Assembly: GCF_023630195.1 (NCBI RefSeq)
Contig: NZ_JALPKN010000003.1
Location: 1-38,478, forward strand
Length of the DNA: 38,478 bases
Source of the DNA: Actinotalea sp. C106
GTDB taxonomy: Bacteria; Actinomycetota; Actinomycetes; Actinomycetales; Cellulomonadaceae
Reading direction: 5' to 3'
Part shown: positions 1 to 38,478 of the stretch, piece after piece
Layout of the letters: every line of letters starts with the position of its first letter
Position numbering within the stretch: the stretch's first letter is position 1
The notes under the pieces: model-generated
Database searches by the model: none
The model's input: only the letters and a program-made list of their open reading frames with translations
Told to the model about the DNA's origin: nothing
Translations under genes and position numbers: made by a program

Positions 1-396
1 CACGCGATCGGGCAGCGAAGAAACGAGCCAGCCCCGCCGAGCCAGGTTCAGTCTGGTACTGACGCGAAGAAAATCGAGGCCGCACGCAGGATCGAGTTCG
101 CCTCGCTCAAGCGCTTGTTCTCCGCCCTCAGGCGGCGGATCTCCTCGATCTCCGCGGTGCTGACCCCGGGCCGGGCACCGTCGTCGACCTCAGCCTGGGC
201 GACCCACCGGCGCAGGCTCTCGCGAGAGACCCCCAGCTGATCGCCGACCGCGGTGCTCGCCGCGGTCACCGACCCGTAGTCCTCCAGGTGGTCACGAACC
301 AACCGCACCGCGCGAGCCTTGAACTCCACGTCGTACTTCTTGGGCATGTCGCCATCCTTCATCACAAGGAAGCGGCATCAGACCCGTGACGGTTCA
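1..396 (-). mobile_element. IS3-family insertion sequence, OrfA end
   Basis: This is the OrfA-proximal end of an IS3-family element that runs off the left edge of the window. The terminal sequence read on the minus strand begins TGAACCGTCACGGG at 396, matching the TGAACC start common at the ends of actinobacterial IS3 elements; a related TGAACCGCCCCGGG occurs at 3843. Only OrfA is in the window; OrfB would lie to the left. The plus-strand reading frame that starts inside the IS and continues to 888 shows that the IS landed in, or next to, a plus-strand gene. The exact terminus and the target duplication cannot be confirmed because the other end is not present. Confidence 0.75.
48..347 (-). 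CDS. IS3-family transposase OrfA
   Basis: OrfA is the DNA-binding partner that is fused to the OrfB integrase by programmed frameshifting in IS3 elements. The protein has the usual layout: basic start MPKKYDVEFKARAVRLV, a helix-turn-helix around residues 30-50 (GDQLGVSRESLRRWV) and a C-terminal leucine-zipper-like helix (EIRRLRAENKRLSEANSILR). The length of 99 residues is normal for the family. I chose the ATG at 347 because an AAGGATGG ribosome site lies just upstream; an ATG at 365 is possible but lacks one. The frame ends at ...AASIFFASVPD, the usual point at which OrfB is entered by frameshift. OrfB itself is outside the window, so activity cannot be judged. Confidence 0.85.
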   Translation of the reverse strand: MPKKYDVEFKARAVRLVRDHLEDYGSVTAASTAVGDQLGVSRESLRRWVAQAEVDDGARPGVSTAEIEEIRRLRAENKRLSEANSILRAASIFFASVPD

Positions 397-888
397 GTGC
401 ACACGGTCATCGACTTGTCCTCGTACGACGGTGGGTCGACAGCACCGCAGCACCTACCAGTGCCAGGGTCGGTGATCCCGGCCCGTCCGCAGTTCGCCGT
501 GCCGGAACAGAAGGTGGCAGAGCAGAGGGAGACTACGACGCTGCGCACCGACCGGACCGTGCACGTCCCAGGCGCGAACGACGCGACCCAGGCGCTGGAC
601 CTCACGGCGCCGATCGACTTGTGGGACAACGACGATGATGACGTGGACGAGGAGAAGTCACCGAAGGTGCCCCACCCGTCGATCGCCCCGGCGATGCTCA
701 GGTGGCAGCAGATGAAGGCCACGGAGGCTGCTGCGGCGTTCAACGCCCCTGCTTCGACTCCTCCCCCGGCTGCGGCAACGCAGACACGGTCACGACCAGC
801 GATGCCGTCGCTCCAGGGCAGCTTGTCGCAGCACGTGCCGTCCTCGAACGGGCCGGCGGCGGGCGATGAGGGCTACTGGTCCGACTGA
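397..888 (+). pseudogene. 3' remnant of a gene truncated by the IS3 element
   Basis: The open frame enters from inside the IS and has no start of its own, so this is the surviving tail of a longer gene. About 163 residues remain. They are Pro/Ala-rich and of low complexity, with an acidic run (DNDDDDVDEEK) in the middle and a terminal EGYWSD. No catalytic motif is visible and I do not recognise the family. The frame ends 8 bases before a strong hairpin, which suggests it was a normal last gene of a transcript. It faces the replication-relaxation gene tail to tail. Translation from an internal codon cannot be excluded. Confidence 0.5.
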
Positions 889-896
889 CCCCACAA

Positions 897-937
897 GCAG
901 AAGCGCCCCGCACCTGGTTGGTGCGGGGCGCTTCTGC
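897..937. terminator. bidirectional hairpin terminator
   Basis: A perfect 18-bp stem (897-914 pairs with 920-937) encloses a 5-base loop TGGTT. It lies exactly between two convergent genes. No U-tract follows, which is common for actinobacterial terminators. Confidence 0.8.
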
Positions 938-949
938 GCATGAGGGTCG

Positions 950-2056
950 TCACCACCACCCGTCCTCAGACAGGCCGGGGTCCACGGCACGGATGTCGAC
1001 CCGTCCACGTCGCCACGTCGCCGCGAGCATCTCGTCGGTCTGCTCCTCGAACGCGTCGATCGCACCCGGTGGGTTCTTCGCGATGTGGGCCGGCCACCGG
1101 TCGACAACAACGGTTCGCTTGCCCTGCTTCACGCGGTTCCCGATGTACCAGTCCTTCGTCGCGAGCCCGCTCAGCGACGCCCCTGGCAGCCACATCTGCA
1201 ACCGGACAAGACCGTCCGCCGAGCGCAGCACGTACTGGTCTGGGTCGAGCTCGATGCCGAGCCGTTCACACGCTTCACGCAGCCGCTCAGCGGTCGCGTT
1301 GGACCGGATGTGCCACACCTGCCCTAGCCCGGCGGCCCGGTAAGCGTGGATCACCCCCTGGTAGTCGCTGACCTCCTTCGTCGCGCGCTCGAGTTCGATC
1401 CCCCACCGGCGTCCTGCTGTGTCGATGACGCCAAGGTCCGGGGGGTGCACACCGATCATCCCTGGTACGTGCACCGTCCAGAACGGGCCACCAGTCGGCT
1501 GCGGGTAACGCCGCTCACCGGCCCCGCGAACTCCGTCCATCTCCAGGGAGCGGATTTCTCTCTCCGAGACCACCTTGAAGCCCATCCGGGTGTACCAGGC
1601 CGTGAGATCAACGCAGCCGAGCTGGTGGTCGGACTGTGTGCGCGACCGATCCGCCGGCGGCATGTTCAGGAGCGTGTCAGCGGGGTACCCGACGGGCACC
1701 CACGGCTGCACGTGCTTCCTGCCTTCGGTCGTGATGACGTACACGTTCGCGACGGTGTCGCGGATCGACTTCATGTCGTTCCAGTCCGCGGCGGCCTTCA
1801 CGGGCGTGATCGCCTTCGCGAGGAGTCCGCGTTCGACGTTCCGCTCGAGGTGGGCTCGGTGGGTGTGCGGTGACCCGCCGAGGAGCTGGTAGAAGTGCAC
1901 GGGACGGAGCATCGTGTACCGGAGCGTGATGTTCAGCTGGGCCTGGTCGAGCTTGTCGACGCCGATACGAACCAGTCGCTTCGCACGGGGCTTCGCGGCG
2001 GGTGTCGGGGCTGGGATGTCGGGTGCTGGGGGCATGGGTGCTGCGGTTGTGTTCAT
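950..2056 (-). CDS. replication-relaxation family protein
   Basis: The 368-residue protein fits the replication-relaxation (Replic_Relax) family found on actinobacterial plasmids and integrative elements, whose molecular role is poorly known. After a Pro/Ala-rich start there is a winged-helix-like segment (about residues 35-115: LNITLRYTMLRPVHFYQLLGG and ITTEGRKHV). A nuclease-like core follows, with PPDLGVID about 13 residues before GIELERATK, the D...ExE pattern of PD-(D/E)XK folds. The fold and activity are inferred from these motifs. I chose ATG 2056 over the in-frame GTG at 2080, but neither has a strong ribosome site. A long gene-free tract and a 14-bp inverted repeat lie upstream. It probably serves maintenance or transfer of the element. 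Confidence 0.7.
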   Translation of the reverse strand: MNTTAAPMPPAPDIPAPTPAAKPRAKRLVRIGVDKLDQAQLNITLRYTMLRPVHFYQLLGGSPHTHRAHLERNVERGLLAKAITPVKAAADWNDMKSIRDTVANVYVITTEGRKHVQPWVPVGYPADTLLNMPPADRSRTQSDHQLGCVDLTAWYTRMGFKVVSEREIRSLEMDGVRGAGERRYPQPTGGPFWTVHVPGMIGVHPPDLGVIDTAGRRWGIELERATKEVSDYQGVIHAYRAAGLGQVWHIRSNATAERLREACERLGIELDPDQYVLRSADGLVRLQMWLPGASLSGLATKDWYIGNRVKQGKRTVVVDRWPAHIAKNPPGAIDAFEEQTDEMLAATWRRGRVDIRAVDPGLSEDGWW

Positions 2057-2070
2057 ACGAACCACGATAC

Positions 2071-2260
2071 GTCTAGACACCGATCGGTCAGCCCGGACGG
2101 ATACGAACCCCGCTGCGAACCTTGATGCGACGAGGGATCACATCGAGGTTCGCATAGTTTTGTGCGTGCAATGCACCCAGCCGACCACCCCAACTCCCCC
2201 TTCTGTAGGGATGAAGTAGGGAGAGGGGCTACCTGTGCGTTCGGGTCTAGGTGTCTAGAC
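2071..2260. repeat. 11-bp inverted pair GTCTAGACACC / GGTGTCTAGAC
   Basis: GTCTAGACACC at 2071-2081 and its exact reverse complement at 2250-2260 flank the upstream region of the replication-relaxation gene. The right copy is also half of a local palindrome, GGTCTAG-GTGT-CTAGACC (2244-2261). Such a pair could be operator or replication-protein sites; the function is inferred only. Confidence 0.5.
2114..2154. promoter_or_regulatory. 14-bp inverted repeat upstream of the replication-relaxation gene
   Basis: TGCGAACCTTGATG (2114-2127) pairs with CATCGAGGTTCGCA (2141-2154) with a single T:G wobble and a 13-base loop. It sits 58 bases upstream of the minus-strand ATG and at the left edge of the gene-free tract. 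It may be an operator for the minus gene, or the first stem of a plus-strand transcript. Confidence 0.55.
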
Positions 2261-3520
2261 CGCACCGTTCGCCCCGTGGCGTGCTGTGACGCATCGTGTC
2301 GTCTCGTGGCTGGGTGGTGGGGGTCGGTCGCGGCAACGGCGACCCACTTCGGTCGCTGCGCTCCCTCTCTGGGCGCGCCGAAGCCGCTCCCTTGGTTGGG
2401 TGAGGGGTCCGGTCGCAAGCGGCTGAACCACCCGACCTCGCTGCGCGTCGGTCGTATGGCCGCAGCCGCAAGCTCCCTGCCTTCGGGGTGGTCGGGTTGG
2501 TGCGGTAGGTGGCGCTAGCTCTCCCCGTGGTGGGGGGTGGGTAACCGTAGCCGGGTGCTGGAGGCACGTCCCGGTGGGTGGGTCTGTCGCTAGTCGTGGT
2601 CGGGTGCCGTACCGCGACGGGCGTAGGTGACCCCGACACTCGGCGCGCCGGGAGACCACGTGCCGGTGGTTTGTCGGGTGCGCTGCGGTGAGCCGCAAGA
2701 CCAACCATTGGGTTACGAAGGAAAGCGGGGGCGCACTGCCCGCCCTGCCGCGAGTCGAGCGGTGAAGGTCACGTCGCAGGCCCGCCAGGGCCGTTGCGAT
2801 GGGACCCACCGCGGAGGTGACCTGCCCGGAGGACTCAACCATGAGCCGTGAAGGTTCCCATGCACGAGCAGGGCAGGTGACCGGTGGCAGGCGCCCTAGC
2901 GCCTAGCCAACGGGCACCACCCGCGACCGCACCCTCCGCGCAGTACCCGGCCACGGGCCACAACCCCACGGTGACCTGACAGAAGAGCGAGAAGAGCGCA
3001 GGACTGGGCAGCCCCCAGGGGGGTGACCGGTCCGGAGTGAGACTCGCGGACCCGACCAACGGTGAGGAACGAGTCGATGCTGACCGTTGCGGATCGTGAC
3101 ATGCGGCGACGGCACCCGTAGGGGTACAGCACACTGCTGCCGACAAACCCGCAGGGGCACCACCGTCGCGCGGCCAGGACACCCCAATGCGGCGGGCAAC
3201 TCCTGCTGGGCTACTTGAGCGTCCGCCGACCAACGACACCAAGCGGGTAGGCGCCGCACAGGGCTCAAGCCACAGGCCCGTGGCGACCAGCACACAGCCG
3301 GCAACCAGGGCGGGCTGGAGGTAGGGAGGGGTGCGTGCACCGATGGCTGTCCCGCTCGCTGCACTCGCCGCCCGCTCGCGCCTCCCGCTGCCCCGGACGC
3401 CTGCCCCCGGACGGACTGACGGTGGGGTGGGCAGGCGAGCCCACTCCCCATGCGGGACGCCCGATTCTCCGGCGAGAGGTCCGACCCACCCTCCGGAGTC
3501 CGGGTTGCGAGAATGGACAC
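2157..3520. other. 1.4-kb gene-free, hairpin-rich tract (candidate structured RNA or replication/transfer locus)
   Basis: No frame on either strand reads like a protein here: the long frames are arginine/proline-rich shadows without family motifs or ribosome sites. Local inverted repeats follow each other closely. Examples are 2244-2250/2255-2261, 2326-2331/2339-2344, 2347-2352/2378-2383, 2382-2388/2418-2424 (AGCCGCT/AGCGGCT), 2430-2437/2490-2497 (ACCCGACC/GGTCGGGT), 2820-2827/2871-2878 (ACCTGCCC/GGGCAGGT) and 3057-3063/3083-3089 (CAACGGT/ACCGTTG). This nested pattern fits a large structured RNA (for example of the GOLLD or ROOL kind found on mobile DNA) or an origin-type region beside a replication-relaxation gene. 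I could not match it to a known RNA family by eye, and high GC alone raises the hairpin background. Confidence 0.4.
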
Positions 3521-3739
3521 ATGACCACCAAGGAGAACACCGAAGCAGGCGCCCTCTTGGACGCTTTCGCGCGCGTCCTGTCCCACCCTGAGCTGCCCGC
3601 GGCGGTCGTGACCGACCTCGCCGACGTGCTCGGTGACACCGGCGGGGCGAGGTACGGGATCGTCGATGGGGTACCGCTCGGGGCGCACCACGTCGCGGAC
3701 CTTGCGCGTGAGCAGGCTCAGCGGCTCCGCGAGACGTGA
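3521..3739 (+). CDS. small hypothetical protein (72 aa)
   Basis: I do not recognise this family. The ATG at 3521 opens a 72-residue acidic, helical protein (MTTKENTEAGALLDAFARVL...) with a plausible codon pattern and the core LADVLGDTGGARYGIVDGVPL. No ribosome site precedes the ATG. GAGAAT about 10 bases upstream could be a -10 box, so the message may be nearly leaderless, which is common in actinomycetes. The gene is the first after the gene-free tract. It has no signal peptide, membrane segment or known motif. The position suggests an accessory gene of the mobile element. Confidence 0.55.
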   Translation: MTTKENTEAGALLDAFARVLSHPELPAAVVTDLADVLGDTGGARYGIVDGVPLGAHHVADLAREQAQRLRET

Positions 3740-3807
3740 GGGGACACGGAAACTCGCAGGCCAGAGAGCTACGTCTTCACCGCGTGGCGCTACGGTCGGA
3801 TGGACAC

Positions 3808-3874
3808 ACCAGAGCCTCTACGGAAGCCGGTGCGGTTCAGCGTGAACCGCCCCGGGTTCAGTGGAGGCTCTGGT
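3808..3874. mobile_element. two IS3-type ends head to head, 3 bp apart (IR-IR junction or MITE-like remnant)
   Basis: GCGGTTCA (3832-3839) and TGAACCGC (3843-3850) are exact inverses separated by GCG. Further out, ACCAGAGCCTCTAC (3808-3821) and GTGGAGGCTCTGGT (3861-3874) are inverses with one T:G wobble. TGAACCG plus GAGCCTCCAC is the terminal signature of IS3-family ends, also seen in degraded form at 6748-6775. Two abutted ends with a 3-bp spacer look like the circle junction of IS3 transposition. No transposase gene is attached on either side, so this is either a fossil of such a junction or a short non-autonomous element. Confidence 0.6.
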
Positions 3875-4044
3875 TCGTGCCAGTCCTGAAGTCACGTGCC
3901 CTCCGCGATGGGTGGTGGTGTGGTGGGCACCGTAGCGGGACCAGGCCGACTACGGGAGTGATCACCGTGCTGAGGTGGTGCGCTGATGGTGCTCGGCGAG
4001 GTGCCGGCCAAGGGCTACACCTCGCCCCGCGCTACCTTCATCTC

Positions 4045-4830
4045 ATGACTGACCCGTGGGCCGCAGGCAGTGCTGATGAGGTCGCCACGGCGGCCGCTGA
4101 CCTGGGCGCGACCGCCACCCAGGAGCTGGACGCCTTCCCGTGGGTGATCACGGGCACCGCTGACGGGGCTGGGTGGTCGCTGAGGGAGCGTTCCGGCCTC
4201 TACGAGATCCACCTCGAGCGTGACGACGGGGCGGAGAGGGTTCTGCTGCGCACCGGCGGTGACGTGGACCTGCCTTCCCCCACCGCCGCTGTGCGCCTGG
4301 CTGTCGCGACCGTCCGCACCCACCTGCGCCAAGCGGCCTGCACCCACACTGGTGCGCCTGTGGAGGCGGCGTGGTGCCCATGGTGCGGGACGCCCATTTC
4401 TGACCCCGCACTGCCCCGTGACCCTGACCCCGCTCCCCTGCCAGACGGCGCCACCGTGCACCAGTCCGCCCAGTGGCTCTTGGGCCGGCACCCACACATG
4501 GCGCGACTAATCGAGTCCCTGTCAGGCACGGTCGAGATCGTGGACGGTGAGCCCGAGCTCGACCTGGAGGCTCTCGCGGCGGCGCTCGTCGCTTTCGAAG
4601 CGTGGCAACTGGACACCCTCCTGGACCAGGCCACCACCAAGCCCGAGGCCGCGGACCACCTCGCGATGCTGAGCAAGTCGGCCCTGACCCAACTGCGCAT
4701 GCTCGCCACCCTGAGCTACGCGGGCACGCGCACCGGCCCGCTCGTGAGCGAGGTTGCGGAAGACCTCGACAACCTCGGGCGAGCAGTCGCCGCCGATTGG
4801 GTGCGCATCATCCAAGCCGCGATCGGCTGA
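4045..4830 (+). CDS. hypothetical protein with a possible zinc knuckle
   Basis: The family is not recognised. The ATG at 4045 gives 261 residues (MTDPWAAGSADEVATAAADL...). The frame stays open further upstream, but that stretch crosses the IS-end remnant and is arginine-rich, so it is not used. Near residues 98-116 the segment ACTHTG...WCPWCGTPI places three cysteines in C...CPWC spacing, which could bind zinc. The C-terminal half is helical and Ala/Leu-rich, ending in VRIIQAAIG. There is no signal peptide or membrane segment. TACCTT lies about 10 bases before the ATG and no ribosome site is seen, so the message may be leaderless. The TGAGC repeat array follows directly. Confidence 0.65.
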   Translation: MTDPWAAGSADEVATAAADLGATATQELDAFPWVITGTADGAGWSLRERSGLYEIHLERDDGAERVLLRTGGDVDLPSPTAAVRLAVATVRTHLRQAACTHTGAPVEAAWCPWCGTPISDPALPRDPDPAPLPDGATVHQSAQWLLGRHPHMARLIESLSGTVEIVDGEPELDLEALAAALVAFEAWQLDTLLDQATTKPEAADHLAMLSKSALTQLRMLATLSYAGTRTGPLVSEVAEDLDNLGRAVAADWVRIIQAAIG

Positions 4831-4854
4831 CCAGGCTGCACAGCCCACGCCCCG

Positions 4855-5300
4855 CTCACGCGCACCTCTCCTGCTCGCCCCTGTCGCGTGCGCACCCCCG
4901 ACAGGTGAGGGCATGAGCGCGCCTCACCACGACCGGTGAGCGGCCCGGTGGGCACCGCGCACCAACCGCCGGGTGCTCAGCGCCCACCCCACTGAGGCGA
5001 GCAGGCCCTGTGGTCAGCCGCCCCATGAGCGGCTCACGCGCAGAGCGCTCGTGTGCGGCTGCTCGCTGAACGGGGCGCGCGCGCACGGTGGGGTGCGCAG
5101 TCGGGTCGGGTGCGCACGGTCCTGAGCGGCCCCGTGAGCGGGCGCTGAGCGGACTGTGCACGTTCGATGAGCGTCTCGGTGAGCGGGCGGTGAGCAGCCG
5201 CGATTAGCTCGCCGTGCGCACCCGGTGAGTAGCCCGTGAGCGAGCGTGAGCCGAGCTGGTGAGCGCCTGTGCGCACCTGGCTGTGCAGGCGGTGAGCAGT
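4855..5300 (+). repeat. oriented TGAGC / GTGCGCAC repeat array, candidate transfer or replication locus
   Basis: This 563-bp gap (4831-5393) between genes holds about a dozen or more copies of TGAGC, most within (G/C)(G/C)TGAGCG. They occur near 4914, 4937, 5026, 5122, 5134, 5144, 5168, 5179, 5190, 5236, 5245, 5258 and 5291. Nearly all are on the plus strand, with only three obvious reverse copies, near 4855, 4976 and 5032. Interspersed are four GTGCGCAC palindromes near 4888, 5109, 5213 and 5268. Strand bias of a short word is unlike simple GC-richness. Streptomyces clt loci, recognised by TraB translocases through direct 8-mers, and iteron origins have this form. A DUF2637 (Spd-like) gene follows, as near clt loci. 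No TraB gene is in the window. Confidence 0.55.
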
Positions 5301-5378
5301 GGGGGGCGGGACCGGCGATGCGTCTGGGCCTGCCGGTAGCGTCGACGAAAGTCATACAGACCTATCGGATGTTCCTAG

Positions 5379-5393
5379 AGGGAGGGGTCCGCG
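5379..5393 (+). promoter_or_regulatory. strong Shine-Dalgarno without a canonical start codon
   Basis: AGGGAGGGG at 5379-5387 is the best ribosome site in the area. Six bases downstream, in frame with the DUF2637 gene, stands ATC (5394), and the frame is open back to a TAG at 5376. The first canonical codon in frame is GTG at 5481. Confidence 0.5.
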
Positions 5394-6347
5394 ATCACCT
5401 CGCCGGCCACACACCGTATCGACACCGGCAGCGCCGGGTTCGCCCGCGCTCTCACTGGCTTCGCCCTGACGATCCTTTCCGTGGCGTTCGCGATCAGCGC
5501 CGCTGCGCTCGTCGAGGTCGCCGCCTGGGCCAACGTCCACACGTGGTTGCGTTGGGGCTTCGCCGTCCTCGTCGACGCCGCGGCCCTCCTCCTCATCGGC
5601 CTCGCGCTCAAGAGCCGCAGCGAGGGCTACCTGGGCCGGGCCCGGTTCTGCTGGACCGGCGTCGCGTTCCTCACCCTCACGTCGTCCGTGCTCAACGCCG
5701 CGCACGCCGCCGACGGGGACGCCCACGGATGGCGGCTGTGGGCCGGAGTCGGCATGGCCGCCCTGCCCCCGATCCTCGTGTGGCTCTCCGTACACGTCCT
5801 GTCCTGGGTGCACGCCGCGACCCCTGACGAGCAAGCCGCCCGCCAAGCCGCCGCGGAGAAGGCCGCCGAAGAGGGACGGGCCCGCCAAGAGCGGGCCGCT
5901 GAGCGCGAGGCACGCCACGCGGCGAAGCTCGCCCGGATCACCGCCGAAGCGGAAGCCCATGCCCAGATCGAAGCCGCTGAGCGTCAGGCCCACCTCGAGG
6001 GTCGGGTCGCGGCCGCGCAGGCGAAGGCCCACAAGGCCGTCCACGACACCGAGGTGACCGCTCCCACCGAAAGCCCCGCCCCCCAGCCCTCCGCGGCTGC
6101 GCCCGCACCGGCGGCCTCGTCCACGCCCGCAGGGGCGCCCACGGCCCCCGCGATCGATTCCGCAGACCGCGACGCCGAGGTGCTGCGTCTCGTCGCGCGG
6201 GGCCTGTCCGACTCGGCGATCGCGAAGCGCCCGGGGATGCCGTCCAGGGCGACGGTCGGGCGCATCCGCCAGCGCGCCGAAGCGAGCCAAGGTGAAACTG
6301 CCCCCGTCGGGGACGCCCAGATTGACCTGGCACTGGTGTCGGCATGA
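5394..6347 (+). CDS. DUF2637 (SpdB-like) membrane protein with C-terminal HTH-like tail
   Basis: This matches the DUF2637 group of actinobacterial plasmid and integrative-element membrane proteins, some linked to spread of transferred DNA (Spd). The membrane part holds four hydrophobic helices, the middle ones reading GFAVLVDAAALLLIGLALK, TGVAFLTLTSSVLNAAHA and VGMAALPPILVWLSVHVL. An Ala/Glu/Arg-rich coiled coil, a Pro/Ala linker and a resolvase-like HTH tail (LVARGLSDSAIAKRPGMPSRATVGRI) follow. The first canonical start, GTG 5481, would cut the first helix short. The open frame from ATC 5394 restores it (FARALTGFALTILSVAFAISAAAL, quoted here only in part) and has the ribosome site. I therefore mark 5394 as the likely start and 5481 as the conservative one. 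The stop overlaps the next ATG (ATGA). Confidence 0.7.
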   Translation: MTSPATHRIDTGSAGFARALTGFALTILSVAFAISAAALVEVAAWANVHTWLRWGFAVLVDAAALLLIGLALKSRSEGYLGRARFCWTGVAFLTLTSSVLNAAHAADGDAHGWRLWAGVGMAALPPILVWLSVHVLSWVHAATPDEQAARQAAAEKAAEEGRARQERAAEREARHAAKLARITAEAEAHAQIEAAERQAHLEGRVAAAQAKAHKAVHDTEVTAPTESPAPQPSAAAPAPAASSTPAGAPTAPAIDSADRDAEVLRLVARGLSDSAIAKRPGMPSRATVGRIRQRAEASQGETAPVGDAQIDLALVSA

Positions 6348-6750
6348 ACCCCGCACGAAAAGGCACCCCGAACCCGAACCTCCCACCCGGAGCCGGCGGG
6401 CTGTACACGATCAGGATGCTCGCTGAACGCCTCGGTGTGACCGTCGGGACGATGCGCGGGTACGTGCACGCCAAGCCCCATCCAGCCTGGCTTCCAGAGC
6501 CCCAACGCCTCGGGAACGAACTCGCGTGGACCGCGGAAGCCCTTAACGAGGCGCAGATTGACAGCGCCCGCCCATCAGAGGTGAGGGCGCTCGTTCTAAG
6601 CGGACACGTCCCGCCTGGTGGTCGGGCTCGAAAAGGCGTTGGCCCTAGCAGCCTGCTTCGACGACACCTCACGGTCGATGCGGTCCTGCATGGGGCGCAC
6701 CCGTGCGATCTCCGTTCGTTGCGCGCATACACGCGTTTGTCCTGCACCGG
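6344..6750 (+). pseudogene. helix-turn-helix (excisionase/MerR-like) protein, 3' end lost to an IS remnant
   Basis: The ATG overlaps the stop of the DUF2637 gene, so the two are translationally coupled. Residues 19-70 form a winged-helix DNA-binding unit (LYTIRMLAERLGVTVGTMRGYV ... LGNELAWTAEALNEA; quoted in parts), like AlpA/Xis-type regulators of plasmids and integrative elements. After about residue 85 the sequence turns arginine/serine-rich and runs through a degraded IS3 end, staying open by chance to 6943. The native C-terminus is therefore missing, although the DNA-binding part may still be made. A role in control of the transfer region is inferred from the coupling. Confidence 0.55.
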
Positions 6751-6950
6751 CTCTAGTGGAGGCTCGGAAACGACGCGCCGACGGTGGTCGGTGCGGGGTT
6801 GCGTCAGTAGTAGGTTTCTTGGTGTTCGGCCGGTGAGACCAGGCCGACCCCTCAGTGCAGGCGTCGGTGGTTGGACCAGTCGATGTACTCAGCGAAGGCG
6901 ATCTCGAGATCGTCGATGCTCTTCCCGGGCCGCTGGCAGCTAGGGAGCGG
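6748..6950 (-). mobile_element. IS3-family remnant (OrfB tail plus degraded end)
   Basis: On the minus strand a frame encodes SIDDLEIAFAEYIDWSNHRRLH, quoted here as a known IS3 OrfB C-terminal signature (DLE...EYIDWxNxRRLH). A TGA at 6852-6854 interrupts it, after which the same frame resumes GVGLVSPAEHQETYY and stops at 6804. The outer end GAGCCTCCACT (about 6764-6774, minus strand) resembles the IS end at 3861-3874 but the terminal bases have drifted. Upstream of about 6950 the sequence no longer resembles OrfB and the catalytic DDE residues are absent. This is a dead fragment. Confidence 0.7.
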
Positions 6951-7585
6951 CGCCTTCGTGACGCCGTAGCGGGCCCCTAGCGCGGACCTGAACCTCTGGT
7001 GCGACTCAGCCTTCGATCCAGTTGCCCATTGTGTCAACTGGGCCGTTGGCCTTGAACCTGCCGTAGACGAGAGGTGAACCTTTGTCGCCCAGCGCCCTTG
7101 TTGGACGCCGCCGGCCCTGAGGCGTACGCCGTCGCCCAAGTGCGTGCCGTCCCGACCCCGCCGAGGTCGATCGCATCGGCCCCAACCACTCCCGTAGCGG
7201 CCCTCGAGGATCGGGGACGGGAAGAGCGGCGGTAGCAGTACGGCGAGCTCAGCCTGCCAGCCACGGGGTGCTCAAGAGGCCAAGCCCGGCGAACACCGAT
7301 CCCGGCGCGCAGTTCCTCGGGCATGTAGCCCACCGATCACAGCACAACGGGATCCCAACGGGATTGGGGCATCGGACCACCCTGGGGTCTAGTGGCACGG
7401 ACGCAGAGAGTCACAACACGCACGACCGCCAAGACTACCTATCTGACTCTCGCCGCACAAGACCGAAGTCACCCGTAGCGATTCAGGTCTCAGAGTTCAC
7501 TCGAACGGCCCACGCAGGCCCACCTCAGGCCGCTAGTGTGAGGGCGCTGATCATGGTGGTCAGCCTGCTCGGAAGGGGAACCTAG
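6951..7585. other. 635 bp without a supported gene
   Basis: Frames on both strands are short or lack family motifs and ribosome sites. The minus strand may hold scrambled IS sequence near 6951-7130. The last 100 bases must carry the promoter of the secreted-inhibitor gene, but I see no convincing -35/-10 pair. Confidence 0.4.
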
Positions 7586-8020
7586 ATGAAGACTAGATTG
7601 GGAAAGCGTGCGGCTGCAGCAGCAGCCTTGGCGCTCGGACTGGCTGTTGGAATCGGATCGCCGGCGAGTGCAGCGGTAGCACCGTGTCCGTCGGGCTACG
7701 CATGCGGTTGGGACTCGACGTCGTACTCAGGCACCTACTTCGCGTCGGCGCTCAACAAGACCAACTGGGGCAGGCAAGGATTCGGCAACCGTGCCGAGAG
7801 TGCTGCAGCGAACGGAGCCTCGTGCCAGTTCACCCGGTTCTACAAGAGCTGGAATATCGTCACCAATGACGTCTACGGTGACTACTTCACGCTCTACTCA
7901 CGCCAACTGCTCGGAAGCAACTACCAGGATCCGAATCTGTCGAACGGAGCTGGATACGACAGCGCCGGCGAAGGGTCCTACGCCAACACGCTAGAGGCAC
8001 ACTGGTTCACAGGCTGCTGA
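7586..8020 (+). CDS. secreted peptidase-inhibitor family I36 protein
   Basis: The 144-residue product starts with a classic Sec signal peptide: basic MKTRLGKR, then an Ala/Leu-rich core and the cleavage motif SPASAA near residue 29. The mature part begins CPSGYACGWDSTSYSGTYF, the hallmark of the I36 (SMI-like, beta/gamma-crystallin fold) inhibitors of Streptomyces. It continues with NRAESAAANG and several Cys that can pair (C33, C40, a mid-protein Cys and the C-terminal Cys). The likely role is an extracellular inhibitor of proteases, or a structural relative with another target. Ribosome site GGAAGGGG sits 6 bases before the ATG. A strong terminator follows. It faces the export-type operon and shares its lower GC. 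Confidence 0.75.
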   Translation: MKTRLGKRAAAAAALALGLAVGIGSPASAAVAPCPSGYACGWDSTSYSGTYFASALNKTNWGRQGFGNRAESAAANGASCQFTRFYKSWNIVTNDVYGDYFTLYSRQLLGSNYQDPNLSNGAGYDSAGEGSYANTLEAHWFTGC

Positions 8021-8023
8021 CAC

Positions 8024-8057
8024 AAGGGGGCCCCGAGCGAAATCTCGGGGCCCCCTC
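8024..8057. terminator. strong bidirectional terminator
   Basis: GGGGGCCCCGAG (8026-8037) pairs perfectly with CTCGGGGCCCCC (8044-8055) around the loop CGAAAT. AA precedes the stem and TCTTTCT follows, so it can act for both convergent genes. Confidence 0.85.
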
Positions 8058-8061
8058 TTTC

Positions 8062-9225
8062 TCAGTCCGAGCGAACCGCGAGGGCTGGCTGAATGCCCAT
8101 CGCACGGAAGGCGGGGTAGATCGTAGAGAGCAGCCCGACGACGGCACCGAGAGCGGGCCCAGCTATCATCCACTCGACGGCCAGAACGGGGGTCCACTGA
8201 TTGACGAGGGAGACGCCGACTATGGCGAACGTAGCGACCGCCGTGCCAGTAGCACCACCGAGCATTCCAATAACGGCTCCTTCCGCCAAGAATAGACCGG
8301 CAACAAACCCCCTTCCGGCACCGATCGCTCGTCTGACGCCAATCTCTGTGGTGCGGGCGAGCACGGACACAGTCATTGCATTGGCTATCAAGAGGACCGT
8401 GAGTGCCAATAGTAGCCCGCCAATCCATCCCGCCAAGCGCCCCAGTTGCGTTGAAACACCCATCCTGACAGAGGCAGGGTCGATAACCTGTGAGGAGTGG
8501 AGTCTTCCAGGCGCGTCAGGGCGAATCGCCACTCGTACGACTTGTGCTACATGGGCACCTGCGCCAACAGAAGTGCGAACGAGCATCTGTGCGTCCGCAT
8601 CACCCCCAGCGACGTCGACGGCCAAGGCATAGGGGAGTGCAACGAGGTTCGCCAACGCGTCCGAACCTGTGCAGGCAAAGCCGGCTACCGAGTACCGCGC
8701 ACCGTTGATCACCACGCTGTACCCGGCCGGGTTTGCCGAAAGCGGCACCCCGAGGGCTCTCGCCGCATCTCGGCCGAGATACACGACCGACTCATCGGTG
8801 TCGAGAACCCAACTTGCGGTCTCCTCTTCATCGGGACAGGACGCCCCTAGATAGCCTGAAGTCATTCCGACCAGCGCCAGATCAGCCTCGACTCGAGCGC
8901 CTCGCACTCGCGCACTGATGTCGAACTGGCCCGTCACATCGATCCGGCGGCCGGCAGCGACGACCGACTCCAGTGCGGCTACTCGAGCATCAGCGTCCTC
9001 GGGGAACGCGAGTCCCGTAACGTCGCCACCAGCCACAGGCTCAATCGTTACCAGGTCAATCGCCGTGGCTGCGAGGTCAGCGTCGACCTGCCGGGCAGCG
9101 GTGGTCGAGAATCCGATCGCTGATACGAGACTCCCGACCGAAAGAGCCACCGCTACAATCATCAGCGACGTCCGGATTCGGCGCGCGTGCAACTCAATCG
9201 CGACGTCGCTAAGGAGATCACGCAT
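8062..9225 (-). CDS. ABC transporter permease, MacB/FtsX type
   Basis: This is the membrane subunit of a MacB-like mechanotransmission ABC transporter. It has one N-terminal membrane helix (about residues 21-40, LMIVAVALSVGSLVSAIGF), an external domain of roughly 210 residues, then three helices around 270-375, including GWIGGLLLALTVLLIANAM and the FtsX signature ARTTEIGVRRAIGAGR. It ends in AFRAMGIQPALAVRSD, typical for the family. The length is 387 residues. The start at 9225 (MRDLLSDV) overlaps the ATPase stop (ATGCGTGA), and the longer frame to 9291 lies inside the ATPase gene. It acts with the ATPase and the PG-binding adaptor upstream. Such transporters move peptides, antibiotics or lipoproteins out of the membrane; the substrate is not known. 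Confidence 0.85.
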   Translation of the reverse strand: MRDLLSDVAIELHARRIRTSLMIVAVALSVGSLVSAIGFSTTAARQVDADLAATAIDLVTIEPVAGGDVTGLAFPEDADARVAALESVVAAGRRIDVTGQFDISARVRGARVEADLALVGMTSGYLGASCPDEEETASWVLDTDESVVYLGRDAARALGVPLSANPAGYSVVINGARYSVAGFACTGSDALANLVALPYALAVDVAGGDADAQMLVRTSVGAGAHVAQVVRVAIRPDAPGRLHSSQVIDPASVRMGVSTQLGRLAGWIGGLLLALTVLLIANAMTVSVLARTTEIGVRRAIGAGRGFVAGLFLAEGAVIGMLGGATGTAVATFAIVGVSLVNQWTPVLAVEWMIAGPALGAVVGLLSTIYPAFRAMGIQPALAVRSD

Positions 9226-9895
9226 TCTCGGGTTCCAGCCTTCCGTCGGAGAGGCGCAGAACTCGATCAGCCCACGTCGCGATTCGACCATCGTGCGTGA
9301 TCACGACGACGCCGACTCCCCTGGAAGCCTGGGCGTCGAAGAGTTCAAGTATGGCATCCGCACTCTCGGGATCAAGGTTGCCGGTAGGCTCATCCGCGAG
9401 AATAAGAGCGGGTTGAGTAATGGTCGCTCTAGCGATCGCGACCCTCTGCTTCTCGCCGCCCGATAGGAGCCGGCCAAGCGAGCTCGCCCGGTGCGATAGT
9501 TGGACCCGTTCAAGTGCTTCGTTGCAGAGTCGCGCTCGGTCAACGCGAGGGACACGGTTGACCGACAGTCGGATTTCGAGGTTCTCCACAACAGTTCTGT
9601 GACCAAGCACGTGCGACTCTTGGAAAACGAATCCCATCGCGTCTGCGCGCAATCGATCTCGCTGTCGCTCGCTTAGCGCGCTCGGATCTCTTCCCATTAC
9701 CTTGACGTGCCCGCTGGTCGGTGCGTCCAGGATGCCTAGCAGGTTGAGCAGAGTGGACTTACCCGAACCGGACCTACCAATCACTGCAACGCGCTCCCCG
9801 GCACGCACTTCCAAACTGACGGCCGAGAGTGCTTCGACTGGGGGCAGTGACGGGTATGTGCGACTCAGCCCTACAGCCTCGAGGAGCATGCTCAT
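9218..9895 (-). CDS. ABC transporter ATP-binding protein, MacB/LolD type
   Basis: This 225-residue cytoplasmic ATPase drives the permease encoded just downstream. All motifs are intact: Walker A GRSGSGKST (about 39-47), Q-loop FQESHVLG, signature LSGGEKQR, Walker B ALILADEPTGNLD and H-loop VITHD. The length and the LLNLLGILDAPTSGHV segment place it in the MacB/LolD subfamily. Its ATG (9895) overlaps the adaptor stop by four bases (ATGA) and its end overlaps the permease start, so the three are one translational unit. Confidence 0.9.
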   Translation of the reverse strand: MSMLLEAVGLSRTYPSLPPVEALSAVSLEVRAGERVAVIGRSGSGKSTLLNLLGILDAPTSGHVKVMGRDPSALSERQRDRLRADAMGFVFQESHVLGHRTVVENLEIRLSVNRVPRVDRARLCNEALERVQLSHRASSLGRLLSGGEKQRVAIARATITQPALILADEPTGNLDPESADAILELFDAQASRGVGVVVITHDGRIATWADRVLRLSDGRLEPENA

Positions 9896-11193
9896 GACCC
9901 AGCGACCAGGACTTCGTCGCCCGCGGACAGCCTCTCGGAATCCACGATTGCGCTCCCGTCTACCGTGACCGATATCTCCACAGGGACGCGTGTTCGATCT
10001 TCACCGGAGGTGACGAAGACATAGTATCCCGAAGTATCCTCTCGGATGGCAACGAGCGGAACTACAGTGCCATAGACACTCGTCTCAGCATCTGATGGCC
10101 GGATCCGCACTTGCGCGCCGTCACTAAATGAAGCGGTGTCAGTGAAAGCTAGAGTCATGTCATAGCCCGCAGGCCGATCTGCGGTGCCCGGACTGAACTC
10201 GCCGACGTCTTTGACCACCAACTCCGAACTCTCGGACGAGCCGGTGCCTTCCACGGCCAGCACCTGGGATCCAACTGGGAACGAGTCAAACTGCTCCACG
10301 GTGATCCGGCTGGTTACGGTAGGGGTACCCGTACGGATGGTCGCGAGCGGTTCCTCCCCTCCCAGTATTGCACCCACGGCCGCAACATCTTGGACCTCGA
10401 CTCCTTCGCTTGGGACCACCAGAACCTCTGCAGCTGGCAATGGGACGGCCGCCGCCAGTAGCGCTTCTCCGAGACCCTTCTGGGCTTTCACGATGGATTC
10501 CCTCAATGGGGATAATGCGGTTCCGGCCTCGCCCTCACCTGCAGGGGCTTCTGACGTCTCAGCGTCCGCGAAGGCTTGCCGGGCCGCCGCAAGCGACTCC
10601 GAAGCTGCGTCCACAAGCTCGGCGGACTCTGCCGCTGCGGGGGGCGGGACGAGCCCCAGGCTCTTGTAATAGTCGGCTACGCCTTGAGCCGTCTGTGCTC
10701 CATAGATCCCGTCGAGCGCCCCGTCGTAGACGCCAGCATGGGACAGCACGTCCTGTACAGCTCTAACGTCCTCTCCGATGGCGCCCGGCGTCAGATCTCT
10801 ATACATGGGATACGGAAGAGGCCACGCCACGAGCGGCCGGCCGGACACGTGTGCGAGCACTTCCCCCGGGCCTAACGTCTCGCCTACAGCACGTCCCACC
10901 TCGGTGACAACCATTCGATCGGTGCTCCCGGTTGGGATCACCGGGACGCTCGTACCAAGATGGACGACCCCAGCCACCTCGACCATGGGCAAGGAGAGGC
11001 TTTGCTCGACCACTGTTGCGCTCACGTCAGGGGTTCGAGCGTTCTCAACGGCTTCCTCCCACGGTGATTGGATAGTCGAGCCCAGCGCGAAGGCGGCACC
11101 TGTCGCGACCGCGGTCCCCAAAGCCCAGATCGAGAGCCATCTCGATCGCCTTGCGGGACTCTGCACAGAAGTTTCAGCGAGATCGTTCGTCAC
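9892..11193 (-). CDS. membrane-anchored adaptor with peptidoglycan-binding domain (HlyD/MacA-like)
   Basis: The protein of 433 residues has one N-terminal membrane helix (LSIWALGTAVATGAAFALG), a PG_binding_1 domain near residues 130-165 (LTPGAIGEDVRAVQDVL, VYDGALDGIYGAQT) and a helical arm rich in Ala/Glu. Beta-rich lipoyl/barrel-like segments typical of HlyD/MacA adaptors follow (RITVEQFDSFPVGSQV, VPVEISVTVDGSAIV). It probably links the ABC pump to the cell wall. GTG 11193 is chosen because AAGGGG lies 9-14 bases upstream and the lipoprotein stop is 7 bases away; a TTG at 11220 is less likely. Genes of this type often stand next to MacB-like pumps for bacteriocins or lipopeptides in actinomycetes. 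Confidence 0.8.
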   Translation of the reverse strand: MTNDLAETSVQSPARRSRWLSIWALGTAVATGAAFALGSTIQSPWEEAVENARTPDVSATVVEQSLSLPMVEVAGVVHLGTSVPVIPTGSTDRMVVTEVGRAVGETLGPGEVLAHVSGRPLVAWPLPYPMYRDLTPGAIGEDVRAVQDVLSHAGVYDGALDGIYGAQTAQGVADYYKSLGLVPPPAAAESAELVDAASESLAAARQAFADAETSEAPAGEGEAGTALSPLRESIVKAQKGLGEALLAAAVPLPAAEVLVVPSEGVEVQDVAAVGAILGGEEPLATIRTGTPTVTSRITVEQFDSFPVGSQVLAVEGTGSSESSELVVKDVGEFSPGTADRPAGYDMTLAFTDTASFSDGAQVRIRPSDAETSVYGTVVPLVAIREDTSGYYVFVTSGEDRTRVPVEISVTVDGSAIVDSERLSAGDEVLVAGS

Positions 11194-11200
11194 CGGCTCT

Positions 11201-12097
11201 CTACCCCTTCGCGCCCGCAACTAGATCGTTCGACATCTCCAGCGCCTCGTCGATTCGATCTCTTTGAGCAACGAGTTCGTTCGCATACTCAGCAATGATC
11301 GGTGCTTGCAGTTGTGCATGCCGGTCGGCGACCCTTTGCGTGAAGTCCATCTGGGTCTTGCAGTCAACCACCTCTAGCGCAAGCCTGATCTGCCCCTCGC
11401 TGATCTGCGAGGCGTCCGCTCCGACGGGCAGCCACGGCTGCGCACTATTTGATGGGCTCAGGCCGCTCTCCTCGTAGCAATCGTATAGTTCTGACAGGAT
11501 CTCCTGGATCTGAGCATCTTCCAGAACTGCAGCTTCGACAGCGGCAAGCTCGGCCATCCAGGGGCCCTGGAGGTGTAGCGCTGCGACCAGATCCTGCACC
11601 GTGGCATCAGTGGCGTTGCACTCGTCGATCACCTTCCAGTCCTGCTCACTCAAATCACCGTTGGGCGTCGCCGCGGACGTATTGTCACTTGTCCCGTTGA
11701 TAATCCCGTTGGCGGCGAGATCGGCCTCGGTCATCGGCATCACAAATCCAAAGCTGTTGGCCTGCGTGGTCGTCCACGGACCGAAGTACGTCTCGGATCG
11801 GTAGACCGGGTCGCTCGCAGATTCCGGTGGCGCAAAGGTGACGCCTCTTTCTTCAGCGCAGGCTGCGACGGCGTAGGCGGTCGCGTGAGCCAGGTCCATC
11901 TCTTCAAGCTGGTCGTACTTGAGCCGGTCCGCCGGAAGGATCACGGCGCCGGTCTGCGGATCAAGCTCGGCCCGGACACTGATACCCGCAACAACGTCCT
12001 CGCTCAGCGCTGGCTCATCGACTTGCGGACTAGCACATCCCGCCACGAGCAATGCGCCAAGGATCGCTAGGTATCCCGGGGTAGTCTTGTGGCTCAT
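11201..12097 (-). CDS. lipoprotein of the export module
   Basis: A type II signal peptide ends in the lipobox LLVAGC, with C21 as the lipidated residue, so the 298-residue product is anchored outside the membrane. The mature part is helical, acidic and Trp/Cys-containing (AVAACAEERGVTF, DWKVIDECNAT, ELYDCYEESG, EVVDCKTQMDF). Paired cysteines spaced along helices suggest disulfides. I do not recognise a named family, but small lipoproteins of this kind accompany PG-binding adaptor/ABC trios in actinomycetes. AGGAAG stands 5 bases before the ATG. It is the first of four tightly packed genes and is separated by 124 bp from the GntR gene. A chaperone or substrate-capture role for the pump is inference. 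Confidence 0.75.
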   Translation of the reverse strand: MSHKTTPGYLAILGALLVAGCASPQVDEPALSEDVVAGISVRAELDPQTGAVILPADRLKYDQLEEMDLAHATAYAVAACAEERGVTFAPPESASDPVYRSETYFGPWTTTQANSFGFVMPMTEADLAANGIINGTSDNTSAATPNGDLSEQDWKVIDECNATDATVQDLVAALHLQGPWMAELAAVEAAVLEDAQIQEILSELYDCYEESGLSPSNSAQPWLPVGADASQISEGQIRLALEVVDCKTQMDFTQRVADRHAQLQAPIIAEYANELVAQRDRIDEALEMSNDLVAGAKG

Positions 12098-12131
12098 ATC
12101 TTCCTACCTTCCACAAATGTCGGTTGAAGTC

Positions 12132-12147
12132 GGCGTGGCTTCACGCC
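12132..12147. promoter_or_regulatory. short hairpin between the GntR and lipoprotein genes
   Basis: GGCGTG (12132-12137) pairs with CACGCC (12142-12147) around GCTT in the only gap of the operon (12098-12221). It may lower read-through from the regulator genes into the export genes. Weak evidence. Confidence 0.3.
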
Positions 12148-12221
12148 CGTGGGGAATGTTGGTCGAGGCAACTTTTGTCGCAGTCGCAAAGGACCCGGCC
12201 AGGCCGCATAGTTGCGGCGCG

Positions 12222-12599
12222 CTAGTGGGAGGCCAGCGGAGCTGTAGACGATAGGAGCGCTGAGCGGACAAGGTCCATTACGTCCGCGTCATTTATACCC
12301 TCGCTACGGGCGGTGGAGACAAGCTCTTTCGCGATCTCCTGGGCTCTTCCGGGTGCACGGTCCGGTACGGAGACCACTGTCCCAACACGACGACGGCTCA
12401 CTACCTGACCTGCCGACTCCAGTTCACGGTACGCACGAGCGACGGTCCCCGGTGCTATCCCCAGGTCCGATGCGAGAATGCGTACGGTGGGCAATCTGTC
12501 ACCCTGGTGCAGGGATCCTGCCGTCACATGTGCAGCGATTTGGGAGCGGATCTGCTCATACTGCGGAACCGAGGAAGCGATATCCACCGTGATCTTCAT
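12222..12599 (-). CDS. GntR-family regulator, YtrA subfamily
   Basis: The 125-residue protein has the N-terminal winged helix of GntR regulators (PQYEQIRSQIAAHVTAGSL, GDRLPTVRILASDLGIAPGTVARAYRELE, quoted as two known segments in part) and only a short helical C-terminus. This is the size of the YtrA subgroup that controls ABC transporter operons in Gram-positives. YtrA-type proteins act as repressors, often released by cell-envelope antibiotics. The start overlaps the stop of the membrane-protein gene upstream (ATGA), and the ABC module lies downstream, so autoregulation of the whole operon is the natural reading. Candidate operator sequence is the 22-bp tandem repeat at 13690-13735. Confidence 0.85.
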   Translation of the reverse strand: MKITVDIASSVPQYEQIRSQIAAHVTAGSLHQGDRLPTVRILASDLGIAPGTVARAYRELESAGQVVSRRRVGTVVSVPDRAPGRAQEIAKELVSTARSEGINDADVMDLVRSALLSSTAPLASH

Positions 12600-13540
12600 C
12601 TTGCCACGACTTGCTTCTCCAAGGACGACCTAGTCCGCATACGGTGCACAAGTTGCAGCAGCGAGAGCGCGGACGCGCAGAGTGCAACGCCGACCGCTGC
12701 GACCAGCAGGCCCGCGCCGATATGTTGGTTCGACAGCGGGCTCGCCGGTCCCTCTTGCGCCGCGCGTCCTACAGCCAAGTGCACCCAGCCGGCCGCGACA
12801 AGGATGCCAGCGGTTCCAAGGGCCAGAACGAACTGCGTTCCCTGCACGATGTGGGCCGCCGAGCGACGGCGTAGATGCATGTCCCACTCGCGGCTCACGC
12901 CGGGGACTGCTGGGCGGAGGGCCACGAGTCTAAGCACCGCTTCGGTGGCGATGACAACCCCGACCGTAGCGATACCCATGGGTATCCCGTAGTACCAGCC
13001 TGGGTAGGGCCCGGCGAGCCCGAGCTCGTTGCCATCGCGCACGAGGGTTCGGGGCCCATCGGCCACGAGCCCGAAGGCAAGTAGGGCTGCCAGGCTGAAA
13101 CCGCCCCATATGTGCACCAGACGCCGGAGAGGCATTGGGGCCACGTCAGCGACTGACCGGCGAACCAACTCAGCGTCGCGCCGAGCACCTGTCTGCCTCG
13201 GCCAGGTCAGCTGACCTACAGCCTGGACGAGAAGGAGTGACATTGCTGCAAGGGCCGGGAGAAGCGACAGTATGCGCCCGTCACTAGGCATCACGCCGAG
13301 GAAGAATCCCCCAAAAATCCAACTGAGGATCAAGAGCAGGAGTGCGACACCGAGCACTGAGGCTAGCGTTGCATGCCGGTTGGCTCGCATGGCCGCTTGC
13401 GACGCCACCGGTGTTCGACTTGCGTCCCAGAGGAGCAGCACTAGGACACCGACGAGGACAACGACGACGGACGTCAGGTAGGCGGCCAGCTGGGGTGCGG
13501 GCAGACAACCGGCTAGGCAGATGGCTTGTCCTCGGGTCAC
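12596..13540 (-). CDS. seven-helix membrane protein of the export/immunity operon
   Basis: No family is recognised. The 314-residue product has seven probable membrane helices, for example LTSVVVVLVGVLVLLLW (1), VALLLLILSWIFGGFFLG (2), ALAAMSLLLVQAVGQL (3), and GAGLLVAAVGVALCASALSL (7). A basic loop (TWPRQTGARRDAELVRR) separates helices 3 and 4. GTG 13540 is preferred because AGAGAGG lies 8 bases upstream; the frame is open to 13576. The gene is first in the operon and coupled to the GntR regulator. YtrA-type loci often carry such a membrane protein beside the pump, so a sensor, permease partner or immunity role is possible but unproven. Confidence 0.7.
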   Translation of the reverse strand: MTRGQAICLAGCLPAPQLAAYLTSVVVVLVGVLVLLLWDASRTPVASQAAMRANRHATLASVLGVALLLLILSWIFGGFFLGVMPSDGRILSLLPALAAMSLLLVQAVGQLTWPRQTGARRDAELVRRSVADVAPMPLRRLVHIWGGFSLAALLAFGLVADGPRTLVRDGNELGLAGPYPGWYYGIPMGIATVGVVIATEAVLRLVALRPAVPGVSREWDMHLRRRSAAHIVQGTQFVLALGTAGILVAAGWVHLAVGRAAQEGPASPLSNQHIGAGLLVAAVGVALCASALSLLQLVHRMRTRSSLEKQVVAR

Positions 13541-13689
13541 AACACTCACCTCTCTTTGACCATGCACAATGAACAATGCCTGGGTGCCCGACCGCTCGTC
13601 AAGACCTGGCGCCGACCGGTCCCCAGCGACGGCACGGCGGTCGAAGGCGGTGTCGCCCGAGCGGACTGGGGTCCCGAGGGGTCTGCTGC

Positions 13690-13735
13690 ACGAGTACGTG
13701 ACACGGACCTTGTACGAGTACGTGACACGGACCTT
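13690..13735. repeat. 22-bp tandem direct repeat, period 24
   Basis: ACGAGTACGTGACACGGACC plus TT occurs at 13690-13711 and again, identical, at 13714-13735. It lies 150-195 bases upstream of the operon start (13540) on one side and just before an IS OrfA remnant on the other. It could be a double operator for the GntR regulator or a duplicated IS end. Confidence 0.7.
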
Positions 13736-13796
13736 TTGGGGACGTGTTCGCTGCTGGACGGGTGTTCCCGATGCCTAGGCCCCACCCTTAGGAGTG

Positions 13797-14043
13797 CCAC
13801 GACGACGTCGTGGCGATCGCGCGCCGCGGCGCGGCCCCGAGCGCGAGGGACTTCGGCATTTCCGCCTCGTGCTTGCGCAACTGGATGCGCGCCGCGGACG
13901 TGGCCCACGGCAACCGTCCCGGACTGAGCGCCAGCTAGTCGGCCAAGCTGCGCGAGCTGCGACGCCGCAAGCGGCTGCTCGAGCAGGAGGGCGAGGTCAT
14001 GCGCCGCGCAGTGGCCTACCTGCGCCAGGCGCTGGAGCGCTAG
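13797..14043 (+). pseudogene. IS3-type OrfA remnant with in-frame stop
   Basis: One frame reads DDVVAIARRGAAPSARDFGI, SASCLRNWMRAADVAHGNRPGLSAS, then a TAG at about 13936, then SAKLRELRRRKRLLEQEGEV and MRRAVAYLRQALER. (Each stretch is given as a short part of one continuous frame.) This is the HTH and leucine-zipper layout of IS3-family OrfA, but of a different subgroup from the element at 48-347. The start of the gene and all of OrfB are missing. It is a dead fragment between the export operon and the next accessory genes. Confidence 0.7.
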
Positions 14044-14096
14044 GCCAGACGGGTCACCTACGTGCGCAACGAAGACCAGTCCGGACGGTCCAGGTC

Positions 14097-14276
14097 ATGA
14101 ACAGCGCAAAGAACACCCCAGCCCCTGCCCCTACCACCCCGTTCGCCACGAAGGCCCTCGCCATCACGGGTGCCGTGACCGGTGCCGCGTCCGCCCTGCG
14201 GCCCCTGACCGCCGAGCTCGCGGGCTGGGTGCCCGAACTCGACGCCCTCATCGAAGCCATCAAAGCCCTCGGCTGA
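14097..14276 (+). CDS. small hydrophobic protein (59 aa)
   Basis: I do not recognise it. ATG 14097 opens 59 residues: a Pro/Ala-rich start, an Ala/Gly/Thr-rich helix (ALAITGAVTGAASALRPL) that could touch a membrane, and a tail LDALIEAIKALG with amphipathic character. CCAGG stands 3-7 bases before the ATG, only a modest ribosome site. Size and make-up resemble small phage or toxin-like membrane peptides, but nothing else supports that. Confidence 0.4.
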   Translation: MNSAKNTPAPAPTTPFATKALAITGAVTGAASALRPLTAELAGWVPELDALIEAIKALG

Positions 14277-14325
14277 TGGCGAAACACCACCCGCCCCTGG
14301 GCACTCACCACCCGGGGCCGGTGGG

Positions 14326-14350
14326 TTGTACCATCTGGTGGTCTATACAA
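14326..14350. promoter_or_regulatory. palindromic promoter-like site with HutC/DasR-like core
   Basis: TTGTA (14326-14330) and TACAA (14346-14350) are inverse arms around TGGTCTATAC, which resembles the TGGTCTAGACCA core bound by GntR/HutC regulators. TATACA (14344-14349) could be a -10 box, and AAGGAGG (14373-14379) follows. A regulated promoter for the now decayed gene downstream is the best reading. Confidence 0.4.
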
Positions 14351-14386
14351 CGATGCTCGTTTCCTGCATTGGAAGGAGGCCCCCGT

Positions 14387-14870
14387 GTGCCGTCCTGGAA
14401 GTTAGCCCGGCTCCCCCGCACGCCGCCGGTGCGATGGTCACCACGGCCGCCGTCGCGGCGGGTCCACCAACGTGGCACGAAAGGAGCAGCGGTGCCGTGA
14501 CCGGGCGATCGCGCGCCTCACCGCCCGCAACCCGAGGTGGCTGCGGTCTTCGGGGTGCTGACCCCGCGTACTGGCGCGAAGTGATGCGCGATGGTGACGG
14601 AGTTCTCGCCGGCACGCGGGCAAGGCGCGGCAACGAACGAGTCGAGTACCTCGCAGGCACCGATGACGTGACCACCGTCCGTCTGGGCCTCGCCGACAAG
14701 CAGCCTGAGGTGCGTGCCGGCAGCTGCTTACCCACTCGCAGAGCAGGCCCGCGTGCCCCACGACGGGATCACCACGGCGCTACGGGCGCACCTCGACGCC
14801 CCCACCCCTGTCACCAGAGCAGGAGGCGCGGTGGCGCGCGCACTACGGGACGTTGCTGGTCGTGCCAGGA
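14387..14870 (+). pseudogene. decayed gene with multiple frameshifts (HEAT-like, related to 16575-17285?)
   Basis: A strong ribosome site (AAGGAGG, 14373-14379) leads into frames that stop quickly: GTG 14385 stops after six codons and GTG 14387 after 37. Further on, coding-like stretches switch frame: DDVTTVRLGLADKQPEVRA ends at about 14715, AAAYPLAEQARVPHDGITTA continues one base later, and SPEQEARWRAHYGTLL appears in the third frame near 14815. Joined, these resemble the intact gene at 16575, which has DPTVIDAALHDHRPEVRDAAA and PARARWRAQIAGYRARL. At least two frameshifts make this a pseudogene unless the sequence contains errors. Confidence 0.45.
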
Positions 14871-14881
14871 GCCAGTTCCTC

Positions 14882-15220
14882 ATGGACCGTCGGCGGCCGG
14901 TCCATGCGTGGGAGGTCGCGCACAGGCGCACCGAGCACCGCGAGTCCACGGCGTGGTGGCCGGCGAAGGCCGCGATCGGGGTCCTTGCCGGCGCGATCCC
15001 CCAGTCGCAGGTGCCGGTCGCCGCACCGGGGTGGCGCCTCGGGTGGAAGTGGCAGGCCGAGATCACCGCCGACGCTGGTGCGGTCGACGTTGCCCTCGCT
15101 TTGGACCTCGCGGCCAGGTGGAACGCCCGTGAGGCATACCCCCGGGTCCGAGCCATCCCCCGCCCCGACGGCAACGTCGTTCTCGAGCCCACCCGCGTCG
15201 CGCCCAGTGAGCCTCCGTAG
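14882..15220 (+). CDS. hypothetical protein (112 aa)
   Basis: No family recognised. ATG 14882 is preceded by AGGAG about 10 bases upstream. The product begins MDRRRPVHAWEVAHRRTEH and contains GWRLGWKWQAEITADAG and AVDVALALDLAARWNAREAY, with a normal coding pattern at third positions. The frame is open further upstream through the decayed gene, so this could instead be the 3' part of that gene. It is followed after nine bases by another short plus-strand frame. Confidence 0.4.
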   Translation: MDRRRPVHAWEVAHRRTEHRESTAWWPAKAAIGVLAGAIPQSQVPVAAPGWRLGWKWQAEITADAGAVDVALALDLAARWNAREAYPRVRAIPRPDGNVVLEPTRVAPSEPP

Positions 15221-15229
15221 TCACAGATC

Positions 15230-15340
15230 GTGGACCTGCGCGGGGTGACCGACGCGGCCGAAGCACGAGCGAAGTTCAAGAAGGCCGCTGAGCCTCTGCG
15301 TCGTGCCTACTTCTTAGCGGACGCCGGGTTGGTCGGGGGT
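15230..15340 (+). pseudogene. possible truncated plus-strand gene
   Basis: A GTG nine bases after the previous stop begins MDLRGVTDAAEARAKF and KKAAEPLRRAYFLADAGL, which looks like real helical protein. After about residue 35 the frame turns Gly/Leu-rich and overlaps small minus-strand genes that have better support. I read it as a gene cut by a rearrangement near 15330. Confidence 0.25.
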
Positions 15341-15451
15341 GGCGAGCTCGGCCCAGGCTTTGCGACCGTCGCGACCGGCGCAGGTCGCCTCCCGGCCGTC
15401 TGCAACTTGCTCCGGTCCGGCACCATCGTGATCTTGTCGTTCCCGCTCATT
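15284..15451 (-). CDS. small basic hypothetical protein (55 aa), third gene of the DUF6338-type operon
   Basis: The ATG at 15451 shares its A with the TAA of the gene before it (TAATG), so translation is coupled. The product begins MSGNDKITMVPDRSKLQTGG and then becomes arginine-rich (LRRSRRSQSLGRARHPR). The arginine-rich part may be the result of a frameshift or a truncation, since it faces the plus-strand fragment at 15230. No family recognised. Confidence 0.35.
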
Positions 15452-15629
15452 AGGTGTCCCTTGCTGATCGCCGGGCGGGGGTCGCGGAAGCTGGTGCCTG
15501 CGGGGGTGGCCCTGGTGGCAGGCGTACAGGGCGTGCGTCACCCGCTGGCAGTCCGGCGTACCCGCCGCGCGCTGGTGCGATCCACTTCGTTGGCGGTGCC
15601 TGACGGTCCGGCCGCTCAGATGCTGGCAT
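15450..15629 (-). CDS. small protein (59 aa) with the WIAPARGGYAGL motif
   Basis: Not a family I know. A very strong ribosome site (GAGGAGGGG, 4 bases before ATG 15629) lies inside the end of the upstream DUF6338-type gene, so the two overlap by 14 bases and are coupled. The product starts MPASERPDRQAPPTKWIAP, has ARGGYAGLPAGDARPV and then a Pro/Ala/Arg-rich tail. The segment WIAPARGGYAGL recurs almost exactly at the N-terminus of the protein at 32397-33104, also after a short lead and before a Pro-rich stretch. The shared motif suggests a docking or processing signal. The protein has no membrane segment. Confidence 0.6.
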   Translation of the reverse strand: MPASERPDRQAPPTKWIAPARGGYAGLPAGDARPVRLPPGPPPQAPASATPARRSARDT

Positions 15630-16359
15630 CGGTCCCCTCCTCACGCTCACTCCTAGTCTCGCCCGTCTCAGGTGTGAAGTCCACCAGCACGGCGTCCTCG
15701 CAGTTGACCCAAAGCCCACCAGGTGCGGACACCTCCGAGCCGAACGTCCCGTCGGCTTTCATCTCCTGGCCCACCTGGATGAAGAGCTGACGAGGCTCGG
15801 GGTACGTCGTCGCATGCGACTCAGGTCCGTAGAAGCCGCCGATCCACTGACCGTCCTTCGTCAAGACTCGCACCCACCCGATCGCGGTGGCCACGAACGC
15901 GAAGTCCCACGCCGTCGGAGTCGGATCGTACGTGGACCGCAGGTTCACCCACCCGTGAAGGCGCCCGCCGACCCTGTGCTCGAGTATGTGCTCAGTCCGA
16001 TCGAGCGTCCGCTTACGGAACTTCTGGGCGTTCGATGAGGTGCCAACCCTGAACATGACCCACGCGACCGCCCACGGGATCACTAGCGCTGTGGCCAGGG
16101 TCATGAAGGCGATGGTTCGGACCTGCTCGGCAACTTCCGCTGGGGTCTTCTGGGAGAGGTCGACCGCCCACGGTCCGAGGAAGAAGGCGTACACCGTGGC
16201 GTAGACGGCGCTGATGGCGATGGAGCGCAGCACTCGAACCGAGACGGTGGCTTCGTCCGGCGCTGGGCCAGTCAACGCCCGCCTGGAGAGCTGGTGGACG
16301 AACCCAGGGATCACTGCGGCGAGGATCACCGCGACCTGCAGCCACGTTGTGGGGAACAC
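15616..16359 (-). CDS. DUF6338-family membrane protein
   Basis: The 247-residue protein starts with a membrane helix (LQVAVILAAVIPGFVHQLSRR), followed by RSIAISAVYATVYAFFLGP and FMTLATALVIPWAVAWVMF as helices two and three. A soluble part follows with PTAWDFAFVATAIGWVRV, KDGQWIGGFYGPESHATTYP and EPRQLFIQ. The pattern 'PTAWDFAF ... V.L.DG.W.GG..G..S.A..YPEPR.L' is that of the DUF6338 family, whose function is unknown. The ATG at 16359 has only a weak ribosome site. It heads a small operon with the WIAPARGGYAGL protein. Membrane anchoring with a cytoplasmic C-terminal domain is inferred. Confidence 0.65.
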   Translation of the reverse strand: MFPTTWLQVAVILAAVIPGFVHQLSRRALTGPAPDEATVSVRVLRSIAISAVYATVYAFFLGPWAVDLSQKTPAEVAEQVRTIAFMTLATALVIPWAVAWVMFRVGTSSNAQKFRKRTLDRTEHILEHRVGGRLHGWVNLRSTYDPTPTAWDFAFVATAIGWVRVLTKDGQWIGGFYGPESHATTYPEPRQLFIQVGQEMKADGTFGSEVSAPGGLWVNCEDAVLVDFTPETGETRSEREEGTDASI

Positions 16360-16574
16360 CGGTCTCTTGCCCTGCTCTCACGTCGAGGGTGTTCGTACAT
16401 CCAACCCTCGACGCCGCGCGAGGCCGCCCCGACACTCCGCGTCACAGGGGCCCGGTCGTGCTGTGAGGGATGGCCCCTGTCCCCGCTGGGCCCGGCACAG
16501 ACCATGTAGAGGCCAACGGGTAGACCGGTAGGTAGCGGGGACGCCCATGCTCCGCAGGCCAGGAGGGCCAGATC

Positions 16575-17285
16575 ATGTGTCGTGCCAAGGCCGCCGAGAA
16601 CCGCCGATGCACCTCCCGCCACGGTGCCCGCGACCGCCGCCGCGCCATCCTGCGCCAAGCCGCGAGGGACGCCCACGGTGACGTTTCCACAGCCGCCCGC
16701 GCGCAGGTGGCAGCAACGACCACCGACCCGACCGTCATCGACGCCGCCCTCCACGACCACCGACCCGAAGTGCGTGACGCAGCCGCCAGGAACCCTCAAG
16801 CGCACGACGGTGGCGAGCCAGGGATCGACCCACCGCATGCACCCGCGCGTGCGCGCTGGCGGGCGCAGATCGCCGGGTACCGCGCACGCCTGGACCGTGA
16901 CGGCGGACCCCCCGAGGCGTACTCGTACGTTGCTGCGGTGGAAGAGTTCCTCGAGGGCACCCGGCAGCGCCTGCCGCTCCCCGAACACCGCCAGCGTGCC
17001 CGCGAAGCGGGACTTGAGGCGCTCAGTGGGAAGGCCCGCCGCGACGCGGAGCGTGCGTCCGCGCACGACGATTGGGTCACCCAGAGCCTCCTAGGAAACC
17101 TCCCCGCGACCTCAACGTTCGAAGCATGGTGGGCAGAGCAGCGCGCCCTTGAGCGGAAGGAAGCCGCGCGTGCACGGGCCGCCCACCGGGACGCGGTCGC
17201 CACGGCCGCCAACCAAGCGGTGGCGCGGGACGGTGCTGGTGGCCGGTTCACCACCGCGGTGCACGCCGAGCGGGGCCGCACCTAG
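16575..17285 (+). CDS. hypothetical HEAT/variant-Leu-repeat-like protein (236 aa)
   Basis: AGGAGGG seven bases before ATG 16575 is a good ribosome site. The N-terminus MCRAKAAENRRCTSRHGARD is Cys/Arg-rich and could bind metal. Next comes one HEAT-like repeat, TTTDPTVIDAALHDHRPEVR then DAAARNP. The rest is charged and helical (ARARWRAQIAGYRARLDRDG, FEAWWAEQRALERKEAARAR). The same order occurs, broken by frameshifts, at 14385-14870, so the window carries a live and a dead copy of one gene type. The protein is cytoplasmic with no known function. The next gene starts directly after its stop. Confidence 0.6.
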   Translation: MCRAKAAENRRCTSRHGARDRRRAILRQAARDAHGDVSTAARAQVAATTTDPTVIDAALHDHRPEVRDAAARNPQAHDGGEPGIDPPHAPARARWRAQIAGYRARLDRDGGPPEAYSYVAAVEEFLEGTRQRLPLPEHRQRAREAGLEALSGKARRDAERASAHDDWVTQSLLGNLPATSTFEAWWAEQRALERKEAARARAAHRDAVATAANQAVARDGAGGRFTTAVHAERGRT

Positions 17286-17608
17286 GTGCACGTGGGGATC
17301 ATCGGGGACCCTTCGGGTGCGCACGCACGGGTAGAGGTCACACCCGGCCAGGACGCCGCTGTGCGGACCACGGCCCTGCTGCGCCAGGTCGAACAGGCGA
17401 TCGGCCTGCCGGCTCGTGGTGACGGGTCAGCGGCCGACTGGGGTTCCAGGGCACAGCACGCAGCCGCTGAGCTCGCTGCCGCAGAAGCCAGTGACACCCC
17501 GGACCGTGGCGTGGTGGGGCGCCCCAGGCGATGCGCGTCGCAGCATGGCGCCACGAGCACGAGATCGCACAGCAGGCCCTGGCGAACGAGGGGCGTTCTG
17601 CCGCCTGA
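17286..17608 (+). pseudogene. hypothetical gene with an apparent frameshift
   Basis: The GTG follows the previous stop without a gap. The first 70 residues (MHVGIIGDPSGAHARVEVTP ... LLRQVEQAIGLPARGDG) look coding. After about 17505 the good coding pattern moves to another frame, which reads QAMRVAAWRHEHEIAQQALA then NEGRSAA and stops at 17608, while the original frame becomes arginine/serine-rich. One indel within 17505-17530 would join them into a 107-residue helical protein. Either the gene is inactive or the base calls are wrong there. No family recognised. Confidence 0.4.
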
Positions 17609-17691
17609 GCGCCCCGCAGGGGACGCCCACCGTGGGCGCGGGGATGGGTCCGCTCTTGACCGGGCGCAGGTGTCCCCGGTCGGATGGGGGC

Positions 17692-17868
17692 ATGCAGGCA
17701 CAGGACCAGCGCCAGGTGCCCGTGACACGCGCCCAGGTGTGGGCCGCGCGCGGGAAGGTCGTCGTCGCGCGCAGGTTCGGTCAGCCCGTCCCGGCATGGA
17801 TCGAACGCCTCGCCGCAGTGCGCCTCCCCCACGAGCGCACGGGGCTGCGGTCAACCACCCGGCCCTGA
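17692..17868 (+). CDS. small basic phage-type protein (58 aa)
   Basis: ATG 17692 opens a 58-residue frame, MQAQDQRQVPVTRAQVWAAR then GKVVVARRFGQPVPAWI. The form 'VPVTRAQVxAARGxVVxAxRxGxPVPxW' is familiar from small hypothetical proteins of actinophages and integrated elements, whose role is unknown. GGATGGGGG lies just upstream and may serve as ribosome site. It ends 22 bases before the convergent minus-strand gene. Confidence 0.5.
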   Translation: MQAQDQRQVPVTRAQVWAARGKVVVARRFGQPVPAWIERLAAVRLPHERTGLRSTTRP

Positions 17869-17890
17869 AGGGCAAGGCCGACCTCACGGC

Positions 17891-18112
17891 TCAGGTGAAC
17901 TCGTCAGTCGTGAAGAGCCCGGAGGCGATCTGAACCTCAGAACGGGCCTCCGCGGCGACCCGCGCAGCGATGCGCTGCTCAGTGGTGGCGTCAGACTCCT
18001 GATCGGCGTTCCGCGTGGCGCGCACGTCCGCGGCCGAGTCCCCGCCGTGCCCGCCACGGTTCTTCGCCCACACGCTCATCGCACGCATCCGGGGGACGGG
18101 GTCAGTCGTCAT
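17891..18112 (-). CDS. small hypothetical protein (73 aa)
   Basis: The ATG at 18112 lies within the last codons of the preceding gene (11-base overlap), so it is the last of three coupled minus-strand genes. The product begins MTTDPVPRMRAMSVWAKNRG and ends in a helical stretch TEQRIAARVAAEARSEVQIA followed by SGLFTTDEFT. It is charged and soluble with no motif I know. Confidence 0.45.
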   Translation of the reverse strand: MTTDPVPRMRAMSVWAKNRGGHGGDSAADVRATRNADQESDATTEQRIAARVAAEARSEVQIASGLFTTDEFT

Positions 18113-18500
18113 CAGCGCGGACGGCGTCCCACTTGAGGTCCGAGGGTGATCGCCACCGCTCATCAGGGTCGGGGGTGCGTCCTGCGGGCACGGCATCGGC
18201 GGACACCGGGTCGATCGACGTGCAGGCGCGCTGTGTCCACGAGCGCGCCTCGCCTGGCTCGGGATCGACCGTCCAGCGGGTCCGCGCCCCGACCGTCAGG
18301 AGGCCCTCACCGGTCGGCTCGGACACCACGCGGGTCAGCGGCACCCAGCAGCCGTCCCACCCACCGATGCTTCTCCCGGTCGGCCCCGGCTGCCGCAGCA
18401 GCAGCTGCCGCTCGGTGTCCACCACGTACACGACATCGGCGTCCGAGCGGACGGCCCACACCCCGTGCGCGTCCTCGAGGTTCAACTCGGTCAGGGTCAT
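18102..18500 (-). CDS. hypothetical protein (132 aa)
   Basis: Not recognised. The product starts MTLTELNLEDAHGVWAVRSD and forms a beta-rich domain (DADVVYVVDTERQLLLRQPG, GCWVPLTRVVSEPTGEGLL), then a Pro/Asp-rich tail. The pattern of alternating hydrophobic residues suggests a small beta-sandwich. A GGAAG motif 9 bases before the ATG could act in translation. It stands in a minus-strand group with a 46-residue gene before it and a 73-residue gene after it. Confidence 0.5.
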   Translation of the reverse strand: MTLTELNLEDAHGVWAVRSDADVVYVVDTERQLLLRQPGPTGRSIGGWDGCWVPLTRVVSEPTGEGLLTVGARTRWTVDPEPGEARSWTQRACTSIDPVSADAVPAGRTPDPDERWRSPSDLKWDAVRADDD

Positions 18501-18533
18501 GAAGGCATGCTTCCACGGGTGGGTGACACCCGG

Positions 18534-18674
18534 TCACTGGTCGGCGTCGCGCGCCGGTTCGGACTCCGCGTCCTCCCGTGCGGACTCCGCGCGCCGCTCG
18601 GCCTGGAGTTCTGCGACGAGCTCAGCGCCGGCGAGCTGCGCGCGCAGCTCGTCGCGGGCCTGGTCGCGGGTCAT
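18534..18674 (-). CDS. very small acidic helical protein (46 aa)
   Basis: The frame MTRDQARDELRAQLAGAELV then AELQAERRAESAREDAESEP is a single charged helix, with strong third-position GC and a stop 33 bases before the next gene. TTGGTAG just before the ATG is a weak ribosome site. It probably heads the three-gene group 18674-17891. Function unknown. Confidence 0.45.
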   Translation of the reverse strand: MTRDQARDELRAQLAGAELVAELQAERRAESAREDAESEPARDADQ

Positions 18675-18740
18675 CTACCAAGTTTGCACCGGGAGGCGTG
18701 GACCGTCGCCTCCAGGGACCGCTCCGGCCCCACCCTGCCG

Positions 18741-19052
18741 TCAGCGAGCGTCATACGCGGTGCGCACGTCTGCCGGAATGCGCCCGCGGTCGGGCACCTT
18801 GAATCCGTTCGCACGGCCCCATTCCCGAACAACTGCGGCGTCGCTGCTTCCCTTCGAGGTAGCTCGGCTTCGACTGCCAGCGGTCTTGCGGCCAGCGGTG
18901 ATGAAGGGCTCCAGAGCGCGCAGGAAGTCGTCGCGGTGCTCGTCGGTCAGGTCGATCTCATAGTTGGTGCCCTGCCACGAGAATGCGTAGCTCTGCGCGC
19001 CCTCGGATCCGTCGATGTCGTCGGTGATGATCACACGCGTCTTCTGTGCCAT
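18741..19052 (-). CDS. lsr2: Lsr2-family nucleoid-associated protein
   Basis: Lsr2 is the actinobacterial H-NS analogue that coats AT-rich and foreign DNA and silences it. The 103-residue product has the full layout: dimerisation part MAQKTRVIITDDIDGSEGAQ with SYAFSWQGTNYEIDLTDEH and DDFLRALEPFI, a basic linker (AGRKTAGSRSRATSKGSSD), and the DNA-binding part VVREWGRANGFKVPDRGRIP then ADVRTAYDAR. The RGR that enters the minor groove is present. Start MAQK is the family norm. Chromosomal Lsr2 is usually encoded elsewhere, so this is probably an element-borne copy that could quiet the island, compete with the host protein or form mixed dimers. Confidence 0.9.
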   Translation of the reverse strand: MAQKTRVIITDDIDGSEGAQSYAFSWQGTNYEIDLTDEHRDDFLRALEPFITAGRKTAGSRSRATSKGSSDAAVVREWGRANGFKVPDRGRIPADVRTAYDAR

Positions 19053-19179
19053 GCCTAGAGGATGCCACCGCGGCCCCCGCGCGTCCTGACGTCGCTGGCC
19101 GTGGAACTACGCGGATTTGGCGGCGGCTCGGGTGTAGCGACAGGCCGGTCACTGCAACGTGTGCTGCCGTGCTGGGGGC

Positions 19180-19285
19180 ATCGATGCAACGGTGATTGCG
19201 GGCCTGACGCAGTGCGCAGCTCACTGATGGACTGTCACGCTGGCGGCTCGCCTCCCGACCTCGATGCCCTGTGGCCTTGGTGACT
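19180..19285. repeat. dispersed repeat block Z, copy 1
   Basis: ATCGATGCAACGGTG (19180-19194) matches ATCGGTGCAACGGTG at 22736-22750 in 14 of 15 bases. CACTGATGGACTG at 19222-19234 is identical to 22790-22802. Both are followed by GGCTC...CTCGCC and a TGGCCTTG...TGGTGAC segment. The second copy lies just after the first AbiE pair. Confidence 0.55.
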
Positions 19286-19342
19286 GCGCTCCGGTCTGAC
19301 TCACACCCCCGCAAACTGCCGGTCGTGGGTGCTCACTGATGG

Positions 19343-19445
19343 CTTCTCGTGAGTGCTGCAATCCGCCCATCAGGGGCGAGTCTCGTCGAAGTGCCCCTGG
19401 GGCATCTGTCACGCCCCATCGGCACGCCGGTAGGCGCCACCGCAG
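19343..19445. repeat. dispersed repeat block Y, copy A
   Basis: Bases 19343-19371 (from CTTCTCGTGAGTGCTGC to CCGCCCATC) match 25385-25413 with one mismatch in 29. TCTCGTCGAAGTGCCC at 19381 is identical to 24581-24596, and ATCTGTCACGCC then CATCGG follows in both. Confidence 0.65.
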
Positions 19446-19520
19446 CGATGGCACCTCGGCACTGGCCGTGGAACTCGTGGATCGTGACCGTGCGTTCGGG
19501 TGAGCTACTAGTCGAGCTCG

Positions 19521-20387
19521 TCAGTGGAGGGTCGCGCGCGGCAGCGGCATTGTCACGAGCGGCGGGATGCGAGCGGGGCGGCGCCGGCGCTGATCCCAGA
19601 GCGTGAGCGCTTCGCTCAGCACGAGGGTCGGGGAACCGTACGCCTGGGCGATGTCCGTGCTGGTCGACGTGTACCGGCGGGTTGCCCCGCCTTCAGGTAA
19701 CGGGGTGTCCTCAGCCTCTCGGAAGTGCAGTGTCCACATGCGGCTGTGCGCGGCGGCGCTGCCGCGCTGCCACTGATCCATGAGGGCTCGGCGGAGCCAC
19801 GGATCGCGGGGTGCCATGTGCGCGGCGACGTCCGTGATCATCTGCGTCGACTGGAACCCGGTCTTGTGCCCTCTGGTGCGGAGTTCGTGTCGCACCGCGG
19901 TGATGCGGTCCGTGAGCTTGGTGTCCTGCTCCTGCAGCTCCTCGAGGAAGTCCGCTGATACGTCGTTGCTGATCGTCGGGTCGTGCAGGTATGCGCGGAT
20001 GTACTTCCGTTGCATCGATGCTTCGTCCTCGACGATCAGCAGCGACCGCACCGCCCGCTCGTCCGGTGTCCCGGCGAGCACCCACAGCGCCTGGGCCGCC
20101 CCGAGCAACGCGGACCGCATCAGTGAATGGAACGCCTGCGGGCGCAGCACGCGCACGTCGTCGGCCTGCAGCAGGTCGGCACCTAGGCTCAGGTGGTCGA
20201 TCGCGGAGGTGATCGCGAACCATGCGACGGTCGATGTCGGCAGCGGGGGGAACACCTGGTCGTCCGCGGCGAGGTCACTTCCTCGCTCCGGTGCCTCCGG
20301 GGTCTCCGTCAGCGACTCCCACCCGCGTACCGCTGTGACGGCCTTCTGGATCCGTGCGGTCTCTTCGTCCACTGTCGGCTGGTTCAC
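19521..20387 (-). CDS. hypothetical protein (288 aa)
   Basis: No family is recognised with confidence. GTG 20387 begins MNQPTVDEETARIQKAVTAV. The frame is open 430 bases further upstream, but that part is low-complexity. No ribosome site is present and TACCGT lies about 10 bases before the GTG, so the message may be leaderless. The protein is helical: TVAWFAITSAIDHLSLGADL, AFHSLMRSALLGAAQALWVL, RSLLIVEDEASMQRKYIRAY and RALMDQWQRGSAAAHSRMWT. This helical pattern recalls the DUF5677-type protein at 29781-30686, which has an equivalent 'ARQLYELVLAAEELNRASDR ... FANFG' region, so the two may be distantly related. It is placed at the edge of the AbiE block. Confidence 0.6.
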   Translation of the reverse strand: MNQPTVDEETARIQKAVTAVRGWESLTETPEAPERGSDLAADDQVFPPLPTSTVAWFAITSAIDHLSLGADLLQADDVRVLRPQAFHSLMRSALLGAAQALWVLAGTPDERAVRSLLIVEDEASMQRKYIRAYLHDPTISNDVSADFLEELQEQDTKLTDRITAVRHELRTRGHKTGFQSTQMITDVAAHMAPRDPWLRRALMDQWQRGSAAAHSRMWTLHFREAEDTPLPEGGATRRYTSTSTDIAQAYGSPTLVLSEALTLWDQRRRRPARIPPLVTMPLPRATLH

Positions 20388-20518
20388 GCGAGCACGGTAG
20401 CGGGAGCGGGTGTGCCGTCCGATGTCCGGAACCTCGGCGCCGAGCCGAAAATCGGGCACCCCTCTGGCCGCCCTGGTTCGCTCGGCGCCCCCGAGCGCGA
20501 CGGTTAGGGGCCTCCGGG

Positions 20519-20555
20519 GGGGTTCTGGCGCGGGGTCACGATGTGCGCCTCCCCC
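20519..20555. repeat. dispersed repeat block X, copy 1
   Basis: GGGGTTCTGGCGCGGGGTCA followed by CGATGTGCGCCTC matches GGGGTTCTGGCGCGTGGTCG followed by CGACGCGCGCCTC at about 25323-25356, with four differences. The first copy precedes the AbiE pair on the plus strand. The second precedes the Phd-like gene. Confidence 0.5.
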
Positions 20556-20639
20556 TGCAGCGTCGCCGGTCTGTGCATCCATTGGGGGTTCGTGAGCTCT
20601 CGAGGCCGCCGCGTGCTGCGTTAGTTTCACTGGAGGCAA

Positions 20640-20670
20640 CGAACGCAGCAGGCAGTGATACGATCGCAGC
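20640..20670 (+). promoter_or_regulatory. -10 box of the first AbiE operon
   Basis: TACGAT at about 20657-20662 stands ten bases before the ATG at 20671. Without a ribosome site, this points to a leaderless or near-leaderless message. No operator palindrome comparable to that of the second AbiE pair is seen. Confidence 0.45.
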
Positions 20671-21735
20671 ATGGCGGACATCCCCGGTGCGGTCGCGCGA
20701 CTCGCAGGCTCCCAGTGGGGCCTGCTGACGACCGCGCAAGCCGCCCGCCACGGCATCACCCGCCTGCACCTGACCCGACTCGCCGCACGCGGTGTGCTCG
20801 AGCGAGTCGACCAGGGCATCTACGCCTCCGTGAGTACCCAGGATCCTCGCCGCGATCTTCGCGCAGCATGGCTGGCCCTAGCCCCCCACCTCACTGCCGA
20901 GGAGCGCCTAGCAGACCCCGCAACGACCGGGGTGGTGTCCCACACCTCGGCGGCCGAGCTCCACCATATCGGCGACCTCCTCGCCGATGTCCCTGAGGTG
21001 ACCGTTCCCGCGCGCAGGCAGACGCGCCGCGCCATCCGCATCCACAAGGCCGCCCTCGACAACGCGGACATCACCGTCGCCGACGGCCTGCCCGTCACCA
21101 CAGTCGAGCGCACCCTGGCCGATCTGCTGGGCGATGGGCACGATCTCAGCCACGTTGCCGACGCCCTCGCCGGTGCCCTGCGGAGCGGGTCGGTCGACCT
21201 CGCGACGCTCGCCCGTCACCTTGAGCCACTGACCAACCGGCTGGGTGTCAACGATGGCGACAGCGCCGTCCAACGACTGCTAGAGGTCGCTGAGCTGGAC
21301 ACGGCCTCCCTCCTGCGCAGCCCCGCGGCCAAAGAACTCCTCGCCGCCGGGCAGATCAGCGCCATCACCGAGCTGGCCCACGTCGGGCTGCGCGTTGGCG
21401 ACCTCGTCAACCCGGTCGACGACGTCGTGGCCCAGATCGCGCGCAACGCGGCCGCGGCCATCAAGATCGACCCGCTGCATGAGACCACCCAACTGATCCA
21501 AGGCATCCTCGACGCGCAGGCAGCACCCCTGCGGGACACCCTGCAGGGCCTGACGCTCTCGCCCGCGCTGCAGGGGGTCATTCGCAACCTCAACCAGCCG
21601 TACGTCCAGGAAGCGTTGCGTGCCGCGAACTCCTGGCAGGCCCGCGAGGCCCGCAGGTTGATGAACTCTCCCGCTTGGCAAGCCGCCCGACGCGATGCCG
21701 AGCAAGCCGCCGAGACGATGGGCACCGACCAGTGA
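20671..21735 (+). CDS. AbiEi-family antitoxin with long C-terminal extension
   Basis: AbiEi is the antitoxin and transcriptional regulator of type IV AbiE toxin-antitoxin/abortive-infection systems. The N-terminal winged helix (GLLTTAQAARHGITRLHLTR, GVLERVDQGIYAS) and the following AbiEi domain (TGVVSHTSAAELHHIGDL, VTVPARRQTRRAIRIHKAAL, GLPVTTVERTLADLL) are typical. The length of 354 residues is well above a plain AbiEi of about 180-200. The extra 150 residues are helical and end in TMGTDQ. The stop overlaps the toxin GTG by four bases (GTGA), which couples the pair. It forms one of two AbiE pairs in the window. Confidence 0.85.
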   Translation: MADIPGAVARLAGSQWGLLTTAQAARHGITRLHLTRLAARGVLERVDQGIYASVSTQDPRRDLRAAWLALAPHLTAEERLADPATTGVVSHTSAAELHHIGDLLADVPEVTVPARRQTRRAIRIHKAALDNADITVADGLPVTTVERTLADLLGDGHDLSHVADALAGALRSGSVDLATLARHLEPLTNRLGVNDGDSAVQRLLEVAELDTASLLRSPAAKELLAAGQISAITELAHVGLRVGDLVNPVDDVVAQIARNAAAAIKIDPLHETTQLIQGILDAQAAPLRDTLQGLTLSPALQGVIRNLNQPYVQEALRAANSWQAREARRLMNSPAWQAARRDAEQAAETMGTDQ

Positions 21736-22658
21736 GCGACCAGGACGGCTACGCCACGCCCACCGCACTGTGGGCGGCCGCAGGCGACAAGGCCAAGGCC
21801 GTCGCCCGTGAGCGGAAGGTGGGCGGCCAGGGGGTCGTCCGGCAGTTCGTGTACTCCCGACTTCTCGCGCGTGTGTTCGCCACCCCAGACGCCCCATGGG
21901 TCCTCAAGGGCGGCACCGCGAGCCTGATGCGCATCCCAGATGCTCGAACGACGAACGATGTGGACCTGCTCGCCCAGGCGGACGACCTCGAAGCTGCTGT
22001 TGTCGAGCTACGGCGCGCACTCGAGGTCGACCTCGGTGACCACTTCCACTTCCGGGTCACAGGCACGGAACCGAACGTGGGCGGTGAAGGTCAGCCACAC
22101 GTGCGCGGGGTGCGCGTGAAGGTGCAGGCGTACTGCGGGACGCGCGCCGCGAACCCTCTGTTCGGCATCGACATCGTCACCGGGTCGCTCATGACCGCCG
22201 AGCCGGACGAGATCGTCGATGGGGCACTGGAGGTGCGTGGGATTGACCCGCCGCGGGTGCGGGTCTACCCGGTCGTGGACCACATAGCCGACAAGCTCTG
22301 CGCGACGATGACCCAGTACCGCACGGCGGATTCCGGCCGCACGAAGGACCTGGTGGACCTGGTCGTCTTCGCGTGCAAGGAGCAGGTCGACGGGTCCGCG
22401 TTGACCCTGGCGATCCACGCCGAGTGGGGACACCGAAACCTGCCTGGCACCGCACGGTTCGCCCCGCCGTCCTCGTGGGCAGCGATCTACCCGGCCCTGG
22501 CACGCAAGACCCCCGCCTGCGAGGTGACGAGCTGGGCAGGGGCGACCTCGATCGTCACAGACCTACTCGACCCGGCGCTCAATCGCGCCGCCGCCGGACA
22601 GGTCTGGTCCCCGACGCTACGAGTCTGGAGCCCAGGCCCTGCCGCGCCCTCCGAGTAG
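21732..22658 (+). CDS. AbiEii/AbiGii-family nucleotidyltransferase toxin
   Basis: AbiEii toxins are nucleotidyltransferases that halt growth after phage attack; some relatives modify tRNA. The 308-residue product has the motif KGGTASLMR (K59-T62) followed by TNDVDLL (D76, D78), the G-G-x and DxD metal-binding pattern. The later helix VVDHIADKLCATM and KDLVDLVVF match motifs III and IV. The catalytic residues appear intact. GTG 21732 overlaps the antitoxin stop. A good ribosome site is not seen, so coupling probably drives translation. The end (GPAAPSE) is followed by a repeat-bearing gap of 391 bp. Confidence 0.85.
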   Translation: MSDQDGYATPTALWAAAGDKAKAVARERKVGGQGVVRQFVYSRLLARVFATPDAPWVLKGGTASLMRIPDARTTNDVDLLAQADDLEAAVVELRRALEVDLGDHFHFRVTGTEPNVGGEGQPHVRGVRVKVQAYCGTRAANPLFGIDIVTGSLMTAEPDEIVDGALEVRGIDPPRVRVYPVVDHIADKLCATMTQYRTADSGRTKDLVDLVVFACKEQVDGSALTLAIHAEWGHRNLPGTARFAPPSSWAAIYPALARKTPACEVTSWAGATSIVTDLLDPALNRAAAGQVWSPTLRVWSPGPAAPSE

Positions 22659-23049
22659 GGCTCGCCGAGTCCCCGTGCGCACGGGGCGTGCGTGCGACAC
22701 AGGCCCGCGTGCGCGCAGGTCCCGCGTATCGATGTATCGGTGCAACGGTGGACGACTGACTCACTGCAGGCTCACTTCGCCTGTAGGCCCACTGATGGAC
22801 TGCCGGCTCAACTCGCCGCGTCCCTGCCGCATGGCCTTGCGAGCCTGGTGACGAGTTCGTAGCCCTCCTCCGTTGAGGCGTGACCTTTCGACTCACGCAC
22901 CCACCACCAGCACCTCCCGCCGACCCACGCTGCCGCCGCCCGCGTCACTTCCCGACCCACGGACCCACCGCCCGCGCGTCCTACCGAGCCACCGCCTGCG
23001 CGACTCGGTGTTCGCCCGAACCCCCGGCCTCCCGAGGTACCCACTAGTG
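22659..23049. other. 391-bp gap between convergent AbiE pairs
   Basis: Block Z copy 2 occupies about 22730-22855. From about 22915 to 23010 the plus strand is a cytosine-rich run of imperfect CCGACCCACG / CCACCGCC units. No coding frame is credible. A transcription stop for both operons is expected here, but no clear terminator hairpin stands out. Confidence 0.45.
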
Positions 23050-23919
23050 CTAGGCGGTGTACTCGCGCGGCGCCAGGATGACAAGCTCCTCGATCCAAGC
23101 GTTGACCCACGCCACGGCATCGCCCAAGGCGAGAACGCCAAGCCCCTCTGCGGCGTCGTCGTACCGAACGCTCCACCCGTCAGACGCGACGACCTGCGGC
23201 GGCCACGCGTGCGAGCCCCGGTACGCGAACAGGCGCACGCACGTCTCTGCAACCTTCCGCTGGTCGGCGTGCGGGCGCATCAACTGAAGGTCGACGAGAT
23301 CGTGCGCGCGGGCGCTTCCCGGCTCTGAGCAGGCGTGAATCTTCTGGCTGATCTGGTGATGGAGAGGCAGCACCCGCACAGGCGCCGGAGCTGGCAGGTC
23401 AAGCTCAGCGAACAGGTCGCGGACCTCGTCGGAGAGTTCGAGCTCGTCCGGCTCGCGAGTTGTGGCTTCCAGCTCGTCGTGCCCTAGTTCGAGGTCGACC
23501 GTCATGAACGGCTTCCCCATGTACGAGAGCTTGACCGCGATCGGCTGCATCACGTACGCGGCACCGACCCGGTCAAGGAGGTCACCGGGGGCGCGCTGCT
23601 CCCCGGGGATGCACCGACCGGTGAAGCCGCCCCAGCCTGTCGTGAGGTTCGCGGTGAAGTCGGCGATGAACCGCTCCCGGTCACCGCGGAAGGCCGCATC
23701 GAGGTCCGGGGTGTCCCGCGTGAGGCGCTCACCGAACCGGAGCTTGAGGCCCGTGCCGCCCTTCACTGCCGCGTCAGGGAGCACCTGCGCCACGACGACG
23801 TTCCCCACGAGCGACTGCGTGCGCTTCACCGTCGTGCCGTGCGCGCGGGCTGCGGCCGCCACAGCGCTCTGCAACGCCTTCACGGTTCGTGGAGCCGCAG
23901 CCCCTGCGTCAGCGGTCAT
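23050..23919 (-). CDS. AbiEii/AbiGii-family nucleotidyltransferase toxin, second system
   Basis: The 289-residue product is a second, divergent AbiEii-type protein. KGGTGLKLRFG (K53-T56) and TPDLDAAF (D72, D74) form the nucleotidyltransferase core. MQPIAVKLSYMGKPFMTVDL carries the third acidic position, and LPLHHQISQKIHA with ARAHDLVDLQLM supplies the helical motifs seen in this family. The residues needed for catalysis appear present. The ATG (23919) overlaps the antitoxin stop by four bases. It shares only the core motifs with the toxin at 21732, so the two pairs are not a recent duplication. Confidence 0.8.
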   Translation of the reverse strand: MTADAGAAAPRTVKALQSAVAAAARAHGTTVKRTQSLVGNVVVAQVLPDAAVKGGTGLKLRFGERLTRDTPDLDAAFRGDRERFIADFTANLTTGWGGFTGRCIPGEQRAPGDLLDRVGAAYVMQPIAVKLSYMGKPFMTVDLELGHDELEATTREPDELELSDEVRDLFAELDLPAPAPVRVLPLHHQISQKIHACSEPGSARAHDLVDLQLMRPHADQRKVAETCVRLFAYRGSHAWPPQVVASDGWSVRYDDAAEGLGVLALGDAVAWVNAWIEELVILAPREYTA

Positions 23920-24461
23920 CCGGCGTTCACGGTGAGCATCACGACCTGGTCCCTCTCTGCAGGGCTGATCATCCCGCGTGCCGCTGCGGTCTTGGCGGCT
24001 TCAACGACACGCTCCGGCAGGAGGGCGTGCGCTGCAGCAACGGAGCGGAGCGCCGCGGCGAGGGACATCGCGGGGATGCCGTCGACGTCGTCACGGTCGG
24101 CGTCCGCGACCGAGCGGATCACCATCTTGATGGTCGACGGAAGTTGCTTCCGTGCGGGCGTCTTGGTGGCGACCTTGATTTGACGCAGGTTCACCTGCCC
24201 GAGGTTGTGCGCGGCGAGGACGGCCTCGTCCGCCAGGACCGCGTCGGGGCCGGCGATGGCGACCGCTTCGGCGTACTCGTCGAGGGGACCGGCTGGGACC
24301 TCGGTCGACCGGTAGACGCCGTGCCCGACGCGCTCGAGGGCGCCGCGGCTCGCGAGCTTGCGAACCTCGACGGCAGGCACGCCTGCGGCTTCGGCGTCGC
24401 GGACGGTCACGATGCCATGGTTGGACCACGCGAGCTCGCGCAGCGTCTGCCTGTACGTCAT
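23916..24461 (-). CDS. AbiEi-family antitoxin, second system
   Basis: This 181-residue protein is the antitoxin and repressor of the second AbiE pair. It has the N-terminal winged helix (MTYRQTLRELAWSNHGIVTV, AAGVPAVEVRKLASRGALER, VGHGVYR) and the short AbiEi domain (GPDAVLADEAVLAAHNLGQV, IKVATKTPARKQLP). ATG 24461 follows GGAGAGGAGG by seven bases, a very good ribosome site; the frame is open to 24614 but passes through the operator. A perfect 13-bp inverted repeat lies 18-50 bases upstream, as expected for AbiEi autorepression. Confidence 0.85.
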   Translation of the reverse strand: MTYRQTLRELAWSNHGIVTVRDAEAAGVPAVEVRKLASRGALERVGHGVYRSTEVPAGPLDEYAEAVAIAGPDAVLADEAVLAAHNLGQVNLRQIKVATKTPARKQLPSTIKMVIRSVADADRDDVDGIPAMSLAAALRSVAAAHALLPERVVEAAKTAAARGMISPAERDQVVMLTVNAG

Positions 24462-24478
24462 GGCCGCCTCCTCTCCGA

Positions 24479-24510
24479 GCAAAACCGTACCACTTTCGGT
24501 ACGGTTTTGC
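24479..24510. promoter_or_regulatory. 13-bp perfect inverted repeat, operator of the second AbiE operon
   Basis: GCAAAACCGTACC (24479-24491) and GGTACGGTTTTGC (24498-24510) are perfect inverses, six bases apart. The site is AT-richer than its surroundings and sits immediately before the ribosome site of AbiEi. AbiEi proteins are known to bind inverted repeats in their own promoters. Confidence 0.75.
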
Positions 24511-24580
24511 AGCAGACGCTCTGTGCCGCGTCGACCTGGCCATGTGGCCAAAGGGCCCGCCACCGCCACTAGTGAGCGCA

Positions 24581-24665
24581 TCTCGTCGAAGTGCCCGTAG
24601 GGGGGATCTGTCACGCCTCATCGGGGGCTGGGGCCGCCCCACTGGTACGCCGGCAGGCGCCACCC
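24581..24665. repeat. dispersed repeat block Y, copy B
   Basis: TCTCGTCGAAGTGCCC (24581-24596), ATCTGTCACGCC and GGTACGCCGGCAGGCGCCAC recur in the same order as at 19381-19441, and the later part recurs at 25518-25575. It separates the second AbiE operon from the Phd-like gene. Confidence 0.6.
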
Positions 24666-24685
24666 GACGGCCTCATGGGCGCCGG

Positions 24686-25216
24686 TCAGCCCTCGTGCGA
24701 CGCGAGCCGGTCGTAGTACTCCCACGGCAGGAGCACGGCGGCGGGGGTGCCGTCGCGGGTGATGATCAGCCGGAGGTTGTCGCGTTCGACGGCTTCGAGG
24801 AGCTCGTCGAATCTCTCCTGGAGCTCGTGGATCGTGACCGTGGCCGTGCGCTGGGGTGGGCTGGTGGCGGGTGGCGGGTTCATGACCGTGGGGTCCTCGC
24901 TGCGGTGGGGGTGGGCTTGGCGGACAGCCCGCTGCAGCGCCTGCTCGAGCCCTCGCCTCAGGGCTTGCAGTGCGGCTTCGGTGCTGACCTCGGTGGCGCC
25001 GACCGCGAAGCTGATCGCGTCGTCGACGGCGAGCTCGACGACCGACGGCCGGCTGGTGCGCACCGGTTCAGGCAGGCGCAGGCCGAAGGTGAACAGGTCG
25101 GCCACCAGCGCGGGTGGCAGCGCGGTGGGGTGGGGGTCTCCGGCGCTGTGCAGGGTGACGCCACCACCGGCGCTGGGGAAGGTCACGGTGGTGGCCGCTG
25201 CGCGGTCCTGCTCCAT
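24686..25216 (-). CDS. Phd/YefM-like antitoxin domain fused to a novel N-terminal domain
   Basis: The last 50 residues (TVTIHELQERFDELLEAVER, DNLRLIITRDGTPAAVLLPW, EYYDRL) match the Phd/YefM antitoxin fold: a beta strand with helix that binds DNA, then RxGxPxAVLxPxxxY. In front are about 120 residues of unknown type (LPPALVADLFTFGLRLPEPV, VVELAVDDAISFAVGATEVS). Plain Phd proteins are 70-90 residues, so 176 is unusual. ATG 25216 is chosen as the first methionine before a sequence with normal composition. No RelE/Doc/PIN toxin gene is adjacent. It could be a solitary antitoxin or regulator. Confidence 0.6.
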   Translation of the reverse strand: MEQDRAAATTVTFPSAGGGVTLHSAGDPHPTALPPALVADLFTFGLRLPEPVRTSRPSVVELAVDDAISFAVGATEVSTEAALQALRRGLEQALQRAVRQAHPHRSEDPTVMNPPPATSPPQRTATVTIHELQERFDELLEAVERDNLRLIITRDGTPAAVLLPWEYYDRLASHEG

Positions 25217-25384
25217 GGACCGACCATAGAGGGCGCCTGAGGCCCTGGTGTCGAGTCGAGATTCGGGCGTCCCGCCGCGTGGTTCGAGCCCGGTCGTGGA
25301 ACGGCCGGCATCGCGCGCTTGCGGGGGTTCTGGCGCGTGGTCGCGACGCGCGCCTCGGGCACGAGACACCTGTTGAAACCTAAC

Positions 25385-25585
25385 CTTCTCGTGAGTGCTG
25401 CTATCCGCCCATCGTGGGGCTGTCGGTGGCCAGTGGGTGCGGTGAGTCCCGGGCAGCGTTCTTGGTTGTCATCGTCAGTCCCACGGTGGGCGCGTCGCCG
25501 ATGTGCCAGTGGGGGCTGTCACGCCTCATCGGGGTGGGGGCTCCGGCCCACCGGTACGCCGCCAAGCGCCACCGCGGCGATCGCG
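25385..25585. repeat. dispersed repeat block Y, copy C
   Basis: The first 29 bases match 19343-19371 with one mismatch, and CTGTCACGCCTCATCGGGG with the following CCGGTACGCCGCCAAGCGCC matches copy B in 24610-24665. This copy has about 80 extra bases in the middle. It fills most of the gene-free gap 25217-25601. Confidence 0.6.
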
Positions 25586-25601
25586 GCGTCCTCCCGCTGG
25601 G

Positions 25602-25940
25602 CTAGTCAGCGAGCGGGCGGGCAATCGTCGTCCACACTGGCCGCCGGACTGCCAGCACCGTCTGCCCCTTGTGCTGCTTGAACTCGATCGTGAAACGCCC
25701 CCCGCAGCCTTCGCATCGACCGCCCAAACTGATTACGTGGCGGCGGCCGGTCTCCGGGATCGGCAGATCGACCTCATCACCGGTCAGCACGCGGCCGGCA
25801 GAGTCCACATGGACGGGAACGACCGGGCCATCTTCCCGTGGGCGCCCCGCGACGTATACGTCCTCGATGTGCACGTAGCTGTCCGCGCAGAGAGGGCACT
25901 GCAGGTAGTCGGAGTCGGCGAGCAGAAACGGCTGGGACAT
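25602..25940 (-). CDS. zinc-ribbon-like hypothetical protein (112 aa)
   Basis: Two Cys pairs, CPLCADSYVHIEDVYV (C15, C18) and CEGCGGRF (near C75 and C78), form a likely zinc ribbon split by a 55-residue insert with the acidic sheet GEVDLPIP-like strands. The end LAVRRPVWTTIARPLAD is basic. Small zinc-ribbon proteins of this form occur on actinobacterial phages and plasmids without an assigned role. The ATG (25940) overlaps the stop of the gene before it (TGATG), so the two are coupled. Confidence 0.6.
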   Translation of the reverse strand: MSQPFLLADSDYLQCPLCADSYVHIEDVYVAGRPREDGPVVPVHVDSAGRVLTGDEVDLPIPETGRRHVISLGGRCEGCGGRFTIEFKQHKGQTVLAVRRPVWTTIARPLAD

Positions 25941-26197
25941 CAGGCACCTCCATCAGGGCCTCCGGCACCCGCCGGAGGGGCACCTCCGACGGTACGCCCT
26001 CGCAGGGTGTCGTGTCCGGAGGTCGGCCTGAGAGCCCGTCTGGACCGTCCCTCGTCGACGCCACTGTCGGCGATCACGCCCCCGCAGGTCCGCATGACGA
26101 TGCGTGCTGCGACCCCGTCAGACCCCAAGGATGCCCGGAACAGCGCCCGGAGAGCCTGGTCCTCGTCCAACTCTTGGTCACTCGAGGGTTCGCTCAT
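25940..26197 (-). CDS. small hypothetical protein (85 aa)
   Basis: ATG 26197 opens MSEPSSDQELDEDQALRALF then RASLGSDGVAARIVMRTCGG and a Gly/Pro/Arg-rich tail. The acidic first third and helical centre look real, and coupling to the zinc-ribbon gene supports expression. No motif is recognised. Confidence 0.45.
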   Translation of the reverse strand: MSEPSSDQELDEDQALRALFRASLGSDGVAARIVMRTCGGVIADSGVDEGRSRRALRPTSGHDTLRGRTVGGAPPAGAGGPDGGA

Positions 26198-26570
26198 GCG
26201 CCCCACCCTGGGCGCTGGGGTCGACGACGCGGAAGCGGGTTGGGACATCTGTGGACAGCGCCGCGCCGACGTGGGCGCGGCATCGGAGAACTAGCTTCCA
26301 GGACGTGGCTCAACCACTGCCGCTCAACGAGGTCCGGTCCCGAGCGGCGAAGTTCGCCATCGACTGGGTCTGACTCGGGCACGGGGGCTAGCGGTGCTGT
26401 CGCTCACGCCATGCCGTCTGGCCTTCCTGGGCCCTCTCCGCAGAGGGTCACGCGGGCGGTCCACCGCGTGCGGGACCGGTCGGCAGGGACACGGCGGCGG
26501 AGGAAGTGGTGGGGCTGAGTGCCGGAGTTGGTGGGGAACAGACGCGATCACTCACCGACATACTGGTCCG
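26198..26570. other. 373-bp divergent intergenic region
   Basis: The gap separates the minus-strand zinc-ribbon pair from the plus-strand PIN gene. I see no coding frame with support. CATACT about ten bases before ATG 26571 is a plausible -10 box for a leaderless PIN message. Confidence 0.4.
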
Positions 26571-27455
26571 ATGAAGGTGCGGCCGCTTCCGACGGTGACT
26601 GGCGAGCGCGCCGAGGCGGTTCTTCGCGAGGCAGCGAACACCTTCGAGAACATGCGCGGCTCGTCTCACGACCCGTTCGAGCTCTACAACGGCTACCTGC
26701 GGAGGGCCGCCGAGCAGCTCAAGGTGCTCTCGTACGTGCTGCCAGCCGTCGACCTTGATCGGCTCATCACCACCCCGCGCTACTGGATGCTGCACGGCAT
26801 CGACCCGGCCGGGAAGGGGCCGGTCCTGGCGACGCTGCTCGATCTCGAGCTCGACGAGAAGATCCGAGCTCTTGAGGAGGCAGCCCGTTCCCTCGCTGAT
26901 GACCGGTACCAGTTCAGTCATGCCGAGACCATCGTGGTGCCAGACACGAACGTGCTCTTGCACCATGCCTGCTCGGTGGGCAACATCCAATGGGCGCGCC
27001 TTGCGCCTCCCGGCGCACGACGGGTGATGGTCGCGGTTCCGCTCGTAGTCATCGACGAACTCGACAACGCCAAGCGCCGGTCAGAGAAGAACGCGACGGG
27101 AACGGAGACGGTCCGCACACGCGCGCGCCGGACCTTGTCCGCCCTCGAAGACTTCTTCCGTGACTCCCTGACGCACACGATGGAAGGTTCGCGGCCCGTT
27201 ACGGAGTTCGTCCTCGTCCTCGGCGACCCCGAGAGGCCACGTCTGCTTGACGCGGACTACGAGATCATCGACACCGCTCGAGCGATCTCCGATCTCTCGA
27301 CAACGAAGACTGTCATCGCGACCGCCGATGCCGGGATGCGGCTCCGTGCGCGCGCGGCGGGGGTCGAGGCCGTGGAGCCACCTGACTACGAGAGCCCGCC
27401 ACCGACAGCAGCCCCCGAACTCAGGGGAGCGCAGAGTGCAACGGAGCAGCCGTAA
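26571..27455 (+). CDS. PIN-domain protein with N-terminal helical domain (294 aa)
   Basis: PIN domains are metal-dependent ribonucleases. Acidic residues are in the right places: D125 in IVVPDTNVLLHH, D162/E163 in VVIDELDNAKRR, D234 in IIDTARAIS and D253 in IATADAGMRLRARAAG. About 120 residues of helical sequence precede the domain (FELYNGYLRRAAEQLKVLSY, DLDRLITTPRYWMLHGID), and an acidic Pro-rich tail follows. This is longer than VapC toxins and nearer to the stand-alone or PhoH-linked PIN type. No antitoxin gene is adjacent. A GC-rich hairpin terminates it. In a defence island, an RNase effector is a reasonable inference. Confidence 0.7.
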   Translation: MKVRPLPTVTGERAEAVLREAANTFENMRGSSHDPFELYNGYLRRAAEQLKVLSYVLPAVDLDRLITTPRYWMLHGIDPAGKGPVLATLLDLELDEKIRALEEAARSLADDRYQFSHAETIVVPDTNVLLHHACSVGNIQWARLAPPGARRVMVAVPLVVIDELDNAKRRSEKNATGTETVRTRARRTLSALEDFFRDSLTHTMEGSRPVTEFVLVLGDPERPRLLDADYEIIDTARAISDLSTTKTVIATADAGMRLRARAAGVEAVEPPDYESPPPTAAPELRGAQSATEQP

Positions 27456-27464
27456 CCCCTGGCG

Positions 27465-27487
27465 GCGCGCCCGCCGACCGGGCGCGC
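27465..27487 (+). terminator. hairpin terminator after the PIN gene
   Basis: GCGCGCCC (27465-27472) pairs perfectly with GGGCGCGC (27480-27487) around a 7-base loop, ten bases after the PIN stop codon. Confidence 0.65.
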
Positions 27488-27608
27488 ACCCGCTCAGCCT
27501 GCGCCTTCGGGTTAATACGCCATCCCAGGACCGCATTTCGCACTACAAGCCACGACCGCTCCGCTACGTTGCCAGTAGTGGCGCATGGACACCGGACCGG
27601 GGGAAGCA

Positions 27609-28712
27609 ATGGTCGAGCGAAAGTACGTTCCGATCCTGAAGGGCAAGATGGGCGAGCTAAACGCCCTCGGCAGGATGGGACCCGACGAACTGGCCGGTGC
27701 CCGCCCGTTGGTGGAGGTGATCGGCGGCCCAACGGCTGACGAGAAGCCCCGCGAGGAGGTCATCGCTGCCGCGGTGAAGCGGATCGCGAACGCGTGGCCC
27801 GCCGGCCGCCCGCCCCTCGCTCTAGACGCCGCCGACCTCGAACCAGAGGAGGCCGACTCGGACGAAGCCCACCCGGGTCAGGACGCGCCGGCCGTCCGCA
27901 GGATTATCGACCATCTGCAGCAGGGCGGCGTCAGTGCCGCCCCCGTCGTGCGTCTAGCTGACCCGCCGGAGAACTTCGAAGCCTTGCGGGAAAGTTGCTC
28001 GCGAGACGGTCACGGCGCGCTCATCAGGGTGACACCGAACGACCTTGACGACTCGGTCCTTCCCCTTGACCGTCTGATCGAGGCCCGCGTGCAGGACCTC
28101 GGCATCAACTCGCCAGCCCTCGTCGACGTCGTTCTCGACTTCGGCGCGGTGGGGGACGAGAACGCTGTCGCCATCGCATCACGCCTCGGGCGGTTCCTCG
28201 TAAGTGACCTGACGCGGCAGCCGTGGCGAACAGTCGCGGTTGCCGCGGGGGCGTTCCCATCGGATCTCTCAGGTGTGCAGGCGAACACGTTCGGCGTGCT
28301 TGCCAGACTCGACAAGGCTCTCTGGCAAAACCTCAACCGGCTCGATGTTGGGAGGCCCCTCGACTTCGCGGACTACGCAGTCGCCCATCCGCTCCTACCT
28401 GTCGGCGGCGCGTTCGCAGCCCCACCCCAGCTCCGGTACACGGTGGATGACGCATGGCTCGTGATGAAGGGGCGACGGCAGGATCGCCGCGGGCATGCGC
28501 AGTTCTTTGACATTTGCCGTGCGCTCGTGGAGCGCGAGGGGGCGGCCTTTCGCCCTGACCTGTCGTGGGGCGACGACTACATCTGGGCTGCCGCGCAGTC
28601 GGTGGACTCGCCTGTTGCTCGGCCGGGGAACGCGACTACCTGGCGGTCGATCGCGACATCGCACCATCTGGCATGGGTAGTGCGCTCGCTTCGCGAGCGG
28701 GACGAGCCCTGA
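27609..28712 (+). CDS. beta-family / sce7725-type protein
   Basis: The start MVERKYVPILKGKMGELNAL is the signature of the 'beta protein' group (phage T4-like beta, sce7725 family), with PLVEVIGGP following. Later blocks PALVDVVLDFGAVGDENAVA, AAGAFPSDLSGVQANTFGVL and WGDDYIWAAAQSV are also typical, and the 367-residue length fits. The function is unknown; such genes cluster with defence genes and commonly with sce7726. I chose ATG 27609 because GGGGGAA stands before it; ATG 27585 lacks a site. The 3' end overlaps the convergent sce7726 gene by 77 bases, so the two transcripts are complementary there. Confidence 0.7.
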   Translation: MVERKYVPILKGKMGELNALGRMGPDELAGARPLVEVIGGPTADEKPREEVIAAAVKRIANAWPAGRPPLALDAADLEPEEADSDEAHPGQDAPAVRRIIDHLQQGGVSAAPVVRLADPPENFEALRESCSRDGHGALIRVTPNDLDDSVLPLDRLIEARVQDLGINSPALVDVVLDFGAVGDENAVAIASRLGRFLVSDLTRQPWRTVAVAAGAFPSDLSGVQANTFGVLARLDKALWQNLNRLDVGRPLDFADYAVAHPLLPVGGAFAAPPQLRYTVDDAWLVMKGRRQDRRGHAQFFDICRALVEREGAAFRPDLSWGDDYIWAAAQSVDSPVARPGNATTWRSIATSHHLAWVVRSLRERDEP

Positions 28713-29247
28713 GGTGGTCTCGGACAGTGCAGGAGAGTTCTTCGAGCGTGAGGTGTTCGACCAGCAGGTCCCACAGATCCCAGCGTGTCAGTCTCGAGGT
28801 TCGCTCACGGATACCTCGGTTCTGGACAACGGCGGCGGCTTCGTCGCGCCAGAGGAGTTGTGCGAGAGCCAGTGGATCAACGGACGAGTTGCGACGGGCG
28901 GGGCGCACGTCCTCCAGGGTGGCGTGGCTGCCCGACTCGCGCGCGACGATGACACCCCACCACTCAGGTACATGAGACGCGAGGGTCTGAGACCATCGCT
29001 CCTCGATCACGATCGTGACGTAGTCCAGGCACCGCTCGTAGACCTCGCGCTGTCGCGGGAGTCGAGTAAGCCTGTCGCGGGCGGACTTGATCTCGAAGCC
29101 GCTCAACGCGCCGTTGACCACCCCGACATCGACCCGCGCCTCTCCGAGGCAGAGGGACAGCTCCGGCCACACCCGCGTGTCCGGATCGTGCGCGTGATCG
29201 GCTGCGAGCTGCTGCAGGAGCGCGTGCCTGATCTCCCCGTCGCGCAT
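28636..29247 (-). CDS. sce7726-family protein (PD-(D/E)XK nuclease-like)
   Basis: The 203-residue protein matches the sce7726 family: MRDGEIRHALLQQL at the start, ARVDVGVVNGALSGFEIKS, then RLPRQREVYERCLDYVTIVI and VPEWWGVIVA. E29, D40 and the ExK at 52-54 give a PD-(D/E)XK-like active site, so a DNA- or RNA-cutting role is likely but unproven. No good ribosome site precedes ATG 29247. It overlaps the sce7725-like gene tail to tail and diverges from the membrane protein at 29280 with 32 bases between them. Confidence 0.75.
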   Translation of the reverse strand: MRDGEIRHALLQQLAADHAHDPDTRVWPELSLCLGEARVDVGVVNGALSGFEIKSARDRLTRLPRQREVYERCLDYVTIVIEERWSQTLASHVPEWWGVIVARESGSHATLEDVRPARRNSSVDPLALAQLLWRDEAAAVVQNRGIRERTSRLTRWDLWDLLVEHLTLEELSCTVRDHLRARPAREASALPMPDGAMSRSTAR

Positions 29248-29279
29248 GCTGGCAGTCTAGGCACCGTCGGAAGGTTCGC

Positions 29280-29747
29280 ATGACCGGGGAACCTGATGTG
29301 TTGGCTCGCGCCATCGCGGTTGCCGCCCTCGCGTTGACGGTGCTGCAGATGGTGCTCGCTTCCAGGCGAGGACTGTGGACGCGCAGGGCCGCGAACGTCG
29401 GTGACCTCCGCCGCACCCTCGAAGAGCTTCGCTCGGTGCTCGACTCCGCCCGGGACACGCGCGGAGCTGGCAACCTCTGGACGCAGACGATGGACGCGCA
29501 CATGTTCAGTCTGCGCGAGCAAGTGGCGGAGGTTCCGGATCGCAAGCTGAGCCGCTTGGCCCGACGCCTTCACGACGAGGTCGTCGCGATCCGGGGCATG
29601 GCAACGCCAACCAACGAGGACCTGCTCGATCGGGGAGTCTCGTTGAATGTCGAGCAGCAACGCTTGCTCGAACGCGCCCGCGCCGACGTCGGGGCGTCCC
29701 TGACACGAGTGAGCGTCTGCATCCGGATGGGTGGACGCCAAGGCTGA
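29280..29747 (+). CDS. membrane-anchored hypothetical protein (155 aa)
   Basis: GGAAGG six bases before ATG 29280 supports the start. One N-terminal membrane helix (AIAVAALALTVLQMVLASRR) is followed by about 120 residues of charged helix (VGDLRRTLEELRSVLDSARD, LSRLARRLHDEVVAIRGMAT), probably a cytoplasmic coiled coil. No family recognised. Placed divergently from sce7726, it may be part of the same cassette. Confidence 0.6.
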   Translation: MTGEPDVLARAIAVAALALTVLQMVLASRRGLWTRRAANVGDLRRTLEELRSVLDSARDTRGAGNLWTQTMDAHMFSLREQVAEVPDRKLSRLARRLHDEVVAIRGMATPTNEDLLDRGVSLNVEQQRLLERARADVGASLTRVSVCIRMGGRQG

Positions 29748-29780
29748 CGTAAAGACCGCGCATGGAGAGTTGGTTCGGCC

Positions 29781-30686
29781 TCAGCCTCCTGGGGCCGACT
29801 GCGCCGGAGCCGGCTCCTCGTCGATGCCAAAGCGCTCGAACGTCCAAGAGCGAAGCCTGTTGATCCAGCCCTCGATGGCCTTCGCGCCAAGGTCCGGAGC
29901 ATCGGGAAGGAGCAGCCCAAGCTCGAAGAAGAGCATCAACGACATCGCCTGCACCTCGGCGACGTTGCGGTCGTCGTCCGCGATGAGCCCCTTGATGCCC
30001 TGGTCGCCGACTCTCCTGGTGATCGAGTCAATCAAGGCGCCTGGCGCCGCGTGCGTCTCCTCGGACCACGCCGTGAACAGTAGCTCGTACTGGTTCAACC
30101 GCAGCGGCTGATCGGAAGCCTCCGCAAGGGCACGCGCTGTCTTGCCCGACCAACTCTGTGCCCAGGCGATCTTGCCGTTGCCCTTCACAGTGCGGAACTC
30201 TCCGACGGCGCCGCTCGCGAGGAACCCGACCAAGCGCTGTCGGTGATCGTCATCTACTGGCCGGCCTGTGGCAGCGTCGTACTCGATCCGCGCTAGAGCG
30301 GCGCGCGCCGCCTGCAGGAGGCCGAAGTTCGCGAAGCGGAGCGCAGCCTCGTTGCGGTCGCTCGCGCGGTTCAGTTCCTCAGCGGCGAGCACAAGCTCGT
30401 ACAGTTGCCGCGCTGGCGCTGTCGCGATCTCCCAGTGGCCGTCCGCGGTAAGCAGTCGAACCGCCTTGAGCGCGTTCACGCCCCGGACAAACAGCGCGAT
30501 GTCGAACTGGTGGGTCTCGGAGGCCATCGTTCGGACCGCGGCGAGGGCGATGTCTGCGGCGCGTGTGACCTCGTCGACCACGGCGAACGATACGCGCAAG
30601 CGGGTTGATGGACCCGGGACGATCGAGAAGCCGTGGGTTGCACCCGGTCCTGGCCGACGCGAGTTCTTCTTCTTCCTGCGGCTCAT
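29781..30686 (-). CDS. DUF5677-like hypothetical protein (301 aa)
   Basis: After a basic start (MSRRKKKNSRRPGPG) the protein is all-helical: FDIALFVRGVNALKAVRLLT, APARQLYELVLAAEELNRAS, EAALRFANFGLLQAARAALA and LNQYELLFTAWSEETHAAPG. This resembles DUF5677-type proteins, which are common in defence islands without a known role; I rate the match as moderate. ATG 30686 has GGTGGG six bases upstream; ATG 30692 is too close to it. It ends 33 bases after the membrane-anchored gene, convergently. Confidence 0.5.
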   Translation of the reverse strand: MSRRKKKNSRRPGPGATHGFSIVPGPSTRLRVSFAVVDEVTRAADIALAAVRTMASETHQFDIALFVRGVNALKAVRLLTADGHWEIATAPARQLYELVLAAEELNRASDRNEAALRFANFGLLQAARAALARIEYDAATGRPVDDDHRQRLVGFLASGAVGEFRTVKGNGKIAWAQSWSGKTARALAEASDQPLRLNQYELLFTAWSEETHAAPGALIDSITRRVGDQGIKGLIADDDRNVAEVQAMSLMLFFELGLLLPDAPDLGAKAIEGWINRLRSWTFERFGIDEEPAPAQSAPGG

Positions 30687-30740
30687 CGACATCCCACCAA
30701 TCGGTGCCAGTGCGGCCCACGCTGGTCGCTGGCAGCTCAC

Positions 30741-31167
30741 TTCAAGTGCCGCGATGCGACCCCCAACGACGACGCGGACTTGCAGACGATCGTCCCATGG
30801 TCCAGTCGCCGCGTCTCACCTCTTGGTGCTCAGCCAAGATTCGAGCATCCCGCCTACCTCGTTTCGGCCTGCTCCGGGTCCGCTGGCTCAGTGGAACTCC
30901 CGAAACCCGCGTCGCGGAACGCGGGCCTTCGGACGCCAGTAGGGGTGCCCTGGTTCGCTCAGGGCGCTAACGAGACCGCCGCTGGGGCAGCTGTCTGGGG
31001 TTCCTGGGGTGGTCGCGCGCGGGTTCACGATCCGCTTCTCCGGCGGAGGACACCCGTTGAAATGTCGCTTCCCGCAGGTGTCGTATCGCCGGGTGTTGTC
31101 GGTCCTGCCGGCTAACGTCGACCTTGATCGGAGCAGCGCCGCGCGGCTCCCGAAGGGAGAGCAGCCG
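30741..31167. other. 427 bp without a supported gene, upstream of the integrase
   Basis: Long frames here carry no motifs and overlap both neighbours in unlikely ways. The integrase frame is open to 31009, but that part is not like known integrases. Promoters for the integrase must be here, but I cannot place them. Confidence 0.4.
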
Positions 31168-32253
31168 ATGACTTCCGAGGTGACTATCCTCGACAAGCTG
31201 CCCGCTGACGACGTCGAGCTCGTCGAGAGCCTGCCCGTCCTGACGGACCGGCAGAAGGAGCTCATCACCGAGGCGCTCGAGCGGCGGGTCGCGTCCGGCA
31301 CGTTCAAGTCGTACTCGTCGTCGTGGCGTACGTGGGTGGCGTGGTGTGCGGACCCGACCCAGCACCCTGACGGGCAGCCGCACGTCCCGCTGCCGGCGCA
31401 CCCGCTGTCGGTCAGTGCGTGGGTGTCCGAACGCGCCGACGATGGCCTGTCCGTCTCGACCCTGACGAAGGACCTCGCGGCGATCCGGTTCTTCCACGAG
31501 CAGGTCGACCTCGACGACCCCACCTCTAACCGCGGCGTGCGGATGGTCATGGCCGGGTTGCGGCGTCGCGCCGTCGAGGAAGCCAAGCCGACGAAGAAGG
31601 CACACGCGATCACGACGAACGAGGTCCGCCGAATCGTCGCCAAGGAACGCATCGACCGCCGCACCCTGCGCGGCAAGCGCGACGTCGCGATCATCCTGCT
31701 CGGCTTCGCGGCCGCGCTGCGACGGTCCGAGCTCGCCGACCTCCACGTGAACGACGTCGAGTTCAAGGGCTCCGATGCGCTCATCACTCTTCGCAAGAGC
31801 AAGGGGCAGCGGACAGCCAAGACCAAGAAGGTGATCGTCGGGATCACCGCCGGCCACGACCCGCAGACCGACCCCGTGCTCGCGCTGCGCCGGTGGATCA
31901 AGGCCGCCGGCATCTCCGGTGAGGACTTCCTCTTCCAGCGGATCGCGCCCGGCGCGAACTGGGTCACGATCCCGACCGGGGTCGACAAGGAGGGACGCCC
32001 ACGGGTCAACCGGATGACCGGTCAGGCGATCGCCGAGATCCTCATCGCCCGCGCCACCACAGCGGGCCTCGATGGCATCGGCATCACCGGGCACTCACTG
32101 CGTCGCGGTCACGCCACAGCCGCGGGCGAAGCTGGTGTCGACCCGGTGCGCCTCGCGCGCACCACCCGGCACAAGAATCTGGAGACCTTGGCCGAGTACA
32201 TCGAGCCCACCGCGGTGCTCGGTGACACCACAGCAAGGGAGCTCGGGCTGTGA
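31168..32253 (+). CDS. tyrosine recombinase / integrase
   Basis: The 361-residue enzyme cuts and rejoins DNA at attachment sites. The N-terminal SAM-like core-binding domain spans about 25-135 (FKSYSSSWRTWVAWC, LSVSTLTKDLAAIRFFHEQV). The catalytic domain holds R185 in AALRRSELADL, a basic beta turn KSKGQRTAKTKK, H309 and R312 in GHSLRRGHAT, H335 in RTTRHKN and the nucleophile Y344 in AEYIE. All five main residues are present, so it should be active. GGGAGAG stands 7-10 bases before ATG 31168. It is 3.4 kb from the tRNA-Ser, with cargo genes between. Confidence 0.9.
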   Translation: MTSEVTILDKLPADDVELVESLPVLTDRQKELITEALERRVASGTFKSYSSSWRTWVAWCADPTQHPDGQPHVPLPAHPLSVSAWVSERADDGLSVSTLTKDLAAIRFFHEQVDLDDPTSNRGVRMVMAGLRRRAVEEAKPTKKAHAITTNEVRRIVAKERIDRRTLRGKRDVAIILLGFAAALRRSELADLHVNDVEFKGSDALITLRKSKGQRTAKTKKVIVGITAGHDPQTDPVLALRRWIKAAGISGEDFLFQRIAPGANWVTIPTGVDKEGRPRVNRMTGQAIAEILIARATTAGLDGIGITGHSLRRGHATAAGEAGVDPVRLARTTRHKNLETLAEYIEPTAVLGDTTARELGL

Positions 32254-32348
32254 GAAAGCTCCCGCCCACCGGGGGATCGACCTCACCTAGTAGACGCGGC
32301 CGGAGCAGAGGCCACTGAGAACGTCCAAACCACGTAGGCCCCCTGAGG

Positions 32349-32371
32349 CCCGTCACCACCACGGTGGCGGG
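32349..32371. terminator. bidirectional hairpin between integrase and the next gene
   Basis: CCCGTCACC (32349-32357) pairs with GGTGGCGGG (32363-32371) with one G:T pair and a 5-base loop, in the 143-bp gap between convergent genes. Confidence 0.6.
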
Positions 32372-32396
32372 CATGGAGGCGTCGACCTAGGTGACG

Positions 32397-33104
32397 TCAG
32401 GGACCGGTGTCCTCGGACAGCCACGTCAGGGACCGGTCGGCCTCCTCGACGCTCATCAGCGGTTCATCCCGCTCTGGTGCTCGCTGCGGACGGGCTGCTT
32501 CGCCCGCAGAAGGGGTGGCCTCGCGCCGGGCGTCCTCGGCCTTCCACGCCGCAAGCACCTGGGCGCGCTCGGAATCGCCCAGCAGGCCGGCGAAGGGCGA
32601 GTTCTGCCGCAGGTCGCGCCCCCGCTCGCCCGGGTCTGTGAGGGCCAGGAGCAGATCCTCGAGCGGGCCGTCGAGGAGTTCCTCCCAGGCGTCGAAGTCG
32701 CGGTGCGGGCCGTGGGCCTCGTGGACCCGACGCATACGCTCGAGGTTCCGTCGCGCGAGCTCCCGCGCCGCAGCTGGATCAGCCGCCACCTTGCCCGCCA
32801 CGGCCACGTTCAGCACAAGGCTCCGACGCTGATCGCGGGTCCACCCGGCCGTGGTCGGCAGCGCGCCACGCACGACCGCGAGAGCCTCGGCGGCGTCCGG
32901 TTCGGCGTTCAGGTCCTCGTCGCGCAGCGCGGCGGCGTCCGCGCGCGCTTGGTCGAGCCAGAGTTCCTGCGGGTGCCTGACTCGTGCGGGCGTTCCTGGT
33001 GGCGCCGCGGGGCGCGGCACGACCTCGCCGGTCTCCGAGAGGCCGGCGTAACCGCCGCGCGCTGGTGCAATCCACCTGCGGTGTTCGGGGCGCGCGTCGC
33101 TCAC
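32397..33104 (-). CDS. hypothetical protein with N-terminal WIAPARGGYAGL motif (235 aa)
   Basis: GTG 33104 follows AGGAGG by eight bases, a strong start. The N-terminus MSDARPEHRRWIAPARGGYA then GLSETGEVVPRPAAPPG carries the same 12-residue motif as the 59-residue protein at 15450. The remainder is a soluble helical domain (LWLDQARADAAALRDEDLNA, ARRNLERMRRVHEAHGPHRD, FDAWEELLDGPLEDLLLALT) ending in an acidic, Pro-rich stretch. No family recognised. It follows the integrase tail to tail and is the last of three minus-strand cargo genes. Confidence 0.65.
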   Translation of the reverse strand: MSDARPEHRRWIAPARGGYAGLSETGEVVPRPAAPPGTPARVRHPQELWLDQARADAAALRDEDLNAEPDAAEALAVVRGALPTTAGWTRDQRRSLVLNVAVAGKVAADPAAARELARRNLERMRRVHEAHGPHRDFDAWEELLDGPLEDLLLALTDPGERGRDLRQNSPFAGLLGDSERAQVLAAWKAEDARREATPSAGEAARPQRAPERDEPLMSVEEADRSLTWLSEDTGP

Positions 33105-33186
33105 TCCGGCACCTCCTGCCTCGTCTGTCGGCGGTCTGCGTCCATTGTCGCCGTGGGGAGTCCCGTGCCGGAAGTGCCTGCAAGGC

Positions 33187-33810
33187 TCAGGGGGTCGGCC
33201 ATCCCGGTGTCACTGGGTCGATCCGTCCAGAGGCGAGGTCAGCCCACGCCTGGTCGAAGGTCGAGGGGTCTGGGTACCCGGACCCGTTCACATCCTCGCC
33301 GAGAAGGTCGACCATCGCGTCCCACGACAGCTGGTGACCGGGCGCGTCCAGGAGTGCGCGCGTCAGAGTGAGCAGCGCATCGAACCAGTCACGCACGAGG
33401 GCGATCGCGACTGCCTCGGCGGCGTTCGGGTCCGCGCCCGGCGCGAGGGACGCCCAATCGACAGGCTCACCTGAGGCTGTCATGACCCACCGGTACTCGT
33501 GAGCGTCGTCCAGAAGCGCCTCCACGAGCTCGCCCGCGGCCGCCGATCCCGCCAGGCGCTCCACCGCGTTCTCCGACCCACGAACGCCCGCGCCCAGCGT
33601 GAGCGGCTGGGGGGACGACTGCGTGTTCTCCACGGTGACACCCATGCCACCCATGCCGAGCGCAGCTCGCACGAGCACCCGGCCTGCTTCCCACGCCGTG
33701 TTGATCACGTGGTCCGGCACGGTGTCCGGGTCGGCGGGGTCGTAGCCGGGCAGGTGTGGCTTGAGGTGCTGGAGGGCGAGGGCACGGTTCGAGATCACGC
33801 CGGGTCCCAT
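33187..33810 (-). CDS. hypothetical protein (207 aa)
   Basis: No family recognised. The product begins MGPGVISNRALALQHLKPHL and has a Gly/Met-rich turn (ALGMGGMGVTV), a helical Ala/Glu part (AAGELVEALLDDAHEYRWVM, EAVAIALVRDWFDALLTLTR) and a Pro-rich end. It lacks signal peptide and membrane helices. It stands 46 bases after the preceding gene and 82 before the next, likely in one transcript. Confidence 0.55.
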   Translation of the reverse strand: MGPGVISNRALALQHLKPHLPGYDPADPDTVPDHVINTAWEAGRVLVRAALGMGGMGVTVENTQSSPQPLTLGAGVRGSENAVERLAGSAAAGELVEALLDDAHEYRWVMTASGEPVDWASLAPGADPNAAEAVAIALVRDWFDALLTLTRALLDAPGHQLSWDAMVDLLGEDVNGSGYPDPSTFDQAWADLASGRIDPVTPGWPTP

Positions 33811-33856
33811 CGGCAGGCTGGCGTGACGTTGTAGTGGAACACCGGGTTCTCGAGGG

Positions 33857-34522
33857 TCAGCTGGGACCGCCTCCGTCGCGCGCCTGCCGCTCGGTGTAGG
33901 CCCGCGCGGCCAGTGCCTGGGTGAGCAGGATTTCGGGTGGCGTGTTCGGGTCGCCAGCTACATAGGTCGTGGCGGTGTCGAAGTTGAAGTGCTCGAACTG
34001 GCGCTCGATGTCTCCGTGACTAGCGGGGGTTGCTCGGCGCGCTGGCAGTGCCCCGACCGCGCTGAGAAGGTCCCGTACCACTTGCGTGAGGTCATCGGCT
34101 TGGACGCGGAGTGCGTCCTCGCCTTGTGCGGGGTGGTCCTCGACCTCGAGGAGGACGCGCTGCGCTCCGCGGATGGCGTCGGGCCCGCGCACCGTGAGGC
34201 GGACGAGTGGCCCGTCGGCGGGGGCATCGACGGTGCCGTCGCCCCGGCCGACGCGACCGGTCTTGGTGTTCACCGTGATGACGGCGGCGTCCTTGCCGGC
34301 CGCGACGACCTCGATGAGCTCTTCCGGAAGGGCGGCCTTGACCGCAGCGTGCACCGCGGCGAGGGCAGGGTCCGCGACGTGGTCGACGTCGAGGATGACC
34401 AGCGCGCCCCGGTCGGGGGTCGGGGAGATGAGCCGCACGGTCGTCGCTCCCGCGTGCGCTGCTGCTTCGGTGATCGCTGGGAGGTGTCTAAGGACGGTGT
34501 CGCGCCACTCGGTGGGGTCCAT
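33857..34522 (-). CDS. hypothetical protein (221 aa)
   Basis: No family recognised. ATG 34522 opens MDPTEWRDTVLRHLPAITEA with an alternating beta/alpha domain (TTVRLISPTPDRGALVILDV, LIEVVAAGKDAAVITVNTKT, GPLVRLTVRGPDAIRGAQRV) and ends in a helical tail (ILLTQALAARAYTERQARDG). The mix of strands and helices suggests a compact globular enzyme or binding domain. It heads the minus-strand cargo group and diverges from the gene at 34645 across a palindromic promoter region. Confidence 0.55.
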   Translation of the reverse strand: MDPTEWRDTVLRHLPAITEAAAHAGATTVRLISPTPDRGALVILDVDHVADPALAAVHAAVKAALPEELIEVVAAGKDAAVITVNTKTGRVGRGDGTVDAPADGPLVRLTVRGPDAIRGAQRVLLEVEDHPAQGEDALRVQADDLTQVVRDLLSAVGALPARRATPASHGDIERQFEHFNFDTATTYVAGDPNTPPEILLTQALAARAYTERQARDGGGPS

Positions 34523-34572
34523 CTGCTCATGGTGCCACCACCCGGTGACGGGTATAAGTGCAGGTCAGGCGG

Positions 34573-34590
34573 CACGCTAGCGTGCTAGCG
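34573..34590. promoter_or_regulatory. palindrome CACGCTAGCGTG in a divergent promoter region
   Basis: CACGCTAGCGTG (34573-34584) is a perfect 12-bp palindrome. GCTAGCG is then repeated directly eight bases on (34577-34583 and 34585-34590 plus one). It sits between the divergent genes starting at 34522 and 34645 and could be a shared operator. Confidence 0.45.
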
Positions 34591-34644
34591 GTACTGCTGT
34601 GGAGCGTCTCGGAGGGAGTAGCGTCCTTCGCTGTGGGGGACCGA

Positions 34645-35043
34645 ATGGGCGTCGCAGGCCCGATGACCTGCGTCGAGCTGGTCGCCGCCCTGACCGTCGA
34701 ACTCGAGCGTGACCCGGTCGACGCGGACTGGGCTCTCCGGCTCGTGGGCATGACCGTGGACGGCCTGCGTGACATCGCCCACCAGGGGGACACGGCATCT
34801 TGGGGGCTATTTGCCGCCGCTCCGGGCCTCGAGCGCCTACCGGTTACGTGGGCGACCTTGGTCGCGGGTGTCATCGGGCACCACGCGCGCATCTGGACTG
34901 GTGACGCACCGCCCTGGTGCGACATTGCACCACTCCCCACCCCGTGGGCGCCATGGCGTCCTGGCCGGGTCCCGCGCCGCCCCATCAAGGGCCTGCGTGA
35001 CCTCAACGTCCTCCTCGACGCCAGCTGGTTCGAGACGGTCTGA
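34645..35043 (+). CDS. hypothetical protein (132 aa)
   Basis: GGGGGA five bases before ATG 34645 supports this start; the frame is open further to 34558 through the palindrome. The product MGVAGPMTCVELVAALTVEL has helices (DADWALRLVGMTVDGLRDIA, ATLVAGVIGHHARIWTG) and a Trp/Pro-rich end (PPWCDIAPLPTPWAPWRPGR). No family recognised. Confidence 0.5.
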   Translation: MGVAGPMTCVELVAALTVELERDPVDADWALRLVGMTVDGLRDIAHQGDTASWGLFAAAPGLERLPVTWATLVAGVIGHHARIWTGDAPPWCDIAPLPTPWAPWRPGRVPRRPIKGLRDLNVLLDASWFETV

Positions 35044-35056
35044 CGGGCAGGCGCGG

Positions 35057-35212
35057 TCAGCCCTGGGCCGACGGCCGGAAGCTCTCGGCCGCCTTCGTGA
35101 CCGGGTCCACGGCCGGGCCATCCGGGTACGCCTCCAGGTACGCCGCCCGCGCGGACGCAGTGAGGCTCGCGGTGTCGTGGGCGCACACATCGCCTGGTCG
35201 TGGGTCACACAT
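35057..35212 (-). CDS. small hypothetical protein (51 aa)
   Basis: GGAAAGG nine bases before ATG 35212 supports a start. The product is MCDPRPGDVCAHDTASLTAS then ARAAYLEAYPDGPAVDP, with an N-terminal Cys/His group (C2, C10, H12) that may bind metal. The MC(D/R) start resembles that of the protein at 16575. No family recognised. Confidence 0.45.
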   Translation of the reverse strand: MCDPRPGDVCAHDTASLTASARAAYLEAYPDGPAVDPVTKAAESFRPSAQG

Positions 35213-35258
35213 GCGAGGGCCTTTCCGGGCGTTGACCTGTGGGTTCACTTGACAGTAC

Positions 35259-35558
35259 GTGCTGGGGCCCACGGGCGTGGGCGTCCCCGAAGGTCGCGGC
35301 CAAGTCCGCGAGGTCGGACTCAGCGCCGTGCGCGCGCATGACGGGCGCACCTCGTCGGAGCAGGCTTCGCTGCGTCACCGGAAGACGGTCCGGGCCGCGG
35401 CCTTCACAGGGCCAGCACTGGACGAGCTGCAGCAGTTGCGCGCTAGCCAGCTCGGCGGGGATCCCGCACTCAGGTGGCTCACCCGTCCGGGCTACCCACG
35501 GTCTCAGCGCGTGAGACTCGGGCGCGGCACAATGCAGCAGCGACCATCAGGCCGTTAG
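35259..35558 (+). CDS. possible small gene next to the attachment region
   Basis: A frame from GTG 35259 gives 99 residues, including SLRHRKTVRAAAFTGPALDE and LQQLRASQLGGDPALRWLTR. The second half has a helix rich in charged residues and looks protein-like; the first half is Gly/Val-rich and weak. Its stop lies within the first CGTTAGCCA repeat. It may be a fragment cut by integration. Confidence 0.3.
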   Translation: MLGPTGVGVPEGRGQVREVGLSAVRAHDGRTSSEQASLRHRKTVRAAAFTGPALDELQQLRASQLGGDPALRWLTRPGYPRSQRVRLGRGTMQQRPSGR

Positions 35559-35584
35559 CCACCTCGTTAGCCAAACGTTAGCCA
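35553..35584. repeat. three direct repeats CGTTAGCCA near the tRNA
   Basis: CGTTAGCCA occurs at 35553-35561, 35565-35573 and 35576-35584, spaced 12 and 11 bases apart, about one DNA turn each. Such phased short repeats 90-120 bases from a tRNA 3' end are typical arm-type sites for integrase or binding sites for excisionase. Confidence 0.65.
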
Positions 35585-35590
35585 TCCGCT

Positions 35591-35612
35591 ACCGAGTGAC
35601 GCCGGTCACGGT
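35591..35612. promoter_or_regulatory. imperfect palindrome between arm repeats and tRNA-Ser
   Basis: ACCGAGTGAC...GTCACGGT forms an 8-bp imperfect inverted repeat around GCCG. It may be part of the attachment region or a weak terminator for the tRNA transcript. Confidence 0.35.
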
Positions 35613-35675
35613 ATAGACAGGACAAACAGTCCTAGGCAACCTCTGTCGCCTCTGACCTGCACATTCATCCCGGTG

Positions 35676-35765
35676 CGGAGGGCAAGGGATTCGAACCCTT
35701 GAGCACGGGGTCACCGCACTAACGGTTTTCAAGACCGTCGCTTTCGGCCGCTCAGCCAGCCCTCC
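35676..35765 (-). tRNA. tRNA-Ser (anticodon TGA)
   Basis: The minus strand reads GGAGGGC at the 5' end (35765), pairing with GCCCTCC near the 3' end (35677-35683) plus discriminator G at 35676. The anticodon arm is CGGTCTTGAAAACCG with the loop CTTGAAA, giving anticodon TGA. A long variable arm and the T-loop GGTTCGAATCC are present, as expected for serine tRNA. CCA is not encoded. The 3' end points to the accessory region, which is the usual side for integration of tRNA-targeting elements. Confidence 0.95.
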
Positions 35766-35879
35766 CGGACCCGGCCCTCGCGGACCGCGCCCCGCCGTCC
35801 GAGGACGGCGCGCCCATTGTGCCAGGCGCGAGCGTCAGACCTCCCACCAGGGAGGACCTCGGGCCCCTCGGCAGAGCCG

Positions 35880-36290
35880 TCAGGCGTCCCACCAGCCGGC
35901 GGCCCGCCCGGGCGAGACCACCTCGAGCCCGTAGATGGCCGCGACCCGGGCGAAGAGCGGGTCGTAGGTCGCGACGCGGTCGATCTCGGGGTGCGCGACG
36001 GCGACCCCGAGCTCCATCGCACGGAAGGGGCTCAGCACCGAGGCGGCCATGGCGGCGGCTTCGAGGGACTGGTCGAAGAAGCGCACCACCTCGATGGTGG
36101 TGGCGACCTCGTGGGCCTTGGCCCGGGCGACGGCGTCGAGCCCGTCGGCGGCCCGGCTCAGGTCGGTGAGCCCCACGGGGGAGGTCACCAGATCGGCGGC
36201 GTGCTCGTGGGACCACCGCATCCACGAGGCCGACTCGGGCCCCGGGACCAACGACCGGCTCAGGGCCGTGCCGTCGGCGTAGATCAACAT
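35880..36290 (-). CDS. PIN-like (VapC-type) domain protein (136 aa)
   Basis: The product MLIYADGTALSRSLVPGPES starts like a VapC toxin (D6 in the first strand, then TALS). VGLTDLSRAADGLDAVAR follows in the second acidic region, and VATYDPLFARVAAIYGLEVV (D109) then SPG at the end matches the PIN C-terminus. The central DALHLA motif is replaced by FRAMELGVAVA, so one acidic residue may be displaced. No antitoxin gene lies beside it. It is on the core side of the tRNA and may be a domesticated PIN protein. Confidence 0.55.
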   Translation of the reverse strand: MLIYADGTALSRSLVPGPESASWMRWSHEHAADLVTSPVGLTDLSRAADGLDAVARAKAHEVATTIEVVRFFDQSLEAAAMAASVLSPFRAMELGVAVAHPEIDRVATYDPLFARVAAIYGLEVVSPGRAAGWWDA

Positions 36291-36348
36291 CAGGGTCCGT
36301 CCTGCTCAGGCGCGCGCTCGGGGTCGGTCACGAGCCTAGTCAGGAGAC

Positions 36349-36389
36349 GACGACGGCGGTGCGGGCGTCACCTCCGCACCGCCGTCGTC
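36349..36389 (-). terminator. terminator of the conservon operon
   Basis: A perfect 16-bp stem (36349-36364 with 36374-36389) encloses a 9-base loop, right after the GTPase gene stop. Confidence 0.8.
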
Positions 36390-36397
36390 AGACCGGG

Positions 36398-37006
36398 TCA
36401 GCCGCGCAGGCGCTCCATGGCGAGCTGCACGAGCGAGATCAGCGTCTGCTTGGTCGCGGCCCGCGACCGCGCGTCGGTGTACATGACCGGCACGTGAGGC
36501 GGGATCGAGAGGGCCTCGCGGATGTCGTCCAGCTGGTGCCGGGCGACGCCGTCGAAGCAGTTGACCGCGACGACGAACGGGATGCCGCGGCTCTCGAAGT
36601 AGTCCACCGCCGGGAAGCACTGGTCGAGCCGCTCGGTGTCGACCAGCACCACGGCGCCGATCGCGCCACGCACCAGGTCGTCCCACATGAAGAGGAAGCG
36701 GTCCTGGCCCGGGGTGCCGAACAGGTAGAGCCACAGCGACCCGGGCAGGGCGATGCGACCGAAGTCCATGGCGACCGTGGTGGTCGTCTTGCGGTCGGTG
36801 ACGCCACCGGCGTCGTCGACCCCGACCGAGTGCTCGGTCATGGCGGCTTCGGTGTTGAGCGGCTCGATGTCAGAGATCGAGCCGATGAAGGTCGTCTTGC
36901 CGACGGCGAAGCCGCCGGCGACGACGATCTTGACGACGGTGGGGGCGGCACCCGCGCTGACCGGTCTGCGGTCGGCCACGGCGGCGTCAGAGGGCTGATA
37001 TGCCAT
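36398..37006 (-). CDS. conservon small GTPase (CvnD-like ATP/GTP-binding protein)
   Basis: Conservon GTPases act with a sensor kinase, a roadblock protein and a DUF742 protein at the membrane, much like eukaryotic G-protein switches. The product of 202 residues has the P-loop GGFAVGKTT (31-39), the switch region TTTTVAMDFG, G3 motif FGTPGQDRF (96-104) and G4-like NCFD (149-152). The last differs from NKxD as is normal in this family. The start MAYQPSD at 37006 overlaps the DUF742 gene by 20 bases, so translation is coupled. Confidence 0.9.
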   Translation of the reverse strand: MAYQPSDAAVADRRPVSAGAAPTVVKIVVAGGFAVGKTTFIGSISDIEPLNTEAAMTEHSVGVDDAGGVTDRKTTTTVAMDFGRIALPGSLWLYLFGTPGQDRFLFMWDDLVRGAIGAVVLVDTERLDQCFPAVDYFESRGIPFVVAVNCFDGVARHQLDDIREALSIPPHVPVMYTDARSRAATKQTLISLVQLAMERLRG

Positions 37007-37415
37007 TGAGAACACTCTCCAGCACGCTCAGGGACAGAGCGGGGGACTGGCCGGTGTGGACACTGACCGGCGTGGACGTGTGGACACGGAGGTGCTGGGA
37101 CTCAGCGAGATCCATGACCAGGACGCGGACGACACCGAGGGGCAGCCGCAGCATGGCGGACAGCTCGGCGACGGACACGAAGGTGTGGGCTGCGTGCTGG
37201 ATGATCGCGCGCTTCTCCGGGGGGAGCCCGTTGCTGGCCGCCCCGGGAAGCACCTCGACGAGGGCCTCGAGCGGCAGGTCGGAGTTGGCCGCGCGCACAC
37301 GACCCCCCGTGACCGCGTAGGGGCGGACGGTCCGTGCCTCGTACTCGACGCCGTCGTCGGGCCCCGGGTCGGCGTGCCGCCCCGGGGTCCCGAAGGTCTC
37401 CTCGATGTTGGTCAT
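36987..37415 (-). CDS. DUF742 family protein (CvnC-like)
   Basis: The third conservon gene. The 142-residue product has the DUF742 winged-helix pattern: VRPYAVTGGRVRAANSDLPL, EALVEVLPGAASNGLPPEKR, then FVSVAELSAMLRLPLGVVRV and LVMDLAESQHLRVH. These proteins bind DNA or partner proteins and transmit the kinase signal. The start lies seven bases after the roadblock gene stop. Confidence 0.9.
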   Translation of the reverse strand: MTNIEETFGTPGRHADPGPDDGVEYEARTVRPYAVTGGRVRAANSDLPLEALVEVLPGAASNGLPPEKRAIIQHAAHTFVSVAELSAMLRLPLGVVRVLVMDLAESQHLRVHTSTPVSVHTGQSPALSLSVLESVLNGISAL

Positions 37416-37422
37416 CGACGGA

Positions 37423-37872
37423 TCACCCGACCGAGGCTCGGACCGCGCCGTCGACCGGGAGGTTGCCCCGCATCTCGGTGACGAGCTGCGGGGTGAGGGT
37501 GGTCTCGGTGCGCGAGACCAGCATGGCCATCTCGTACCCGATGAGCCCGACGTCGCAGCTCGACTCGGCGACGACGGCGAGCACCGAGCCGTTGGAGACG
37601 CTCATGAGGAAGACGAAGAGCTCGTCCATCTCGATGATCGCCTGACGGACGTCACCGGCGTGCAGCTGACGGGCCGCCCCACGGGTGAGGCTCGACATAC
37701 CGGCGACGATGGCGGCCATCTGGTCGCCGCTGGTGCGGTCCAGGTTCTCCGACATCGCCATGAGAAGACCGTCGGCAGACACCACGAGCGTGTGCCGGGT
37801 ACCAGGGACGGTCCTCACGAAGTTGTCCAGGAGCCAGCCGAAGTTGGCTGCCTCTGAGCTGATCTCTGTCAC
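37423..37872 (-). CDS. roadblock/LC7 domain protein (CvnB-like)
   Basis: The 149-residue product is a roadblock/LC7 fold: LLDNFVRTVPGTRHTLVVSA, DGLLMAMSENLDRTSGDQMA, AIVAGMSSLTRGAARQLHAG and SVLAVVAESSCDVGLIGYEM. In conservons, roadblock proteins regulate the GTPase. GAGGAGGAAG stands a few bases before ATG 37872, a strong ribosome site. Confidence 0.9.
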   Translation of the reverse strand: MTEISSEAANFGWLLDNFVRTVPGTRHTLVVSADGLLMAMSENLDRTSGDQMAAIVAGMSSLTRGAARQLHAGDVRQAIIEMDELFVFLMSVSNGSVLAVVAESSCDVGLIGYEMAMLVSRTETTLTPQLVTEMRGNLPVDGAVRASVG

Positions 37873-37930
37873 GCTTCCTCCTCGAGGTTGCCGACTGCTT
37901 CAGACATGCGGCGGCTGGGTGTGCACGCGG

Positions 37931-38478
37931 TCACCATGAGGTGCTCCGCTGGGTCAGATCGGCGCCGGGCACGGTCACGGGGTTGCCGTGACCGTCGGCC
38001 GAGCCGTCGTCTCCACCGACGGAGCGGGTGCCGCCGTCGGAGCTCTGGGGGGTGGTCTCGTCGGCGGCCTGACGGCCCCGCGAGGTTCCGGACTGGAAGC
38101 TCGAGAGCAGCGACCGCACCTGGTTGGCGTCACGGTCGGCCCGCGGGCCCGACTTGGAGGTCTCGATGGCCGGGGCCGCCGGGATGGTGCCCGGGGTACG
38201 GCGCACGAGGGCAGAACCACCCTCGGCCGGGACCGCCTTGGGCCGGTACGCCGACAGCTGGCTGAGCTCGGCGAGGGCCTGCTGGGCGATGTCGGCCCGC
38301 TGGGCCAGCATCGACGTCGCGTCGTCGTCGAAGGCCCGACCGGTGGACGGCTCGGGGGTGAAGCTCGTCTGGGGCGAGAACCCGCGCGGGGCCGTGGCCG
38401 GGTGCGGGACCTCACCCGTGGTCGCCGAGGCCGAGGCTCCCGGACGCGCGGGCGGTGGCGTCCAGCCCTGCGGGGCCG
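37931..38478 (-). CDS. C-terminal part of the conservon sensor histidine kinase (CvnA-like), partial
   Basis: The frame is open to the window edge and ends at 37931, 58 bases before the roadblock gene. The visible 182 residues are the Pro/Ser/Thr-rich tail found after the ATPase domain of conservon kinases (TPPPARPGASASATTGEVPH, AFDDDATSMLAQRADIAQQA, LAELSQLSAYRPKAVPAEGG). The catalytic domains lie outside the window, so the assignment rests on operon order. Confidence 0.7.
   Translation of the reverse strand, partial: APQGWTPPPARPGASASATTGEVPHPATAPRGFSPQTSFTPEPSTGRAFDDDATSMLAQRADIAQQALAELSQLSAYRPKAVPAEGGSALVRRTPGTIPAAPAIETSKSGPRADRDANQVRSLLSSFQSGTSRGRQAADETTPQSSDGGTRSVGGDDGSADGHGNPVTVPGADLTQRSTSW

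Follow-up and report, generated by a model that had tools for sequence, protein, structure and literature searches.

A strand-biased word array upstream of a DUF2637-type gene keeps an 11.4-bp spacing in two relatives, which suggests a docking site that may tie DNA to the membrane

RocS and the Par protein of plasmid pSK1 are single partition proteins that each combine a DNA-binding domain with a membrane anchor and a long helical middle part, and they are proposed, in the consulted part of one paper (PMC11500499), to tether DNA to the membrane. The clt loci of the Streptomyces plasmids pSVH1, pJV1, and pWTY27 are plasmid-specific short repeats near the tra region that are read by TraB or TraA (consulted portions of PMC3583192 and PMC4170104). 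One of these plasmids, pSVH1, also encodes SpdB2, an actinobacterial plasmid membrane protein that binds DNA nonspecifically and forms oligomers, according to the same portions of PMC4170104. BldC and RdfS assemble on DNA as head-to-tail oligomers (excerpts of PMC5859096 and PMC11963761). A search of the open-access literature, with subscription papers outside its scope, returned no description of an array such as the one presented here; DUF2637 was named once, by one paper that, judging from its title and opening abstract, concerns a potato pathogen genome.

The stretch of DNA analyzed here (the window; 38,478 bp of Actinotalea sp. C106) is an entire contig of a 661-contig assembly. Between the end of an upstream gene at position 4830 and a DUF2637-type open reading frame (ORF) lies an array of short words. 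We know of no agreed function for DUF2637-type membrane proteins. The features on which the argument depends are given below, where G014 denotes the related genome of Cellulomonas sp. APG4, HTH denotes helix-turn-helix, and wHTH denotes winged HTH.

2170 to 3520, no strand assigned: conserved, apparently noncoding block, found together with the array in the same three genomes
3521 to 3739, plus strand: small ORF conserved in G014 by sequence comparison
4027 to 4830, plus strand: upstream gene, the first half of which is conserved in G014 directly before the array of that genome
4831 to 5320, plus strand: whole array of the word TG[A/C]GC[G/A], from the upstream gene toward the DUF2637-type gene (GC content, 0.74)
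4888 to 4895, no strand: GTGCGCAC, palindromic member of the word series (pattern search)
5110 to 5117, no strand: GTGCGCAC, as above
5214 to 5221, no strand: GTGCGCAC, as above
5269 to 5276, no strand: GTGCGCAC, as above
5100 to 5300, plus strand: periodic core of the array (13 words, phase analysis)
5301 to 5393, plus strand: conserved leader from array to gene, in which 64 of 87 aligned nonword columns are identical to G014
5394 to 6347, plus strand: DUF2637-type membrane protein with a C-terminal HTH (homologues, Pfam matches of relatives, and AlphaFold2)
5430 to 5813, plus strand: four predicted membrane-length helices, residues 13 to 140 (block pLDDT of 48 to 78; hydropathy supports three)
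5823 to 6056, plus strand: predicted 78-residue helix, residues 144 to 221, a possible stalk (block pLDDT of 88 to 95 for residues 151 to 210, lower at the ends)
6159 to 6293, plus strand: C-terminal three-helix HTH, residues 256 to 300, candidate word reader (pLDDT of about 90 for residues 261 to 290; Pfam HTH match below the cutoff)
6344 to 6574, plus strand: MerR/Xis/AlpA-type wHTH gene, the product of which is the rival candidate reader (structure model; Pfam match below the cutoff)

The earlier note on this DNA had described a strand-biased array of TGAGC with four GTGCGCAC palindromes, and this description is confirmed. By direct count, positions 4855 to 5300 hold 13 TGAGC words on the plus strand and 2 on the minus strand (binomial p = 0.007 for the bias), a further minus-strand copy at 4854 to 4858 straddles the edge of this stretch, and 4 of the 8 GTGCGCAC copies of the whole contig fall within it. 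TGAGC is enriched over a shuffled background: among 2,000 dinucleotide-preserving shuffles of positions 4855 to 5300, the plus-strand count averaged 1.42 with a maximum of 6, and none reached 13. The same shuffles never held more than 2 copies of GTGCGCAC, with 0 of 2,000 reaching 4. The other 446-bp windows of the contig (n = 1,839) contain at most 5 TGAGC words on one strand, and none matches the array. Shuffles and contig windows together rule out chance or base composition as the source, and no sigma-70 promoter or terminator array was found in the array region. When all TG-N-GC words are listed, TGAGC and GTGCGCAC form one word series, TG[A/C]GC[G/A], in which the palindromes share the register of the TGAGC words.

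Within the periodic core, which was picked by eye, the best period is 11.35 bp at a phase coherence of 0.95; for the whole window array (18 words), the period is 11.15 bp at a coherence of 0.71. In each case, 0 of 500 random placements were as good. At 10.5 bp, the ordinary helical repeat of DNA, coherence is only 0.31 for the core and 0.26 for the whole array. Word-to-word steps in the right half are mostly 10 to 13 or 22 to 24 bp. All 18 words in the densest 450 bp of the window have different 11-mers, so the array is not a plain tandem repeat, and a young one is unlikely; other TGAGC repeats in the family are often perfect copies, and a plain minisatellite was rejected on these grounds.

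In a DNA search of the gap against 99 related genomes, G014 gave a match of 71% identity (107 bits, E = 1.5e-23), while all others scored 49 bits or less, and the match lies directly upstream of the G014 DUF2637-type homologue. There, 29 TG[A/C]GC words occur in 530 bp; their period is 11.40 bp at a coherence of 0.56, a value that none of 500 random placements reached, and 23 of 26 11-mers are different. With gapped columns set aside, and with an aligner that favors matched words and thereby tilts the figures toward conservation, the right half of the alignment between window and G014 has 92% identical word columns (36/39) against 62% of spacer columns (45/72), and the left half has 67% (28/42) against 43% (73/170). 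In the second relative, G017, the word is GAACC, present 21 times (16 forward and 5 reverse); the last copy precedes the gene for the DUF2637-type homologue by about 440 bp, and the period is again 11.40 bp, at a coherence of 0.68 that 2 of 500 random placements reached. Because two AlpA-like genes converge on this array from either side, their 3' ends facing it, the array is no simple promoter operator in the G017 element. The homologous gap of G014 therefore keeps both word and period; the idea that the same word array precedes related DUF2637 genes holds for G014 and fails for G017 as regards the word, yet not as regards the 11.4-bp period. The word array is conserved in two relatives, by period in both and by word in G014 only, and spacing kept despite a differing word suggests a docking site, which may tie DNA to the membrane.

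Searches for relatives covered 99, 221, and 396 genomes. An alignment of the three proteins, run against 221 genomes of the family, scored 447 to 520 bits in the three array-bearing genomes and 98 bits in the next, and 49 of the 221 match it at E ≤ 1e-6. A phased-word scan upstream of 52 DUF2637-type loci (50 distinct places, near and remote homologues; a further locus fell below usable length) flagged six: the three known arrays, one locus with a GCCGC word, read as codon bias, and two TGACCGG-rich coding stretches before DUF2637 genes in G507 and G489. These last were rejected as a further word, being inside an ORF and not periodic. In another family, coding stretches rich in TGACCGG/CCGGTCA lie before DUF2637 genes at positions 1 to 530 of locus L113 and 600 to 970 (reverse strand) of locus L109, with no period. 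A cruder word count that ignores spacing, applied to 37 loci, singled out L087, which has no upstream DNA, along with the window and G014; G017, in whose shuffles its word is frequent, did not rise above its highest dinucleotide shuffle. When 20 longer stretches were scanned for spacing, the three arrays were the top places of their loci; other places were flagged as well and read as coding repeats or codon bias, among them CGGAC with 13 steps, both within and beyond the G020 DUF2637 gene, CGACG in G014, and several GCCGC or CGCCG words.

TGAGC triples at 10- to 13-bp steps are found at least once in 130 of the 221 family genomes, often as perfect tandem repeats, and the arrays contain three of the four triples in the genome of the window and six of the seven in G014. 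Thirty loci fetched from this search held no comparable array; their top counts were 13, in a 5- to 6-bp tandem repeat, and 10, with irregular spacing. In the per-genome table for the 221 genomes, a reversed control pattern looks rarer than the triples. Nine other genomes with a homologue of the upstream gene had no flagged array there, in a weak test in which the array of the window only equaled the top shuffle.

The protein encoded downstream is of DUF2637 type, as the earlier note had called it, although the call is correct only by way of homologues. The window protein gave no Pfam DUF2637 (PF10935) match at E ≤ 1, and all 10 chosen homologues match that family at E ≤ 0.004, 9 of them above the cutoff. 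For six of the 10, there is in addition an HTH match (E ≤ 0.01). Two genomes of the same genus encode homologues with 42 to 43% identity to the window protein; no homologues were found in the plasmids, phages, or viral contigs searched, and Pfam gave no DUF536 match (at E ≤ 0.01 or at E ≤ 1). In an AlphaFold2 model from a two-sequence alignment (mean pLDDT of 68, pTM of 0.30), the predicted architecture consists of membrane helices, a long helix, and an HTH, which is preceded by a predicted disordered linker. The codon at 5394 to 5396 reads ATC where the G014 homologue has ATG, and the next usual in-frame start, GTG at 5481, falls inside the first predicted membrane helix. This ATC may reflect decay, a rare start, or an assembly error, and the window copy may be poorly expressed or dead. 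The leader before it is probably a promoter with a ribosome-binding site, and no sigma-70 consensus was found there.

The two halves of this protein compare differently with the relatives. The HTHs of the window and G014, the two loci with the same word, are 65% identical to each other (41/63) and 41% (20/49) and 30% (14/46) identical to that of G017, and the membrane half of the window protein is 38% identical to G014 (46/121) and 47% to G017 (66/140). The HTH is thus alike where the word is alike and the membrane half is not, which is the pattern expected if HTH and word were exchanged together; the sequence comparison suggests that the two travel together and that the membrane half does not. 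The small wHTH protein encoded next also changes with the word (74% identity between window and G014 [57/77]; 35 to 41% to G017 AlpA-like proteins in the three pairs compared), as the HTH does, and covariation across three loci would fit either protein as the binder.

Similarity of the wHTH protein to its G014 counterpart stops near residue 77, and the gene at 6344 has perhaps been cut by an insertion. Its model (pLDDT of 71) has the order beta-alpha-alpha-beta-beta-alpha, and the structural neighbors, among the matches listed, include RdfS (Z of 5.5, rmsd of 2.8, 54 residues aligned), Pukovnik Xis (5.0, 2.5, and 54), BldC in complex with DNA (4.8, 3.0, and 53), and the DNA-binding domain of pSK1 Par (4.0, 2.8, and 53). 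Foldseek alone returned no match to the model at E ≤ 0.001. When the wHTH pair was searched by sequence against solved structures, the hits were all weak (virus coat proteins and one ribosomal protein) and were taken as chance, and no homologues of this protein were found in plasmids or viral contigs.

A second conserved segment lies to the left of the array. Positions 2170 to 3729 are 71% identical to G014 (locus L049, about 10690 to 12258), and an 830-bp part is 64% identical to G017 (locus L050, about 12790 to 13523); the gene finder placed no gene in the block before 3521. In the block core, 15 of the 19 indels between window and G014 are of 1 to 2 bases. At E ≤ 1e-6, only the three array-bearing genomes among the 221 contain the block, and this sharing strengthens the view of the array as part of a conserved element core. 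Consensus folding passed a z of −3.5 in 4 of 44 windows, two overlapping ones per strand (z of −4.5 to −5.6, 30 shuffles each); the folds contain 9 and 13 pairs with both partners changed across the three sequences, and also 16 and 11 broken cells. The block may be an origin, an oriT, or a structured RNA. No homologues of it were found in plasmids or phages, and Rfam at a relaxed threshold gave one miRNA match far below the gathering score, taken as chance.

The piece of DNA that bears the array, about 7 kb long, has IS3-type transposase remnants at both ends (48 to 365 and about 6744 to 7139): the right-end ORF matches annotated IS3 transposases, and we take the left-end ORF to be part of another. 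Given these remnants, a DnaB-like helicase encoded on the G014 element, and ORFs in G014 and G017 that we presume to be integrase or recombinase like, the piece is probably a mobile element. The labels integrase, IS3 part, EccC, and replication-relaxation protein reflect mostly our judgment from the look of the sequences, and the gene lists of the related stretches come from a simple gene finder that missed real genes, such as the left AlpA-like gene of G017. No plasmid homologues were found for the protein encoded at window positions 950 to 2080.

Several observations on the surroundings were made in passing. Across positions 7001 to 13000, the GC content of the window is 0.61 to 0.63, down from about 0.70; an I36-type inhibitor gene lies there together with an FtsX/ABC/peptidoglycan-binding cluster, and this stretch is perhaps a separate recent acquisition adjoining the element. 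In both related elements, a very long ORF lies one to three genes past the DUF2637-type gene (L049, 4272 to 6959, 895 amino acids in G014; L050, 16172 to 18781, 869 amino acids in G017), with a VanY-type peptidase gene beyond it, and the G014 ORF has a below-cutoff N-terminal methylation match. Nine GTTGC words at exact 9-bp steps form nearly perfect 9-bp repeats at 7268 to 7344 of L049; a GCAAC hit in G014 was rejected as an array, being a 9-bp tandem repeat elsewhere.

The reading that we prefer, plausible though held at somewhat less than even confidence, is that an HTH protein encoded by the element docks on the array; this would likeliest be the membrane-anchored DUF2637-type protein, acting as a tether or centromere. 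A strict 11.4-bp period, together with a word that changes with the neighboring HTH proteins, argues for a dedicated HTH protein. Some 18 imperfect copies of the 5- to 6-bp word, one every 11.4 bp over about 400 bp, would form the cis-acting site, and we infer that the DUF2637-type protein of the adjoining downstream gene would read the word through its C-terminal HTH, with its N-terminal helices and long helical stalk keeping it at the membrane. Many copies bound side by side along the DNA would then anchor the element at the membrane. This would most likely serve segregation or positioning of the excised element, as has been proposed for RocS and pSK1 Par, or presentation of its DNA to an envelope transfer apparatus; in the window and G014, the array directly precedes the gene, and operon autoregulation would be a by-product there. 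By analogy with known tethers, a tether or centromere role may apply. In its most specific form, a membrane-anchored centromere of actinobacterial mobile elements would have its pitch set by protein assembly along the array, the cytoplasmic HTH of the DUF2637-type protein reading words that are free to change and so serve as the address of each element; we offer this version tentatively and consider it rather doubtful in its details. The mixed orientation of GAACC in G017 is easier to reconcile with monomers tethered one by one than with a filament running one way, and both this orientation and the strict GC-rich word favor the DUF2637-type HTH protein. Rigid spacing, on the other hand, suits subunits in direct contact better than flexible tethers and counts against the tether, as do an HTH behind a disordered linker, a below-cutoff Pfam match, a two-sequence model, hydropathy support for three of the four membrane helices, the ATC start, and a sample of only three loci.

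The main rival would have the small wHTH protein form a nucleoprotein filament on the array and switch expression or excision, as do BldC, RdfS, and phage Xis. It is a real but unlikely possibility, for which the fold near RdfS, Pukovnik Xis, and BldC speaks, as do head-to-tail oligomerization of BldC and RdfS, in the case of BldC on direct repeats (according to the excerpts consulted), covariation of the wHTH protein with the word as good as that of the HTH, and the position of the G017 array between two AlpA-like genes. Its fold assignment is nonetheless modest, given middling Z scores, a pLDDT of 71, no Foldseek match at the threshold used, and a Pfam match below the cutoff; BldC sites recur at 9 bp with an AT-rich part and RdfS has no consensus in the same excerpts, against GC-rich words every 11.4 bp here. 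Word orientation, uniform for TGAGC in the window core, is mixed in G017, and the nearest ORFs presumed to be integrase or recombinase like lie 8 to 12 kb from the G014 and G017 arrays. At 18 fetched loci of 21 weaker wHTH matches, moreover, no comparable array was found; three were flagged (CGCCG, CCGCG, and GCCGC) and read as codon bias. Replication iterons, with the array as part of an origin bound by an initiator, are improbable. In their favor are the repeats themselves, the DnaB-like helicase encoded on the G014 element, the conserved noncoding block 1 kb away, and the relatively AT-rich stretch from array to gene, where GC over 60 bp drops to 0.50 to 0.55 near all three arrays (such stretches may be promoters or an unwinding region). 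Inside the arrays, by contrast, no stretch is AT rich (lowest 60-bp GC of 0.65 to 0.68), no initiator gene was recognized next to the array in the gene lists, and word and period follow the HTH gene neighborhood.

The likeness to clt loci read by a TraB/FtsK-type translocase, raised in the earlier note, rests on oriented short repeats adjoining an Spd-like membrane gene and on clt words that differ between plasmids, as the consulted portions of the clt papers report; the word of the window is indeed unlike the clt words in those portions. No TraB-like gene was found in the genome of the window: at E ≤ 0.001, FtsK_SpoIIIE was matched just three times, by two ORFs that lie on other contigs and that we take, from their domain layout, to be chromosomal FtsK and an EccC-type protein. 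In G014 and G017, 0 of 72 FtsK_SpoIIIE matches up to an E of 10 lie on the array-bearing stretches, and the absence of TraB is firm for these two genomes only, as the window element is cut by the contig end and may have lost a traB. A Walker-A scan of the stretches analyzed, filtered by length and GC content, gave no VirB4- or VirD4-like ORF. Since, in addition, word orientation is mixed in G017, the portions consulted give about three to nine repeats of each kind for clt loci and mention no such period, and period and HTH covariation point elsewhere, we regard a clt locus as very improbable. What stands of the proposed undescribed transfer or replication locus is a real, strand-biased, and conserved cis-acting array, probably on a mobile element; transfer by way of clt and TraB is not supported. 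Least credible, and extremely unlikely in our judgment, is a drifting minisatellite without function. TGAGC tandem repeats of 11 to 13 bp are common in the family, as the triples show, and many are perfect; in the window and G014, nearly all 11-mers differ (18 of 18 and 23 of 26), words are kept better than spacers, and a different word recurs at the same period near the homologous gene of G017.

If the membrane-anchored HTH protein is the reader, the array gives a candidate specific DNA target, and with it a direct binding test, to DUF2637-type proteins, which are common in the family. A word that changes together with the HTH beside a DUF2637-type gene would turn a vague role into a testable one and, if the tether is true, would point to a membrane-based solution for keeping or delivering low-copy-number elements without a recognized partition NTPase.

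Set beside the described systems, the locus differs from the clt loci in that no TraB was found, the 11.4-bp period is strict, copies are more numerous, and orientation is mixed in G017. SpdB2 is comparable by description, and the protein of the window differs from it by a predicted C-terminal HTH and a specific-looking array. With BldC, RdfS, and Xis, the locus shares the modeled fold of a small, stand-alone wHTH protein encoded near the array (Z of 4.8 to 5.5); it differs from BldC and RdfS in its sites, as set out above. Like R1 parC and ParR, described in a source consulted in part, it would have short repeats bound by a dedicated protein, the binder here being a candidate. The array is longer and GC rich compared with R1 parC/ParR and tubC/TubR, the candidate binder is membrane anchored, and no partner NTPase gene was recognized beside the array in a Walker-A scan and in gene lists inspected by eye. 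That scan, with length and GC filters, found DnaB-like and IstB-like ORFs and two distant window ORFs. Proteins of the ParM and TubZ types are not known to carry a Walker-A motif and were assessed by eye in the gene lists. Iteron centromeres, like that of TubR/tubC, adjoin the gene of their binder. From RocS and pSK1 Par, the DUF2637-type protein differs by an opposite domain order, by transmembrane helices in place of an amphipathic helix, and by a 400-bp periodic word array, and no sequence relationship to them was shown. As predicted from the model, it nevertheless resembles them in uniting DNA-binding domain, long helix, and membrane anchor within a single polypeptide, and the literature consulted, in part, offered no nearer precedents than RocS and pSK1 Par for a single partition protein bound to the membrane.
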